Of a stretch of DNA of 64,000 bases, positions 1-64,000 are shown in pieces. Each line of letters opens with the position of its first letter. Within the stretch, counting starts at the first letter, position 1. Under the pieces are notes generated by a model. The model saw only the letters and a list, made by a program, of their open reading frames with translations. It did not search any database and was not told where the DNA came from. This stretch comes from Chloroflexota bacterium (GTDB taxonomy: Bacteria; Chloroflexota; Dehalococcoidia; Lucifugimonadales; QGNO01): the NCBI GenBank assembly GCA_003228195.2, contig QGNO01000004.1:29452-93451 (forward strand). Reading direction: 5' to 3'. The position numbers were made by a program, and so were the translations under genes.

Positions 1-72
1 TTCCGTTCGAAACCTTTCGAACGGACTGGTTCTAATCAGGCCACTTTTACCCATTACCTAGTCACTAAAGTT

Positions 73-347
73 CTATTTCGAATTCTTAGTCTTGGTGTAG
101 CGATCGGTAAGTTCGGCGATTTCACGCTCTAAATCACGCTGACGTCTCCTGATATAAAATGCATATCCAAAAAACGCCGCCCAAGTTATAGAAAAAACGG
201 CAAACAGGAAAGGAACATTAGAATCGCTGAGTTTGCCAGTTTCAAGACTCTCAACACCCATTGAAATCAGCCCAAACACCATTAAGCATAAGGTTAGTGA
301 AAATAATTTCGCATACTCCCGCCCACGCCAAGGACTCCATTTCTTCA
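73..347 (-). CDS. ccmD: CcmD-like haem exporter small membrane protein
   Basis: Short single-TM protein ending ..FAVFSITWAAFFGYAFYIRRRQRDLEREIAEL, typical of CcmD; directly downstream of ccmC. Start moved to ATG at 347 (MKKWSPW). Confidence 0.7.
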
Positions 348-349
348 TA

Positions 350-1057
350 TCAATAAATTCCTTCCTTATGTCGTATTGATAATATTCGATCATATGCACA
401 CGTAAGCGCTAATCTTTCTTTAACCAGGTACACGAAAAGCAAAGTAAAGGTCAAAGCTGAAAAAAGAAGGACAGTCCTCATCTGAGAATCAAGGTTGCCG
501 GTTTCTGAAGCCGGCCCTATCACCATTTCGGGATGTACTGTTCTCCACAATATGGTCGAATAATAAACGATAGGAACATTAACGAAGGCAACTATCCCCA
601 TAACAGCTGCATATCTAGCACCTTGCTCCCTTGAAGGAGCGTAACCCCTTAACATCAGGTAGCCGACATACATCAACCATAATATAGTTGATGTGGTTAA
701 CCTTGGGTCCCATGTCCACCAAACACCCCATACTGGCTTGGCCCATATAGCCCCTGTTACGAGCATGAGAGTAGTACAAAGTACTCCTACTTCCGCTGCA
801 GCCTGTGCCAGACCATCCCACGGTTGAGTTTTTTTCCATAGGTACATTACACTTCCAATAAACACTACAAAAAAAGCAAGGAAACCTATCCAGGCAAGTG
901 GCACATGTACATACAGCACCTTCTGAACTAATCCCATTACCATCTCTGTAGGTGCCCAAAAAAAGATCAGCGCCAAATTTGTGATCATAATTGCAGCCAG
1001 AACAGAGATTAGAAATACCCTTACATCAAAACTCTTATAAGGGTTATTAGAATCCAA
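350..1057 (-). CDS. ccmC: Haem exporter permease CcmC
   Basis: Tryptophan-rich motif WGVWWTWDPRLTTSTILWLMYVGYL; ccm operon context. Confidence 0.93.
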   Translation of the reverse strand: MDSNNPYKSFDVRVFLISVLAAIMITNLALIFFWAPTEMVMGLVQKVLYVHVPLAWIGFLAFFVVFIGSVMYLWKKTQPWDGLAQAAAEVGVLCTTLMLVTGAIWAKPVWGVWWTWDPRLTTSTILWLMYVGYLMLRGYAPSREQGARYAAVMGIVAFVNVPIVYYSTILWRTVHPEMVIGPASETGNLDSQMRTVLLFSALTFTLLFVYLVKERLALTCAYDRILSIRHKEGIY

Positions 1058-1068
1058 CTTAAAAATCT

Positions 1069-1740
1069 TTATTCCTCCAAAACAGCCCCGAAGGTGAACG
1101 CGGCTAGAACCAAGAATATCACATCAAACGCCGCAAGCAACTGTACCCACCGCTCAATCCCAACTGGAGACCCTTCTAAAATGGATCTTGTCCCTTCAAC
1201 AGCGGCGACAATTATTGGAACGGACACTGGTAGTAATAATATTGGCAACATAACTTCTCTAGATCTTGTGTTAACACATATTGCAGAAAAAAGAGTGCCT
1301 ACAGCTGCGAACCCTATAGTAGTCAAGATCACTATCACTGGAATACCAACATCCAAAATCGACACATTATAAAGTACAGCGTACAAAGGAACGATAAATA
1401 TCTCAGCCGAAATCATAAAAAGAAACAATCCCAAGAATTTCCCAAAATAAATCACATCACGCGTAACCGGGCACAGAAGTAGTCCGTCTAAATTACCTTT
1501 ATCCTTCTCAAGTACTAATGACCGGTTAAAACCTAGAACTCCTGCAAAAGTTATGGAAACCCACAACGTGCCTGGCAATATCAATACAACGTTCTGCTTA
1601 GTTGGCACGAAAACGAAACTGAATATTACCCCCATCAATAATGCAAATATCAAAATAGTAACGAATATATCCTTAGTCCTTAACTCAAGTATTATGTCCT
1701 TATATGCGATTTGGAGAATTGGAATCAAAAAATAGTTCAT
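1069..1740 (-). CDS. ccmB: Haem exporter permease CcmB
   Basis: Polytopic membrane protein with CcmB features (KDIILELRTKD..., SFAGVLGFNRSLVLEKDKGNLDGLLLCPVTRD). Confidence 0.9.
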   Translation of the reverse strand: MNYFLIPILQIAYKDIILELRTKDIFVTILIFALLMGVIFSFVFVPTKQNVVLILPGTLWVSITFAGVLGFNRSLVLEKDKGNLDGLLLCPVTRDVIYFGKFLGLFLFMISAEIFIVPLYAVLYNVSILDVGIPVIVILTTIGFAAVGTLFSAICVNTRSREVMLPILLLPVSVPIIVAAVEGTRSILEGSPVGIERWVQLLAAFDVIFLVLAAFTFGAVLEE

Positions 1741-1746
1741 TATTTA

Positions 1747-2445
1747 CTACACACTATGCTGAGTCAGTATCTTCTTAAATTCTTGAACGTCCAAAGCATC
1801 TCTCCTCTCTTGATATGCAATGCTTCCTCCTGAAATAATTCCTACACGATCAGCCAACCTAAATCCAAACTCGACATTATGGGTGGTCATTATTAAGCTA
1901 GACTTCACGCTTTTAACTATGTTAACTAAAATTTCAATCGCTTCTTGGTCCAAGCCAGTTTCTGGCTCATCCATAATCAGTATTGACGGGCTATGAATCA
2001 GAGCCCGAGCCAAGGAGAAACGTTTCTGCATTCCGTGCGATAAGGTCCGCGTTCTTACATGCAACTTATCTGAAATCCCTATCATTTCAGCCAAATACAT
2101 GATGCGTTCAGTCAAATGGTCCACTCTAAACATCTTTCCAAAGAATCTTAGATTTTCGTAGCCAGTTAAATCGTCGTAAAGAAGATATTGATGAGTCAAT
2201 ACACCAATATTTTGTCTTACCCGAACTCCATGTTTTGGCAGTTCCATTCCATCGATCTCTATAAAGCCTGAAGTAGGCTTAATTAAAGTAGCAAGCATCC
2301 TAACCAACGTGGTCTTACCTGATCCGTTGGCACCAAACAATACTAACCTCTCACCAACATTCACGCTTAGATTTAAGTCGCGCAGTATTGGAGCCTCATC
2401 GTAAGACTTGGTAACTGATTGAAGTCGTGCCGCTTGTTCTGTCAT
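1747..2445 (-). CDS. ccmA: Haem exporter ABC ATPase CcmA
   Basis: Walker A GANGSGKTT, signature LSHGMQKRFSLARAL, Walker B ILIMDEP; adjacent to ccmB/C. Confidence 0.88.
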   Translation of the reverse strand: MTEQAARLQSVTKSYDEAPILRDLNLSVNVGERLVLFGANGSGKTTLVRMLATLIKPTSGFIEIDGMELPKHGVRVRQNIGVLTHQYLLYDDLTGYENLRFFGKMFRVDHLTERIMYLAEMIGISDKLHVRTRTLSHGMQKRFSLARALIHSPSILIMDEPETGLDQEAIEILVNIVKSVKSSLIMTTHNVEFGFRLADRVGIISGGSIAYQERRDALDVQEFKKILTQHSV

Positions 2446-2497
2446 GTTGACTAAAATATAAACTACTCAGGGTATTAGCCACAACTAAACTTTACAC

Positions 2498-3148
2498 GTG
2501 TTGACAATAAAAGGTATCTTTACATACAAGAATGTGAGGTCAATTGTGCTTAGAAAATTAGGTAAATCAACTGTTGTGCCAAATAATCTAAACTCGGATA
2601 TTCCGCCTGGTCAATCCGTTACGCAGAAATTTCCTATATTAACTTACGGCCAAACCCCCGAAGTAAGCCAAGATACATGGGCCTTTAGGGCGTTTGGTTC
2701 GGTCACTGAAGAGCTAGAAATAGATTTCAAGACCCTGCTTTCAATGACTCAAACACAGTTAACCAGGGACTTCCACTGTGTCACTCAATGGAGCAATCTC
2801 GACAATCTGTGGGAAGGTGTGCAATTTAGGGAGATCCTGAATCTTATAAAGTTCAAGCCAGAAGCCAGACACGTTATGGTGCACTGTTACGGTGGCTACA
2901 GCACTAACTTAACAATCGACACGCTTATGGAGAGTGACGTGCTGCTTGCTCACAAGCACAATGGTGAAGTACTCACCCCAGAACATGGTAGTCCGGTAAG
3001 ACTCCTAGTGCCTTCCAGATACGGCTGGAAAAGCGCTAAGTGGGTTAGTGGAGTAGAGTTTATGTGTATCGCCCAACCTGGATTTTGGGAAAAATTAGGC
3101 TATCACAACAACGGAGATCCTTGGAAAGAACAACGCTACCAATTGTGA
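2498..3148 (+). CDS. Sulfite-oxidase-like molybdopterin-dependent oxidoreductase
   Basis: DFHCVTQWSNLDNLWEGVQFREIL...MVHCYGGYSTNL...GSPVRLLVPSRYGWKSAKWV, oxidoreductase molybdopterin-binding domain signature. Confidence 0.9.
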   Translation: MLTIKGIFTYKNVRSIVLRKLGKSTVVPNNLNSDIPPGQSVTQKFPILTYGQTPEVSQDTWAFRAFGSVTEELEIDFKTLLSMTQTQLTRDFHCVTQWSNLDNLWEGVQFREILNLIKFKPEARHVMVHCYGGYSTNLTIDTLMESDVLLAHKHNGEVLTPEHGSPVRLLVPSRYGWKSAKWVSGVEFMCIAQPGFWEKLGYHNNGDPWKEQRYQL

Positions 3149-3150
3149 TG

Positions 3151-3171
3151 CTTGAGTCTCATCTAATCAAG
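3151..3171. promoter_or_regulatory. HAIR-like HspR operator upstream of hspR-grpE-dnaK
   Basis: CTTGAGT-ctcatct-AATCAAG versus the published HAIR consensus CTTGAGT-N7-ACTCAAG (13/14 defined positions). Confidence 0.75.
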
Positions 3172-3325
3172 ACGACCCTAAAGATGAAACCTCGACTCCA
3201 TTCAACAGATTCGATCGAATAGTAGTGGGCCAAGCGATGCTTCGGAGCAACACATTGACATGCCTCGTATCAACTTTTATAATACGCTAGGTAGCCAATA
3301 GGTTTATTTTCCTCAATAGCACACA

Positions 3326-3835
3326 ATGCGAAACCAATTCAGAAAACATGTGGCCCTTAGAGAGAATGGACAAGAGCAGGTTAATAGTTTTATCCCGCCT
3401 GAATTTCCCGGAAGGACAATTCCGCAGGACAGAAATAATGATCAGTCTGTATTTTCAGATGAAGAAAATAAAGGGTCGTATGAAGGTTTGTACATAATCA
3501 GCGTCGCAGCGCGATTGCTCGAAATGCACCCTCAAACCCTTCGTAAATACGAAAGGGCTGGACTCATAAGCCCGCCCAGAACTATTGGGAAACTTAGACT
3601 ATATTCTAAGCAAGATATTGTAAGGCTGAGGTTTATAAAGCACCTTGTAGATGACCTGCGGATGAATCTAGCGGGGGTCGACCTAGTACTTGAATTATTA
3701 GGGCATATGATACAGGCTAGGGAAAAAATTATAACTGTAGAGATAGAAACAGGCCTAAAGACTATGATAGCCCGAGAATTTGACCGGTTACTCCAAATAC
3801 TCAACATCAATACTTCCAACCAGGAATATCCTTAA
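3326..3835 (+). CDS. hspR: MerR-family heat-shock repressor HspR
   Basis: [49 protein letters not shown]; followed by grpE-dnaK; HAIR site upstream. Confidence 0.88.
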
Positions 3836-3867
3836 GCCAAGTGATAATCCTTTTAGGAGACAATAAC

Positions 3868-4404
3868 ATGCCAAAAAAACCGAAGAAACTCACGGAAAAC
3901 GTTGATCTCACTCTCTCTGAAATCACAGAGCTAACCGCCAAATTAGAAGAAAGAGACAGGGAATGCGGTCAGTTTCGAGAAATGGCACAGCGCGCCCAAG
4001 CAGACCTGGAAAATTACAAAAAGAAAATCGCTGATGAAATGCAGGCTGTATCTCAATCGACTACATCCCGTATTCTGACCAAATTGTTACCCATTTTGGA
4101 CGACTTACAAAGAGCATTTGAGCAAGACAATAAAGATAAAGCAACAAACGAATGGATCAATGGCATTCAACTGATAGAGAGGAATATTTACAGCCTCATG
4201 GAATCGGAGGGAGTAACATTAATCGATCCCAAAGGGTTACCCTTTGACCCATGGCAACATGAAGGAGTCATCTCATTAGAAAGTGACGAGTTCGAGCCAG
4301 GAACTGTAGTTGAGGTAATAAGGAAAGGATACAAATTGCACAACAAGGTGTTGAGAGCCGCACAAGTAGGCATAGCCAAGGACCCTGTGCCGGAAGAGGA
4401 CTAG
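3868..4404 (+). CDS. grpE: Nucleotide exchange factor GrpE
   Basis: AQADLENYKKKI...ILDDLQRAFE...FDPWQHEGV; SD TAGGAGA before ATG 3868. Confidence 0.93.
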   Translation: MPKKPKKLTENVDLTLSEITELTAKLEERDRECGQFREMAQRAQADLENYKKKIADEMQAVSQSTTSRILTKLLPILDDLQRAFEQDNKDKATNEWINGIQLIERNIYSLMESEGVTLIDPKGLPFDPWQHEGVISLESDEFEPGTVVEVIRKGYKLHNKVLRAAQVGIAKDPVPEED

Positions 4405-4449
4405 CCCATATAAGTTGCGCTACAAACACCACTAAAATGGAGGATAAGA

Positions 4450-6360
4450 ATGGCGAAAGTAATAGGAATAGATCTTGGAACAACCAATTCCGCTATGGCT
4501 GTAATGGAGGCTGGAGAACCAGAGGTCATTGAAAACATGGAGGGTGCCCGCACCACTCCATCTACCATTGGCCTCAACACTAAGACCGATGAGCGATATG
4601 TTGGGCAGGCAGCAAAGAGACAAGCGGTAACCAATCCGGATAATACCATTTTCTCTATAAAAAGATTCATGGGTCGGAAGTTCGATGAAGTTTCAAAAGA
4701 AATAAAGCTCACCCCATACAAGGTAGTCAAAGAAAAGGGAGGCGATGCCCATGTGCAATTTGGTGACAAGGCAATGTCGCCACCTGAACTTTCAGCAATG
4801 ATACTTCGAAAGCTTAAAGAGGATGCCGAAACTAAGCTGGGAGAACCTGTAACACAAGCAGTGATAACCGTTCCTGCCTATTTCAACGATAGCCAACGCA
4901 ATGCAACCAAAGATGCTGGGAGAATAGCTGGCTTAGAAGTATTGAGAATCATCAACGAGCCTACAGCGGCATCATTAGCCTATGGATTGGACAAAAAAGG
5001 CGATCAAACCATAGCTGTTTATGATCTTGGAGGAGGCACTTTCGACGTGTCCATACTCCAAATAGGTGAAGGCGTTTTTGAAGTTAAATCAACAAACGGA
5101 GACACTCAACTGGGTGGCGACGATTTTGATCAAAGAATCATGAACTGGATTGTTAGTGAATTTAAAAAAGACCAAGGAATTGACTTAACAGAGGATCGGA
5201 TGGCACTTCAAAGACTGAAGGAAGCCGCAGAGAAGTCAAAAATTGAGCTGTCAAACGTCATGCAAACTGAAATAAATTTACCCTTCATTACAGCGGATGC
5301 CTCAGGGCCCAAACACTTAAACATGACTCTTTCTCGCTCAAAACTGGAACAACAAATTAGTGATCTAGTTGAGCGCACTGCAGCACCATGCAAACAGGCA
5401 CTGAAAGATGCTGGCTTTACAGCAAAAGACATAAATGAAGTGATACTGGTGGGAGGCATGACTCGCATGCCGGTCGTTCAGGAGAAAGTTAAGGAACTTT
5501 TTGGAAAGGACCCACATAAGGGGGTTAATCCAGACGAGGTAGTGGCCTTGGGAGCAGCCATACAAGCGGGAGTGCTGAAGGGAGATGTACGTGATATTCT
5601 CCTCTTGGATGTCACTTCTCTAACACTTGGCATAGAAACACTCGGTGGTGTTTCCACTACACTCATACCTAGGAATACCACCATACCCACTTCAAAGAGT
5701 GAGACTTTCACCACTGCAGCCGACAACCAAAGTTCAGTCGAAGTACACGTCCTGCAAGGCGAACGCACTATGGCTACAGAAAACAAGTCGATAGGAAGAT
5801 TCATGCTCGACGGAATCCTCCCAGCACCGCGTGGAGTGCCTCAAGTAGAAGTCACATTCGACATCGATGCGAACGGTATATTGAACGTTTCAGCTAAAGA
5901 CCGTGGAACCGGCAAAGAACAAAGCATCACGATTGCAGCTAGTTCAGGTTTGGATAAGGATGAGGTAGAAAAACTCGTGCAGGAAGCGGAGGCAAATGCC
6001 GAGGAAGATAAAAAACGTAGAGAAGAAATAGGAACGCGCAATGCAGCCGACAGCCTCGTATACAATGCAGACAAAATGTTGAGCGAAAACAAGGATAAAA
6101 TCCCAGAAGATCTGCAAAAAGAGGTCAGCCTCAAGATAGAGACTCTGCGCACCGCATTATCTTCAGGTTCCGATATTGATTCAATTAGCCTAGCACTAAA
6201 CGATCTCCAAGAATCGCTGCAAAAAATGGGGGCCGCAGTGTACAGCCAACAGCCTGAGCCTGAGCCTGAGCCTGAGTCAGATTCAACAACAGAATCTGAA
6301 ACAAAAGACGATACAGATACACCTGATGACACAGTAGAGGGCGAATTTCGGGAAGTCTAA
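4450..6360 (+). CDS. dnaK: Molecular chaperone DnaK
   Basis: [22 protein letters not shown]..., [15 protein letters not shown], full-length Hsp70; C-terminal EGEFREV. Confidence 0.99.
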
Positions 6361-6701
6361 AGATTTAGACAAATTCAACAATAGTAGCTGAAATTCATGG
6401 TGGAACAAATTACCTCAATCAAATTATAGATATCCCATATCATTCTTTTGAACGGAACGGAAAACTGATTTATGATACGGAACCAGACAAATGGGGGGCA
6501 GCCGCACTCAGCCTGATGGTTGCACATGGCATGATAACTAAACAGTCGATCTTGGATGAAAGTCTTTTTCACGAATGCGCAAGAGAGCTAGTTTTCGGCA
6601 ACAGCAACCCAAATATGCAGCATATCAAAGACTCTTGGCATTTGACCGAGAATAACGAACACAATTATAAATTTAAAGCACAGGCGCTAAGAATTAGTTA
6701 A

Positions 6702-7826
6702 CTACATATGATAGGGAAATATTGTTTTCTTAACGGCTTCAACACTTATTTCTGCAAATTGCCTGGTCGCTTCAACCACTTTAACAGGAAGTTCAGGAGT
6801 GAACACGTCTCTTAATTTTTCTATGCCGAGATGGTCTTTTTGCGATTCCGGCAAATGGTCCGATAAGCATTGATCGGACATTACACCATATGCCAAAGAC
6901 CAACACCTAGCAACTGCAGACAAATTGTAACCTCCACCACCCAACGCTATCCAAGGCAAGCCTTGTGCAATTGTTTTTATTGATTGAATTATCGACACAA
7001 ATCCCTCACTAGTTAGATATAAATGGGTCAACGGATCGCCGTGATGCGTATCTATTCCCATCTGCGTCACAACACAATCGGGTGCAAAGGCATTAATCAA
7101 AGGTGGCACTACATTCTCAAAAGCCCAATTGTAAACCTCATCGCCCGTATATGGTGCTAATGGAAGATTGACAGAATAACCTTCCCCGCTACCTATCCCC
7201 TTTTCATCTACTGAACCGGTGCCTGGAAAAAGACTTTGGCCAGATTCATGCAATGAGATTGTCAATACGGAATCATTATCGTAGAAACTATGCTGTACTC
7301 CATCTCCGTGATGGGCATCTATGTCAAGGTATGCGACCCGCAATCCTTTATTCAAAAGAGTGTTTATAACTATTGCCGGATCATTGAATATACAGAAGCC
7401 GGATGCCGAGGCTGGCATTGCATGATGGAGGCCCCCAGAGATACTAAACGCTACATCTACATTGCCTGATAACGCCAAGTCTGCAGCCATCAGTGAGGCT
7501 CCAGTCGAGAGTAAGGCAGCTTCATACATTCCCTCATATATCGGATTGTCGCCAGCCGTTGAAAACCCGAATACAGTCGCATTTTCCACAGCAGCCCCTA
7601 AACTTAAGCTCTTTACCATGTTCAGATAATCACACGTATGACTAGAAAGTATCTCTTCATCAGTTGCCCCACTTGGTTTGATCACATTTGAATATCTGCT
7701 TGAAAATGCTCCCAACGCATCTAATAGATCATGCGTCCATTTCAACCTAATCGGGCGCATGGGATGACCATCTCTTAGCACATGCTTAGAAAGTTCCTCA
7801 GAGTATATAAAAGCTGCCCTTGCCAA
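6702..7826 (-). CDS. Histone deacetylase / AcuC-family hydrolase
   Basis: AYLDIDAHHGDGVQHSFY, GGLHHAM, IALGGGGYN motifs; TTG start preceded by GGAGGAG. Confidence 0.92.
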   Translation of the reverse strand: MARAAFIYSEELSKHVLRDGHPMRPIRLKWTHDLLDALGAFSSRYSNVIKPSGATDEEILSSHTCDYLNMVKSLSLGAAVENATVFGFSTAGDNPIYEGMYEAALLSTGASLMAADLALSGNVDVAFSISGGLHHAMPASASGFCIFNDPAIVINTLLNKGLRVAYLDIDAHHGDGVQHSFYDNDSVLTISLHESGQSLFPGTGSVDEKGIGSGEGYSVNLPLAPYTGDEVYNWAFENVVPPLINAFAPDCVVTQMGIDTHHGDPLTHLYLTSEGFVSIIQSIKTIAQGLPWIALGGGGYNLSAVARCWSLAYGVMSDQCLSDHLPESQKDHLGIEKLRDVFTPELPVKVVEATRQFAEISVEAVKKTIFPYHM

Positions 7827-7874
7827 ATACTCCTCCAGATCCCATAAAACTTTTAAGATAACCCACCATTATCA

Positions 7875-8158
7875 TTACACACCAAATATAATCTCGACAT
7901 CCGAATCAACAATCTGAATATCCCGGCGAGTAGTTTCTATATATGCCAGTGTACTTTCGAGAATTTGGTTGGCATATCGAACACTTATAGAAACAGATGC
8001 AAGGCCTAATACCACTATCTTATGATCCTCAAGCGTATCCGCGAAACGTTAAACCTATCTTTAACCATCTTACATACAGATTAAGCCACACTGCGCTTAC
8101 CTTTAAGGCTGCTATTATCAGGCAGCCTGGTCCATATTTTTGCTGAATCGAAAATCAT
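7875..8158 (-). pseudogene. Degraded DUF503-family protein
   Basis: Cross-frame reading gives MIFDSAKIWTRLPDNSSLKGKRSVA*SVCKMVKDRFNVS [frameshift] ..FADTLEDHKIVVLGLASVSISVRYANQILESTLAYIETTRRDIQIVDSDVEIIFGV*, matching the DUF503 pattern (LP..SLK.KR..VKS...RFNVSVAEV...). In-frame TAA plus a frameshift. Confidence 0.8.
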
Positions 8159-8358
8159 TATATAAATTCATTCACAGTAATAAGTTTAGTCATTATATCA
8201 GCCACATTTTATATCTCAGCTCACATCTTGGAATTCTTGACGGTGTTTGTGTAAGGCACTACAATCAAGATAATTCCCAAATTAAAAAAAGTAATGCACA
8301 ACGGCTTAGATCCCAGCCAGTTCACGCGAATGTAGCTTTAAGTTTACCTGATAGGCTA

Positions 8359-9021
8359 ATGACCGCCATGAAAGGATCTGTTAAAGACAGCACCTATACC
8401 GAGGTTCCTGAGGTAGTAATTATACGTCTACCTCAATACCTTCGAACACTAACTCGCTTACGCAACCAAGGCATAGATGTGGTCAGCTCTCGTCAATTAG
8501 GTGATCTTATCCAAATGACACCTGCCCAAATTCGGAAGGACTTAAGTTACTTCGGTAGATTTGGCAAACAGGGGCGAGGATACACGATATCAGGCCTTAT
8601 CAAGCAACTCAGAACTATTCTGGCTCTTAACGAGGAGTGGAAGGTTGGATTAGTAGGCATTGGCCGGCTAGGTAGAGCCATTCTAAGCTATCCAGGTTTT
8701 TCCTCTGAGGGATTCAAAATTGTCGCGGCCTTTGACAGCGAACCAAGTCAAGTCGGACAAATGGTGGGTGGCATAATGATTCAACCAATGCATAAGCTGG
8801 CTGAAATAATCTCTGCTGAAGGAATCCAAATCTGCATTACAGCCGTTCCGGCTGACTTTGCTCAATCTGTGATCGACGAACTAATAAGCTCTGGGGTAAA
8901 ATCCATAGTCAACTACGCCCCAGTGGGAATTCAGGTTCCAGACGATATTAAGCTACGAAACATCGACCCAGTAATTGCACTACAGTCTATGACTTATTAC
9001 ATAAAAAAGGGTTGCGTTTAA
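8359..9021 (+). CDS. rex: Redox-sensing transcriptional repressor Rex
   Basis: VVSSRQLGDLIQMTPAQIRKDLSYFGRFGKQGRGY HTH and GLVGIGRLGRAILSYPGF Rossmann domain; start chosen near ATG 8359/8368 rather than ORF start 8140. Confidence 0.93.
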   Translation: MTAMKGSVKDSTYTEVPEVVIIRLPQYLRTLTRLRNQGIDVVSSRQLGDLIQMTPAQIRKDLSYFGRFGKQGRGYTISGLIKQLRTILALNEEWKVGLVGIGRLGRAILSYPGFSSEGFKIVAAFDSEPSQVGQMVGGIMIQPMHKLAEIISAEGIQICITAVPADFAQSVIDELISSGVKSIVNYAPVGIQVPDDIKLRNIDPVIALQSMTYYIKKGCV

Positions 9022-9437
9022 GAGGAAGGATCGCCACGATGCCTTCTCTTCCTGACTAAATCAATCCTGATCTTGGATCGTTTCATAGAGGCAACAGCCC
9101 TTTGTAGATCTACACCTTCGTCAGTACCACTTATTCGCTCTTCAGCCCTCTTGAGAGCTTCCTCCGCACGTTGTTCGTCAATCTCGTCAGACCGTTCAAT
9201 TGTATCTGCCAAGACTGTAACGTCGTTAGACATAACCTCTAGAAATCCGCCACTAACTGCAAGGCACAGGTCTTCCTGATCTGCTATTCGAAGCCGTAGT
9301 TCTCCAGGCTGAAGTACGGTCAATAAAGGCGCATGACGAGAAAGAACTCCCAATTCTCCTTCAACCCCAGGAGCGGAAATTGCATTCACTTCACCGGAAT
9401 ACACCGATCCTTCTGCCGTTACAATATCAAGCTGCAT
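9018..9437 (-). CDS. atpC: ATP synthase epsilon subunit
   Basis: MQLDIVTAEGSVYSGEVNAISAPGVEGELGVLSRHAPLL; atp operon position. Confidence 0.97.
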   Translation of the reverse strand: MQLDIVTAEGSVYSGEVNAISAPGVEGELGVLSRHAPLLTVLQPGELRLRIADQEDLCLAVSGGFLEVMSNDVTVLADTIERSDEIDEQRAEEALKRAEERISGTDEGVDLQRAVASMKRSKIRIDLVRKRRHRGDPSS

Positions 9438-9451
9438 ATCACCTATATCCT

Positions 9452-10867
<1,416 letters not shown>

Positions 10868-10893
10868 TCACTCCGTTGTATTAATACAGTTCC

Positions 10894-11763
10894 TTACCCT
10901 TCCAATGCGGCAACACCGCCGACAATGTCGAGAAGTTCCTTAGTTATTGATTCTTGCCGCACCTTGTTTAACATCAAAGTGAGCGCGTCTATCATTTCGT
11001 TAGCGGAATCCGTAGCATTCTGCATTGCCACCATCCGAGCGGACTGCTCACTGGCCACAGACTCCAAAATAGCGTGGTAAATCTGCATTTCTACAAACCT
11101 GGGCAAAAGTTCACTCAACAGATCTGCACTACGGGGCTCATAAATGTATCCTGCTTTTTGACCTGGCTCAAGTTCTGCCGGCTCTACTGGCAAAAGCTTA
11201 TGCATAACTGGGCGCTGAATAGCAGTGCTAACAAAATAACCATATGCAACATGGACCTCGTCCGCAAAACCGCTGGCATAATCCTCTATTGCTATATGAC
11301 TTATTGGCAAGACCGATTCCAGAGACGGACGATCGCCCATGTCCGAAAAGAATGCACGAAGATCATTTCCGGTCCTTGCAACAAAATCACGACCTTTCTT
11401 CCCTACCCCAACCACACTCACCGAGGCACTGCTGTCCAGAATGAACTGCCCCAACGATCTATTAAGATTGGAAGGCAAGCCTCCACAAAGCCCTCTATCA
11501 GGGGTTACATGGATTACCTCAATACGCTTTACTTCTCTTTTGGTCAGTAAAGGATTAGTCTCTTCGGTATCGGTCGATTGTGCTGCAACATTAGCCAACA
11601 CCGCTTGCATTTTCTCAGAGTAAGGCCTACCAGAAACGGATAGCTGTTGAGCCCGTCTCATCTTGGAGGCCGCAATCATCTGCATAGCCTTCGTAATTTT
11701 AGCCGTGTTCTGAACGCTTCGAATGCGCCTCCTCAATGTTCTTACATTTGTTATGGTTGCCAT
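10894..11763 (-). CDS. atpG: ATP synthase gamma subunit
   Basis: MATITNVRTLRRRIRSVQNTAKITKAMQMIAASKMRRAQ; C-terminal NKVRQESITKELLDIVGGVAAL. Confidence 0.99.
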   Translation of the reverse strand: MATITNVRTLRRRIRSVQNTAKITKAMQMIAASKMRRAQQLSVSGRPYSEKMQAVLANVAAQSTDTEETNPLLTKREVKRIEVIHVTPDRGLCGGLPSNLNRSLGQFILDSSASVSVVGVGKKGRDFVARTGNDLRAFFSDMGDRPSLESVLPISHIAIEDYASGFADEVHVAYGYFVSTAIQRPVMHKLLPVEPAELEPGQKAGYIYEPRSADLLSELLPRFVEMQIYHAILESVASEQSARMVAMQNATDSANEMIDALTLMLNKVRQESITKELLDIVGGVAALEG

Positions 11764-11765
11764 AA

Positions 11766-11981
11766 CTACCCTTGTCCCTCGTCTTCATATATCCAAGCTA
11801 TATGGGCAACATTAATGATCGTAGGTAACTTGTCCCCCTCGTCCTTAACTAGTAAACAATCGTCCGACCCGCCCAACAAAACGCCAGCAATTTCTTCTAT
11901 AGAGCCTTCAGTATCTACGTCAGTTACTATTACCACGTTCTTATCCTTAAAGTACTTTGCAGATTCTTCTATTAAACTCAT
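11766..11981 (-). CDS. Uncharacterised 71-aa protein embedded between atpA and atpG
   Basis: ORF MSLIEESAKYFKDKNVVIVTDVDTEGSIEEIAGVLLGGSDDCLLVKDEGDKLPTIINVAHIAWIYEDEGQG; 7-nt gap from atpA, 2-nt gap to atpG, same strand. Confidence 0.88.
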   Translation of the reverse strand: MSLIEESAKYFKDKNVVIVTDVDTEGSIEEIAGVLLGGSDDCLLVKDEGDKLPTIINVAHIAWIYEDEGQG

Positions 11982-11988
11982 TTCTCTC

Positions 11989-13506
11989 CTAATTAAAACT
12001 TACGGTCTGTTTGTACGAATCAATCGCGCCAATCAATGACTTCTGAGTTTCATCATCTATTTCATTAGTTTCGATTATCCTCTCAGCTATCTTGGGGTAG
12101 TTAGATTCTATGAACATATGAAATCCTTCTTCCCATTCTGATATTTTTTCCACAGAAACATCATCCAGATAGCCATTTGTTACGGCGAACATGATCATGA
12201 CTTGCTTAGACAACGGCAACGGCTGATACTGAGGTTGCTTGAGAACCTCAGTTATCCTCTGCCCTCGTTCAAGTTGCTCCCTAGTAGAACGATCCAGGTC
12301 GCTTGTACCAAATTGCGCGAATGTAACCAACTCACGATATTGAGCCAAATCCAACCTCAATCTACCAGCCACACTTCTCATTGCCCGGCGTTGGGCGGAC
12401 CCCCCAACACGAGAAACTGAAAGCCCAACGTTAACAGCCGGCCTCGTACCGCCGTTAAACAGGTCCGCCTCTAGGTAAATTTGCCCATCTGTTATAGATA
12501 TTACGTTCGTGGGGATATAAGCAGACACATCACCAGCTTGAGTTTCAATTATCGGCAATGCAGTCAATGAACCCCCTCCGCCAACCTCATCCAAGCGGGC
12601 TGATCTCTCCAAAAGTCTGCTGTGAAGATAGAAAACATCCCCCGGATACGCCTCGCGACCCGGAGGCCGTCTCAACAAGAGAGACATCTGCCTGTAGGCC
12701 CATGCATGCTTCGAAAGATCATCAAAAATAATCAAAACATCCTTACCATTCTCCATCCATTCTTCACCAATCGCACATCCAGCGTAAGGAGCCAAATATT
12801 GGAGCGGAGCCGGGTCAGAAGCATTTGCAGCTACCACAACAGTGTGTTCCATAGCGCCATATCGCTCCAGGGTTGCGACAGTCTGAGCCACTTTACCTAC
12901 CCTTTGTCCAATAGCTACATAAATACAAATTAGATCTCCACCCTTTTGGTTGATTATGGTATCGAGAGCCACCGCACTCTTACCAGTAGAACGATCTCCT
13001 ATGATCAGTTCTCTTTGGCCACGCCCAATCGGAATCATGGCATCAACCGCCTTTATTCCGGTTTGCACTGGGACATTAACCGCTTGACGACTTGCTACAT
13101 CGGGAGCTACTCGTTCTACTGCCCGTCTATTTTTTGTAGAAATCGGACCTTTCCCATCTATTGGTCTTCCCAAAGCATCAACAGTCCTGCCAATCAGTTC
13201 ATCGCCGACCGGCACTTCCGCAACACTACCAGTCGACCGAACCTCATCACCCTCTTTGATCCGAGAGTCGTCACCGAGAATAACAGCTCCAACTGCATCT
13301 TCTTCCAAGTTCATTGCCATTCCAATCACATCGCCAGGGAAAGACAACAGTTCTGTGTATTTAACTCCTCTCAAGCCATGTATCCGTGCAATACCATCAC
13401 CCACCTCAGTAACGGTACCAACGTCAACCATAGTCAAGTCACCGCCAAATTCCTCAATTTGGCGTTTTATCACCGCTGCGATATCTTGCCCTCGCGTTGT
13501 CATCAA
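11989..13506 (-). CDS. atpA: ATP synthase alpha subunit
   Basis: [19 protein letters not shown], full length F1 alpha. Confidence 0.99.
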
Positions 13507-13524
13507 TCTACCTCTCTATTGCTT

Positions 13525-14064
13525 CTAACTTGGCGTAGCCAGTACTCTCTGTTTTAAAATTGTCAATCTTTCTCTAACCGTACCATCTATTATCATGTCC
13601 CCGACTCTGATAAGAATGCCACCAAGTATATCTTGGCTAACATTAGTGTTAAGCACTATCTCCTTTCCAAACAAATCCTTCAATTGCTTTTGCAATCTGC
13701 TTTTCTGCTCCTCTTCCAACTCAATTGCGGTAGTAATCTCTACTTGCTCTCTACCCTGGAGATCATCAAGAAGTTTCTGATACTCTAAGACTACCCCATC
13801 CAGAATCTGCAGGGCTCCGTTCTTGACTATCAAGCCAACAAGGTTAGAAACATTTTCCCGAACGTCACTGAGGGCGGCATGGAGTAACTCCAGTTTCCGC
13901 TGGAAATTAACCTTCGGCGATTGTAAGAACACTTTAGTTTGATCATCGGCTAGGCACTCAGCTGATCGTACCAACTCAACCCGCCATTCTTCTAAAGCTC
14001 CATCCTCCAAGGCGATCGCAAAAACCGCTTGTGCGTAACGTTTAGCCAGTGGGGTGCGGGCCAT
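13525..14064 (-). CDS. atpH: ATP synthase delta subunit
   Basis: MARTPLAKRYAQAVFAIALEDG...; C-terminal ILGGILIRVGDMIIDGTVRERL. Confidence 0.96.
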   Translation of the reverse strand: MARTPLAKRYAQAVFAIALEDGALEEWRVELVRSAECLADDQTKVFLQSPKVNFQRKLELLHAALSDVRENVSNLVGLIVKNGALQILDGVVLEYQKLLDDLQGREQVEITTAIELEEEQKSRLQKQLKDLFGKEIVLNTNVSQDILGGILIRVGDMIIDGTVRERLTILKQRVLATPS

Positions 14065-14570
14065 TACTTACCATCCTTTTCCAATAAATCACTCTCAGTC
14101 AAAGTTTGTTCTATTAAGTCTTTGTGCAAGTCCTTATCTAATGACCGCCTCACTACCCGCTCTGCAGCTGAAATAGCTAGATCACCAAACTCTCTCCTCA
14201 GTTCGTCCACCGCAATATCCCTTTCTCTCTGAATCTCAGCCTGAGCCTTCGATATAAAAGAGTCAGCTTCTTGGCGGGCCTTCTCTCGCTCCCCATCACG
14301 AACACGCTGCGCCGCCTGCCTAGCTTGCTCTATCACCGCCTGACCTTCCTTTCGGGCATCCTTAATCTGCTGATCCATCTCTCCTTGCCTCATGACCGAC
14401 TCTTCTTGCAAAACCTGAGCCTGATCCCTGCTCTCCTGAATGCGGCGAGACCGTTCATCAAGAACACGCAATATAGGCTTGAAACCAACCATATAAAGAA
14501 TGATAAGTAATGCAGTAAAATTAACCAAATAAACTACCAAGCTGGGCCAATGAAAGCCTAACTCTGCCAT
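14064..14570 (-). CDS. atpF: ATP synthase b subunit
   Basis: N-terminal TM followed by long charged coiled coil; overlaps atpH. Confidence 0.95.
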   Translation of the reverse strand: MAELGFHWPSLVVYLVNFTALLIILYMVGFKPILRVLDERSRRIQESRDQAQVLQEESVMRQGEMDQQIKDARKEGQAVIEQARQAAQRVRDGEREKARQEADSFISKAQAEIQRERDIAVDELRREFGDLAISAAERVVRRSLDKDLHKDLIEQTLTESDLLEKDGK

Positions 14571-14606
14571 GCTACTTTCCCCTTTTGTCTGACCAGTAGA
14601 TCCAGC

Positions 14607-14855
<249 letters not shown>

Positions 14856-14868
14856 TTAAAATCAACAA

Positions 14869-14979
14869 TTAGATTTTTATTGATCCCTTTTCAGATACGA
14901 ATCCATAAACTGCCAACCTTGTCGTGGTTGCAGTCATTGCCAAGGCGATAATCACTAACGTTAACATAATTATCTCCAT
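14869..14979 (-). CDS. Putative 36-aa single-TM small protein between atpB and atpE
   Basis: Manually read ORF ATG..TAA: MEIIMLTLVIIALAMTATTTRLAVYGFVSEKGSIKI; AGGAAG upstream of ATG; in-operon. Confidence 0.45.
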   Translation of the reverse strand: MEIIMLTLVIIALAMTATTTRLAVYGFVSEKGSIKI

Positions 14980-15001
14980 CGCTTCTTCTTCCTAATAACC
15001 A

Positions 15002-15931
15002 CTAGTGTCCCTCTTCACCATCATGATGAGGAGTAATCGCTATAGTAACGAACACGAGGGTGAGACCGGCAAAAATTAGTGCCTGTATAAAGCCCACCAA
15101 GAGCTCCAACCCGTAGAACGGCAGAGAAAACACAAACGGAACGAGAAATGCGGTCATTAGGAGCAATATCTCTCCCGCGGTCATGTTGCCGAAAAGTCGG
15201 AAAGTAAAACTTATTAGCCTTATAAATTCGCTCAGTAATTCTAAAACACCAACGAATATATCGATCAGTCCTTCAAAAATCCGTCCCTTTAATAGGGCCC
15301 CAAATCGGAAGAATTTGCCAAAGTAAGATAGCCCTAGAGTCTTAATTCCCCAGAACTCTACAAAAATAAAAGAAATGATCGCTAGCGCAAGTGGCATATT
15401 AAGATCCGTCCCTGCAGGGCGCAACAAGTGCCGTTCGAAATGTCCATCATTCATAAAGCCAAGGCTTTGGTAAAGAGGTATAAGGCCAATCCAAGCATTC
15501 ATTAATACGAATAGGAACATGGTAGCAAACAATGGGAAGAACCGCCTGGTATTGCCGCGGCCGGCGACGCCCTCAACAAAGCTGTACATCGAGACCACAA
15601 TGAATTCCAAGAAGTTGTGTAGCCCTTTTGGCCTTGCATCTGCATTTATGTTGCGAGTACCGAAGAAAAACAGGCCAACCAATATAACACTGGCGATTAA
15701 TGAAGAGAGGATTGTATTGGTCAACATGAAGCGACTTGGGAGCTTATGCAATTCATGAGCTTCATGTGCATCTGATTCGAAAACAGGTTGTGGAGGAAGG
15801 TGAACTTCGGGAGTTGGGAGGAATGGACTTCCACCAAACAACGCGCTCCCTATAGCTCCTATAACGAAACCAAAAACAAAGAGGGCTATAAGCGACAAAC
15901 CTAGAGCCCTAAAAACATTCTTCGCGCTCAT
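15002..15931 (-). CDS. atpB: ATP synthase a subunit
   Basis: ISFTFRLFGNMTAGEILLLM and C-terminal LELLVGFIQALIFAGLTLVFVTIAITPHH. Confidence 0.98.
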   Translation of the reverse strand: MSAKNVFRALGLSLIALFVFGFVIGAIGSALFGGSPFLPTPEVHLPPQPVFESDAHEAHELHKLPSRFMLTNTILSSLIASVILVGLFFFGTRNINADARPKGLHNFLEFIVVSMYSFVEGVAGRGNTRRFFPLFATMFLFVLMNAWIGLIPLYQSLGFMNDGHFERHLLRPAGTDLNMPLALAIISFIFVEFWGIKTLGLSYFGKFFRFGALLKGRIFEGLIDIFVGVLELLSEFIRLISFTFRLFGNMTAGEILLLMTAFLVPFVFSLPFYGLELLVGFIQALIFAGLTLVFVTIAITPHHDGEEGH

Positions 15932-15967
15932 GAATTACCCTGTTTCGATACCATCATTTTTCTTATT

Positions 15968-16183
15968 CTAGTCATTGCCTTTGAAAAGAAATTCGACTAT
16001 ACGGTAGAGACCGTAAAAAGCCAATCCAGAACCCAACAAAACTCCCAACAGAGTAAACACAGGAGAGGCATTAAGTTGGTCGTCTATCCACAACCCTCCA
16101 CCCACTCCAAGAAGAATACTCGCTGCCACATACCAACCCAAACCCAAGAGCCTAATGGAAATGATAAGCCCACGCTTATTCAT
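15968..16183 (-). CDS. AtpZ/AtpI-like ATP synthase accessory membrane protein
   Basis: Two-TM protein with GGGLWIDDQLNASPVFTLLGVLLGSGLAFYGLYRIV at head of atp operon; ATG 16183 preferred over TTG 16198. Confidence 0.85.
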   Translation of the reverse strand: MNKRGLIISIRLLGLGWYVAASILLGVGGGLWIDDQLNASPVFTLLGVLLGSGLAFYGLYRIVEFLFKGND

Positions 16184-16212
16184 AAGCTCGCCCCCCAAAC
16201 TTTGCGAAGTTT

Positions 16213-16244
16213 ATCACATATATCACATATATATGTAGTGTCAA
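16213..16244 (-). promoter_or_regulatory. Candidate atp operon promoter region with tandem 9-bp repeat
   Basis: Minus strand TTGACA (16244-16239) followed by ATATGTGATATATGTGAT (two exact copies of ATATGTGAT, 16230-16213). Confidence 0.4.
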
Positions 16245-16310
16245 CGCAAAATTCGCGTAGAAAAACGTGTTTCGAAATACAAGATTGCTAGCAATGCTCG
16301 TTTGCAAGAG

Positions 16311-16886
16311 TTAGGATGCCTGCTCAGAGCTTTCCTGCCCCTCGTTTCCTATGTCTTCAATGTCTAGGGTATCTATGAAATCCGTAAAAGCCGACATCCT
16401 ACGGAGATCTTCCTCTTTGATCCCTCTTGGTTCATCATTTTCATCATTAGGAATAACAGGGCTGCCAGAATCATCCAGGCTTATGCCGGCTTTATTTAAT
16501 ACATGATCTGCAACATATATAGGCACATCAGCTCTTACCGCTATCGCTATCGCATCACTAGGTCTGGAATCAACATCGACAACTAATCCATTAAGATCAA
16601 TGGTTATTTGTGCAAAAAAAGTGTCGTCCTTCAAATCGTTTATCGTAATATGAGTAAGGCTTCCCCCAAGTCTATCAATAACTGATGCTAACAAATCGTG
16701 GGTTAGCGGGCGGGGCAAAAAAACGCCTTGCATCTTCACAGCTATAGAATCGGCTTCCGATGCACCAATCCAAATAGGGAGGTATAAGCCAGATTTAACA
16801 TCCTTCAAAACCACCACTCTCTGGTGGTTTACCAAGCTTACCCGGATACTATCTATAACCACTTCAGGCATCGACAACTCCCCCAA
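16311..16886 (-). CDS. Bifunctional nuclease family (BFN/DUF151) protein
   Basis: VVLKDVKSGLYLPIWIGASEADSIAVKMQG...RPLTHDLLASVIDRLGG...VDSRPSDAIAIAVRADVPIYV. Confidence 0.93.
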   Translation of the reverse strand: MGELSMPEVVIDSIRVSLVNHQRVVVLKDVKSGLYLPIWIGASEADSIAVKMQGVFLPRPLTHDLLASVIDRLGGSLTHITINDLKDDTFFAQITIDLNGLVVDVDSRPSDAIAIAVRADVPIYVADHVLNKAGISLDDSGSPVIPNDENDEPRGIKEEDLRRMSAFTDFIDTLDIEDIGNEGQESSEQAS

Positions 16887-16932
16887 TTACAAAGACTCGC
16901 TCATATTACCGATGGCCAATTAGCCTTGTCAA

Positions 16933-17127
16933 TCAAATTTTAGCTAACCTGTTATGATCCGCTATTCTCCGTTCTAAAACACTTCTACTCAACAAAATTC
17001 GTCTTTGACAACTTATACAGCGTAAGCCAATATCAGCCCCAAGTCTTACAACGCGCCATTCGAAAGCACCGCAAGGGTGGCGTTTCCTAAGCTTAAGAAT
17101 ATCTCCCAAGTTATATTCTCTTACCAT
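16933..17127 (-). CDS. DUF951-family protein
   Basis: [50 protein letters not shown]. Confidence 0.88.
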
Positions 17128-17957
17128 GGCAAACCTAGGGAGTCCAAAATGGCGTTAATATTGTCCCGCAACTCTCGGGTCGCTTCACGAGCCCCTTTTG
17201 CAAAATTCTTGGTTTCGTCAGCATATATCAAACCCCGTGACGAGTTAATCAATATTCTTCGACCCGCGCTTGAAATACCATTTCTCACGGAATGGTCCAA
17301 AGCTCCGTCCTGAGAACCTATACCAGGAATGAGAAAAGGCATGTCTGGGCATATTTCCCTAGTTTCCCTGATTTGGTCGGGATAAGTCGCTCCCATGACC
17401 AAACCAGCATTGCCATTTTTGTTCCAATCTTGAATTTCGTACGCAACGTGCTTATAAAAGGGAATTTGGCCATTGGCCTGGCTTTTAATTTCCAAATCCT
17501 GAAAATCACTTGCGCCAGGATTTGAAGATCTACACCACACAAAAACACCCTTGTCACTGTAATTTAGAAACGGAACCACCGAGTCTTCTCCTCCGTAGAC
17601 ATTAACAGTTACAGCGTCGAAGCCCCAATTATCAAACATACCTTTAGCGTATGCAGCGGCTGTATGCCCAATATCTCCTCTCTTCCCGTCCCCGATTACA
17701 ATCATAGTATCGGAAACTTCCCGTATGAACCGTATCGTCTCTTCCAATGCCCTAAACCCAGCCAATCCTAGTGCTTCATAGAACGCCAAATTAGGCTTAT
17801 AGGCTCCCACTAAACCACAAGTCGCCTCCACAATTCCTTTATTGAAGGTGACAATATCTTTCGTCGGGATTCTCGCAAGCTCAGGATCCAATCCAAGACA
17901 GACTAAGCTCTCATTAGCTTGACAACTCCAATCTAAGTTCTCTAAAAATGCGTTCAT
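17121..17957 (-). CDS. pyrF: Orotidine-5'-phosphate decarboxylase
   Basis: [45 protein letters not shown]. Confidence 0.97.
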
Positions 17958-18094
17958 GTCGCCGCCTTATAGCATCAGTCTAAACGTGCCGGATCATCCC
18001 TGCAAGCACAACTTTTGTTAACTATTAAACAAAATAAGTCATTCGTTCCATCTAGACAGGAATATGTTATATCTTCTGTGCGGACTCAAACAAA

Positions 18095-18824
18095 ATGAAT
18101 AACCCAAAGAGGAAACAACATATCTCAAAAACCTTTCATGGAATAATATTTGATCGACTGTATCAAGCATACGGATGTCAGAGATGGTGGGCAGCCGATA
18201 ATTCATGTGAAATAGCGCAGGAGCAATTCTGACACAAAATGTCTGCTGGCAAAACGCAGAACGTGCCATATTTATTCTAAAAAACCAAGAGCTCCTAAGC
18301 GCCTGCGCATTACTGCGCACCCCTGATGACATGGGAGGCTAATCAGGTCATCTGATTATTTCATCGCTAAGGCAAAAAACAAAAACGTTCGCCTCTCATA
18401 TCGTAAACAACCATCAAGGTGAAATGGCGCTTATGTTGCCACAAGATACCTCAACGCTCCGAAAAGACCTTCTCTCCATCCATAAGATAGGAACAGAGAC
18501 GGCAAGCGCAATAATGCTTTACGCAAAAGAGAAACCTGTATTTGTAGTAGATACCTACACAACACGCCTTCTAATTCGAATTGGCATTGTCACAAATTAC
18601 ACAGATTATTCGGATATTCAATCTGTCTTCCACACAAATCTCCCCAAAACACAACCTTGTTAAATGAATTCCATGCCCTTATAAACAATCATGGAAAGAC
18701 AACCTGCAAAAAGAATCGACCGTCATGCTTGGAATGCACACTGATAACTTTGTGCCCAACAGGGCAACACAACAAAGAACAAAACGCCATGAATCAAATT
18801 CAGGAATACGGGTACATTTGCTGA
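18095..18824 (+). pseudogene. Degraded endonuclease III-like (HhH-GPD, 4Fe-4S) protein
   Basis: Fragments in successive frames: IIFDRLYQAYGCQRWWAADNSCEIA / GAILTQNVCWQNAERAIFILKNQELLSACAL / RSSDYFIAKAK / LLSIHKIGTETASAIMLYAKEKPVFVVDTYTTRLLIRIGI / QNTTLLNEFHALINNHGKTTCKKNRPSCLECTLITLC (C-x6-C-x2-C-x5-C cluster). Confidence 0.88.
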
Positions 18825-18912
18825 TCTAATTGATAAAATAATTAGAAAGCAATCTTAAGGCAATGAAACAACGAGCCCCCTCAATCACATAACTTGACTC
18901 CAAAGCACATGC

Positions 18913-19210
18913 TTAGAAACTAGTAAAAAGGTCAATGTCGGGAAGAAGGATCGGGGTAGGCCTAGCAGTAGGTATTGGCGTTGGAGTAACAGACGACACA
19001 GACTTAGGAGTGGGAGTTGCTGTCGACATTAACTCAGATCTAGGTATCAACACCGGCTTAGCCGTCGCAGCTGGAGTAGCAATAACTACCAGTTCGGTCA
19101 TAGGAACAGAAGAGGATCTGTAGTACTATCCCAGCCCCCACAAGCTACCGTAATTGTCCAGTTATTAGAATGAAAATAGGTTTTCCCCACCCAGCCCATA
19201 ACAACTTCAT
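18913..19210 (-). pseudogene. Degraded small lipoprotein with Thr/Pro-rich linker
   Basis: MKLLWAGWGKPIFILITGQL [fs] VACGGWDSTT [fs] SSSVPMTELVVIATPAATAKPVLIPRSELMSTATPTPKSVSSVTPTPIPTARPTPILLPDIDLFTSF; signal peptide/lipobox-like start, ATG overlaps the end of the upstream gene. Confidence 0.55.
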
Positions 19211-19213
19211 CGC

Positions 19214-20317
19214 TTAACGTTTCCTAGATTTTGTAATTCCTTTCAAGTTTTCTTCACGCACCTGTGGTTGTTCCTCTGGTTTTAAAATACCAATAAAAGG
19301 TAAATTACGGTATTTTTGCAGATAGTCCAAACCGTACCCAACCACGAATTCATCTGGTACTTCAAACCCTGTATACTCTACTTGGACATCCACCAATCGC
19401 CTAACCTTTTTGTCAAGTAAGGTACAGACCTTAATATCCGCAGGCTTGAAAGATTCTAAATAGCGCAACAGGTAATTCAAAGTCATACCAGTATCTACTA
19501 TGTCTTCAATCAATAGTACTCGCCTTCCCTCTATAGCAACGTCTGGTCCTTTAGTGATCTCAACTGTGCCGTCCCGCGTTCTTAAACCTTCAGCACTTTC
19601 TCCGTAATAGGATACAGACATAAAGTCCATTATGATTGGAAGATCAACTTCCCTAATCAAGTCGGCCATGAAACAAAAAACACCACTAAGAACGCCCAAG
19701 AATATAGGTTCATCGTTTTTGTAATCTTTGGTAATTATCTTGCCCAGGTGCTTTACTCGACGATCTATTTCAGGTTTAGTAAAAAGCACTTTATCTATTG
19801 CAGGAATAGTTTCTTGCACTAATGGACCAAAGCCATATTTTGCCAACAACCTGTATATATCACGTCGGTAAAGAAGTTTGATATTGACGTCGGGATACAA
19901 CTCCTGAATTTGGCGCATCTTCCTATTTTTTACTGTAACCAAATTTTGTTTGAGAGTGGTCAATTCAACATACAAGTCGAACTCAGGTAAATAGAAATCG
20001 GGAGTGAACATTTGTAACACCCGATCCCCCTCCCATTTCAAAGGGAACGATCTCGGCTCATAAAGCCATTTAACTCCGTAAAAATCCAACAGATTCGTGA
20101 ATTCATCCTCGCTTGGATGAGCAAACGGCCGATGAGTACTAGGGACATTGTAGTGCGCCATCGGAGTAGCAACGGATATGGCAGTAGCTCTTTTAACACG
20201 CCTGCGGTTGCGTCTAGTCGAACTACTCGTATCAAAACCTCGTTTGGTCCCTTCGCTATTAGTGTCTTCTAACGAAGGTTCGAACCTATCTTCTCGATTA
20301 TCTCTATTCAAAACCAC
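19214..20317 (-). CDS. Hypoxanthine-type phosphoribosyltransferase with N-terminal PD-(D/E)XK-like domain
   Basis: C-terminal half: VLLIEDIVDTGMTLNYLLRYLE (PRPP loop), LDKKVRR, PDEFVVGYGLDYLQKYRNLPFIGIL. N-terminal ~165 aa: EDEFTNLLDFYGVKWLYEP...FTPDFYLPEFDLYVELTTLK. Confidence 0.88.
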   Translation of the reverse strand: MVLNRDNREDRFEPSLEDTNSEGTKRGFDTSSSTRRNRRRVKRATAISVATPMAHYNVPSTHRPFAHPSEDEFTNLLDFYGVKWLYEPRSFPLKWEGDRVLQMFTPDFYLPEFDLYVELTTLKQNLVTVKNRKMRQIQELYPDVNIKLLYRRDIYRLLAKYGFGPLVQETIPAIDKVLFTKPEIDRRVKHLGKIITKDYKNDEPIFLGVLSGVFCFMADLIREVDLPIIMDFMSVSYYGESAEGLRTRDGTVEITKGPDVAIEGRRVLLIEDIVDTGMTLNYLLRYLESFKPADIKVCTLLDKKVRRLVDVQVEYTGFEVPDEFVVGYGLDYLQKYRNLPFIGILKPEEQPQVREENLKGITKSRKR

Positions 20318-20347
20318 TCAACCCCACAACTAATTCATATTGTACTG

Positions 20348-23300
20348 CTAAGTGCCATGTAAATATTTACTAACAGGAAGCACATTATAAGAGTCTTCCC
20401 TAATCAAACTATCAACAGCAGCTCTAGCAGTGTCTAATGAAGTAAAACATGGTATTCGATTCTCAACAGCAGACCGGCGTATTTCGTACCCATCTCTAAG
20501 TATCGAAGCAGACCCAGTCACTGTATTAATCACTGCCTGAACTTTCCCATCTTCAATGACATCAAGCACGTTAGGATGACCTAGTCCAAGCTTTTTAGCT
20601 ACAAGAGGCACTTCTAGTCCTAGGGCTATAATCATTGCTGCGGTACCTTCAGTAGCGTACAAATCGCATCCAGATTTGGCAAGCGCATGAAGTAAATCAA
20701 CCGCTTCCGGTTTATCCTTATCAGAAATACTGAGTAGAATAGGATACCCACGACTTAGATGAAGCCCACTGGCCAAAAGAGCCTTAGCTAATGCAGGGGT
20801 AAATTCACGATCTAGTCCCATAACTTCGCCTGTCGACTTCATTTCAGGGCCCAGATATGTATCGACGCCAGCCAATTTAGACATTGAGAACACTGGTGCT
20901 TTCACTCCAACCAAATCTGATCGCTTCCACAAGCCACCGCTATACCCCTGTTCTTTCAAGGTCTTGCCAAGCACTATCTTAGTAGCGATATTTACCATTG
21001 GGACCCCGGTAACTTTTGAAAGAAATGGCACCGTACGACTGGACCTAGGGTTTGCCTCAATAACGTAAACTGTCGAGCCATCATAAACATGATCCTGGAA
21101 GTTTTCAGGATCCCTATATGGACTAGACCCAGTAATGACATATTGAATATTAATCAAACCTTTGATTTCTAGTCCCAAAGCTATTCTTTTTGTATAGTCC
21201 TCAAGTGTCTGGACTTCTGCCGTTGTCAGGGTAAGACCAGGATATATAGCCATGGAGTCACCACTATGAACACCCGAACGTTCAACATGCTCCATGATCC
21301 CAGGAATCAATACCTCCGTCCCATCACATATCGCATCGACCTCCACTTCTCGACCTTCGAGATACTTGTCTATTAAAATCGACTTGCCCTCCACTATCTC
21401 CACTGCATTAGCGAGATAACCAACCAACTCCGAGGCATTCTGGACAATTTCCATCGCTCGACCGCCCAGGACATAACTCGGCCTCACCAAAACCGGATAA
21501 CCAATGCGTTGTGCGACGTTCAGTCCTTCCTCGACATTTGTAACCGCCGCCCCAGGAGGTTGAGGAATCCCCTGCCTTGATAAGAAATTCTCGAATTTGC
21601 GTCTGTCCGCTGCTATATCTATGGCCTGTGCGGAGGATCCCAAAATCGGCATTCCAGCGCGTGCAAGGATCTGGGATAAATTGATAGCCGTTTGCCCACC
21701 AAATTGGACTACCGAAGGAGTGAATTCAATAGTGCCGGACGAATCTTCTGTACATTCATTATCTAGAATATCCAAAATGCTTTCTTCATCTAAGGGCTCA
21801 AAATAAAGCCTGTCACTCGTATCAAAATCGGTGGAAACAGTTTCCGGGTTTGAATTGACTATAATGCTGGCGGTGTTCTCCTCCTGCAAAGCCCAAGCAG
21901 CATGCACGCTACAGTAGTCAAATTCAATTCCTTGTCCTATACGAATCGGCCCACTGCCAATAACTAACGCCTTACGACCGCTTAACGGCAATGCTTCATT
22001 CTCCACTTCGTAAGTACTATAAAAATATGGTGTCTTTGCTTCAAATTCGGCCGCACAAGTATCAACCATCTTGTAAACCGGGCCAATAGCCCACTCTCGC
22101 CTCAATGCCCTTACCTGATCAGGTAATCGATCAGCCAATGTTCCGATATATTCATCGGAAAAACCCAGCCGCTTCGCAGTATTCATTAATTTGGGGGTCA
22201 GTGATTCAGCAAGCAATCTACGCTCCATCTCTACAATCCTCTGTAATCCTGCAAGAAACCACGGATCTATCCCCGTAGTGGCACTGAGATCTTGCAGTGA
22301 AACGGATCGCCGGAGTGCAGTCATGAGAACCCAAAGCCGTGTATCCCTAGGCTCCAAGGGCAAATCATCAATTGACTTACTATTACCATCTCGCCAAGAC
22401 TTATCCTCCCAAAGCAAATTTTTTGCAGGCTGCTCCAAGGATCGTACGGCCTTTTGAAGCGCAGCTTCAAAAGTTCTATCTATCCCCATGACTTCCCCTG
22501 TGGCTTTCATTTGAACTCCTAAATTGCGTTCACCAGCAGGAAACTTATCAAAAGGCCACCTGGGAATTTTCACAACACAGTAATCGATTGTGGGTTCAAA
22601 AGCAGCCCCAGTCTTACCTGTGACCTTGTTGGATATCTCGTCCAATCGTTTACCCAAAGCAATTTTGGCAGCAACACGAGCTATAGGATAACCTGTGGCC
22701 TTACTCGCAAGGGCCGAGCTCCTACTAACCCTAGGATTAACTTCTATTACATAGTAGGCTGAAGAGGGTTTCCTCCCACCCGAATATTCGTGCGGGGCAG
22801 CCATTGGGTGAGGTGCAAGTGCAAACTGGACGTTGCAGCCACCTTCAACACCCAGCTCCCTGATTATTCGAAATGAGGCACTACGAAGCATTTGATAATC
22901 TTTATCAGATAGAGTTTGAGTCGGAGCAGTAACTATGCTGTCTCCAGTATGAACACCCATTGGATCAAGGTTTTCCATCGCACAAACCATGACGCAGTTA
23001 TCTCCACCATCTCTCATTATCTCGTATTCGACTTCTTTCCATCCCAGTAAATACTTTTCCAGCAATATCTGTTGAATAGGGCTTGCCTGCAACCCAGTGC
23101 TCACAACTCCATCGAGGTATTCAGGGCTAGACACCACTCCTCCACCAGTACCTCCCAATGTGTAAGCGGGTCGTACCACCAATGGAAATCCCATCCTCTG
23201 AGCACACGCTCTCGCTTCCTCTAGAGAGGTCACAGTCTCGCTCTCTGGCACAGGCTCACCTAGATCTATAAGCAATTGCCTAAACATCGACCTGTCTTCA

Positions 23301-23695
23301 GCTTTCTTGATAGTGTCTAGTTGCGTCCCAAGTAATCTGACTCCGTATTTTTCCAAAATACCTGCGTCGGCAACTTCCACGGCCAGATTTAATCCGGTCT
23401 GTCCACCCAAAGTAGGCAGTAATCCCTGTGGTCTTTCTGCCCGAATGATTCTCTCGATGACCTCTACAGTTAGCGGTTCAATATACACAACATCAGCTAT
23501 TCCTTGGTCGGTCATTATCGTCGCAGGATTCGAATTTACTAATATCGTAGTAATGCCTTCTTCCCTTAAAGACCTGCACGCTTGCGACCCAGCATAGTCA
23601 AACTCAGCAGCCTGACCAATGACAATTGGGCCCGATCCAATTATTAGCACCTTTTTGATTTCGTCAGAAATTTTAACCAATTTAATTCCTATCAT
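20348..23695 (-). CDS. carB: Carbamoyl-phosphate synthase large subunit
   Basis: Full-length duplicated ATP-grasp architecture (KVLIIGSGPIVIGQAAEFDYAGSQA..., KALVIGSGPIRIGQGIEFDYCSVHA...). Confidence 0.99.
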   Translation of the reverse strand: MIGIKLVKISDEIKKVLIIGSGPIVIGQAAEFDYAGSQACRSLREEGITTILVNSNPATIMTDQGIADVVYIEPLTVEVIERIIRAERPQGLLPTLGGQTGLNLAVEVADAGILEKYGVRLLGTQLDTIKKAEDRSMFRQLLIDLGEPVPESETVTSLEEARACAQRMGFPLVVRPAYTLGGTGGGVVSSPEYLDGVVSTGLQASPIQQILLEKYLLGWKEVEYEIMRDGGDNCVMVCAMENLDPMGVHTGDSIVTAPTQTLSDKDYQMLRSASFRIIRELGVEGGCNVQFALAPHPMAAPHEYSGGRKPSSAYYVIEVNPRVSRSSALASKATGYPIARVAAKIALGKRLDEISNKVTGKTGAAFEPTIDYCVVKIPRWPFDKFPAGERNLGVQMKATGEVMGIDRTFEAALQKAVRSLEQPAKNLLWEDKSWRDGNSKSIDDLPLEPRDTRLWVLMTALRRSVSLQDLSATTGIDPWFLAGLQRIVEMERRLLAESLTPKLMNTAKRLGFSDEYIGTLADRLPDQVRALRREWAIGPVYKMVDTCAAEFEAKTPYFYSTYEVENEALPLSGRKALVIGSGPIRIGQGIEFDYCSVHAAWALQEENTASIIVNSNPETVSTDFDTSDRLYFEPLDEESILDILDNECTEDSSGTIEFTPSVVQFGGQTAINLSQILARAGMPILGSSAQAIDIAADRRKFENFLSRQGIPQPPGAAVTNVEEGLNVAQRIGYPVLVRPSYVLGGRAMEIVQNASELVGYLANAVEIVEGKSILIDKYLEGREVEVDAICDGTEVLIPGIMEHVERSGVHSGDSMAIYPGLTLTTAEVQTLEDYTKRIALGLEIKGLINIQYVITGSSPYRDPENFQDHVYDGSTVYVIEANPRSSRTVPFLSKVTGVPMVNIATKIVLGKTLKEQGYSGGLWKRSDLVGVKAPVFSMSKLAGVDTYLGPEMKSTGEVMGLDREFTPALAKALLASGLHLSRGYPILLSISDKDKPEAVDLLHALAKSGCDLYATEGTAAMIIALGLEVPLVAKKLGLGHPNVLDVIEDGKVQAVINTVTGSASILRDGYEIRRSAVENRIPCFTSLDTARAAVDSLIREDSYNVLPVSKYLHGT

Positions 23696-23808
23696 GACCA
23701 AAGAAAGATGACGATCACCAATTCAACATCCAAGAAAAAATTTAGTTCGGCACGAACTATCTTAACTTTCAGTCATTCTTAAGCCTAAAAACAGTAGACC
23801 AAATACTA

Positions 23809-24417
23809 CTAAGCCTTCATAAGGAAGAGACTGCCCCAAGCTGCGATAAGCAACCAAGGCATCACACTCCAAACAAGTCGCTCAGACATTAACCTGGGCA
23901 TCCAAGGTTTACCTTCCGAACTCAATCCGAAATCCCTGAGACCCTGTTCCAATTCATTGTCACCCTCAGCGAGCTGTCTCGCGACCGTAGTACCTCGATT
24001 TTCAAATTTACGGCTCTGCCTGAGAAAAGTGAGATAGAGACTAGATCTCATACCCAGTTCACGCTCTATTTCGTTGCGTCGATACTCAGCAACTCTCTGC
24101 GCCGCAAACATTCGCCTGATCAGCAGCCACCAACCAAACGTTATCAGCGAGCAAATTCCACCTATGAGTGCCAGCATTCTCGAAGTTTCTTCAATTCCTG
24201 ATTGCATCATAGTGGCCTGAAAGGTTATACCTATCATGCTCAGTCCAACTACTACCATCCCACTTACCCAAGTTCGCGCATGCAACGCTGCCCAATATGC
24301 ATCGAGAAGCTCATACTCTACTAGCAACACTTGCCAACGATTTCGCGGCGGTACTTTCATAGCAACTTGTTCCGCCGGCATCGGATCATCTCCCAACTGA
24401 CGTGGTTCTCTCATCAC
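23809..24417 (-). CDS. Uncharacterised ~202-aa membrane protein inside the pyr operon
   Basis: Two N-terminal TM segments, charged central region, C-terminal TM; start overlaps carA stop by 4 nt. Confidence 0.85.
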   Translation of the reverse strand: MMREPRQLGDDPMPAEQVAMKVPPRNRWQVLLVEYELLDAYWAALHARTWVSGMVVVGLSMIGITFQATMMQSGIEETSRMLALIGGICSLITFGWWLLIRRMFAAQRVAEYRRNEIERELGMRSSLYLTFLRQSRKFENRGTTVARQLAEGDNELEQGLRDFGLSSEGKPWMPRLMSERLVWSVMPWLLIAAWGSLFLMKA

Positions 24418-25511
24418 TTATTCACTCCTTTAACCAACGACAAAAAACTGTCGAAAAGATAGTCATTATCCCAAGGCCCAGGGGCAGCCTCAGAATGAAA
24501 TTGTATTCCCATTAACGGGAAATCGTTATGCCTAATACCTTCAACCGTTCCGTCATTAAGATTTACATGGCTAACCTCCAATCCAGATGGCAATGTGTCC
24601 CCATCTACAGCAAATCCGTGATTTTGGGACGTAATATAAGTACGGCCTGTAGAAAAGTCCTTAACTGGATGATTACCTCCGTGATGCCCAAACTTCAATT
24701 TATATGTATTAGCACCCAACGCTCTTGCAATAAGTTGATGCCCCAAACATATCCCCATCAAAGGAACCTTACCGATCATTTCTTTCAAAGCATCAATAGC
24801 ATAACCCAAAAGAGCAGGGTCTCCAGGCCCAGGTGAAAATACTACCCCTGACGGATCCAAGTCCATGATAGTCTGAAAACTGCTCGTGGCCGGCACTACA
24901 GTAACGCGACAACCTCTTATTTCGAGGCTTCGCAAAATGTTGTATTTCACACCACAATCGGCAACTACAATATGCAAGCCCCCATTTGTATCTTCGGGAT
25001 TTAATCCCCAGTCGTAAGTTTGTTGAGTAGTTACAGAAGCCACGTGATCCAAATCCACGTAGCGCTTTGCACTCCGTAAGTGCTCCAGTGCCTGATCTCC
25101 GCTTAGTTCCGAGGTTATGCACCCCATCATTGCGCCCTGTGACCTTATACGCCGGGTGACTGATCTTGTGTCCACTTCACTGATGCCTTTAACGCCCTGT
25201 TTCCCTAAATATTCATTCAATCCAACGTCACTCAAATGATGACTCGGGTATTGACAGCTCTGCCGAACTACATATCCGGCAACCTGAATACGTTCGGATT
25301 CAACGTTGATTTCATTACAACCGTAATTCCCAATCAACGGATAGGTTGCCACAACGATTTGACCCGCATACGAAGGGTCAGTAAGAATTTCCTGATAGCC
25401 CGTCATTGATGTATTAAACACAACCTCTCCGACAGCGGTTCCCTCAGTTCCCATTGATTCACCTTGGTAAACTGACCCGTCTTCTAGAACTAGAATGGAA
25501 GCACTACTCAT
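24414..25511 (-). CDS. carA: Carbamoyl-phosphate synthase small subunit
   Basis: VFNTSMTGYQEILTDPSYAGQIVVATYPLIGNYG; GICLGHQLIARALGA; GIQFHSEAAPGP. Confidence 0.99.
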   Translation of the reverse strand: MSSASILVLEDGSVYQGESMGTEGTAVGEVVFNTSMTGYQEILTDPSYAGQIVVATYPLIGNYGCNEINVESERIQVAGYVVRQSCQYPSHHLSDVGLNEYLGKQGVKGISEVDTRSVTRRIRSQGAMMGCITSELSGDQALEHLRSAKRYVDLDHVASVTTQQTYDWGLNPEDTNGGLHIVVADCGVKYNILRSLEIRGCRVTVVPATSSFQTIMDLDPSGVVFSPGPGDPALLGYAIDALKEMIGKVPLMGICLGHQLIARALGANTYKLKFGHHGGNHPVKDFSTGRTYITSQNHGFAVDGDTLPSGLEVSHVNLNDGTVEGIRHNDFPLMGIQFHSEAAPGPWDNDYLFDSFLSLVKGVNK

Positions 25512-26864
25512 CCAGTTTCTCCTGTTCGTATACTAAGTTCCCTCCCACAAAAGCCATAACAACCTTACCCTTCAATCGAACTCCTTCAATTGGAGTGTTC
25601 TTTCCCTTGGAATTGAACTCCTCACTTGAGACTATCCAATCTTTGTTAGGATCGAAAACGACAATATCTGCCGTTGTCCCTTTTCTCAATGTAGCTAAAT
25701 CCGAATATGCATCTCCAAGTACTACAAGGGGTCCGACTGTCAACTTTGAAACAAGCGTCATTAGGTCAATTCGGTCATCGTGAACCAAGGTCATCAGCAA
25801 TCCAAAAGCCGTTTCTAACCCACTGAATCCATACGCAGCATCATCATAAGTGACCAACTTATCTATAACCGTTTGCGGTGCATGATCTGTAGCAATCACA
25901 TCTATAACCCCTTCGTTTAGTCCGGCTATGAGTGCTTCCACATCTTCACGGGATCTCAAAGGAGGGTTTACTTTAGTGAATGTGTCGTACGCCTCTAAAC
26001 CCAATGGCCCGTTTATAGGTCCATCTTGGTCATGCCCCAAAACCCACCTCTCATCTAGCGTTAAATGGTGCGGAGTAACCTCTGCCGTAACGTTAGCCCC
26101 TCTTTGTTTCGCCAATCGAATTAGATCGACAGAACCAGAGGTAGTAATATGCGCCACGTGTAACCGACCGCCAGTCAATTCGGCGAGTGCTATATCTCGA
26201 GCAATTACTGACTCCTCCGCAACGGACGGCCAACCTCTCAACCCTGTGCGATTAGAAATCCATCCTTCGTTCACAGGAGAACCTTGCGACAACTCTAAAT
26301 CTTCAGAATGTTGTATGACAGGCAAGGCAAGGCCACTGGAATACGCTAGGGCCTGTCGCATCAAATGTGAATCTGCCACCGGCTTCCCGTCGTCACTGAA
26401 TCCGACGGCGCCCGATTGCGCCATTTCCCAAAGCTCGGCCAGTTGTTTCCCTTCGCTACCTTTGGTAACACATCCTATAGGTAGTACCCTTGCTTTTCCG
26501 GCCAAGGCCGCTTTCTGAATCACATATTCAATCGTGACAGCGTTATCCATCGGCGGATTAGTATTAGGCATAGCGCATATCGTAGTGAACCCACCGTTGA
26601 CCGCAGCAGCAACCCCGGTACTTATAGTCTCCTTATCTTCATATCCAGGCTCTCGCAAATGTGTGTGCAAATCAATAAATCCTGGGCACACTACTAAGCC
26701 ATCCCCATTCAATAGTCTGCATCTCTCAGGAATATCCCCGTCCCTCAACGGTGCACCCACATGCTTTATTAAGCCTTCATCTACCAAGATGTCGCCAAAC
26801 TCATCCATCCCGGTGATCACATCTAACAGGCGAGCGTTCTTTATAAGAAAATGACCCAACTTAG

Positions 26865-26868
<4 letters not shown>
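25504..26868 (-). CDS. pyrC: Dihydroorotase
   Basis: VCPGFIDLHTHLREPGYEDKETI; HVAHITT; VIATDHAPQ. Confidence 0.97.
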
Positions 26869-28504
<1,636 letters not shown>

Positions 28505-28510
28505 TTAGAC

Positions 28511-28541
28511 CCTTACCAGCCTCACAGGACTGATTTCAAGG
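28511..28541 (-). promoter_or_regulatory. PyrR-binding anti-antiterminator loop
   Basis: Minus strand CCTTGAAATCAGTCCTGTGAGGCTGGTAAGG; contains AGTCCTGTGAGGCT (28531-28518), a full match to the PyrR-binding consensus ARUCCNGNGAGGYU. Confidence 0.9.
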
Positions 28542-28652
28542 TTACGTACTCGACAACTAATCATTCATCGAGTACGACTAGAGTATAGCATTCAATCGGA
28601 CCTAGTAGCAATCAAATAAATCGACCTTAAACGCACTTCCAGTGACAATAAA

Positions 28653-28684
28653 ATAGGTCCTCTCATAACGCCAAGAGGACCTAT
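28653..28684 (-). terminator. Intrinsic terminator downstream of malic enzyme genes
   Basis: ATAGGTCCTCT-cataacgcca-AGAGGACCTAT, 11-bp perfect stem followed on the minus strand by TTTATTG. Confidence 0.8.
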
Positions 28685-28709
28685 CTAATTCCATAGATTG
28701 TAACTTCTG

Positions 28710-30158
28710 TTATTTAATCAATGATTCCACGCCATACGCTTTCGGGGTACTCCTGCGTGCAACACCCGTCTTAACCGCTGCCTCAGCCACAGCCTTTGCC
28801 ACCGAAACGGCCACGTTTCGATCAAATACGTTGGGAATTATATATTCTTCGTTGAGTTGGCTATCTGGAACGCTATTAGCAATAGCTTTAGCAGCAGCCA
28901 ACTTCATTTCGGCATTAACTCTAGTGGCCCTGACATCTAGCATTCCTCTAAAAAATCCCGGGAAACATAGCGCATTATTAACCTGGTTTGGATAATCAGA
29001 GCGCCCGGTTGCCATCACTTTGACATACTCAGCAGCCTCTTCAGGGTAAATCTCCGGATCTGGGTTTGCCATTGCAAAAACTATTGCATCTTTATTCATG
29101 GCCTTGACGTGGTCAACCGTAATAACGCCAGGTCCCGACAATCCTATAAATAAATCCGCACCCGTCATCGCATCCATCAATGTGCCTTTGAAGTTATCAG
29201 GGTTGGTATTCTCCGCAAACCACTTCTTAGATTCGTTGTCACCGTAATCTCGATCCCTGTGAAGAACTCCTTGCCTATCGGCACCAACAACATCTAGCAA
29301 CCCAGCGTCCATGAGCATTCGAGTAGTGGCCATCCCACCCGCTCCAACGCCAACAACCACGGCCTTCATATTCTCGATTTTTTTTCCAGTAACCTTTACA
29401 GCATTGAGGAAAGCAGCAGTGCTAGTCACCGCTGTGCCATGCTGATCGTCATGGAATACCGGTATGTCCAATTTTTCTTGCAACCTCTCTTCTATGTAGA
29501 AACAGCGTGGTGCGGAAATATCCTCAAGATTTATTCCGCCAAATCCCACAGCGAAGTTTTCAATAGCCTCGACAATTTCATCTTGATCCTTGGTAGCCAG
29601 GCAAATCGGCCAAGCGTCAACACCCCCCAATTCCTTAAATAGCATGGCCTTGCCTTCCATTACAGGCATTGCAGCAGCTGGGCCAATATCACCTAGACCC
29701 AAAACAGCAGTGCCATCTGAGACAACAGCGACAGTATTTCCTTTGGCTGTTAAATTCCAACTCGATTCCGGATCGTCATGAATCGCCATACAAACTCGTG
29801 CGACTCCAGGCGTATAAGCCATAGACAGGTCATTCCGCGTTCTTACTGGACTCTTGGATCGCATCTCTATCTTTCCGTTAAGGTGCAAAAGAAAAGTGGG
29901 ATCAGAAACGCTAACGACATTTACGCCCGGAAGCTTCTTGAGCTTGGCAACCATGTCCTGGCCGTGAGCGACATCACTAGCGTTAATAGTGAGATCTCGA
30001 ATTACCTTATCCTGCGAAGATTGGACCAAATCAAGGGCCGATATGTCTCCGCCCATTTCACCGATAGCTGTAGTAATAGACCCGAGTTGGCCCGGCTGAT
30101 TGGGATATTCCGCCCTAATAGTAACTCCATATGCGATAGCAGGGTATCTTACAGACAT
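28710..30158 (-). CDS. Malic enzyme with N-terminal ACT domain (copy 1)
   Basis: N-terminal ACT-like [22 protein letters not shown]; malic enzyme core [34 protein letters not shown]. Confidence 0.95.
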
Positions 30159-30240
30159 TAAAATGACTCCTTATTAGCGAAGATCAATGATACACCACAG
30201 CCAGCTAAAGGGATACAGCTTCAAAGATTCTAGTCGTCAA

Positions 30241-31689
30241 TCATGCAGGCAATCCTGCAAATTCAGTGGTCTTGCTCCTCTTTATAGGCGCCATTCCAGT
30301 CGCGCGAGCAGCTTTTGCCACCGCATTTGCAACGCCCCTAACAACAGACCTGTCGAAAACGCTTGGGACAATGTATTCCTCATTGAGATGCCTGCGTGGC
30401 ACAGCGCTAGCTATAGCCCAAGCCGCCGCCATTTTCATCTCATCATTGACGCCTTTAGACCTAGAATCAAGGATTCCACGGAATACACCTGGAAAAGCCA
30501 AAACATTATTTATCTGATTAGGATAATCCGATCTGCCAGTAGCGATCACCTTCACATACGGCACAGCGCTTTCGGGATTTATTTCGGGATCAGGATTAGC
30601 CATCGCAAAAACTATCGAATTCTTCGCCATAACCTTTAGATGATCAATACTAAGTACATTGGGACCAGAAAGCCCTATAAAAACATCGGCATTGTTCATA
30701 GCACCCTTTAGGTCACCACGGAAGTTATCAATGTTCCCCTGTTCTGCAAACCATGTTTTGCCAGAATGTCCCGCCAAATCAATTCCAGAGTGCAAAATGC
30801 CCTCTCTGTCGTACCCAATGATGCTAGATACGCCTGCCTGCTTAATCAGTTTGGCCGTTGCTAAACCTGCGGCACCCGCACCAGATATCACTACATTAAT
30901 CTGATCTATCTTTTTTCCAACAACTTCTAAAGCGTTATATAAGGCTCCCAAGACAACTATTGCCGTTCCATGTTGATCATCATGAAATACCGGTATGTCC
31001 AATTCTTCTCTAAGTCTTTCCTCAATGTAAAAACAGTTTGGCGCAGCGATATCTTCAAGATTAATTCCGCCAAACCCAGGGGAAATATGCTTAACTATTT
31101 GGATTATTTTCTCGGGATCACTGGTATTCAAACAGATTGGCCATGAGTTAACGCCTGCCAGTTCTTTGAATAACAGCGCCTTACCCTCCATAACAGGCAA
31201 GGCTGCTGCAGGACCTATGTTTCCTAATCCCAAAACTGCTGTGCCGTCGGTTACAACCGCCACAGTGTTGGATTTAGAAGTAAGCGACCACACTGCCGAC
31301 GGGTCTTCATGTATAGCCATACTTACTCTAGCCACTCCAGGTGTATATGCCAACGAGAGATCGTTTCGCGTTCTAATCGGAATTTTCGAAACCATGTTGA
31401 TCTTGCCACCAAGATGCAACAGGAAAGTTGGATCAGATACGCTTCTGACGGACACACCATTAAGAACACCTACCGTACTTACTATCTCAGCACCATGATC
31501 GACATCACGTGCATTGACTGTGATGTCCCTAATCATGGTGCCAGAGTTAATAGATACGATATCTATAGCACCTATGTCACCACCAACCATACCAATAGCA
31601 GTAGTGATAACACCCAAATGGCCAGGGATGTTTTTATAGGCTACGCGTAGTGTGACACTGTAGGCAACCGCTGGATAACGATTAGTCAT
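30241..31689 (-). CDS. Malic enzyme with N-terminal ACT domain (copy 2)
   Basis: Same length and architecture as neighbour; [43 protein letters not shown]. Confidence 0.95.
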   Translation of the reverse strand: MTNRYPAVAYSVTLRVAYKNIPGHLGVITTAIGMVGGDIGAIDIVSINSGTMIRDITVNARDVDHGAEIVSTVGVLNGVSVRSVSDPTFLLHLGGKINMVSKIPIRTRNDLSLAYTPGVARVSMAIHEDPSAVWSLTSKSNTVAVVTDGTAVLGLGNIGPAAALPVMEGKALLFKELAGVNSWPICLNTSDPEKIIQIVKHISPGFGGINLEDIAAPNCFYIEERLREELDIPVFHDDQHGTAIVVLGALYNALEVVGKKIDQINVVISGAGAAGLATAKLIKQAGVSSIIGYDREGILHSGIDLAGHSGKTWFAEQGNIDNFRGDLKGAMNNADVFIGLSGPNVLSIDHLKVMAKNSIVFAMANPDPEINPESAVPYVKVIATGRSDYPNQINNVLAFPGVFRGILDSRSKGVNDEMKMAAAWAIASAVPRRHLNEEYIVPSVFDRSVVRGVANAVAKAARATGMAPIKRSKTTEFAGLPA

Positions 31690-32004
31690 GTATTATGCTC
31701 ATCATATGTTTCTGGATACTTCTTTCCAATATAATATTATCGTCTTACCATAAATTCTACTAGTAAACATAACAGATAGGAAAAAGTCCACAACATCCGT
31801 TAGATATCTCAACCCATGACAAAGAGTAGATCTTCATGCAAATTAGCAGAGCTTTTATGCTACTGGACGCAAGTGAAAAACAACAACTTCCATCTCAAGT
31901 CTAATATTCCATACGATAAATCACGCTAACTTAATAATGATACCTATTGGCATTTTTTGTATGGTTTTCGTATAATCACGCCGAACTGAGCAAAGGGTAA
32001 ATAC

Positions 32005-32889
32005 ATGAAGGCATTCTCTTTCACCGCACCAACAACTATAAAAGAAATGAACGAGATACTCGCTAATGTGACAACACCCGGGGAAATCCACCCGATTGTA
32101 GGTGGCACTGACCTCATAGAACAGGTTAAAACTGGCAGGCGTTCACCATCCATCGTAATGGACATCAAACAGATTCCAGAAATGAACCGACTGGAATGGG
32201 TTTCCGGAGAGGGCCTGCATTTAGGTGCCGCTGTTTCATGTACTGACACTGCTGCCTTTCCGCTCGTACAAGAAAGCTACGAGTCAATCAAAGAATCCTG
32301 CGGGCTTATAGGCTCGGTGCAAATCCAAAACCGAGCAAGTATAGTTGGAAATATCGCGAATTCTGCCCCCTCAGCCGATTCTGTGCCAAGCGGCCTAGTC
32401 CATGAAGCCAGTGTTGTGCTTATCGGTCCTTCAGGCACTCGTACGATCCCTTTGGAGGACTTCTTTACAGGTCCTGGAAGAAATGTATCGAAGCCAAATG
32501 AGGTGGTATTAGAGATCATATTACCTCCTCCGCCAAATAACAGCAGTAGCCATTACTTGAGGTTCATACCAAGAAATGAGATGGATATCGCAGTAGCTGG
32601 TGTAGCGACCTTACTGTCTCTTGCCCCAGGTTCTCGCACTTGTACTAAAGCAAGAATAGCTCTCGCTTCAGTGGGGCCTATCCCAGTTCGAGCCAAAGCG
32701 GCAGAGACTTTCCTTGAAGGTAAGGACCTGACTAACGACATTATCGAGAAAGCAGCGGAGACAGCTGTAGAATCAGCAAGCCCTATAACTGACGTAAGAG
32801 GCAGCATTGAATACCGCAAGAATCTGGTCAAAGTTCTAACAGAAAATACTCTGCGTATGTGTCTGAATTCATTAAACCAGAATTTATAG
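32005..32889 (+). CDS. Xanthine dehydrogenase/CO dehydrogenase FAD-binding (M) subunit-like
   Basis: GGTDLIEQVKTGRRSPSIVMDIKQIPEM; QIQNRASIVGNIANSAPSADSVP. Confidence 0.93.
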   Translation: MKAFSFTAPTTIKEMNEILANVTTPGEIHPIVGGTDLIEQVKTGRRSPSIVMDIKQIPEMNRLEWVSGEGLHLGAAVSCTDTAAFPLVQESYESIKESCGLIGSVQIQNRASIVGNIANSAPSADSVPSGLVHEASVVLIGPSGTRTIPLEDFFTGPGRNVSKPNEVVLEIILPPPPNNSSSHYLRFIPRNEMDIAVAGVATLLSLAPGSRTCTKARIALASVGPIPVRAKAAETFLEGKDLTNDIIEKAAETAVESASPITDVRGSIEYRKNLVKVLTENTLRMCLNSLNQNL

Positions 32890-32915
32890 GTTAACCATAT
32901 ATCAAGGAGAGTCAT

Positions 32916-33386
32916 TTGCCCAAAATCCGTGTCTCTTTTATTGTAAATCAGGAGCCAGTCGAAATACTGGCAGAACCCTGGCAAACGCTGATGGATGCAC
33001 TCAGAGAGAATCTAAGGCTTACTGGCACCAAGGAAGGTTGTGGTAACGGAAATTGCGGTGCCTGTACCGTTATGCTTAACGGCAAAGCGATTGACTCCTG
33101 CTGCATGCTAGCAGCAGAGGCTGAGGGACAAAATGTAACCACTGTCGAAGGCCTAGCGAATGGGGAACAACTAGACCCGTTACAACAAGCCTTCATTGAT
33201 TTCGGAGCTCTCCAATGTGGTTTTTGCACTCCGGGTTTCCTCGTATCTGCAAGAGCGTTTCTCAATGAGAATCCTAATCCTTCAGAACAGGACATACGCT
33301 TTGCAATAGCTGGCAATCTATGCAGATGCACCGGTTATGACAAAATAGTTAGGGCTATTCAGCATGTCGCGGACAGTGGTCACTGA
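32916..33386 (+). CDS. (2Fe-2S)-binding (S) subunit of xanthine dehydrogenase family
   Basis: GTKEGCGNGNCGACTVMLNGKAIDSCCMLA...LQCGFCTPGFLVSA...GNLCRCTGYDKIV; TTG start after AAGGAGA. Confidence 0.96.
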   Translation: MPKIRVSFIVNQEPVEILAEPWQTLMDALRENLRLTGTKEGCGNGNCGACTVMLNGKAIDSCCMLAAEAEGQNVTTVEGLANGEQLDPLQQAFIDFGALQCGFCTPGFLVSARAFLNENPNPSEQDIRFAIAGNLCRCTGYDKIVRAIQHVADSGH

Positions 33387-33436
33387 ATATTGGGAGATAC
33401 TTCTAAAACAAACATTTAGCCCTTAAAAATATCTTA

Positions 33437-33530
33437 CCAATGGGGAGCCTACCGTAAGGCTGAGAGGTTCCATAGCAATGGGACGACCCCGCAAACCTGA
33501 TCTGGATAATGCCAGCGTAGGGACGCAATC
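33437..33530 (+). ncRNA. TPP riboswitch (THI element)
   Basis: ggggagcc..ggctgagaggttc..gacccc..aacctgatctggataatgccagcgtagggac, canonical conserved core. Confidence 0.95.
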
Positions 33531-33541
33531 CTTCCGTAGAC

Positions 33542-33570
33542 AGAAAGCCACCAGGACTGGGTGGCTTTCT
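33542..33570 (+). terminator. Riboswitch expression-platform terminator
   Basis: AGAAAGCCACC-aggactg-GGTGGCTTTCT hairpin then TGGTTGTTGTGACC; weak U-tract. Confidence 0.7.
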
Positions 33571-33618
33571 TGGTTGTTGTGACCTTTATTTTTTTAGAAT
33601 TGCATTAGGAGAAAAATA

Positions 33619-34674
33619 GTGAACCAACAAAATGCTCTCGCCGTAACTGCGACGTTACTAATAATCTTGTGGACATCTTTAGGCTGTAGTAGACAAGCAG
33701 AAGACACAGAGCTCGTTATCATGACTCACGACAGTTTCGATATCAGCCAAGAAATTATAGCCGAATTCGAATCAACAAACGACGCTAAGGTGGTCATACA
33801 AAAAGCCGGCGACGCCGGGCAGGCACTAATTCGAGCAATTCTTGAGAAAGGCAATCCATCAGCCGATTTGCTATATGGCGTTGATAATACGTATTTAGGC
33901 CGGGCTCTTGCTGAGAACATATTTGACCCATACAAACCCCAATTGCTCTCCAAGATACCTGAAAGCCTTATATTGGATCCAACTAACCACGTCACATCGA
34001 TAGATTACAGCTACGTCACATTAAATTACGATAAAGAGTTCCTATTAAAGAATGGATTACTACCTCCTACTACGTTGGAGGAGCTTACCGAAGATGTGTG
34101 GAAGGGTAGCGTTGTGGTAGAAAACCCAGCTGTATCTTCACCTGGTCTAGCTTTTTTGCTAGCAACAATTGCATATTTTGGTGAAGATGATGATTATGAC
34201 TATTTAGATTTCTGGCGCGAAATGAGATCTAATAATGTACTAGTAAAGGACGGTTGGAGTGACGCCTATTACACTGATTTTTCATTATACGGAGGAGACC
34301 GCCCTCTAGTTGTAAGCTATGCCACTAGTCCAGCTGCAGAAGTCTTTTTTTCTGAAGTAAAGTTGATTGAACCCCCAACCGGTAATGTCCTAATAGATAA
34401 GGGGTCTTTTCTGCAGATTGAAGGCATCGGCATATTAAAAGGTGCCAACAGTACAACTCTCGCAAAAAAATTCATCGACTTCGCATTAGGAGTTAGATTC
34501 CAAGAAGACTTTCCTGCCAAAATGTTTGTCTATCCAGTGAACAAAGATGCTAAAGTTCCTGACTTCTTCAAGTTTGCAGAGGTACCAACTCAACCTGCTT
34601 ATATTACCCCGGAGCGAATAAACACCCACCGCGATAAATGGATCGAATCATGGACAAATACGGTGATCAGATGA
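33619..34674 (+). CDS. thiB: Thiamine ABC transporter substrate-binding lipoprotein
   Basis: Lipobox SLGCS; ELVIMTHDSFDISQEI, KAGDAGQALIRAILEKGNPSADLLYGVDNTYL; TPP riboswitch upstream. Confidence 0.92.
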   Translation: MNQQNALAVTATLLIILWTSLGCSRQAEDTELVIMTHDSFDISQEIIAEFESTNDAKVVIQKAGDAGQALIRAILEKGNPSADLLYGVDNTYLGRALAENIFDPYKPQLLSKIPESLILDPTNHVTSIDYSYVTLNYDKEFLLKNGLLPPTTLEELTEDVWKGSVVVENPAVSSPGLAFLLATIAYFGEDDDYDYLDFWREMRSNNVLVKDGWSDAYYTDFSLYGGDRPLVVSYATSPAAEVFFSEVKLIEPPTGNVLIDKGSFLQIEGIGILKGANSTTLAKKFIDFALGVRFQEDFPAKMFVYPVNKDAKVPDFFKFAEVPTQPAYITPERINTHRDKWIESWTNTVIR

Positions 34675-34775
34675 CCTTGATCTTCGAAGCGGCAAAACTC
34701 AATCGAATAAGATCACGGGGTTTCGAAGTTGAGATGGATAGTACATATCACATCTACCAGAGTCTACTGGAATGA
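34671..34775 (+). CDS. Putative 34-aa coupling ORF between thiB and thiP
   Basis: ATGA overlap with thiB stop and ATGA overlap with thiP start; reads MTLIFEAAKLNRIRSRGFEVEMDSTYHIYQSLLE* without interruption. Confidence 0.45.
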   Translation: MTLIFEAAKLNRIRSRGFEVEMDSTYHIYQSLLE

Positions 34776-36427
34776 CGGCACGCCGCCTTCTCATGTTAGG
34801 TCCGATATTGTATCTTTCAGCCTTCTTTTTCTATCCGTTACTGACAATCTTAGCTCGCAGCCTTAACACAGGCGATAGTCTAGACATAACTCCTTTTATA
34901 AGCATTTTGGGGGATTCTTACTATTTAGGTCGTGTTTGGTTTACTATCTGGCAAGCAACAGTGTCCACAGTTGTAACTTTACTGCTTGGGCTACCTATTG
35001 CTTACATTTTTGCACGGCATGAATTTCGTGGCAAGACAATACTCAGGGCCGCTAGTACCGTACCATTCATAATGCCAACGATAGTAGTGGCAATGGGATT
35101 CATTTCTTTGCTTGGTCCTCAAGGAGCGTTGAATTCCTTACTAATGGATCTATTTGGCTTCGAAAATCCTCCAATCCGAATTTCCAACACTCTGACAATA
35201 ATATTCATGGCACATGCATTCTATAATTACGCAATAGTAGTTAGGGTAGTATCAGCTTTTTGGGCAAACTTAAACCCTAGACTCGAGGAAACAGCCGCTG
35301 TACTTGGTGCGAGCAAACTAAACACATTCATCACTATTACTTTGCCGCTTCTTTTCCCATCGATAATTTCCTCAGCCATCTTAGCCTTCACATTCTCGTT
35401 CACATCCTTCGGTGTGGTACTGGTTCTCGGAGGACCTCAGTTTGCCACCATGGAAGTAGCAACTTACGAACTGACAGCAAAGCTATTCCGACTTGAACTA
35501 GCAGGTGCTCTTGCTATCATTCAACTATTTTTTACTTACGTGTTCCTGCTGCTATACGCACGGGCCCAAGATAACATAGCTGTTAGATCTGACTTGGTAC
35601 CGCGTGAGTTCACAAGAATAAGTAAGAGGAGTGCTAGGCAAAGGGTAGGTTTGATACTTACAATTCTTATGTTGATAACTATTCTGTCACCACTCCTGAT
35701 ATTGATCGAAAGGTCACTGACAAGTGTAAATGGCTATTCTCTACATCACTTCAGGAGTTTGTTCGTGAATGCCGACGACTCATATTTTTACCTGACGCCA
35801 ATTGCAATCATCACCAACTCAGTAAGATTTGCTGCCATGACCACTGGCATCGCTTTATTAGTAGGGACTAGCGCAGCATATCTCCTTGCGAAGTCTTCTA
35901 ACCGCAGCTCCTGGTTTCAAGACGCCTTCTACATGATGCCTCTTGGAGTTTCTGCCGTCGTGATGGGACTTGGGTATCTGCTGGCTTTCAATCGACCCCC
36001 AGTGGACCTCCGAGGTTCTTGGTTGATATTAATAATAGCTCACTCTCTTATTGCCTACCCTTTCGTAATAAGAAGCGTACTTCCAGCATTACGCGCAGTG
36101 CCAACTCAACTTCAGGAATCCGCAGCGGTATTAGGTGCGTCTCCTACGAAGACATTCATACACATCTATTTACCAATCTTGACTCCTGGGCTTATTGTCG
36201 GCGCAACATTCGCTTTCGCGGTGTCCATGGGAGAATTCGGGGCTTCACTCCTGTTAGTTAGGCCTCAGTTCACCACTATGCCAGTCGCAATATTTCGGCT
36301 ACTCGGGCAACCCGGAGCTTCCAACTTTGGCCAAGCACTTGCCATGAGTAGCCTTCTGATGATGATAGTGGCAGCAGGGTTTATAGCGATAGAAAGATTA
36401 CGTTATAGAAATTCGGGTGGATTCTAA
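34772..36427 (+). CDS. thiP: Thiamine ABC transporter permease (fused two-domain)
   Basis: Two permease EAA-like loops (EETAAVLGASKLNTFITITLPLL; QESAAVLGASPTKTFIHIYLPIL). Confidence 0.93.
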   Translation: MTARRLLMLGPILYLSAFFFYPLLTILARSLNTGDSLDITPFISILGDSYYLGRVWFTIWQATVSTVVTLLLGLPIAYIFARHEFRGKTILRAASTVPFIMPTIVVAMGFISLLGPQGALNSLLMDLFGFENPPIRISNTLTIIFMAHAFYNYAIVVRVVSAFWANLNPRLEETAAVLGASKLNTFITITLPLLFPSIISSAILAFTFSFTSFGVVLVLGGPQFATMEVATYELTAKLFRLELAGALAIIQLFFTYVFLLLYARAQDNIAVRSDLVPREFTRISKRSARQRVGLILTILMLITILSPLLILIERSLTSVNGYSLHHFRSLFVNADDSYFYLTPIAIITNSVRFAAMTTGIALLVGTSAAYLLAKSSNRSSWFQDAFYMMPLGVSAVVMGLGYLLAFNRPPVDLRGSWLILIIAHSLIAYPFVIRSVLPALRAVPTQLQESAAVLGASPTKTFIHIYLPILTPGLIVGATFAFAVSMGEFGASLLLVRPQFTTMPVAIFRLLGQPGASNFGQALAMSSLLMMIVAAGFIAIERLRYRNSGGF

Positions 36428-37510
36428 ATGGCAATATTAGAAGTCGGGGCAGTTTCTAAATCATTTGGCAACAAATATGCGGTACATAATATGTCATTGG
36501 CAGCAGAACAGGGAGACATAGTTTGCCTCCTAGGACCTAGCGGCTGCGGTAAGACCACTCTGCTACGACTCATAGCGGGCCTTGAAGAGCCCGATCAGGG
36601 CTATATTAAATTCGATGGGGAACCATTCAAAAATCAACCTGCGCAAGACCGCGGATTCGGATTGATGTTCCAAGACTTAGCTCTATTTCCACACATGAAC
36701 GTATTCCGTAATGTGGCCTTCGGTCTCCACATGAAACGGTTACCCAAGCAAGAAATCAGGAGCCGCGTCGAACAACTTTTGGAACTGGTAAGTCTTGTTG
36801 GATACGAGGACAGAAAAATATACCAACTTTCAGGTGGTGAACGTCAAAGAGTAGCTTTAGCTAGGTCACTAGCGCCTCAACCCAGGTTGCTGATGTTCGA
36901 TGAGCCATTTGGCTCTCTTGATAGAGAGCTGAGTGAAGCCCTTCAGGTAGATGTACGCAACATAATAAAAACGGTAGGCGTTACTGCTATTTACGTAACA
37001 CACGACAGAAACGAAGCGTTTGGAATGGCGGATTCTATCGTAGTGATGGAAAACGGCACAAACGTGCAAGCTGGAAGCCCCCACGAACTCTTTACTAATC
37101 CTAAGAGTGAAATAGTCGCCAAGTCTTTAGGATTAAGAAATGTCTTCTCGGCCCGCTTTGAGAAAATTTCCAAAGCGGTGACCCTTATCTCCCCTATCGG
37201 GACCCTTAAAATAGATCCTAATAAGGACTACGCCTACAAGGACGGCAGCGAAGTTCTTGCAATAATAGATCAAAAAGCAATATCAATATCTCTTCAAAAG
37301 GGTAAAAACACGTACCAAGGTAATACACTCGAAGGTGTTGTTGAAATGCTTAGATTTCAAGGACCGTACACTGAAATTATCGTCCGCTGTGGAAAAGCAA
37401 CGTTAAGCTGCCTAGCCACACCGCAGGAACTGAGTAATCCTGAAATGATCGATGCAAAAGTCTACGTAACTATCCCTTCATACGCAGTCCGGTTGTTGTC
37501 GAAAGAATAA
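36428..37510 (+). CDS. Thiamine ABC transporter ATP-binding protein
   Basis: Walker A GPSGCGKTT, LSGGERQRVALARSL, LLMFDEPFGSLD; C-terminal TOBE-like region. Confidence 0.9.
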   Translation: MAILEVGAVSKSFGNKYAVHNMSLAAEQGDIVCLLGPSGCGKTTLLRLIAGLEEPDQGYIKFDGEPFKNQPAQDRGFGLMFQDLALFPHMNVFRNVAFGLHMKRLPKQEIRSRVEQLLELVSLVGYEDRKIYQLSGGERQRVALARSLAPQPRLLMFDEPFGSLDRELSEALQVDVRNIIKTVGVTAIYVTHDRNEAFGMADSIVVMENGTNVQAGSPHELFTNPKSEIVAKSLGLRNVFSARFEKISKAVTLISPIGTLKIDPNKDYAYKDGSEVLAIIDQKAISISLQKGKNTYQGNTLEGVVEMLRFQGPYTEIIVRCGKATLSCLATPQELSNPEMIDAKVYVTIPSYAVRLLSKE

Positions 37511-37529
37511 TCAAAATTATTAGCTGCCA

Positions 37530-38582
37530 TTATACTTCCTCTTCGTCTTCTTCTTCTCGCAATACTTCCAATGCATACTCTTCTTCCTTCTCTCGTTGAG
37601 TCTTACGAGTCATAGCTTCAGGATTCACGCACGAGGGCATCGGTTCGCCACTAAGGCGAGCTTTTATGTTTTGCGCGGCCAGCACAGCCATGTCTCTTCT
37701 GGTTCTCTGACTAGCACTACCTATATGTGGGGTTATGACGACATTTGCCAGTGTAAGCAACGGATGATCTGCAGGAATAGGCTCAGGTTCGGTAACGTCT
37801 AACCCAGCTCCTGCAATCCTGCCTTCCTTTAAAGCCTCAAATAAAGCGATGTTATCAACCACAGCACCGCGCGCTATATTGATAAGAATTGAGGCAGGCT
37901 TCATCAAGCTTAACTGAGCTTTCCCAATAAAATGATGTGTTTCTTTTGTCAAAGGAGTTGTAATGCACAAGAAATCTGCCTGTTCGAGAGCTGTCTCAAG
38001 CTTCCCACAATACTCGAACCCTTCTCCAATGTCCTTTCTGGGAGATCTGTTGTGATACAACACTCTCATCTCAAATGCCTTTGCACGCTTCGCGAATTCA
38101 AATCCTATCTTACCCATTCCGATAACACTCAAGGTTGACCCCGCTAAATCTACTCCAAGATATGCTGACGGATGCCAATTTTGCCATTTACCATCTCTGA
38201 CATCCCTGTCACCCGCCACAATTTTCCTTGAAACAGCCATCATTAAGGCGAATCCCAGTTCAGCGGTAGTCTTTGTAAGCACCCCAGGGGTATTCGACAT
38301 GGCAATACCAAGGCCGGTTGCGGTATTCACATCTAAATTATCAAATCCAACGGCCATGTTTGCCACAACTTTAAGCCTTCCATTACTGACTGCGAGTACA
38401 TCTTCGTCAATTCTGTCCTCTGTGTTAGCCAGTATTCCGTCTACATCCTTTGTGTTGGACAATAATGCCCCTTTAGATGGAGCCTTGTAATCTGGCCAAA
38501 CTTCTACATCTGCAACAGTTTCAAGTAAAGCTATGGCCGCTTCATCTACCTTCCTAGTTACAAAAACTCTAGGCTTATCCAC
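37530..38582 (-). CDS. D-glycerate/D-2-hydroxyacid dehydrogenase
   Basis: VVANMAVGFDNLDV, GSTLSVIGMGKIGFEFAKRA, NIARGAVVDNIAL, TPHIGSAS; acidic C-terminal tail. Confidence 0.93.
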   Translation of the reverse strand: MDKPRVFVTRKVDEAAIALLETVADVEVWPDYKAPSKGALLSNTKDVDGILANTEDRIDEDVLAVSNGRLKVVANMAVGFDNLDVNTATGLGIAMSNTPGVLTKTTAELGFALMMAVSRKIVAGDRDVRDGKWQNWHPSAYLGVDLAGSTLSVIGMGKIGFEFAKRAKAFEMRVLYHNRSPRKDIGEGFEYCGKLETALEQADFLCITTPLTKETHHFIGKAQLSLMKPASILINIARGAVVDNIALFEALKEGRIAGAGLDVTEPEPIPADHPLLTLANVVITPHIGSASQRTRRDMAVLAAQNIKARLSGEPMPSCVNPEAMTRKTQREKEEEYALEVLREEEDEEEV

Positions 38583-38597
38583 AATTTCCTCCTGGTT

Positions 38598-38643
38598 CCA
38601 ACAAAAAGAGAGGGGCCATGATAGACCCCTCTCTTTTTGTTGG
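38598..38643. terminator. Long perfect hairpin terminator, potentially bidirectional
   Basis: CCAACAAAAAGAGAGGGG-ccatgataga-CCCCTCTCTTTTTGTTGG (18-bp perfect stem) with internal A/T runs. Confidence 0.85.
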
Positions 38644-38653
38644 TCTGAAATTC

Positions 38654-39856
38654 TTAAACGGCGCCGGAATCTTTCAAGGCTTGGACCTTCGCTCCATCAT
38701 ACCCTAGTTCAGATAGCAGTTCATCGGTATGTTGACCCAGGCCAGGGGCAGCTTTATATTCTTCCTCTTGCCCCATCTTCAACGGATTTCCAATTATCCG
38801 ATATTCACCCAAAGTAGGATGCTGGACAGTAGGAGTCATATTGCGATTAATCACTGATTGCTCAGCAAAAGATTCCGCTATCGTATTAATTCTTGCAACC
38901 GGCATCTGATTTCCTAACTCGGAATCCCATTCATCAGCAGTTTTCTTCGAGAATACTCCTCCAAGAAACTCGATGATCTCCGCCTTATGCTTTAAGCGAT
39001 CACCAGGAGTTGCGAACCTAGGATCATTCGGTAAGTCCTGATACTCATCAGGGTACATCTCTGCGAGTTTGTTCGCTAACTGCATATACAACGGTTGATT
39101 CGCAAACTGTATTTGAACCCACCTACCATCTTTACACTGTAAAGCCGCTACCGGTACGTTGGTCGGATGAGTTGATCCCAAAGGCCCAGGTTCCGATCCG
39201 AACAGTAGGTAATATTGCCCAATGTAAGCTTGAAGAGTAAGCATAGTATCCAGTAGTGCTATGTCTACATGTCGCCCTTCGCCATTACGGTCTCGATCAA
39301 TCAACGCAGCCAGAATACCCGAAAGAGCAGCGTAGGCACCAGCCAAATCCCCTACGGGTGACCCCATGGTTGACGGTGGTTGACCAGGTTGACCGATTAC
39401 ACTCATCACTCCACCTGAGGCCTGAATCGTAGTATCAAAGGCAGGGCGGTTCGGATCAGGTGCACCTTCATGGCCAAAGCCGGAAATAGAACAGTAGACC
39501 ATTTTCGGGTTAATTTTGTGAATAGTATCGTAATCAATGCCAAGACGAGGGGGGACTGAAGGGCGATAGTTTTCCACCATCACATCCGCAGTTTTGACGA
39601 GATCGTAGAAAGTTTCCTTAGCTGAATCCTCTCTGAAATTTAAAGTGAGACTACGTTTGTTACCATTGAGGCCCAAGTAGTAATAGCTCTCGAGATCCTT
39701 ATATTTTGGCGGAAAGTTACGCGACGGATCACCTGTACCAGGTTGTTCCACTTTGATAACGTCAGCGCCCATATCTCCCATAAGGCGACAGCAAAAAGGG
39801 CCGGCGAGTACCTGGGTCAAATCTAGAACGCGAATGCCTTCTAATGGTTTGGTCAT
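38654..39856 (-). CDS. CaiB/BaiF-family CoA transferase
   Basis: LEGIRVLDLTQVLAGPFCCRLMGDMGADVIKVEQPGTGDPSR; NGNKRSLTLNF. Confidence 0.96.
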   Translation of the reverse strand: MTKPLEGIRVLDLTQVLAGPFCCRLMGDMGADVIKVEQPGTGDPSRNFPPKYKDLESYYYLGLNGNKRSLTLNFREDSAKETFYDLVKTADVMVENYRPSVPPRLGIDYDTIHKINPKMVYCSISGFGHEGAPDPNRPAFDTTIQASGGVMSVIGQPGQPPSTMGSPVGDLAGAYAALSGILAALIDRDRNGEGRHVDIALLDTMLTLQAYIGQYYLLFGSEPGPLGSTHPTNVPVAALQCKDGRWVQIQFANQPLYMQLANKLAEMYPDEYQDLPNDPRFATPGDRLKHKAEIIEFLGGVFSKKTADEWDSELGNQMPVARINTIAESFAEQSVINRNMTPTVQHPTLGEYRIIGNPLKMGQEEEYKAAPGLGQHTDELLSELGYDGAKVQALKDSGAV

Positions 39857-39996
39857 GAAATCCCTCCATGTCATTCAATAACTAAGTTCAGGTCGAGTTT
39901 AGGTATGCCCAAAGCCACTGTCAAGGGTGCCGATAATGTTTAAATCGAGATGCCTTCTGTATATACTTAGCCAAACTTGACCATTTGAGGGGAACC

Positions 39997-41340
39997 ATGA
40001 CAACCGTTGCTGAACTAAAACAGGCGGCAATAACCGCTATAGAAACAAGAAAAGATGAGATAAAGGATATAGCCCAACAAGTCCTCAATAACCCAGAAAC
40101 CGGTTTCACAGAACAAAAGACAGCCAGCCTAGTAAAGAAGCATTTCGATGCTCTAGGCATTTCTTATCAAGACAGCCTAGCAATAACTGGTATAAAAGGG
40201 AAAGTAGCGGGCGGAGCCGGACCCGGGCCAGCAGTCGCTGTAATCGGAGAACTTGATTCGTTAAGGGTATTAGAACACCCCTATCATGACGAGGTGACTG
40301 GCGCCGCACATGCGTGTGGACATCATTGTCAAATAGGTAGCATGATCGGAGCTATGATAGGACTTTTAACACCAAATGTTATACAAAACCTATCTGGAAG
40401 CATCGTACCTATAGCCGTCCCAGCCGAAGAGTTCATTGAAGTTGAACGCCGCATGAACTTAAGGGAAGAAGGCAAGGTTGAATTTATGGGAGGCAAACAA
40501 GAGTTCATTAAATTAGGTGTTTTTGACGATGTGGACATGGCAATGATATGCCACACAACAAGCGACAAGTTCAAACTAGGCATCGGAGGTACTAGCAACG
40601 GGCACGTAGTGAAATTTGTGCAATACACAGGTCGAGGAGCCCACGCGGGAGGTGCCCCTCACATGGGAATCAACGCGCTTAACGCTGCGATGATCGGCCT
40701 TTCAGCAGTAAACGCAAATAGAGAGACCTTTAGAGAACAGGATACTGTCCGAGTACACGGGATAATGACTCGCGGAGGGGATGCGGTGAGCGCCGTACCT
40801 TCCAACGTAACACTTGAGTGGAGAGTAAGAGGCGGTAATCTTGATGCAATTGTAAATAACAGTTCGAAGGTAGACAGAAGTTTCAGAGCTGGAGCACTTG
40901 CCGTTGGAGCAAAGGTAAGTATTACTAACATAGCCGGGTACATGCCAATGCGCAATAACAAAACGCTGCAGAATATGTTCACCGTGAACGCCACCGATGT
41001 CGTGGGTAAAGAAAACGTGTTGGTTAGACCTGACACCCATAACGGGGGAGGATCCACCGATATGGGTGACTTAGCCCAAATTATGCCATTAATCCATCCA
41101 TATTGTGGTGGTGCCACTGGCACAGGACACGGCAAAGACTACGTCATACAGGATTATGAAATAGCTGTAATTCAACCAGCAAAAGCTATGGCTATGACTG
41201 TAATTGACTTACTTTCAGAACAGGCAGTAAAGGCGGTAGAAGTAAAGACTACGGATAAAGCCCCAATGACAAAAGACCAATACCTCAAATTCCAGCGAGA
41301 ACGAAATCAGGTGACAGAATTTGACGGATCGAAAGCTTAG
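39997..41340 (+). CDS. M20-family amidohydrolase/peptidase
   Basis: NNPETGFTEQKTA, AHACGHHCQIGSMIGA, GRGAHAGGAPHMGINALNA. Confidence 0.93.
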   Translation: MTTVAELKQAAITAIETRKDEIKDIAQQVLNNPETGFTEQKTASLVKKHFDALGISYQDSLAITGIKGKVAGGAGPGPAVAVIGELDSLRVLEHPYHDEVTGAAHACGHHCQIGSMIGAMIGLLTPNVIQNLSGSIVPIAVPAEEFIEVERRMNLREEGKVEFMGGKQEFIKLGVFDDVDMAMICHTTSDKFKLGIGGTSNGHVVKFVQYTGRGAHAGGAPHMGINALNAAMIGLSAVNANRETFREQDTVRVHGIMTRGGDAVSAVPSNVTLEWRVRGGNLDAIVNNSSKVDRSFRAGALAVGAKVSITNIAGYMPMRNNKTLQNMFTVNATDVVGKENVLVRPDTHNGGGSTDMGDLAQIMPLIHPYCGGATGTGHGKDYVIQDYEIAVIQPAKAMAMTVIDLLSEQAVKAVEVKTTDKAPMTKDQYLKFQRERNQVTEFDGSKA

Positions 41341-41421
41341 AAAGTTCACATTCGCGTTGTAAATTTCGGATGACTTATGCCAAGATAAGTGCAGACATGT
41401 ACTTATCGGGACGCAAAACAA

Positions 41422-42177
41422 ATGCCTCCAGGTGTTGAGCCGAACACAGTCGTTATCGCGATTGCGATTGTTCTCGCTGCTGCGGTGGTCAAGGGTACTA
41501 CTGGCTTCGGGTTTGCACTTGTTTCCACACCGCTGCTGCTCCTTTTTTGGGAGCCAAAAGTGTTAGTCCCGATATTTCTGCCTTTGAGCATCATTGCTGA
41601 TATTCTTATAGTGGCCCAAACATGGCGAAGGGTCGAATGGATGAAAGTACTGCCTCTCGTAGCCTCTGGAATAGCAGGCGTACCGCTAGGCGCATATTTG
41701 CTCACGACAGTGTCTGCAGACTTGTTGAAATTAATGGTGTCGGGTATAGCTTTGTCCATGGCCACTCTTATGCTTTCGGGCATAACAATAGCGATCTCTC
41801 GAGAAAAGTTAGCTTCAGCAATTACGGGTTTTGTAAGTGGGGTGTTATCAACCAGCACAACTATGTCTGGACCACCAGTCGCGCTACTTATGATCAATCA
41901 ACGATGGGATAAAGAGACCTTTCGTGCCTGCCTTGCGATGTTCTTTCTGGTGATCCAAATAACCGGCATCTTATATCTCACATTCTTGGGGAATATCACA
42001 CCAAAGACCCTTACAGTTTCAATCGCCCTCTGGCCAAGTGTCATAGCGGGAAACCTTATAGCAGTTAAAATTCTGTCTCGAATTCCACAAAGCACATTTA
42101 TCAGAATAGCCACCGCCCTAGTCATGATCACAGCCACATTTGTGATTGTAGAAACCGCATTAACTTTCGATATTTAG
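41422..42177 (+). CDS. TauE/SafE-family sulfite exporter-like permease
   Basis: AVVKGTTGFGFALVSTPLLLLFWEPKVLVPIFLPLSIIADI; GFVSGVLSTSTTMSGPPVALLM. Confidence 0.9.
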   Translation: MPPGVEPNTVVIAIAIVLAAAVVKGTTGFGFALVSTPLLLLFWEPKVLVPIFLPLSIIADILIVAQTWRRVEWMKVLPLVASGIAGVPLGAYLLTTVSADLLKLMVSGIALSMATLMLSGITIAISREKLASAITGFVSGVLSTSTTMSGPPVALLMINQRWDKETFRACLAMFFLVIQITGILYLTFLGNITPKTLTVSIALWPSVIAGNLIAVKILSRIPQSTFIRIATALVMITATFVIVETALTFDI

Positions 42178-43832
42178 TGAACCATACTACTGAGTACATC
42201 TCTTATCAGAGTATCCGGGACATCATCTTTTACTACAGCTTCTCCTAAATCCTTCAAGAGCACCCAACGCAACCGAGAACCCTCAGCTTTCTTGTCCAAA
42301 GCCATCGCAGCGTTCACCATTTCCATATCAACCTGAGGAATGTTTACAGGCAAGCCAAATGAGCGGAGAACTCTTTCCTGTCTATCCACTAGCGTATTAG
42401 CAGTGATGCCAAGTCCGTTTCCAATCTTAGCCGCTGCCATCATTCCAATAGCTACGGCTTCACCGTGAAGCAAAACGCCATATTCAGTTGCAGCCTCCAA
42501 GGCATGCCCTAAAGTGTGTCCATAGTTAAGCAAAGTCCTATAACCCAAAGTTTCCCGTTCATCCAATGAAACAATCCCAGCCTTTATGGTCATCGAGCGC
42601 TTTATCACATCAGTAGCAATTAAGTGGTCCAAATCAAGCAACCGTTCCTTCTCACTTTCAAAAATTTCAAATAACCCAGGATCCAATATAAGCCCATGTT
42701 TGATCCCTTCCGCCCAACCTTCCACAGCTTCTCTTCTCGGCAGTGTAACTAGCGTTGATACATCTGCGACTACCATTAACGGTTGATGAAAAGCACCTAC
42801 TAGGTTCTTCCCCTGTTTTAAATCGATAGCAGTTTTGCCACCTATGGAAGCATCCATCATTGCTGCTACGCTAGTAGGTGCCTGGACAAAGTTCATCCCT
42901 CGGTTATAGGTAGATGCAACAAATCCAGCAAGATCCCCCACTACCCCTCCCCCAAGCGCAATTACTGTTTCATCACGTTTTGCCCTGTTAACAGCTAACC
43001 AATCATAAATTCTTCCTGCGGTATCCAGAGTCTTATTAACCTCGCCCGCTTCAAAACAGAAAAGCTTCGCCTCTATGCCGGAAAGCTCTAACGCCTTCAG
43101 TAGTCCATCACCGTAAAAGCCAGCGACAATATTATCTGATATGACGTAGGCAGGGTTAGGTCGTCCTATATCATTCAACAGCTCACCCAACTGCCCAAGA
43201 AGGCTCCAACCAACCAAAAGAGGGCACTCACCAGTTCTCGAATTTACTATTGAAACAAATTCTGGGCTCTTCTTTATTGAATCACTAGCATTAACCACTT
43301 TTCCGGAAAATCTTGTCCAAATACGAACAATTTCCTCGGCGACCTCCTGAACGGAAAGACGGTCTGTATGAACAGTCCAATCAGCAGTAGCATATGCAGG
43401 TTGGCGTTCAGCTTTTTGGGAACGGATGCTCTTCAATGGATCCTCACTATTGAGTAACGGGCGGATTGCCTCTTCCCCATAAACCTCTTCTTGTTTTTCC
43501 AAACGGTCGCGAATTGTTTCCGGTTTGGCGTCCAAGCTAACTATCAAGCCAGTAGCTCTCATAACTTTCAAGTTCTCCTGAACTGTGATAGCCCCGCCAC
43601 CAACTGCAACAACCCTATTCTCTCCCTCGCAAGCAATCTGGACAGCCTCCCCTTCTTTAGTACGGAAGTACTCCTCTCCGTGATCATTAAATATTGCTGA
43701 GATGAGTTTGCCCTCTCTCTCGACAATATGTTGATCAGTATCTATAAATTCCCAACCCAAGATATGGGCCACCACCTTTCCTACGGTAGACTTACCAGTG
43801 CCTGCGTATCCTGTAATAATAATATTTTGCAA
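42174..43832 (-). CDS. aroKB: Fused shikimate kinase / 3-dehydroquinate synthase
   Basis: N-term GYAGTGKSTVGKVVAHILGWEFIDTDQHIV (AroK); C-term ALGGGVVGDLAGFVASTYNRGMNFVQAPTSVAAMMDASIGGKTAID (AroB). Confidence 0.96.
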   Translation of the reverse strand: MQNIIITGYAGTGKSTVGKVVAHILGWEFIDTDQHIVEREGKLISAIFNDHGEEYFRTKEGEAVQIACEGENRVVAVGGGAITVQENLKVMRATGLIVSLDAKPETIRDRLEKQEEVYGEEAIRPLLNSEDPLKSIRSQKAERQPAYATADWTVHTDRLSVQEVAEEIVRIWTRFSGKVVNASDSIKKSPEFVSIVNSRTGECPLLVGWSLLGQLGELLNDIGRPNPAYVISDNIVAGFYGDGLLKALELSGIEAKLFCFEAGEVNKTLDTAGRIYDWLAVNRAKRDETVIALGGGVVGDLAGFVASTYNRGMNFVQAPTSVAAMMDASIGGKTAIDLKQGKNLVGAFHQPLMVVADVSTLVTLPRREAVEGWAEGIKHGLILDPGLFEIFESEKERLLDLDHLIATDVIKRSMTIKAGIVSLDERETLGYRTLLNYGHTLGHALEAATEYGVLLHGEAVAIGMMAAAKIGNGLGITANTLVDRQERVLRSFGLPVNIPQVDMEMVNAAMALDKKAEGSRLRWVLLKDLGEAVVKDDVPDTLIRDVLSSMVH

Positions 43833-43891
43833 ATCAGACTTCCTTGGTGAGCTCAGCCTATACGTTTGGCTGGCTAAAATCCTTCACAGAT

Positions 43892-44323
43892 TTAGATGGC
43901 CTTTCTCATCTCAATATGGAGTATCCCCGCCTCCATAAAAGTGTCTCCGTGTTCATGATACCCACTATTAACATAGAATTCTTTAACGTAGTTTTGAGCG
44001 TGTAGAATCACAGTCTTGATTCCCAACTTCAAAGCCTCATTTTCCAAGAACCCCAATATAGCAGACCCAATACCGTGGCCTCTCAGCGAAGACTCAACCG
44101 CCATTCTCCCAATTCGAGCCTCCGTATCATTATCAATGATTAGCCTACCGGTACCAACGATGTCACCTGAAAAATAAGCCACTGCATGCAAGGCGGCACC
44201 ATCAAATTCATCAATTTCCAGATCCGGGGGAATACCCTGCTCTTCTATAAATACGCGTGACCTAATAACCTTGATGGCCTCGAATTCATCTTCAGAATCC
44301 AATCTTTTTACTGTGACAGCCAT
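43892..44323 (-). CDS. GNAT-family N-acetyltransferase
   Basis: GTGRLIIDNDTEARIGRMAVESSLRGHGIGSAILGFLENEA. Confidence 0.93.
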   Translation of the reverse strand: MAVTVKRLDSEDEFEAIKVIRSRVFIEEQGIPPDLEIDEFDGAALHAVAYFSGDIVGTGRLIIDNDTEARIGRMAVESSLRGHGIGSAILGFLENEALKLGIKTVILHAQNYVKEFYVNSGYHEHGDTFMEAGILHIEMRKAI

Positions 44324-44349
44324 GAAATCTAATTATATCAAAACTTGGA

Positions 44350-45387
44350 TTATGAAATGCGCAAAACTATTTTGCCGAACACATCCCTGGACTCCATAAG
44401 CCTATGCGCCTCCCTAGCTTCGTCCAGCGGAAACACACGATACACTACGCCGCGCAACGAACCTAAATTTACAAGATTCATGAAATCCTTGAATTCTCTT
44501 CTACTACGAGTCCCAGAACCCATTATGTTAAGCCCCTTTGCAAACAGTTGCCCAAGGTGCAAGTCTACCCAATGGCCAGAAGTCACTCCACACGTAACGA
44601 ACCTACCACCCCTCCTCAAACTAGCATAACTTTCTTCCCATAAAGAAGCACCAACGCTGTCGAAGATTACGTCGACTCCATCACCATCAGTAAGGTCTCT
44701 CACAAAACTTCTGAATGCGGGATTAGCATTGTAGTTGAAGCCAGCCTCGGCTCCCAATTCCTTCGACTTATCTATCTTGAAGTCACTACCGGCCGTAACT
44801 AGTACTCTCGCATTCATAGCCCGGGCAACCTGGATCCCCGCTGTTCCCACCCCACTCCCAGCCGCATTAATTAAAACGGTCTCACCCGGTCGCAATCCAG
44901 CCCTAGTAACTAAACAGTGCCAGGCGGTGTGAAAAACCAAAGGTATGGACGCAGCTTCTTCGTACGACATCCAATCCGGAACCGAATGAATATTTTGATA
45001 TGGTGCTTTGACATATTGAGCATAACCCCCCCAGAGATCAACCCCCATGTTTTTCGGTCTTCGACACAGTTCGTCATATCCGATAATGCAGTATTCGCAA
45101 CTGTCACATTTGATCACATAGTCGACCAACACCCGCTGTCCTACTTGAATATCTGGGACCCCTGAACCTACTGAAGCCACTTCCCCGGCCATATCCTCTC
45201 CGAGGACATGAGGAAAAGACGGGACTTTCACCCCGTTTTCTCCAGCTCGCGCATACAAATCGAGATGATTGAGCGCAGCCGCATGAATTCTAACTAACAC
45301 CTCTCCTTTCCCTACTTCGGGCTCAGGAAGTTCCCCCACAACCAACTCCTCAACGCCGCCTTGTTGTTGAATGTATACTGCTTTCAT
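44350..45387 (-). CDS. Zinc-binding alcohol dehydrogenase / quinone oxidoreductase
   Basis: MKAVYIQQQGGVEELVVGELPEPEVGKGEVLVRIHAAALNHLDL; NAAGSGVGTAGIQVARAM; structural Zn Cys cluster CDSCEYCIIGYDELC. Confidence 0.93.
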   Translation of the reverse strand: MKAVYIQQQGGVEELVVGELPEPEVGKGEVLVRIHAAALNHLDLYARAGENGVKVPSFPHVLGEDMAGEVASVGSGVPDIQVGQRVLVDYVIKCDSCEYCIIGYDELCRRPKNMGVDLWGGYAQYVKAPYQNIHSVPDWMSYEEAASIPLVFHTAWHCLVTRAGLRPGETVLINAAGSGVGTAGIQVARAMNARVLVTAGSDFKIDKSKELGAEAGFNYNANPAFRSFVRDLTDGDGVDVIFDSVGASLWEESYASLRRGGRFVTCGVTSGHWVDLHLGQLFAKGLNIMGSGTRSRREFKDFMNLVNLGSLRGVVYRVFPLDEAREAHRLMESRDVFGKIVLRIS

Positions 45388-45496
45388 GTCAAAAATCCTT
45401 CGCGGGTTTATTCGCCATTGACTAGATCGTTCTTTATTTGCCACATTGGCAAGACTAACGATAAATAAGGCAAAATCACATCGAGCAAATCGTACC

Positions 45497-46324
45497 ATGT
45501 CTTTAAACGAATTGAAGCAGTCTATAGATAAATTGGCGGATCACATGAAACAAAATCACTGGGGTCTGTTTTGTGACATAGACGGCACCATTTCAGACAT
45601 TTATCGAACGCCGGACGTTGCAAAGATACGCCCTTCGATCAGAAAGGCTTTGGCAGCCATTCGACCTCATCTGGCAGTGACAGCTATTGTCACTGGGCGT
45701 CAAATTTCCGAGGCTATGGAAATGGTAGAATTAGAAGATGTAACCTATTTTGGAACTTACGGGCTCGAGAAGTGGGACAAGGGGTTGCTAACCGTGTCAG
45801 AGGAGGCTTCTCAATATACAGAAAGACTAAGAATGACATCCAGTGCTATTGCTACGAATCTTTCAACTCCGGAGGTCATCATCCAAGAAAAACCATTAGG
45901 GCTCTCCCTCCATTATCGCCAAGCCAAGAAGCCGATTCACATCAGAAACCAAATACTGACAGTAATCGAATCCACAGGAGCATCAGACTGGATGAAAATA
46001 TCCGAGGGTCGCATGGTTGTAGAACTGTCGTTGCCGGTAGAGATTGATAAAGGCACGTGTATAAACTGGTTAGTGGACGAACAAAATCTTACCGGGTTAA
46101 TAGTTATAGGAGATGACTTATCAGATATAAGCATGTTCGAAGCTGCTCATCATTTTCAGACCACCTTAGGAACACATGCGTTCAATATCGGGGTAATAGA
46201 GGAAGAAACCCCAAATGAGGTTATTGATAAGGTCAACTATAAGCTGGACGGCGTTGATGAGGTGGAAGCATTTCTTACTTGGCTAAGCGAGAAACTAGAT
46301 TCGAATTGTGACATTAATTTGTGA
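45497..46324 (+). CDS. Trehalose-6-phosphate phosphatase-like HAD protein
   Basis: WGLFCDIDGTISDIYRTPDVAKI; TAIVTGRQISEAMEMV; VVELSLPVEIDKGTCINWLV; IVIGDDLSDISMFEAA. Confidence 0.88.
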   Translation: MSLNELKQSIDKLADHMKQNHWGLFCDIDGTISDIYRTPDVAKIRPSIRKALAAIRPHLAVTAIVTGRQISEAMEMVELEDVTYFGTYGLEKWDKGLLTVSEEASQYTERLRMTSSAIATNLSTPEVIIQEKPLGLSLHYRQAKKPIHIRNQILTVIESTGASDWMKISEGRMVVELSLPVEIDKGTCINWLVDEQNLTGLIVIGDDLSDISMFEAAHHFQTTLGTHAFNIGVIEEETPNEVIDKVNYKLDGVDEVEAFLTWLSEKLDSNCDINL

Positions 46325-46349
46325 CGATCACGCTCGTCACAAATTAATG
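46312..46349. terminator. 15-bp perfect hairpin spanning the otsB-like stop codon, no clear U-tract
   Basis: CATTAATTTGTGACG-atcacgct-CGTCACAAATTAATG. Confidence 0.55.
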
Positions 46350-46398
46350 CGATCGTTATAATTTCCGCTAAGTACTTTTTGATCCAGCAATGCTTGCG

Positions 46399-46427
46399 TT
46401 GACACCCCTAACTCCGGCACCTAAAAT
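46399..46427 (+). promoter_or_regulatory. Candidate sigma70-type promoter for alaS
   Basis: TTGACA-17 nt-TAAAAT. Confidence 0.5.
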
Positions 46428-46464
46428 TTGACTTTCAACATCTATACCTATCACAGCCAAAACA

Positions 46465-49137
46465 TTGAAGAGTTCAACTGATATAAGATCTGGCTTTCTA
46501 GAGTTCTTTCGAGAGAAGGGTCATTTAGTCATGCCCAGTTCGTCATTAATACCTCCGCCTGATGACCCAACACTATTGTTAACGAGTGCGGGGATGGTCC
46601 AATTCAAACCTTATTTTCTCGGAGAACAGGTTCCGCCTAATCCCACCATGACGAGTGCCCAAAAATGCTTCCGTGTGACTGACGTAGACGAGGTCGGAGA
46701 CGCAAGTCATCTTACGTTCTTCGAAATGCTTGGAAACTTCAGCGTAGGGGCATATTTTAAGGAAAAAGCGGTCCAGTGGGCATGGGAGTTTGTGACCGAA
46801 AGAATGGGCTTGCCAGAAGAAAGGCTTTGGGCAAGTATTTATAAGGATGACGACGAAGCAAGGAATTTATGGCTACGTACGGGATTACCTGAAGAACGTA
46901 TACGCAGATTTGATGAAAAAGAGAACTTCTGGGGACCTGCAGGCGACGAAGGTCCATGCGGGCCGTCTAGTGAAATCCATTATGACTTCGGTGGAAGCTG
47001 CCGGATAGGTTTATCCGAGGAGAAATGTGGCCCAAACTGCGAATGCGGAAGATTCTTGGAGCTATGGAATCTCGTCTTCATGCAACTATACCAAGATAAA
47101 GATGGAAAACGCTCTCCTCTACCGAATCCAAACATAGATACAGGAATGGGCTTAGAGAGAGCGTGTCTAATTCTCCAAGGAGTTGACTCAATCTATGACA
47201 CTGACCTATTCAAGCCCATAGTTGACAAAGTTTGTCACATATCTGGCAAATCTTATGGGGAAAATGAAGAAACCGACGTAGCCATAAGGGTCCTCGCTGA
47301 GCACGCAAGGAGCGCTTCTTTTCTTATTGCCGACAGCGTAGTTCCAGATAACCAAGGCCGTGGATATGTTCTTCGTAGGCTCATACGACGCGCTATCCGA
47401 TTCGCCCGTAAGTTAGGCCTTGAAACTGGGATAAATGAAAACCTTGGTGATAAAACCAAGTCCATTCTAGCCATGATAGCCGAGGTAGTAATAAATCACT
47501 CCGAAGAAGTGTATCCAAATCTTGGGGAAGGACGTGCTTTCATACTGCGAGTGCTACAGCAGGAAGAAGAAAGATTTAGCCAAGTATACGAAACAGGAAT
47601 GGCAATTCTAAATGAAATGCTCAAGGCTAGCACAAGTGGTTCCATTAGCGGAAAGGACACATTCGTGCTCTACGATACCTACGGATTTCCTTTCGAGGTA
47701 ACTTCCGAAATCGCTCAGGAACATGGGATTACGGTGAACATGCCTGACTTTGAAAAGGAAATGAACCTACAGAGAGAACGTGGCAAAGCAGCAAGTAGCT
47801 CGTTTGGAGGTCATTTCGATGCTCACCGGCAGTTTCAGAATATGGGTATACAAGAAGTATCTTTCCTTGGCTACGATACAACAAGCTCTCCATCTACAGT
47901 CATAGGAATAATGATAGATGGGGCACCTGTAGAAAAAGCGACCAAAGGGCAATCAATAGCGGTAATTCTCAAAGAAACGCCATTCTATCCAGAAGGGGGC
48001 GGTCAAGTCGGGGATAAAGGCTTGATCGAAGGCAAGGATTTCAATATACAAGTTATTGACACCCAGTCACCAGTAGCAGGGATTATTGTACATTCCGGTG
48101 AAATCCTTGAAGGTTCAGTAATCAACGGTGCGGAGATTGTCGCTAGTGTTGATGCAGAAAGGAGATTGGACGCCGCTCGTAACCACACTGCGACTCACCT
48201 ACTCCATGCTGCACTAAGAGTGGTTCTCGGCAATCATGTCAGACAAGCCGGCTCTATGGTAACTCCTGACAGGCTAAGATTCGATTTCACGCATGTGAGT
48301 CAAATGACTAAAGAAGAACTGGAACAGGTCGAGAAATTAGTAAACTACCGAATTAAATCTAACGTTCCAGTAATGAAACGCGAAACGACATTCAGAGAGG
48401 CTGTTTCACAGGGAGCCCTGGCGTTTTTTGGAGATAGATACGCAGACGAAGTCAGGGTCGTAGAGATAGCAAACGGGGATAGATTCAGCTTCGAAGTCTG
48501 CGGGGGTACTCACGTCAGAGCGACCGGAGATATCGGCTATTGCCATGTTACTGGTGAAAATGGTGTTGGGGCAGGAATGAGACGCCTGGAAGCCGTCACC
48601 GGCAAGGCCGCAGAAGCTCTTATAAATGAACGAGCTGACTTGCTGAGCCGAGTGTCTGAACAACTAGATACCTCATCAAATAATTTAGAGGCGAGAGTCG
48701 CCTCATTACTTGCAGAACTATCTAAGTTGAGAAAAGACATTGCATCTACTGAAAGGGCAAGTGGCAAGGATCAAGCTGAAGCATTACTGAGCGCTGCTAA
48801 AAACATTAAAGGATTCAAGCTTGTCTCAGGTAAAGTCGAAACGAATTCAAACGAGGCGCTAAGGGAATTGGGCGACTTGCTAAAAGGAAAGTTAGGTAGC
48901 GGTGTTGTAGTGGTAGGATCCGTTATCAATAACGCTCCAACCATTCTGGTCATGATAACGAAAGACCTAGTAAATAAGGGCTTAAATGCAGGCGAAGCCG
49001 TCAAAGCAGGGGCTACCTTGATAGGCGGAGGCGGAGGGGGGCGAGCGGACATTGCACAGGCTGGCGGCAATTTGAAAGATCGGCTTGAAGAGGGGATGCA
49101 AGCCTCCGTAGAAAGCTTAGCAAATCAGATAGAATGA
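46465..49137 (+). CDS. alaS: Alanyl-tRNA synthetase
   Basis: IRSGFLEFFREKGHLVMPSSSLIPPPDDPTLLLTSAGMVQFKPYFLG; HTATHLLHAAL; TTG start. Confidence 0.99.
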   Translation: MKSSTDIRSGFLEFFREKGHLVMPSSSLIPPPDDPTLLLTSAGMVQFKPYFLGEQVPPNPTMTSAQKCFRVTDVDEVGDASHLTFFEMLGNFSVGAYFKEKAVQWAWEFVTERMGLPEERLWASIYKDDDEARNLWLRTGLPEERIRRFDEKENFWGPAGDEGPCGPSSEIHYDFGGSCRIGLSEEKCGPNCECGRFLELWNLVFMQLYQDKDGKRSPLPNPNIDTGMGLERACLILQGVDSIYDTDLFKPIVDKVCHISGKSYGENEETDVAIRVLAEHARSASFLIADSVVPDNQGRGYVLRRLIRRAIRFARKLGLETGINENLGDKTKSILAMIAEVVINHSEEVYPNLGEGRAFILRVLQQEEERFSQVYETGMAILNEMLKASTSGSISGKDTFVLYDTYGFPFEVTSEIAQEHGITVNMPDFEKEMNLQRERGKAASSSFGGHFDAHRQFQNMGIQEVSFLGYDTTSSPSTVIGIMIDGAPVEKATKGQSIAVILKETPFYPEGGGQVGDKGLIEGKDFNIQVIDTQSPVAGIIVHSGEILEGSVINGAEIVASVDAERRLDAARNHTATHLLHAALRVVLGNHVRQAGSMVTPDRLRFDFTHVSQMTKEELEQVEKLVNYRIKSNVPVMKRETTFREAVSQGALAFFGDRYADEVRVVEIANGDRFSFEVCGGTHVRATGDIGYCHVTGENGVGAGMRRLEAVTGKAAEALINERADLLSRVSEQLDTSSNNLEARVASLLAELSKLRKDIASTERASGKDQAEALLSAAKNIKGFKLVSGKVETNSNEALRELGDLLKGKLGSGVVVVGSVINNAPTILVMITKDLVNKGLNAGEAVKAGATLIGGGGGGRADIAQAGGNLKDRLEEGMQASVESLANQIE

Positions 49138-49553
49138 GGACTATCGGCCTTGATGTTGGCGAACGGCGAGTTGGAATTGCCATTTGTGATACAGCAGGAA
49201 TTCTTGCAACACCCTATTCAGCTATAGAAAGAAACCGCCTGGATCGGGATATCCTCGCAATAAGTGAAATAGCAGCCAAAGAGGAGGTCATGAGAATAGT
49301 AGTTGGTATGCCATTTTCACTTGACGGATCTGAGGGCTATCAAGCCAAAAAAACTTTGGTGTTTTACGAAGCTATAAAGGAAGCAGTCGCCCCCATACCT
49401 GTAGAGCTATGGGATGAACGGTTTAGCACTGATGAAGCGGCACGGAGGCTAACTGAGGCTGGAGTCACTCCATCTCGAAACAAAGCTAGATTGGATGCGT
49501 CAGCCGCAGCTGTCATTCTACAAAGTTATCTGGATACTCATCGAGTATTATGA
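49134..49553 (+). CDS. ruvX: Holliday junction resolvase-like YqgF/RuvX
   Basis: MRTIGLDVGERRVGIAICD; VELWDERFSTDEAARRL; DASAAAVILQSYLD. Confidence 0.95.
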   Translation: MRTIGLDVGERRVGIAICDTAGILATPYSAIERNRLDRDILAISEIAAKEEVMRIVVGMPFSLDGSEGYQAKKTLVFYEAIKEAVAPIPVELWDERFSTDEAARRLTEAGVTPSRNKARLDASAAAVILQSYLDTHRVL

Positions 49554-50401
49554 CAGAAAAAACGAGCAGTTTATTGGGTATTATCGGATACCCCATTGGC
49601 CATTCAGTATCGCCAGTATTTCAGCAAGCTGCTTTAAATCATGCCGGTATTGACGCCAAATATTTGGCGTGGGAAACCCCTCCCGAGAATCTGTCGGACC
49701 GCATAAATTCTCTTAAGGAATCGGGGGTAATAGGTGCAAACGTAACGGTGCCTCATAAGCAATCCGTTTTGCCCTTCTTGGATAATCTATCTAAAACAGC
49801 TCGTGAGATCGGGGCTGTAAACACTATAGTAAACGATAAAGGTGTGCTATACGGACACAACACTGATGTGTTCGGTTTCATGAAAAGCTTGCATAATGAT
49901 GGTGATTTCTTCGCGGATGGGGGTCAGAGCGCACTAGTTTTAGGAGCAGGTGGATCAGCAAAAGCAATCGCCTACGGTTTGTTACGGGACGGAATCAAAA
50001 AGTTGGTCATTTCAAACAGAACCCTGAGTCGGGCAGTGCAATTGAAAAAGGAATTAGGAAACCCCGAAAATGTGTTCGTTGCTACGCCCGAATCCACCGA
50101 TATGCTCCGTGACCATCACTTAATAGTAAACTGTACTACACTCGGAATGAAGCACGGACCAGGAGAAGATAAATCACCGCTCTCCCCAGAGCACATATCT
50201 AAGGGCACGGTGGTTTTCGATCTAGTGTACAACCCACGAAGAACTCCATTAATTAAGGAGGCAATGGGGATCGGTGCACGGGCGATTTCTGGTCTACCTA
50301 TGCTTATTTATCAAGGCGCTGAGGCTTTCCGTTTATGGACCGGTATTAACCCACCAACAGAAGTCATGTTTGACGCGGCTGAGAACGCTCTTAAAGGATA
50401 A
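49550..50401 (+). CDS. aroE: Shikimate dehydrogenase
   Basis: GIIGYPIGHSVSPVFQQAALNHAGIDA; GANVTVPHK; ALVLGAGGSAKAIAYGL. Confidence 0.96.
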   Translation: MTEKTSSLLGIIGYPIGHSVSPVFQQAALNHAGIDAKYLAWETPPENLSDRINSLKESGVIGANVTVPHKQSVLPFLDNLSKTAREIGAVNTIVNDKGVLYGHNTDVFGFMKSLHNDGDFFADGGQSALVLGAGGSAKAIAYGLLRDGIKKLVISNRTLSRAVQLKKELGNPENVFVATPESTDMLRDHHLIVNCTTLGMKHGPGEDKSPLSPEHISKGTVVFDLVYNPRRTPLIKEAMGIGARAISGLPMLIYQGAEAFRLWTGINPPTEVMFDAAENALKG

Positions 50402-50517
50402 ATGGTAAAGCCAAAGGTGCTACTGGTTGAAGGTTAGACGCAATAATCCTAAAATGAAGCAGCACTCTGTTTAATAATTAAATTAAAATAACGATATATT
50501 ATTAAGGGAATCGATAT

Positions 50518-51732
50518 ATGTTCAGGTATTTCACCGCTGGAGAATCGCATGGGAAAGGACTTACGGTTATAGTTGAAGGTCTTCCCGCTGGTATCCCTGT
50601 AAGCGAAAATTACATACTTAACGATATGGGTCGCCGTCAACAAGGGTACGGAAGAGGGCCAAGACAACAGATAGAACAAGATAGGGCAGAAATTCTGTCT
50701 GGAGTACGTCACGGATACACGCTTGGAAGTCCAATTGGAATGTGGATAGAAAACCGTGACTTTGCAAACTGGACAGAGGCGATGGCCATAGATCCTGTTG
50801 GCGAAGATGCAAAAATAAGAAGGGTCACTCGCTTGAGACCCGGCCATGCTGACTTTCCAGGCATTATGAAATATGGGCATCACGACGTTCGCAACATCCT
50901 GGAGCGGGCCAGCGCACGGGAAACAGCTGCGCGGGTAGCCGCAGGAGCTTTGGCCCGCCGCTTCCTAGAAGAATTTGGAATATCGATACATAGCCACGTC
51001 GTTTCAATCGGTGACGTCAAAGCTAACGTACCAGACAAAATCGACTGGAATGGTGTGGAATCATCCCCAGTCCGATGTGCTGATAAACAAGCCGAAGCAG
51101 ATATGATTAAACATATCGACAAGGCTCGTGACACTGGTAATACCGCTGGCGGAGTCTTCGAAGTAGTCGCAGAGAACGTGCCTGTTGGTTTGGGAAGTCA
51201 CATTCACTGGGATCGAAAATTAGATGGATTGATTGGCCAAGCCATGATGAGCATAAATGCTGTAAAAGGAGTTGAGATAGGGCACGGTTTTGCCAATACC
51301 GAGAAACCTGGCTCGGAAGTCCACGACATAATTGAGCCGTGGAGCGGAGACAGGAGACCTTTTCACCACATCACAAACAAAGCCGGGGGAATCGAGGGCG
51401 GCATGAGTAATGGAGAACCCGTTGTGGCTCGAGTAGCCCTAAAACCCATATCTACCCTTAGCAAACCATTGCCTTCCGTTGACCTTGCCACTGGGAAAAG
51501 AGTCAAGGCCCACTATGAAAGAAGTGATATCTGCCAAGTCCCCCCGGCGTGCGTCATAGGGGAATCCACAATGGCCCTTGTCTTAGTGGGTGTTTTCCTG
51601 GAAAAGTTTGGCGGAGACCATCTCCAAGAAACTTTGTACAATTTCAACGGGTTCCTGGATGGGCTTAAGCAATTTAAACCACTTGAAGAGACTCCCAGTT
51701 CCGACGAACGCCCCCCAGACGACGCGGTCTAA
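50518..51732 (+). CDS. aroC: Chorismate synthase
   Basis: MFRYFTAGESHGKGLTVIVEGLPAGIPV; GRRQQGYGRGPRQQIEQDR; RPGHADFPGIMKYG. Confidence 0.99.
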   Translation: MFRYFTAGESHGKGLTVIVEGLPAGIPVSENYILNDMGRRQQGYGRGPRQQIEQDRAEILSGVRHGYTLGSPIGMWIENRDFANWTEAMAIDPVGEDAKIRRVTRLRPGHADFPGIMKYGHHDVRNILERASARETAARVAAGALARRFLEEFGISIHSHVVSIGDVKANVPDKIDWNGVESSPVRCADKQAEADMIKHIDKARDTGNTAGGVFEVVAENVPVGLGSHIHWDRKLDGLIGQAMMSINAVKGVEIGHGFANTEKPGSEVHDIIEPWSGDRRPFHHITNKAGGIEGGMSNGEPVVARVALKPISTLSKPLPSVDLATGKRVKAHYERSDICQVPPACVIGESTMALVLVGVFLEKFGGDHLQETLYNFNGFLDGLKQFKPLEETPSSDERPPDDAV

Positions 51733-51796
51733 ACACGCGCTTAGTATCTATTGACACTGAATGGCTAACTTTGATACGGTCTTCGCAGCACAATAC

Positions 51797-51811
51797 TGAT
51801 ACTTTGTCTCA
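51797..51811. promoter_or_regulatory. Candidate Fur-family operator (copy 1, upstream of the regulator)
   Basis: TGATACTTTGTCTCA; 14/15 identical to the perfect palindrome upstream of znuA. Confidence 0.6.
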
Positions 51812-51813
51812 TT

Positions 51814-52236
51814 ATGACTACACAATTATCAACAACCGACTTGATCGCGACAATCGAAGACCTAGGGTATAAGATTACGACTCCTCGTCGGGATCTAATT
51901 AATCTCCTAGGTAACAAGAACGAGGGATTCACTGCAGAGGAAATAAGCAAAGAGCTAAGTCATGTCGGCAGAGCTACTGTTTACAGAACACTGCAATTAC
52001 TGCTAGCTGCCGGGTTAATATGCAAGCTGGCTATGCCAGATATCACTCCCAGATATGCCCTGTCGAGGCTGGGCCACCATCACCACACCGTTTGCAACAA
52101 ATGCGGCGCCATAAAAGAATTTCGCGATTCAACAATAGAAAGACTATTAAAAGCAGCTGAACCAGATATCGACGGACAACTGGTCGGGCATCGAATAGAG
52201 TTTTACATTCTCTGTAAAACTTGCATAGAAAAGTAG
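51814..52236 (+). CDS. Fur-family metalloregulator (likely Zur-type from context)
   Basis: YKITTPRRDLINLL, GRATVYRTLQLLLAAGLI, HHHTVCNKCGAIKEF, CKTC; next to zinc ABC transporter. Confidence 0.93.
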   Translation: MTTQLSTTDLIATIEDLGYKITTPRRDLINLLGNKNEGFTAEEISKELSHVGRATVYRTLQLLLAAGLICKLAMPDITPRYALSRLGHHHHTVCNKCGAIKEFRDSTIERLLKAAEPDIDGQLVGHRIEFYILCKTCIEK

Positions 52237-52284
52237 ATTCTAAATGGAATATATATACAGCATCCTACAATCTATCTATCATAT

Positions 52285-52299
52285 TGAGACTTTGTCTCA
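52285..52299. promoter_or_regulatory. Candidate Fur-family operator (copy 2, upstream of znuA)
   Basis: TGAGAC-TTT-GTCTCA perfect inverted repeat, 15 bp. Confidence 0.65.
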
Positions 52300-52334
52300 C
52301 CACTGTAGCGCGGCAATAGAACAATGATCTAGTA

Positions 52335-53342
52335 ATGAAAGATGATTTACATACTAAACTATGGCAAACATGTGCTCGTTTCAGCAATCTCGCGCCTCCT
52401 GTACTTGCAATTTGTTGTTGCTTAATAATTCTTGGCGGTTGTGAACGAACCGGCCCGAATCAGGCCCAGCGGAACAAGCTACAGGTGGCAACCACAATTA
52501 ATATAATAAGCGACTGGGTAAAAGCCGTAGGTGCGGACAAAGTTAATGTGCATTCATTGGTCTCCCCCGACAGCGACATACACACATTCGAGCCCGGAGC
52601 AGGTGAAGTCACCAAATTGGCAGATGCAGACGTGATATTCGCTGTAGGGCTCGGCTTAGAGGCTGGTTGGTTGAACAGCCTAATAGAAAATGCATCAATA
52701 GAAAGCTCCTCAATAGTACGCCTAGCCGAATATGTGGAGCCAATACATTGGGATGGACATGATAAAGACTCCGGACATGCCAAACATCAAAATGCCGGCG
52801 AACACAAACCAGGTGAGGCCGACCCGCACTTTTGGATGGATCCAATCCGTGTTCAAAAAGCCGTCTCTGAAATAAGCGATGTGCTCACACTACTAGATCC
52901 CGAAAATTCAGAATTTTATAGCAAAAACGCCAATTCATATAACTCCACTATTCAGTCACTGCATAAATGGGCTGCGATAGAGTTAAGTAAAGTGCCTGAA
53001 TCGAAACGATACTTAGTAACGTCACACGAAAGCCTGGGGTATTTCGCTAACAGATATGAGTTCGAGATAATTGGGTCTTTGGTGCCAGCGCTGACCACGG
53101 AAAGAGAGCCCACCCCAAAGGAAATAACCGACCTTATAAACGCGATAAACGATTATCAATTAACTGTAATTTTCACAGAAATAGCTGAATACTCAAAATT
53201 GGGAGAGGCGATATCAAAGGAGACTGGTACTCGAATTGCACGAGTAAACTCGGGCTCCCTAGGGCGGAAAGGCAGTGAAACGGAATCATACCTAAAGTTA
53301 TTTGAGACTATCGTCAATACAATTGTTGAGTTTTTGGCATAG
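52335..53342 (+). CDS. znuA: Zinc/metal ABC transporter substrate-binding lipoprotein
   Basis: Lipobox ILGGC; TTINIISDWVKAVGADKVNVHSLVSPDSDIHTFEPGAGEV; His-rich loop HWDGHDKDSGHAKHQNAGEHKPGEADPHFWMDP. Confidence 0.93.
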   Translation: MKDDLHTKLWQTCARFSNLAPPVLAICCCLIILGGCERTGPNQAQRNKLQVATTINIISDWVKAVGADKVNVHSLVSPDSDIHTFEPGAGEVTKLADADVIFAVGLGLEAGWLNSLIENASIESSSIVRLAEYVEPIHWDGHDKDSGHAKHQNAGEHKPGEADPHFWMDPIRVQKAVSEISDVLTLLDPENSEFYSKNANSYNSTIQSLHKWAAIELSKVPESKRYLVTSHESLGYFANRYEFEIIGSLVPALTTEREPTPKEITDLINAINDYQLTVIFTEIAEYSKLGEAISKETGTRIARVNSGSLGRKGSETESYLKLFETIVNTIVEFLA

Positions 53343-53429
53343 CCTCATTGAGTCTATCTATATCAGGTTGTAAATCTGGAATAACATAAAAGAAGGTTAT
53401 TAGCGGAAACATAATAAGGAGAGCTTCTT

Positions 53430-54188
53430 ATAAACATAAAAGAGCTTCCATCAGCAATTCAGGTAGATAATTTATCCATCGAACTTAATGGGGTGCGAGT
53501 ACTTGACGACGTCTCCTTCATAATTGATCACGGTCTAATGGTAGGTGTAGTCGGGCCGAACGGAGCAGGGAAAACCACTCTTTTCAACGCCATCCTTGGG
53601 CTGATCTCACCCACATACGGAAGCATAAGGATACACGGCTTGCCATTCTCCGAAATGAGAGGCGAATTAGCTTATGTCCCACAGCAAGAAAAGGTCAACT
53701 GGCGTTTCCCCCTTACCGCATCTGACGTTGTGATGTTAGGCCGACAGCGAAAGATAGGTTGGGTGCGCCGGCCATCGAATGAAGACAAGCAAATTGTAAG
53801 TTCATGTTTGGAAAAAGTAGGTTTGTCCGAAAGAGGCCTGGATTTAGTTACGAACCTCTCTGGCGGACAACGACAGCGACTGTTTATAGCCAGGGCACTA
53901 GCCCAAGAAGCTCACACTTTACTCTTAGACGAAGCGTTTTCAGGAGTTGATGTCGCATCTCAAGAAGGACTCATAGAAATATTACAATCATTAACCAACG
54001 AAGGGAAAACAGTGTTGATTGCAACTCACGACCTAACCAACCTAGCAAAACGATTTGATCTAGTCCTTTGCCTGAATCAACACGTATGCGCTCTAGGACC
54101 ACCTAGTGAATCATTCACCCCGGCTGTACTAGCGGAACTCTATGGGGCACATGGAATGTCTTTAATTAATGAAACAGGAAAACCTTGA
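53430..54188 (+). CDS. znuC: Zinc/metal ABC transporter ATP-binding protein
   Basis: IQVDNLSIELNGVRVLDDVSF...GPNGAGKTT...LSGGQRQRLFIARAL; start extended upstream of GTG 53493, see finding on ATA start. Confidence 0.9.
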   Translation: MNIKELPSAIQVDNLSIELNGVRVLDDVSFIIDHGLMVGVVGPNGAGKTTLFNAILGLISPTYGSIRIHGLPFSEMRGELAYVPQQEKVNWRFPLTASDVVMLGRQRKIGWVRRPSNEDKQIVSSCLEKVGLSERGLDLVTNLSGGQRQRLFIARALAQEAHTLLLDEAFSGVDVASQEGLIEILQSLTNEGKTVLIATHDLTNLAKRFDLVLCLNQHVCALGPPSESFTPAVLAELYGAHGMSLINETGKP

Positions 54189-55016
54189 TTGGATAACATA
54201 ATTAATCTTCTATTTGATCCACTGCAATACGGATTCATGTTGCGCGCCCTGGCCGTGTCAATACTGATTGGAATAATTTGCCCGGTAATAGGCAGCTATG
54301 TGGTAATCCGAGGTCTAGCTTTCATGGGAGATGCTATTGCCCACGCGATATTACCAGGCTTGGTTATAGGGTTTCTAATAGGTGTCAGCCCAGTTGTCTC
54401 AGCCATTCCTGTAGGAATCCTTATAGCTTTCCTAATCGGGTATTTGAGCAGAAAAACAGGACTCAGCGAAGACACATCTATTGGTATACTTTTTGCCGGC
54501 TTATTCGCTTTTGGACTCATTCTGCTAAGTCTATTCAAAAGCGTCAGGATAAACCTTTCAGACATCTTGCTGGGGCAGGTATTGGGAGTTTCTCAAAACG
54601 ACATAATGATTACCGGGTTACTGGTAATCATTGTGCTAATCACGTTGATAGCCTTTCACAAAGAGCTGGTATTTGCCGGTTTCGACCCACAAGGAGCATC
54701 AATTATCGGGCTTCCTACTAATCTTCTTGATTATCTCTTGTTAGGGCTAACAGCAGTAGTGATAGTAATATCCATACAGGCGGTGGGTGTTATCTTAGTG
54801 ATGGCTATGTTGGTGACACCCGCAGCGACGGCGTACCTGTTGGCAAGAAACTTTAAAATAATGATGCTAATAGGGCCTATAATAGGCATTATTGCCACTA
54901 GCTTAGGGCTATATTCATCATTTTATTGGAACATCCCATCAGGGCCTGCAATGACACTTGCAACCGTGGCGTTGTTCACTCTAACTGTAGTTTTCAAACG
55001 TATGATTAGAAATTAA
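54189..55016 (+). CDS. znuB: Zinc/metal ABC transporter permease
   Basis: FDPLQYGFMLRALAVSILIGIICPVIGSYVVIRGLAFMGDAIAHAILPG; TTG start. Confidence 0.94.
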   Translation: MDNIINLLFDPLQYGFMLRALAVSILIGIICPVIGSYVVIRGLAFMGDAIAHAILPGLVIGFLIGVSPVVSAIPVGILIAFLIGYLSRKTGLSEDTSIGILFAGLFAFGLILLSLFKSVRINLSDILLGQVLGVSQNDIMITGLLVIIVLITLIAFHKELVFAGFDPQGASIIGLPTNLLDYLLLGLTAVVIVISIQAVGVILVMAMLVTPAATAYLLARNFKIMMLIGPIIGIIATSLGLYSSFYWNIPSGPAMTLATVALFTLTVVFKRMIRN

Positions 55017-55026
55017 GATTGTTCAT

Positions 55027-55278
55027 ATGATAGTAACAGTAAAAACCTTCGCAGCTCTCCGAGAAATTATTGGTTCTGCCAGCGTTGCGATAGACGTCTC
55101 AAGTGATGCATCTGTACGCGACGTTATAAAAGCCGTTAGTGAACGCTACCCTGGTATAGGTATAATAGCGTCTCAAATTATAATCGCTGTTAACATGGAA
55201 TACGTTAGTTTTGACCATCCAGTGCATGAAAGCGATGAGGTGGCTTTGATCCCACCAGTCAGCGGAGGCTCGAAGTGA
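55027..55278 (+). CDS. moaD: Molybdopterin synthase small subunit MoaD
   Basis: Ubiquitin-like fold, C-terminal EVALIPPVSGGSK. Confidence 0.9.
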   Translation: MIVTVKTFAALREIIGSASVAIDVSSDASVRDVIKAVSERYPGIGIIASQIIIAVNMEYVSFDHPVHESDEVALIPPVSGGSK

Positions 55279-55694
55279 TCCTCATAACTCATGACAAGCT
55301 CGCCGTCGAGGATATCGTTTCCGAAACAAGAGGCAACGACAAGGGCGGCGTGGTTACGTTCCTTGGTACTATAAGGGATACGACAGATACCAATAGAGTC
55401 TTATACCTGGAATACGAGGCTTATGGGCCCATGGCCGAAAAATTACTAAAAAAACTCGTTGCAGAAGTAGAACGTAAATGGCCTGGCATTCGGGCGTCTG
55501 TCGCACACCGACTGGGAAGACTTGAAATTGGTGAGATTAGCATGGTCGCAGTGGTAGCCTCGCCACACAGGGCAGAAGCATTCAAAGCCTGCAACTTCAT
55601 AGTAGATCAGGTCAAATCAGATGTCCCAATATGGAAAAAAGAGGTGTTTGAAACCGGTGAGGTTTGGGTAGGCCTGCAATCAAGCTCAGACTAA
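55275..55694 (+). CDS. moaE: Molybdopterin synthase catalytic subunit MoaE
   Basis: GGVVTFLGTIRDTTDTNRVLYLEYEAYGPMAEK; HRLGRLEIGEISMVAVVASPHRAEAF; IWKKEVFETGEVWVG. Confidence 0.95.
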   Translation: MILITHDKLAVEDIVSETRGNDKGGVVTFLGTIRDTTDTNRVLYLEYEAYGPMAEKLLKKLVAEVERKWPGIRASVAHRLGRLEIGEISMVAVVASPHRAEAFKACNFIVDQVKSDVPIWKKEVFETGEVWVGLQSSSD

Positions 55695-56444
55695 CTACTT
55701 TTTGTCACGGCTCAACCACTTTACAACCTGCTGCCACAAGCGATCGTGATGGGCCCAGTTTAGGTATTCCGGTGGTCCCCAGTGGGGACCACAATCTGAA
55801 GCGAACGCTGCCGAACGCCCCTTACCATAACTCCAGACTGTAAGAAACGGATCTTCACCAGCGATAGCTAATACGTCAGCTCCTTCCTTCGCCATAACCC
55901 TGTTGTAGCCTAAGAAGGACGGCCACTCACCAACAATATCCTTAACAACTGGATGGCCGGCCTGTATAACCTGTGGAACGATACCTTCTGGCATCTCCAC
56001 ACGGTCGTCTACAGTTTCGATTGTCACAGGCAAAGCAGCTTCTACCTTCGTTCCACTATATCTCGCTGTTCCGTTTATTCCCTGGAAAGTCATATAGCCA
56101 CCAATCATCACTAATGCTCCGCCGTTATACACGTAGTCGTGTATCGCTTCCAGCCGGTTGGGTGTCGTCTGAGATTTAATAAAAGTGTCTGGGTGATGAA
56201 GTAAAGTATTGCTCCCACAGTCGCTAAGCATTACCACATCATAATTATTCAAAGAGTCCACTGAAGAAGGGAAATCCGTAGACACCAGATGATTTGGCAT
56301 GTGGTGAACCTTGTGCCCTGCTCGATCTAGCGCAGCCTTTAACCACTGAACTCCTTCTTCATAACCACTAGTCACAAAGCTATCAAATCCCTTTATGTGC
56401 ACTGTATGGGTAACCCAAGACTCGCCCGCAATTAATATATTCAT
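55695..56444 (-). CDS. GATase1-like (glutamine amidotransferase-like) protein
   Basis: MNILIAGESWVTHTVHIKGFDSFVTSGYEEGVQWLKAAL; GGALVMIGGYMTFQGINGTARYSGT; GRSAAFASDCGPHWGP. Confidence 0.82.
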   Translation of the reverse strand: MNILIAGESWVTHTVHIKGFDSFVTSGYEEGVQWLKAALDRAGHKVHHMPNHLVSTDFPSSVDSLNNYDVVMLSDCGSNTLLHHPDTFIKSQTTPNRLEAIHDYVYNGGALVMIGGYMTFQGINGTARYSGTKVEAALPVTIETVDDRVEMPEGIVPQVIQAGHPVVKDIVGEWPSFLGYNRVMAKEGADVLAIAGEDPFLTVWSYGKGRSAAFASDCGPHWGPPEYLNWAHHDRLWQQVVKWLSRDKK

Positions 56445-56451
56445 ACTTCTC

Positions 56452-57972
56452 CTAACGTACGCCCAGTAGTCTTATTTTGAAGCCCAACGCCGCACTTAAG
56501 GCTACCATTTCCTGGAAAATGTCCCCATACGCCACCGCTACATGATTGCTCAAATAGTGAGCCATCAGCGTCTCCTGCCCTATCCCTAAATCCGCTGCCA
56601 TAAATGGCCATTCCCTAGTAGTACCGTTCCACCATTCGTCACGGACATCTGGAGGCAACTTCACTACCTCTCCAACACCGATGTCCATCCACAATTCGTC
56701 TTCCTTAATATATGCACGAGCCCAAGTTATTTCACCTGGCAAACTTTCCCCCGCAAACGTTCCACCTGGCGTCGGGAAATATCCCGACGGCTGCCTGTAA
56801 GAATGAACCCCCCTTAGCGTTTCGGAATCATGATTGAAAGCGTATGCGCCAGAAGAACCCGAATTGAGGAGGAGCCAAATAAAACGCCCATCATGCTCAG
56901 CACCCCAACGAACATCATGAAACATCACCGCTTGATGCAAGCCCTTAGCTTTAAGAAGCCTCTTCATCATCTCCATTGGGACAAGATTCCCCTGATCAGC
57001 CTCTGTAGCAGTCGCAATCGTGTCACCATTAGATTCTGGTCTACATACAGAGTTAAGTAGTCCTTCAGCAAAATCAGAAGGAGGCCTCAGTTTTATAAGG
57101 CCCAGTTGATACTGCCACCCCAAGCAATCAGCCTTGAACTCATCGATCAGATCGAGCGCTGTTAAGTAATCCCGCAACTGCTCTTTAGTGGCATTTTCAT
57201 CGAAATCTTCTGCCCCGGTTTCCCGATAATGAAATTCCACACCGTTTTCAACGACAAATCGATATGCATCCTCAATGCGGCGATCTGTAACGTCTCTCCC
57301 ACGATCGATCAACCAAGCCTGGTCAACCTTATGCTCTGTAAAACCTATAGGGTTGAGTAAACGGGGGCCAAAATAACCGTTTATCATTCCCATAGATGTA
57401 TCACCAAACATTAACGCCAGCACCCTCCTCGACCGTATGCCTTCCTCTACTGACTTTGCAATCACTGCCGCTTCGGGAGATACGTTAGCCTGATACGATA
57501 AATCGACCTCGGGGTAACTTATGCTACCCGTTGAACACCACTCATCGAGCCTAGACATAAAATCCTCGTCAGTTGTCCAATCACCCGCATCAGTCCACAC
57601 CCTGGAAAATTTCCGGTTAACACTTTCCAGGCATGCCCCAGTGTTAAGCAGCCCTACAAGCCCTGGCCATTGACCAGAGAAATTGCTAGCAAGCAGTAAC
57701 GGAGTATCCTTTCCAACCACACCATCAGTTGTATGCGGCCCATAAAGCCAGTGGGTACAAACACCGATTACGGGATCATCTATCGGACCCAGCTTCTCTA
57801 TCGACTGATGGGGTTTACTTATAAAACCCTCGACACGATAGGGAGAATACCCCAACTTCTTTAGTGCATTCTCTAGCTGCCTGGTTACACCTTCTACTCC
57901 GGGGAGTGCCCATTCGTTTGGTTTGTCACGATAATCCCCGGGCCAAAACAGCGCGATATTCTTATTTGCCAT
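56452..57972 (-). CDS. L-fucose/arabinose isomerase-like protein
   Basis: ~506-aa protein with FucI-like architecture (VIGVCTHWLYGPHTTDG..., VLALMFGDTSMGMINGYFGPRLLNPIGFTEHKVDQAWLI); next to an FGGY kinase. Confidence 0.75.
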   Translation of the reverse strand: MANKNIALFWPGDYRDKPNEWALPGVEGVTRQLENALKKLGYSPYRVEGFISKPHQSIEKLGPIDDPVIGVCTHWLYGPHTTDGVVGKDTPLLLASNFSGQWPGLVGLLNTGACLESVNRKFSRVWTDAGDWTTDEDFMSRLDEWCSTGSISYPEVDLSYQANVSPEAAVIAKSVEEGIRSRRVLALMFGDTSMGMINGYFGPRLLNPIGFTEHKVDQAWLIDRGRDVTDRRIEDAYRFVVENGVEFHYRETGAEDFDENATKEQLRDYLTALDLIDEFKADCLGWQYQLGLIKLRPPSDFAEGLLNSVCRPESNGDTIATATEADQGNLVPMEMMKRLLKAKGLHQAVMFHDVRWGAEHDGRFIWLLLNSGSSGAYAFNHDSETLRGVHSYRQPSGYFPTPGGTFAGESLPGEITWARAYIKEDELWMDIGVGEVVKLPPDVRDEWWNGTTREWPFMAADLGIGQETLMAHYLSNHVAVAYGDIFQEMVALSAALGFKIRLLGVR

Positions 57973-57974
57973 AG

Positions 57975-59432
57975 CTATTCCACCTCTTTCATCTCATTAA
58001 GGTGAGCCATTAAGACTCCATCGCTAAATTGCCTATAGACTGTTAAGTATATTTCGTAAACTTCATCATAGTGTTTAGTGTTGCGATTATTCGGTATGTA
58101 TGTCCGGTCACCAAGCCCACCCATATTTTCAGTGGGCACCCCTAACGCCATGGCAGCAAGCATCGCACTGCCAAGAGCAGACCCCTGGCTAGTCTTGGCA
58201 ACTTTTATAGTTCTACCAAGTACATCAGCAAACACCTGCATAACCAGTGGATTTTGGTCAGGCATTCCGCCTGACGCCCGGATTTCGTGTATAGGAATGC
58301 CTGCCTTTTCATACGACTCCATAATCCTTTTTGTACCAAACGCCGCTGATTCAATCAATGCCCTGTAAATCTCTTCAGGTTTAGTATCCAGAGTCAGCCC
58401 AAGAATGAGACCCTTCAAGTCAGCTTTCTGTAGCTCTCTGCTTCCATTCCACCAATCTATTGCTATCAAAGATGTTGGAGTCTGGGATCCGACGTGAGGA
58501 ATATTGAATTTGTCCGAGAACCAGGCAAACATATCACCGAGAGCTGCCTGCCCAGATTCATAGCCAACGAAGCCAGGCAAAATCCCATCCTCAACCGCAC
58601 CACACATGCCAGGGACCTTGACCTCTTTACTACCCAAGGTCAAGTGACACAAACTAGTGCCCATTACCAGCAGCATCGACCCGGGTTCCATAATGCCAGC
58701 CGCCGGCACTGCTGCATGTGCATCAACAGTACCAACAGCAACCAGCGCATTTCCATAATTTGCTGCTCGTCCAGCCATGGTACCCACAGGGACAATTTGA
58801 GCACCTATCTTATCTTTAGCAACACGCTCAAAGTGAGGATTGACCGATCTGAAAAAGTTTACTCCCGGGAACCCATCCGTTTTATGCCACATCGCCTTGT
58901 AGCCAGCCGCGCAAGCATTTCTACTTTCTTTGCCGGTTAACTGCCACACTATCCAATCGCCTTTTTCGATAAATCGATCTGCACCATGGAAGATATCCGG
59001 TGCCTCTTCAAGAGTGTGCAAAACCTTTGGGAAAAACCATTCACTTGATATTAGCCCATACCTAGATAACCACGATTCATTCCGTTCAATAGCTAGGTGA
59101 TTGATCCGGTCAGCCTGAGGCTGTGCGTCATGATTTTTCCAAATTTTGACAAGTGCATGAGGATTGTCGCACGTTCGGGAAAGGGGCTCGCCGTCATCTT
59201 TACAAGGCAATACACTCGATGCTGTCGCAGCGACACCTATAGCATCCGCCGCGCCAAGCTCGCTCAATACGTTATGCATTGACACCAGATAGTCATCCGG
59301 ATCGTGATACTTATCTTCTATGACTCCATGGCCATACTCAGAGGTCGCCGTAGCGATCTCTTCACCACTCCACACATCCACTAAAACCCCTCTTACACTT
59401 TCAGTGCCGAAATCAAGTCCAATCGTCTTCAT
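57975..59432 (-). CDS. FGGY-family carbohydrate kinase (ribulokinase-like)
   Basis: TIGLDFGTESVRGVLVDVWSGEEIATATSEYGHGVIEDKYHDPDDYL; AFGTKRIMESYEKAGIPIHEIRASGGMPDQNPLVMQVFADVLGR. Confidence 0.93.
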   Translation of the reverse strand: MKTIGLDFGTESVRGVLVDVWSGEEIATATSEYGHGVIEDKYHDPDDYLVSMHNVLSELGAADAIGVAATASSVLPCKDDGEPLSRTCDNPHALVKIWKNHDAQPQADRINHLAIERNESWLSRYGLISSEWFFPKVLHTLEEAPDIFHGADRFIEKGDWIVWQLTGKESRNACAAGYKAMWHKTDGFPGVNFFRSVNPHFERVAKDKIGAQIVPVGTMAGRAANYGNALVAVGTVDAHAAVPAAGIMEPGSMLLVMGTSLCHLTLGSKEVKVPGMCGAVEDGILPGFVGYESGQAALGDMFAWFSDKFNIPHVGSQTPTSLIAIDWWNGSRELQKADLKGLILGLTLDTKPEEIYRALIESAAFGTKRIMESYEKAGIPIHEIRASGGMPDQNPLVMQVFADVLGRTIKVAKTSQGSALGSAMLAAMALGVPTENMGGLGDRTYIPNNRNTKHYDEVYEIYLTVYRQFSDGVLMAHLNEMKEVE

Positions 59433-59657
59433 CTCGTCAAGATGTTATCTCGACAGATATTTGATGTCTACTCAGAATCCGCATTTCCCCCTATAAAACA
59501 CGATGGTTTCATAGCCAACAAAAAGCCACTTCAGCACGATTTCCTACGCCCCTACCTTGACACTCTAGCGTGATCAACGGTACTCTTTAGTAACTCAAAG
59601 TCCCTGCGGCGAATTTTTTTATCGCGCCGACAGTGAAGAAAAAGGATGGTGATTTGT

Positions 59658-61181
59658 ATGGACGTATCAGTCGTCCTGATCGTCCTTCTAGCCTTGGGTT
59701 TGGGAACAGCAAGTGGTTATCTCGTACAATCCTTGATAACGAAGAGGGGATTGACCGCAAGTAGGCAGAGGTCCGAAGACATTGTTCAAGATGCGGAGGG
59801 GCAAAAGAAGCGCCTCCTTTCAGAAGGTCGAGATGAAGCCTCGAGGATTCGGGGTTCGGCCGAGCGCGACAATAAGGATCGTCGCTCTGAGTTGCAGAGG
59901 CAAGAACGAAGACTCAATAATCGTGAAGAGCAGCTGGAACAAAGAAACGAAGGCCTGGAAAAACGAGAACGGTCAGGAAACCAGAGAGACCGGGAGTTAG
60001 ACGGACTAAGAACGGAGCTAGAGAACTCTGTTCAGAAAGAGCGCGAAGCGCTGGAGTCTGTCTCTGGACTGTCTAGCACAGAAGCCAGGGATCAGCTTTT
60101 CCAAAGAGCTGAAGAGGACATAAGGCACGAAGTCGCAAAGCTTTACCTAGATGTAGAGCAACAGGCAAAGGATGAAGCCGACGAGAAAGCCAGGCGAATC
60201 CTAGCCTCTTCTATACATCGTCTAGCTTCTGAAGTAGTCTCAGAGACCACCACTACGACTGTTCCCCTACCTAATGATGAGATGAAAGGTCGTCTCATCG
60301 GGCGAGAAGGGAGAAATATCAGGGCTATAGAAGCAGCTACAGGCGTAGATTTGATAATTGATGACACGCCTGAGGCTATAATGGTTTCATGCTTTGATCC
60401 AGTAAGACGTGAAGTGGCAAAAATTGGAATAGCCAAGCTAGTTCAAGACGGCCGCATTCACCCAGCGAGGATCGAAGAGGTTATTAAAAAGGCCCAACAA
60501 GAAGTTGAAGAGACCATAATGAAAGAGGGTGAGCGAGCCACGATAGAAACTGGGGTTCGCGGAATGAATCGAAACCTGGTTCAACTCCTCGGACGGTTGA
60601 AATACCGCTACAGTTATGGCGAGAACATACTTCAGCACAGCATGGAAGTCGGCTACATAGCTGGCATGCTAGCATCAGAAATAGGGGCTAACGCTGAGAT
60701 TGCGAAAGCTGGTGGTCTCCTACACGATATCGGGAAAGCACTTACCCATGAAGTAGACGGCCCTCACGCTGAGATAGGTGGCGACGTCGCAAACAAGAAC
60801 AAGGTACCGCGAGCAGTCGAAGCCTGCATCAGAGAACATCACAATGATGACATGAGTTCTGTTGAAGCTTTCCTAGTTTCAGCGGCCGATGCCGTGAGCG
60901 CAGCTCGCCCGGGTGCCAGGCGCGACACCCTCGAGAACTACGTAAAACGACTCGAGGCCTTAGAGCAGGTAGCGACTAGCTTTCCAGGGATAGAAAGGTG
61001 CTACGCGATACAAGCCGGACGTGAGGTGCGCATACTGGTTGAGCCAGACTCAATGGATGATGTGGCGGCCGCAAGTCTCGCTAGAGATGTGGTCAAGAAG
61101 ATAGAAGATGAACTTGCCTATCCAGGCCAGATCAAGGTGACCGTCATACGTGAAACTCGCAGTGTCGAATACGCTAAATAA
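59658..61181 (+). CDS. rny: Ribonuclease Y
   Basis: N-terminal TM, coiled coil, KH GRLIGREGRNIRAIEAATGVDLIIDDTPEAIMVSCFDPVRREVA, HD domain GGLLHDIGKALTHEVDGPHAEIGGD. Confidence 0.98.
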   Translation: MDVSVVLIVLLALGLGTASGYLVQSLITKRGLTASRQRSEDIVQDAEGQKKRLLSEGRDEASRIRGSAERDNKDRRSELQRQERRLNNREEQLEQRNEGLEKRERSGNQRDRELDGLRTELENSVQKEREALESVSGLSSTEARDQLFQRAEEDIRHEVAKLYLDVEQQAKDEADEKARRILASSIHRLASEVVSETTTTTVPLPNDEMKGRLIGREGRNIRAIEAATGVDLIIDDTPEAIMVSCFDPVRREVAKIGIAKLVQDGRIHPARIEEVIKKAQQEVEETIMKEGERATIETGVRGMNRNLVQLLGRLKYRYSYGENILQHSMEVGYIAGMLASEIGANAEIAKAGGLLHDIGKALTHEVDGPHAEIGGDVANKNKVPRAVEACIREHHNDDMSSVEAFLVSAADAVSAARPGARRDTLENYVKRLEALEQVATSFPGIERCYAIQAGREVRILVEPDSMDDVAAASLARDVVKKIEDELAYPGQIKVTVIRETRSVEYAK

Positions 61182-61200
61182 CGTAAAGTAACGCTAGCAA

Positions 61201-61245
61201 TTAGTAGTCTGCAATACCGATCATTTCGGTATTGCAGACTACTAA
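61201..61245. repeat. 20-bp perfect inverted repeat (hairpin) between rny and PHP gene
   Basis: TTAGTAGTCTGCAATACCGA-tcatt-TCGGTATTGCAGACTACTAA. Confidence 0.9.
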
Positions 61246-61270
61246 AGAGACCTTGAGGTAACATTCAATC

Positions 61271-62107
61271 ATGCCTGTTGAGGTAGATCTACACCTGCAC
61301 ACCACGGAGTCGGACGGAAGGTTAACTCCTGCCGAACTGGTTAAGCTTGTCGCAGAACGTGGCCTCAAAGTTGTAGCGATTACTGACCATGACATCACTG
61401 ACGCACTGGAACCCGCATGGGAAACAGCGAAAAGTTATCCACAACTTACTATCATTCCAGGAATCGAGCTAAGTACCGACATACCTGGCAGCGAGATACA
61501 CATCCTCGGGTATTACATCGATTACAAGAACAAGGATCTGCAGGCTAAGCTCCAATGGTTCAGAGATTCCAGAATTGGCAGAGCAAAGCAGATGGTCGAT
61601 AAACTAGGTGAACTAGGATTCCCCGTTGATTGGGACCGTGTAAAAGAGATTGCGGGAGAAGGCACTATAGGACGACCCCATATCGCTCATGCGATGGTAG
61701 AAAAGGGTTACGTCTCAGTCCCAAAAGAGGCTTTCAACAAGTTCATAGGGAACAACGGACCTGCCTACTCCCAACGAGTAAAACAGACTCCGGAAGAGGC
61801 AATAGAACTGATAATTAACGCAGGTGGAGTGCCTGTAATGGCCCACCCCTCGTATGTTAACAACCTCAATGAAGTCCTACCGAAACTCAAAGAGGCCGGC
61901 CTGAAGGGTATGGAAGTACACTACGCAGAGTACGACCAGGCTACCCGGAATAAGCTAGGTAAAACAGCTGCAAAGTACGGCCTACTGACCTGCGGAGGCA
62001 GTGACTATCACGCTTTCGGTGTCCCAGGAGAACACGAACCCGGCGAAGCAGGCCCCCCAATGAAAGTGGCCGAAGCTATAAAAGAACTGGCAACTTCCGT
62101 TAAATAG
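61271..62107 (+). CDS. PHP-domain phosphoesterase
   Basis: VDLHLHTTESDGRLTPAELVKLVAERGLKVVAITDHD; GGVPVMAHPSYVN; GGSDYHAFG. Confidence 0.95.
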   Translation: MPVEVDLHLHTTESDGRLTPAELVKLVAERGLKVVAITDHDITDALEPAWETAKSYPQLTIIPGIELSTDIPGSEIHILGYYIDYKNKDLQAKLQWFRDSRIGRAKQMVDKLGELGFPVDWDRVKEIAGEGTIGRPHIAHAMVEKGYVSVPKEAFNKFIGNNGPAYSQRVKQTPEEAIELIINAGGVPVMAHPSYVNNLNEVLPKLKEAGLKGMEVHYAEYDQATRNKLGKTAAKYGLLTCGGSDYHAFGVPGEHEPGEAGPPMKVAEAIKELATSVK

Positions 62108-62163
62108 AACAGGGAAGCAATTTGATATAGAATCGCCTTATACGTTTTGTTATGGAGGGAGAC

Positions 62164-62916
62164 ATGAGAGTAGCTGGCAAGGTGGCGCTGGTAACGGGAG
62201 GAGCAAGAGGACTCGGAGAAGCCCAATCGAAACTTTTGGCGAAGGAAGGAGCCAAAGTAGCTATAGGAGACATACTGCCGGAAGATGGCAACCGCGTTGC
62301 CAACGACATTAATGCCTCCGGGGGCGATGCGTTCTTTATTCATCTCGATGTAACCAGCGAAGGAGAATGGCAAAAGGCGATAGATGAAACCGTGTCACGT
62401 TTTGGCAAACTGGACATCCTCGTTAACAACGCCGGAGTTGGCGGACGGGGTGGCCTTGAAGATATGACAGTTGAAGAATGGGACCACGTCATGGCAGTTA
62501 ACGCCAAGGGCGTATTCCTTGGGACCAAACTGTCCATGCCAGAGATGCTCAAAGCAGGCAAGGCATCAATCGTAAATATATCTTCCCAGATGGGAATAGT
62601 CGGAAGTGACACAAGCAATCCAGCCTATACAGCTTCCAAGGCTGCGGTTCACGTTTTCTCTAAATCTATCGCCCTGCGATATGCCACAAAAGGTGTCCGA
62701 GTGAATTCCGTCCACCCAGGTCCCATCGATACTCCTATGTTAAGAAGTGGATTTGATGACCCGGAGCGAAAGCAAAAAGTGCTAGCCCGAATACCCATGG
62801 GGAGAACCGGCATACCAGAAGAGGTAGCATACGGTGTCCTTTTCCTAGCATCAGATGAGTCATCATTTATAACCGGTGAAGGCCTCGTAATAGACGGTGG
62901 GTGGATGGCGCAGTAA
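62164..62916 (+). CDS. SDR-family oxidoreductase
   Basis: GKVALVTGGARGLGEAQSKLLAKEGAKVAIGD; LVNNAGVGG; YTASKAAVHVFSKSIALRYATKGVRVNSVHPGPIDTPM. Confidence 0.97.
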   Translation: MRVAGKVALVTGGARGLGEAQSKLLAKEGAKVAIGDILPEDGNRVANDINASGGDAFFIHLDVTSEGEWQKAIDETVSRFGKLDILVNNAGVGGRGGLEDMTVEEWDHVMAVNAKGVFLGTKLSMPEMLKAGKASIVNISSQMGIVGSDTSNPAYTASKAAVHVFSKSIALRYATKGVRVNSVHPGPIDTPMLRSGFDDPERKQKVLARIPMGRTGIPEEVAYGVLFLASDESSFITGEGLVIDGGWMAQ

Positions 62917-62959
62917 TCGCGTATCTAACCTAAACTCGAAATTAGAGGTAGGAAAGAAT

Positions 62960-63193
62960 ATGGCTGAACAAAAGCTTCCGATCGTCTACACAATTCGTGG
63001 CTGTGACGCCTGCGTTAAATTACTCGATAAGTGGAATGGCGACGGCATTGAATTTGAGGAACGTCGGGCAGATCTTAGTCAAGAGATCCTAGACGAAGCG
63101 AGAACATTCGGGGATGTAGTACCGATAGTTGTGTACCCTGATGGCAAAATAGAAGAGGGATTCGAAGGTGGGATAGGCTGTCATATAGGTTAA
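62960..63193 (+). CDS. Glutaredoxin-like small thiol protein
   Basis: IVYTIRGCDACVKLLDKWNGDGIEFEERRADLSQEILDEARTFGDVVPIVVYPDGKIEEGF; CxxC motif and VPIVV cis-Pro region. Confidence 0.72.
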   Translation: MAEQKLPIVYTIRGCDACVKLLDKWNGDGIEFEERRADLSQEILDEARTFGDVVPIVVYPDGKIEEGFEGGIGCHIG

Positions 63194-63267
63194 TAAGCCA
63201 GCTTAAAGTATTAGATTCCATAAATAAGCAGCTTCCACGCGGCCCAGTTTTCAATTAAACAAACAGT

Positions 63268-63765
63268 CTAGGAGAAATAGTCCTTACAGTTGTCTGAAAA
63301 TACGACAGACGACCCAGAGAACTGAAACTGCCTCCACATCTCGTACATAATGATAGCTGCAGCATTGGAAAGATTGATACTGCGGTTCGCAGGCATCATA
63401 GGTATCCGAATGCGATTCTCGGGCGCGACCTTGTCAATTACATCTTGAGATAAACCTACGCTCTCTGATCCAAAAATAATTGTGTCTCCCACCAGATATT
63501 TTGGAGCGGTATATAAAGTCGTTGCTCCGGTAGTTGCGGCATACACCGTATCGATTGAAACGGTCTCAAGGTAAGCTTCTACTGACTGATGTATCGTTAC
63601 ATCAGAAATGTCACTGTAATCTAGAGCAGCCCTACGTAAACGAGGGTTATTCAATTGAAACCCGAGTGGCTCAACAAGATGCAATCTGGCTCCTGCATTA
63701 GCACACAAGCGAATCAGGTTGCCTGTGTTATGGGGTATCTCTGGAGTTACCAAAACAACGTTCAT
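63268..63765 (-). CDS. trmL: tRNA (cytidine(34)-2'-O)-methyltransferase
   Basis: MNVVLVTPEIPHNTGNLIRLCANAGARLHLVEPLGF; FGSESVGLSQDVID; RIPMMPANRSINLSNAAAIIMYEMWRQ. Confidence 0.95.
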   Translation of the reverse strand: MNVVLVTPEIPHNTGNLIRLCANAGARLHLVEPLGFQLNNPRLRRAALDYSDISDVTIHQSVEAYLETVSIDTVYAATTGATTLYTAPKYLVGDTIIFGSESVGLSQDVIDKVAPENRIRIPMMPANRSINLSNAAAIIMYEMWRQFQFSGSSVVFSDNCKDYFS

Positions 63766-63834
63766 AACCGGATCAGAACTCAAGTTTTACCCCTGGAATT
63801 GAGTTAACAATGTAATAAAGCGGAATCGGCGGGT

Positions 63835-64000
63835 TTATTTCCCTTTGCCCCTAATAGCTTCCACCTTCTTCCTAGCATCTTCGGCTGATATATCACCACT
63901 CGCTACCATCATGCGAAGCCTTCTACCTATATCATCCGCTGAATATTTACCCCGTTTGCCAAAAACCTTAGACTTGCCATAACCCTTACCGCTCGTGTAA
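63835..64000 (-). CDS. C-terminal part of a basic hypothetical protein, truncated by window edge
   Basis: Open frame reads YTSGKGYGKSKVFGKRGKYSADDIGRRLRMMVASGDISAEDARKKVEAIRGKGK*. Confidence 0.6.
   Translation of the reverse strand, partial: YTSGKGYGKSKVFGKRGKYSADDIGRRLRMMVASGDISAEDARKKVEAIRGKGK

Follow-up and report, generated by a model that had tools for sequence, protein, structure and literature searches.

The window, by which we mean the whole 64,000-nucleotide stretch of DNA that was analysed, carries on its minus strand a pyrimidine operon with the gene order pyrR-pyrB-pyrC-carA-orf-carB, followed by a gene encoding a protein in which a nuclease-like domain is fused to a hypoxanthine phosphoribosyltransferase (HPRT):

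28437..28545 (-): PyrR-binding RNA leader (Rfam RF00515, 58.8 bits, cut-off 54)
24414..28501 (-): carA, pyrC, pyrB and pyrR, the rest of the pyrimidine operon, with overlapping ends
23809-24417 (-): gene for a 202-aa probable membrane protein, function unassigned, between carA and carB and overlapping carA by 4 nt
20348..23701 (-): carB (by sequence), directly upstream in the same operon, with a gap of 30 nt to the fusion gene
19214..20317 (-): whole fusion protein, 367 aa, GTG start at 20317 and stop at 19214
20126..20317 (-): N-terminal tail, residues 1-64, Arg-rich (TRRNRRRVKR), no known domain
19820..20125 (-): T7-endonuclease-I-like PD-(D/E)XK domain, residues 65-166, predicted by profile, hhalign, AF2 and Foldseek
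19283..19789 (-): HPRT domain, residues 177-345 (TIGR01203 2.8e-53; 1r3u 7.3e-56)
19481..19519 (-): PRPP loop VLLIEDIVDTGMT, residues 267-279, intact

The strand and coordinates of the fusion ORF, and the motifs quoted from it in the original prediction, were all confirmed. The true pyrR start probably lies at about 28436, since the PyrR RNA element overlaps the listed one. Neither an intrinsic terminator nor a convincing promoter was found around the fusion gene, and the approximately 1.25 kb between it and pyrF (17958-19213) are without a convincing gene or terminator. Elsewhere in the window, two tandem genes (28710-31689, minus strand) encode malic-enzyme-like proteins of 482 aa, each with an N-terminus that is ACT-like by eye.

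The C-terminal part, which had been taken for a purine phosphoribosyltransferase with a PRPP loop, is indeed of this type. It obtained 180.1 bits against TIGR01203 and thus passed the equivalog cut-off of 150 bits, and it also matched PF00156 (4.2e-24). The catalytic residues Glu271/Asp272, Asp275, Lys303 and Asp331 are all there, and by these residues and the TIGR01203 score the protein is predicted to be a hypoxanthine/guanine phosphoribosyltransferase. It shares with bacterial HPRTs (e.g. 1r3u) the full domain, the PRPP loop, Lys303, Arg307 and Asp331, whereas it differs from them in belonging to a separate paralogous clade, in its added N-terminal domains and in the loss of the catalytic Asp from some members. 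The HPRT active site is intact in most fused members, that of the window included, so the simplest role of this part is still salvage. Among about 107 fused HPRTs, the catalytic Asp275 is replaced by Asn in six and the PRPP loop is degraded in one (L124). All seven of these proteins keep the nuclease-like motif, therefore HPRT catalysis is not what preserves the N-terminal domain. The presence of this domain is not due to chance either, because the same two-part layout is found in 80 fetched relatives. Moreover, pairs among 61 fused sequences are on average 72% identical in the N-terminal domain and 67% in the HPRT, which makes the former the slower-changing part of the protein. The copy of Thermomicrobium roseum is annotated as a plain 'hypoxanthine phosphoribosyltransferase', and such ordinary annotation conceals a conserved second domain.

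Residues 65-166 had no Pfam match when the whole protein was scanned. When 43 members were scanned singly, 39 of them weakly matched Phage_endo_I (PF05367) below the cut-off, with 1.9e-5 as the best value; the domain of the window reached 18.3 bits, under the gathering cut-off of 29.1, and the PF05367 profile alone gave no match anywhere in the window's own genome, which makes that scan uninformative. By its sequence the domain is related to PF05367 but is not filed as a member. When the PDB was searched with a profile built from 72 diverse members, T7/T3 endonuclease I was the sole match (best 2e-5), and hhalign against three phage enzymes gave a probability of 97.2% (3.8e-11). In addition, a tblastn search of phages with the window's domain led to annotated endonuclease I genes, and the PHROG endonuclease and Holliday-junction-resolvase families matched 71-72 of the 72 members. 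For structural comparison the domain was modelled separately; searches of the PDB with the full-length model were swamped by HPRT matches. In the AF2 model (pLDDT 84) the core is as expected, and the secondary-structure elements follow the order of PD-(D/E)XK enzymes. The top Foldseek match among viral models (BFVD) was 'Endonuclease I' (1.9e-6, TM up to 0.66), and the PDB matches were mainly PD-(D/E)XK nucleases, although weak ones (best 0.004, TM mostly <0.5), with mitoribosome proteins of RAP type among them. Since the profile, hhalign, tblastn, PHROG, AF2 and Foldseek results all point there, the predicted PD-(D/E)XK fold stands, and the nearest characterised relative by sequence and model is T7 endonuclease I. 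The PD-(D/E)XK-like domain of the original prediction is thereby borne out and sharpened, the AF2 core and Foldseek agreeing on a restriction-endonuclease-like fold.

The homology with T7 endonuclease I (PF05367, PDB 1fzr/1m0d/2pfj/3cae) extends over about 90 residues and the same core; the C-terminal region of the phage enzyme has no counterpart in the domain, which is fused to HPRT. Cleavage of four-way junctions and a domain-swapped dimer are the traits of the T7 endonuclease I family, to which the domain is likened by sequence and model. Its putative active site can be set against Glu20, Asp55, Glu65 and Lys67 of the T7 enzyme:

20108..20110 (-): Glu70, motif I, equivalent of T7 Glu20; 98/98 in the family and 84/84 in phage enzymes
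19997..19999 (-): Asp107, motif II, equivalent of T7 Asp55; invariant, 98/98 in the family
19955..19966 (-): ELTT, residues 118-121, with Glu118 (T7 Glu65) and Thr120 at the Lys67 position; Thr in 98/98
19928..19930 (-): Lys130, motif IV helix, candidate relocated catalytic lysine; Lys in 98/98
19919..19921 (-): Lys133, motif IV helix, conserved in the phage enzymes too

Glu70, Asp107 and Glu118 are invariant across the 98 family members and the 84 phage enzymes, and the complete set of invariant or nearly invariant positions in the domain comprises H67, E70, Y86, E87, P106, D107, F108, E118, T120, T121, K130, K133, P142 and D153. Motif III reads E-x-T throughout the family, as first noticed in the window protein, whereas all 84 phage enzymes have E-x-K; at the position of Lys130 the phage enzymes carry Asp (83/84) or Ser (1/84), and a loop is three residues longer than in T7 endonuclease I. 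The earlier suggestion that a lysine of the range LKQNLVTVKNRK could have taken over gains support from the invariance of Thr120 and Lys130 in the family, and this range holds Lys130. Since the family members share an ancestor, as do the phage enzymes, the Lys/Thr and Asp/Lys swap counts as a single correlated change rather than many. The HMMER and hhalign alignments place the phage Lys67 opposite Thr120, whereas in one MAFFT run a gap directly after the Glu brings the phage Lys opposite K/R123, and because of this difference in gap placement the migration is likely but not settled. By its linear position Lys130 is a candidate for the migrated catalytic lysine, although a lysine at a fitting place along the chain need not point into the site. 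A 2007 survey (PMC1913061) lists the same pattern for DUF1626, DUF506 and DUF790, in which the motif III Lys is replaced and positive residues occur in the motif IV helix; in DUF1626 the replacement is Thr and the helix residues were read as a migrated lysine. The likeness to these families is one of active-site pattern, and our domain differs from them in its fusion to HPRT. A phage protein in IMG/VR, 45% identical to the domain, likewise has E-x-T and the helix lysine.

The loss of the motif III lysine often means inactivity and counts against an active nuclease. PyrR is an RNA-binding phosphoribosyltransferase and the Bacillus PurR a DNA-binding repressor with the phosphoribosyltransferase fold, both in nucleotide operons. 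Like them the fusion protein could be a purine-responsive regulator, whose N-terminal domain would be a catalytically dead module for nucleic-acid binding; it would differ in being of the HPRT subfamily and in having a nuclease fold as its putative nucleic-acid part. The absence of the motif III Lys from 98/98 members is what would be seen, and the Arg-rich tail, the location in regulated nucleotide operons and the missing catalytic Asp of some HPRTs also fit. Moreover, restriction-endonuclease-like folds serve in the RNA-binding RAP proteins (PMC8190603), and the RAP-type mitoribosome proteins among the Foldseek matches agree with this, although RAP domain proteins are mostly from eukaryotic organelles and, unlike the fusion, without HPRT. 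Pure binding, however, is not expected to hold three metal-ligand carboxylates invariant in 98/98, and we regard a dead domain as a possible but doubtful explanation.

The Arg clusters of the tail recur in 8 relatives (L001-L007 and L025), and one of them (PRRRRTYSRKPR) also in the relative L105. Most other Dehalococcoidia members have a GAF domain in place of the tail (Pfam GAF/GAF_2, 6e-15 to 2e-9), Arg-rich tails instead of GAF being found in the close relatives of the window protein and in other carB-linked members.

A survey of 399 sampled genomes, all of Chloroflexota, found the N-terminal domain in 145, the 11 weakest matches being other proteins. The fusion, which the original prediction had proposed to look for in this phylum, is widespread there and its HPRTs form one clade; in Dehalococcoidia the domain is fused to HPRT. 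A search of plasmids gave a strong match only in T. roseum. Examination of 56 sampled loci with strong matches showed the domain fused to HPRT in 29 and encoded by a separate gene in 27, and the latter number indicates a function of its own. Eighteen of these separate genes immediately precede hpt in the same orientation, one lies about 1.9 kb from it and eight have no hpt nearby. In the HPRT tree the fused proteins occupy one side of a branch (96/93 support), apart from the canonical HPRTs of the same genomes, and the tree of the N-terminal domain agrees with it save for one long branch. A second HPRT is present in most fusion-bearing genomes, while the genome of the window, which is 90% complete, yielded a single one. 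From this separate supported branch, the existence of the neighbour-gene state and the second HPRT of most genomes it follows that the fused form is a specialised HPRT paralogue, which probably goes back to a single fusion of adjacent genes. Literature searches for a nuclease-HPRT architecture turned up nothing relevant. Judged from the sequences, the architecture is real and conserved, a new combination of known parts with a predicted function.

The frequent pairing with HPRT, fused or as neighbour, would also suit a structural or oligomerisation element, or a binder of small phosphorylated ligands, which merely tunes the HPRT; PMC6783271 describes ppGpp regulation of HPRT as dependent on the oligomeric state. 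We consider this quite improbable, given that the stand-alone copies without hpt nearby and the phage copy retain the same site. As the acidic site is strongly constrained in all kinds of copies, whether fused to HPRT, next to hpt, unlinked or phage-borne, the domain probably has an activity of its own that depends on this site.

Immediately upstream of the fusion gene, at a distance of a few nucleotides, 48 of 80 fusion loci have nrdJ, encoding a B12-dependent ribonucleotide reductase, preceded at most of them by nrdR. The pyr operon was rejected as a general context, since apart from the window's relatives only a few members have it, and nrdR-nrdJ is far commoner. A motif scan for the tilS-hpt-ftsH arrangement likewise found none beside fusion genes. 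Ribonucleotide reductase, CarB or hpt as neighbours suit nucleotide supply, and together with the conserved acidic site, the HPRT active site intact in most members and the HNH/endonuclease-VII-like gene beside the phage protein of the same E-x-T/helix-Lys signature they would agree with an active nuclease for plain turnover or recombination clean-up, the HPRT just recycling purines without any sensing. Nevertheless nucleases yield nucleotides instead of free bases, and HPRT therefore does not come next in such a pathway. In addition, some members have lost HPRT catalysis and the GAF domain suggests regulation, and such a clean-up role seems unlikely to us.

The most economical reading would be that of a nucleotide-responsive protein on structured nucleic acid, and to a fusion protein that responds to nucleotide pools and acts on such nucleic acid, by binding and probably nicking, we give a probability of roughly 40%. 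The HPRT part would bind PRPP and 6-oxopurine nucleotides, most members still making IMP/GMP, and nucleotide supply, through the HPRT and the GAF where present, may control the metal-dependent domain. This domain would bind, and probably nick, DNA or RNA that is branched or structured in some other way, perhaps with help in binding from the Arg-rich tail found in the window's group. The protein might in this manner connect purine salvage and nucleotide pools with the state of nucleic acids in cells that make it together with the products of pyrimidine or ribonucleotide-reductase genes, a link that is consistent with the operon context. The narrower proposal that an HPRT paralogue, as purine-nucleotide sensor, gates an endonuclease-I-type domain with relocated lysine across Chloroflexota is tentative and rather doubtful. 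Control by HPRT cannot be general, because eight stand-alone copies have no HPRT nearby.

The position of the fusion gene in nucleotide-synthesis operons suggests that nucleotide pools and nucleic acids are linked in a way not yet studied, and if the domain acts on nucleic acids this would be a new bacterial coupling of nucleotide supply to nucleic-acid processing. The domain offers a testable prediction on how a catalytic lysine may migrate within a family of nucleases that is well studied, and the fusion also gives a handle on Dehalococcoidia, in which genetics is hard.

Several related arrangements were observed. The phage copy (L147, 2995-3315) is a stand-alone protein of 106 aa and adjoins the HNH/endonuclease-VII-like gene. 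There is an intein-like element (L127, 6250-6555) in a very long ORF carrying a version of the domain with the canonical E-I-K, and three ORFs of 900-1040 aa (L128, L129 and L130) contain an inserted YxPDFYLPxxDxYIEH segment with weak similarity to the domain. The canonical HPRTs of L155 and L156 are located in ORFs of 670-675 aa, which probably represent fusions of TilS with HPRT; their genomes have the nuclease-HPRT fusion as well. At L056 (7075-9327) a second HPRT gene and one for adenine deaminase come after the fusion gene.
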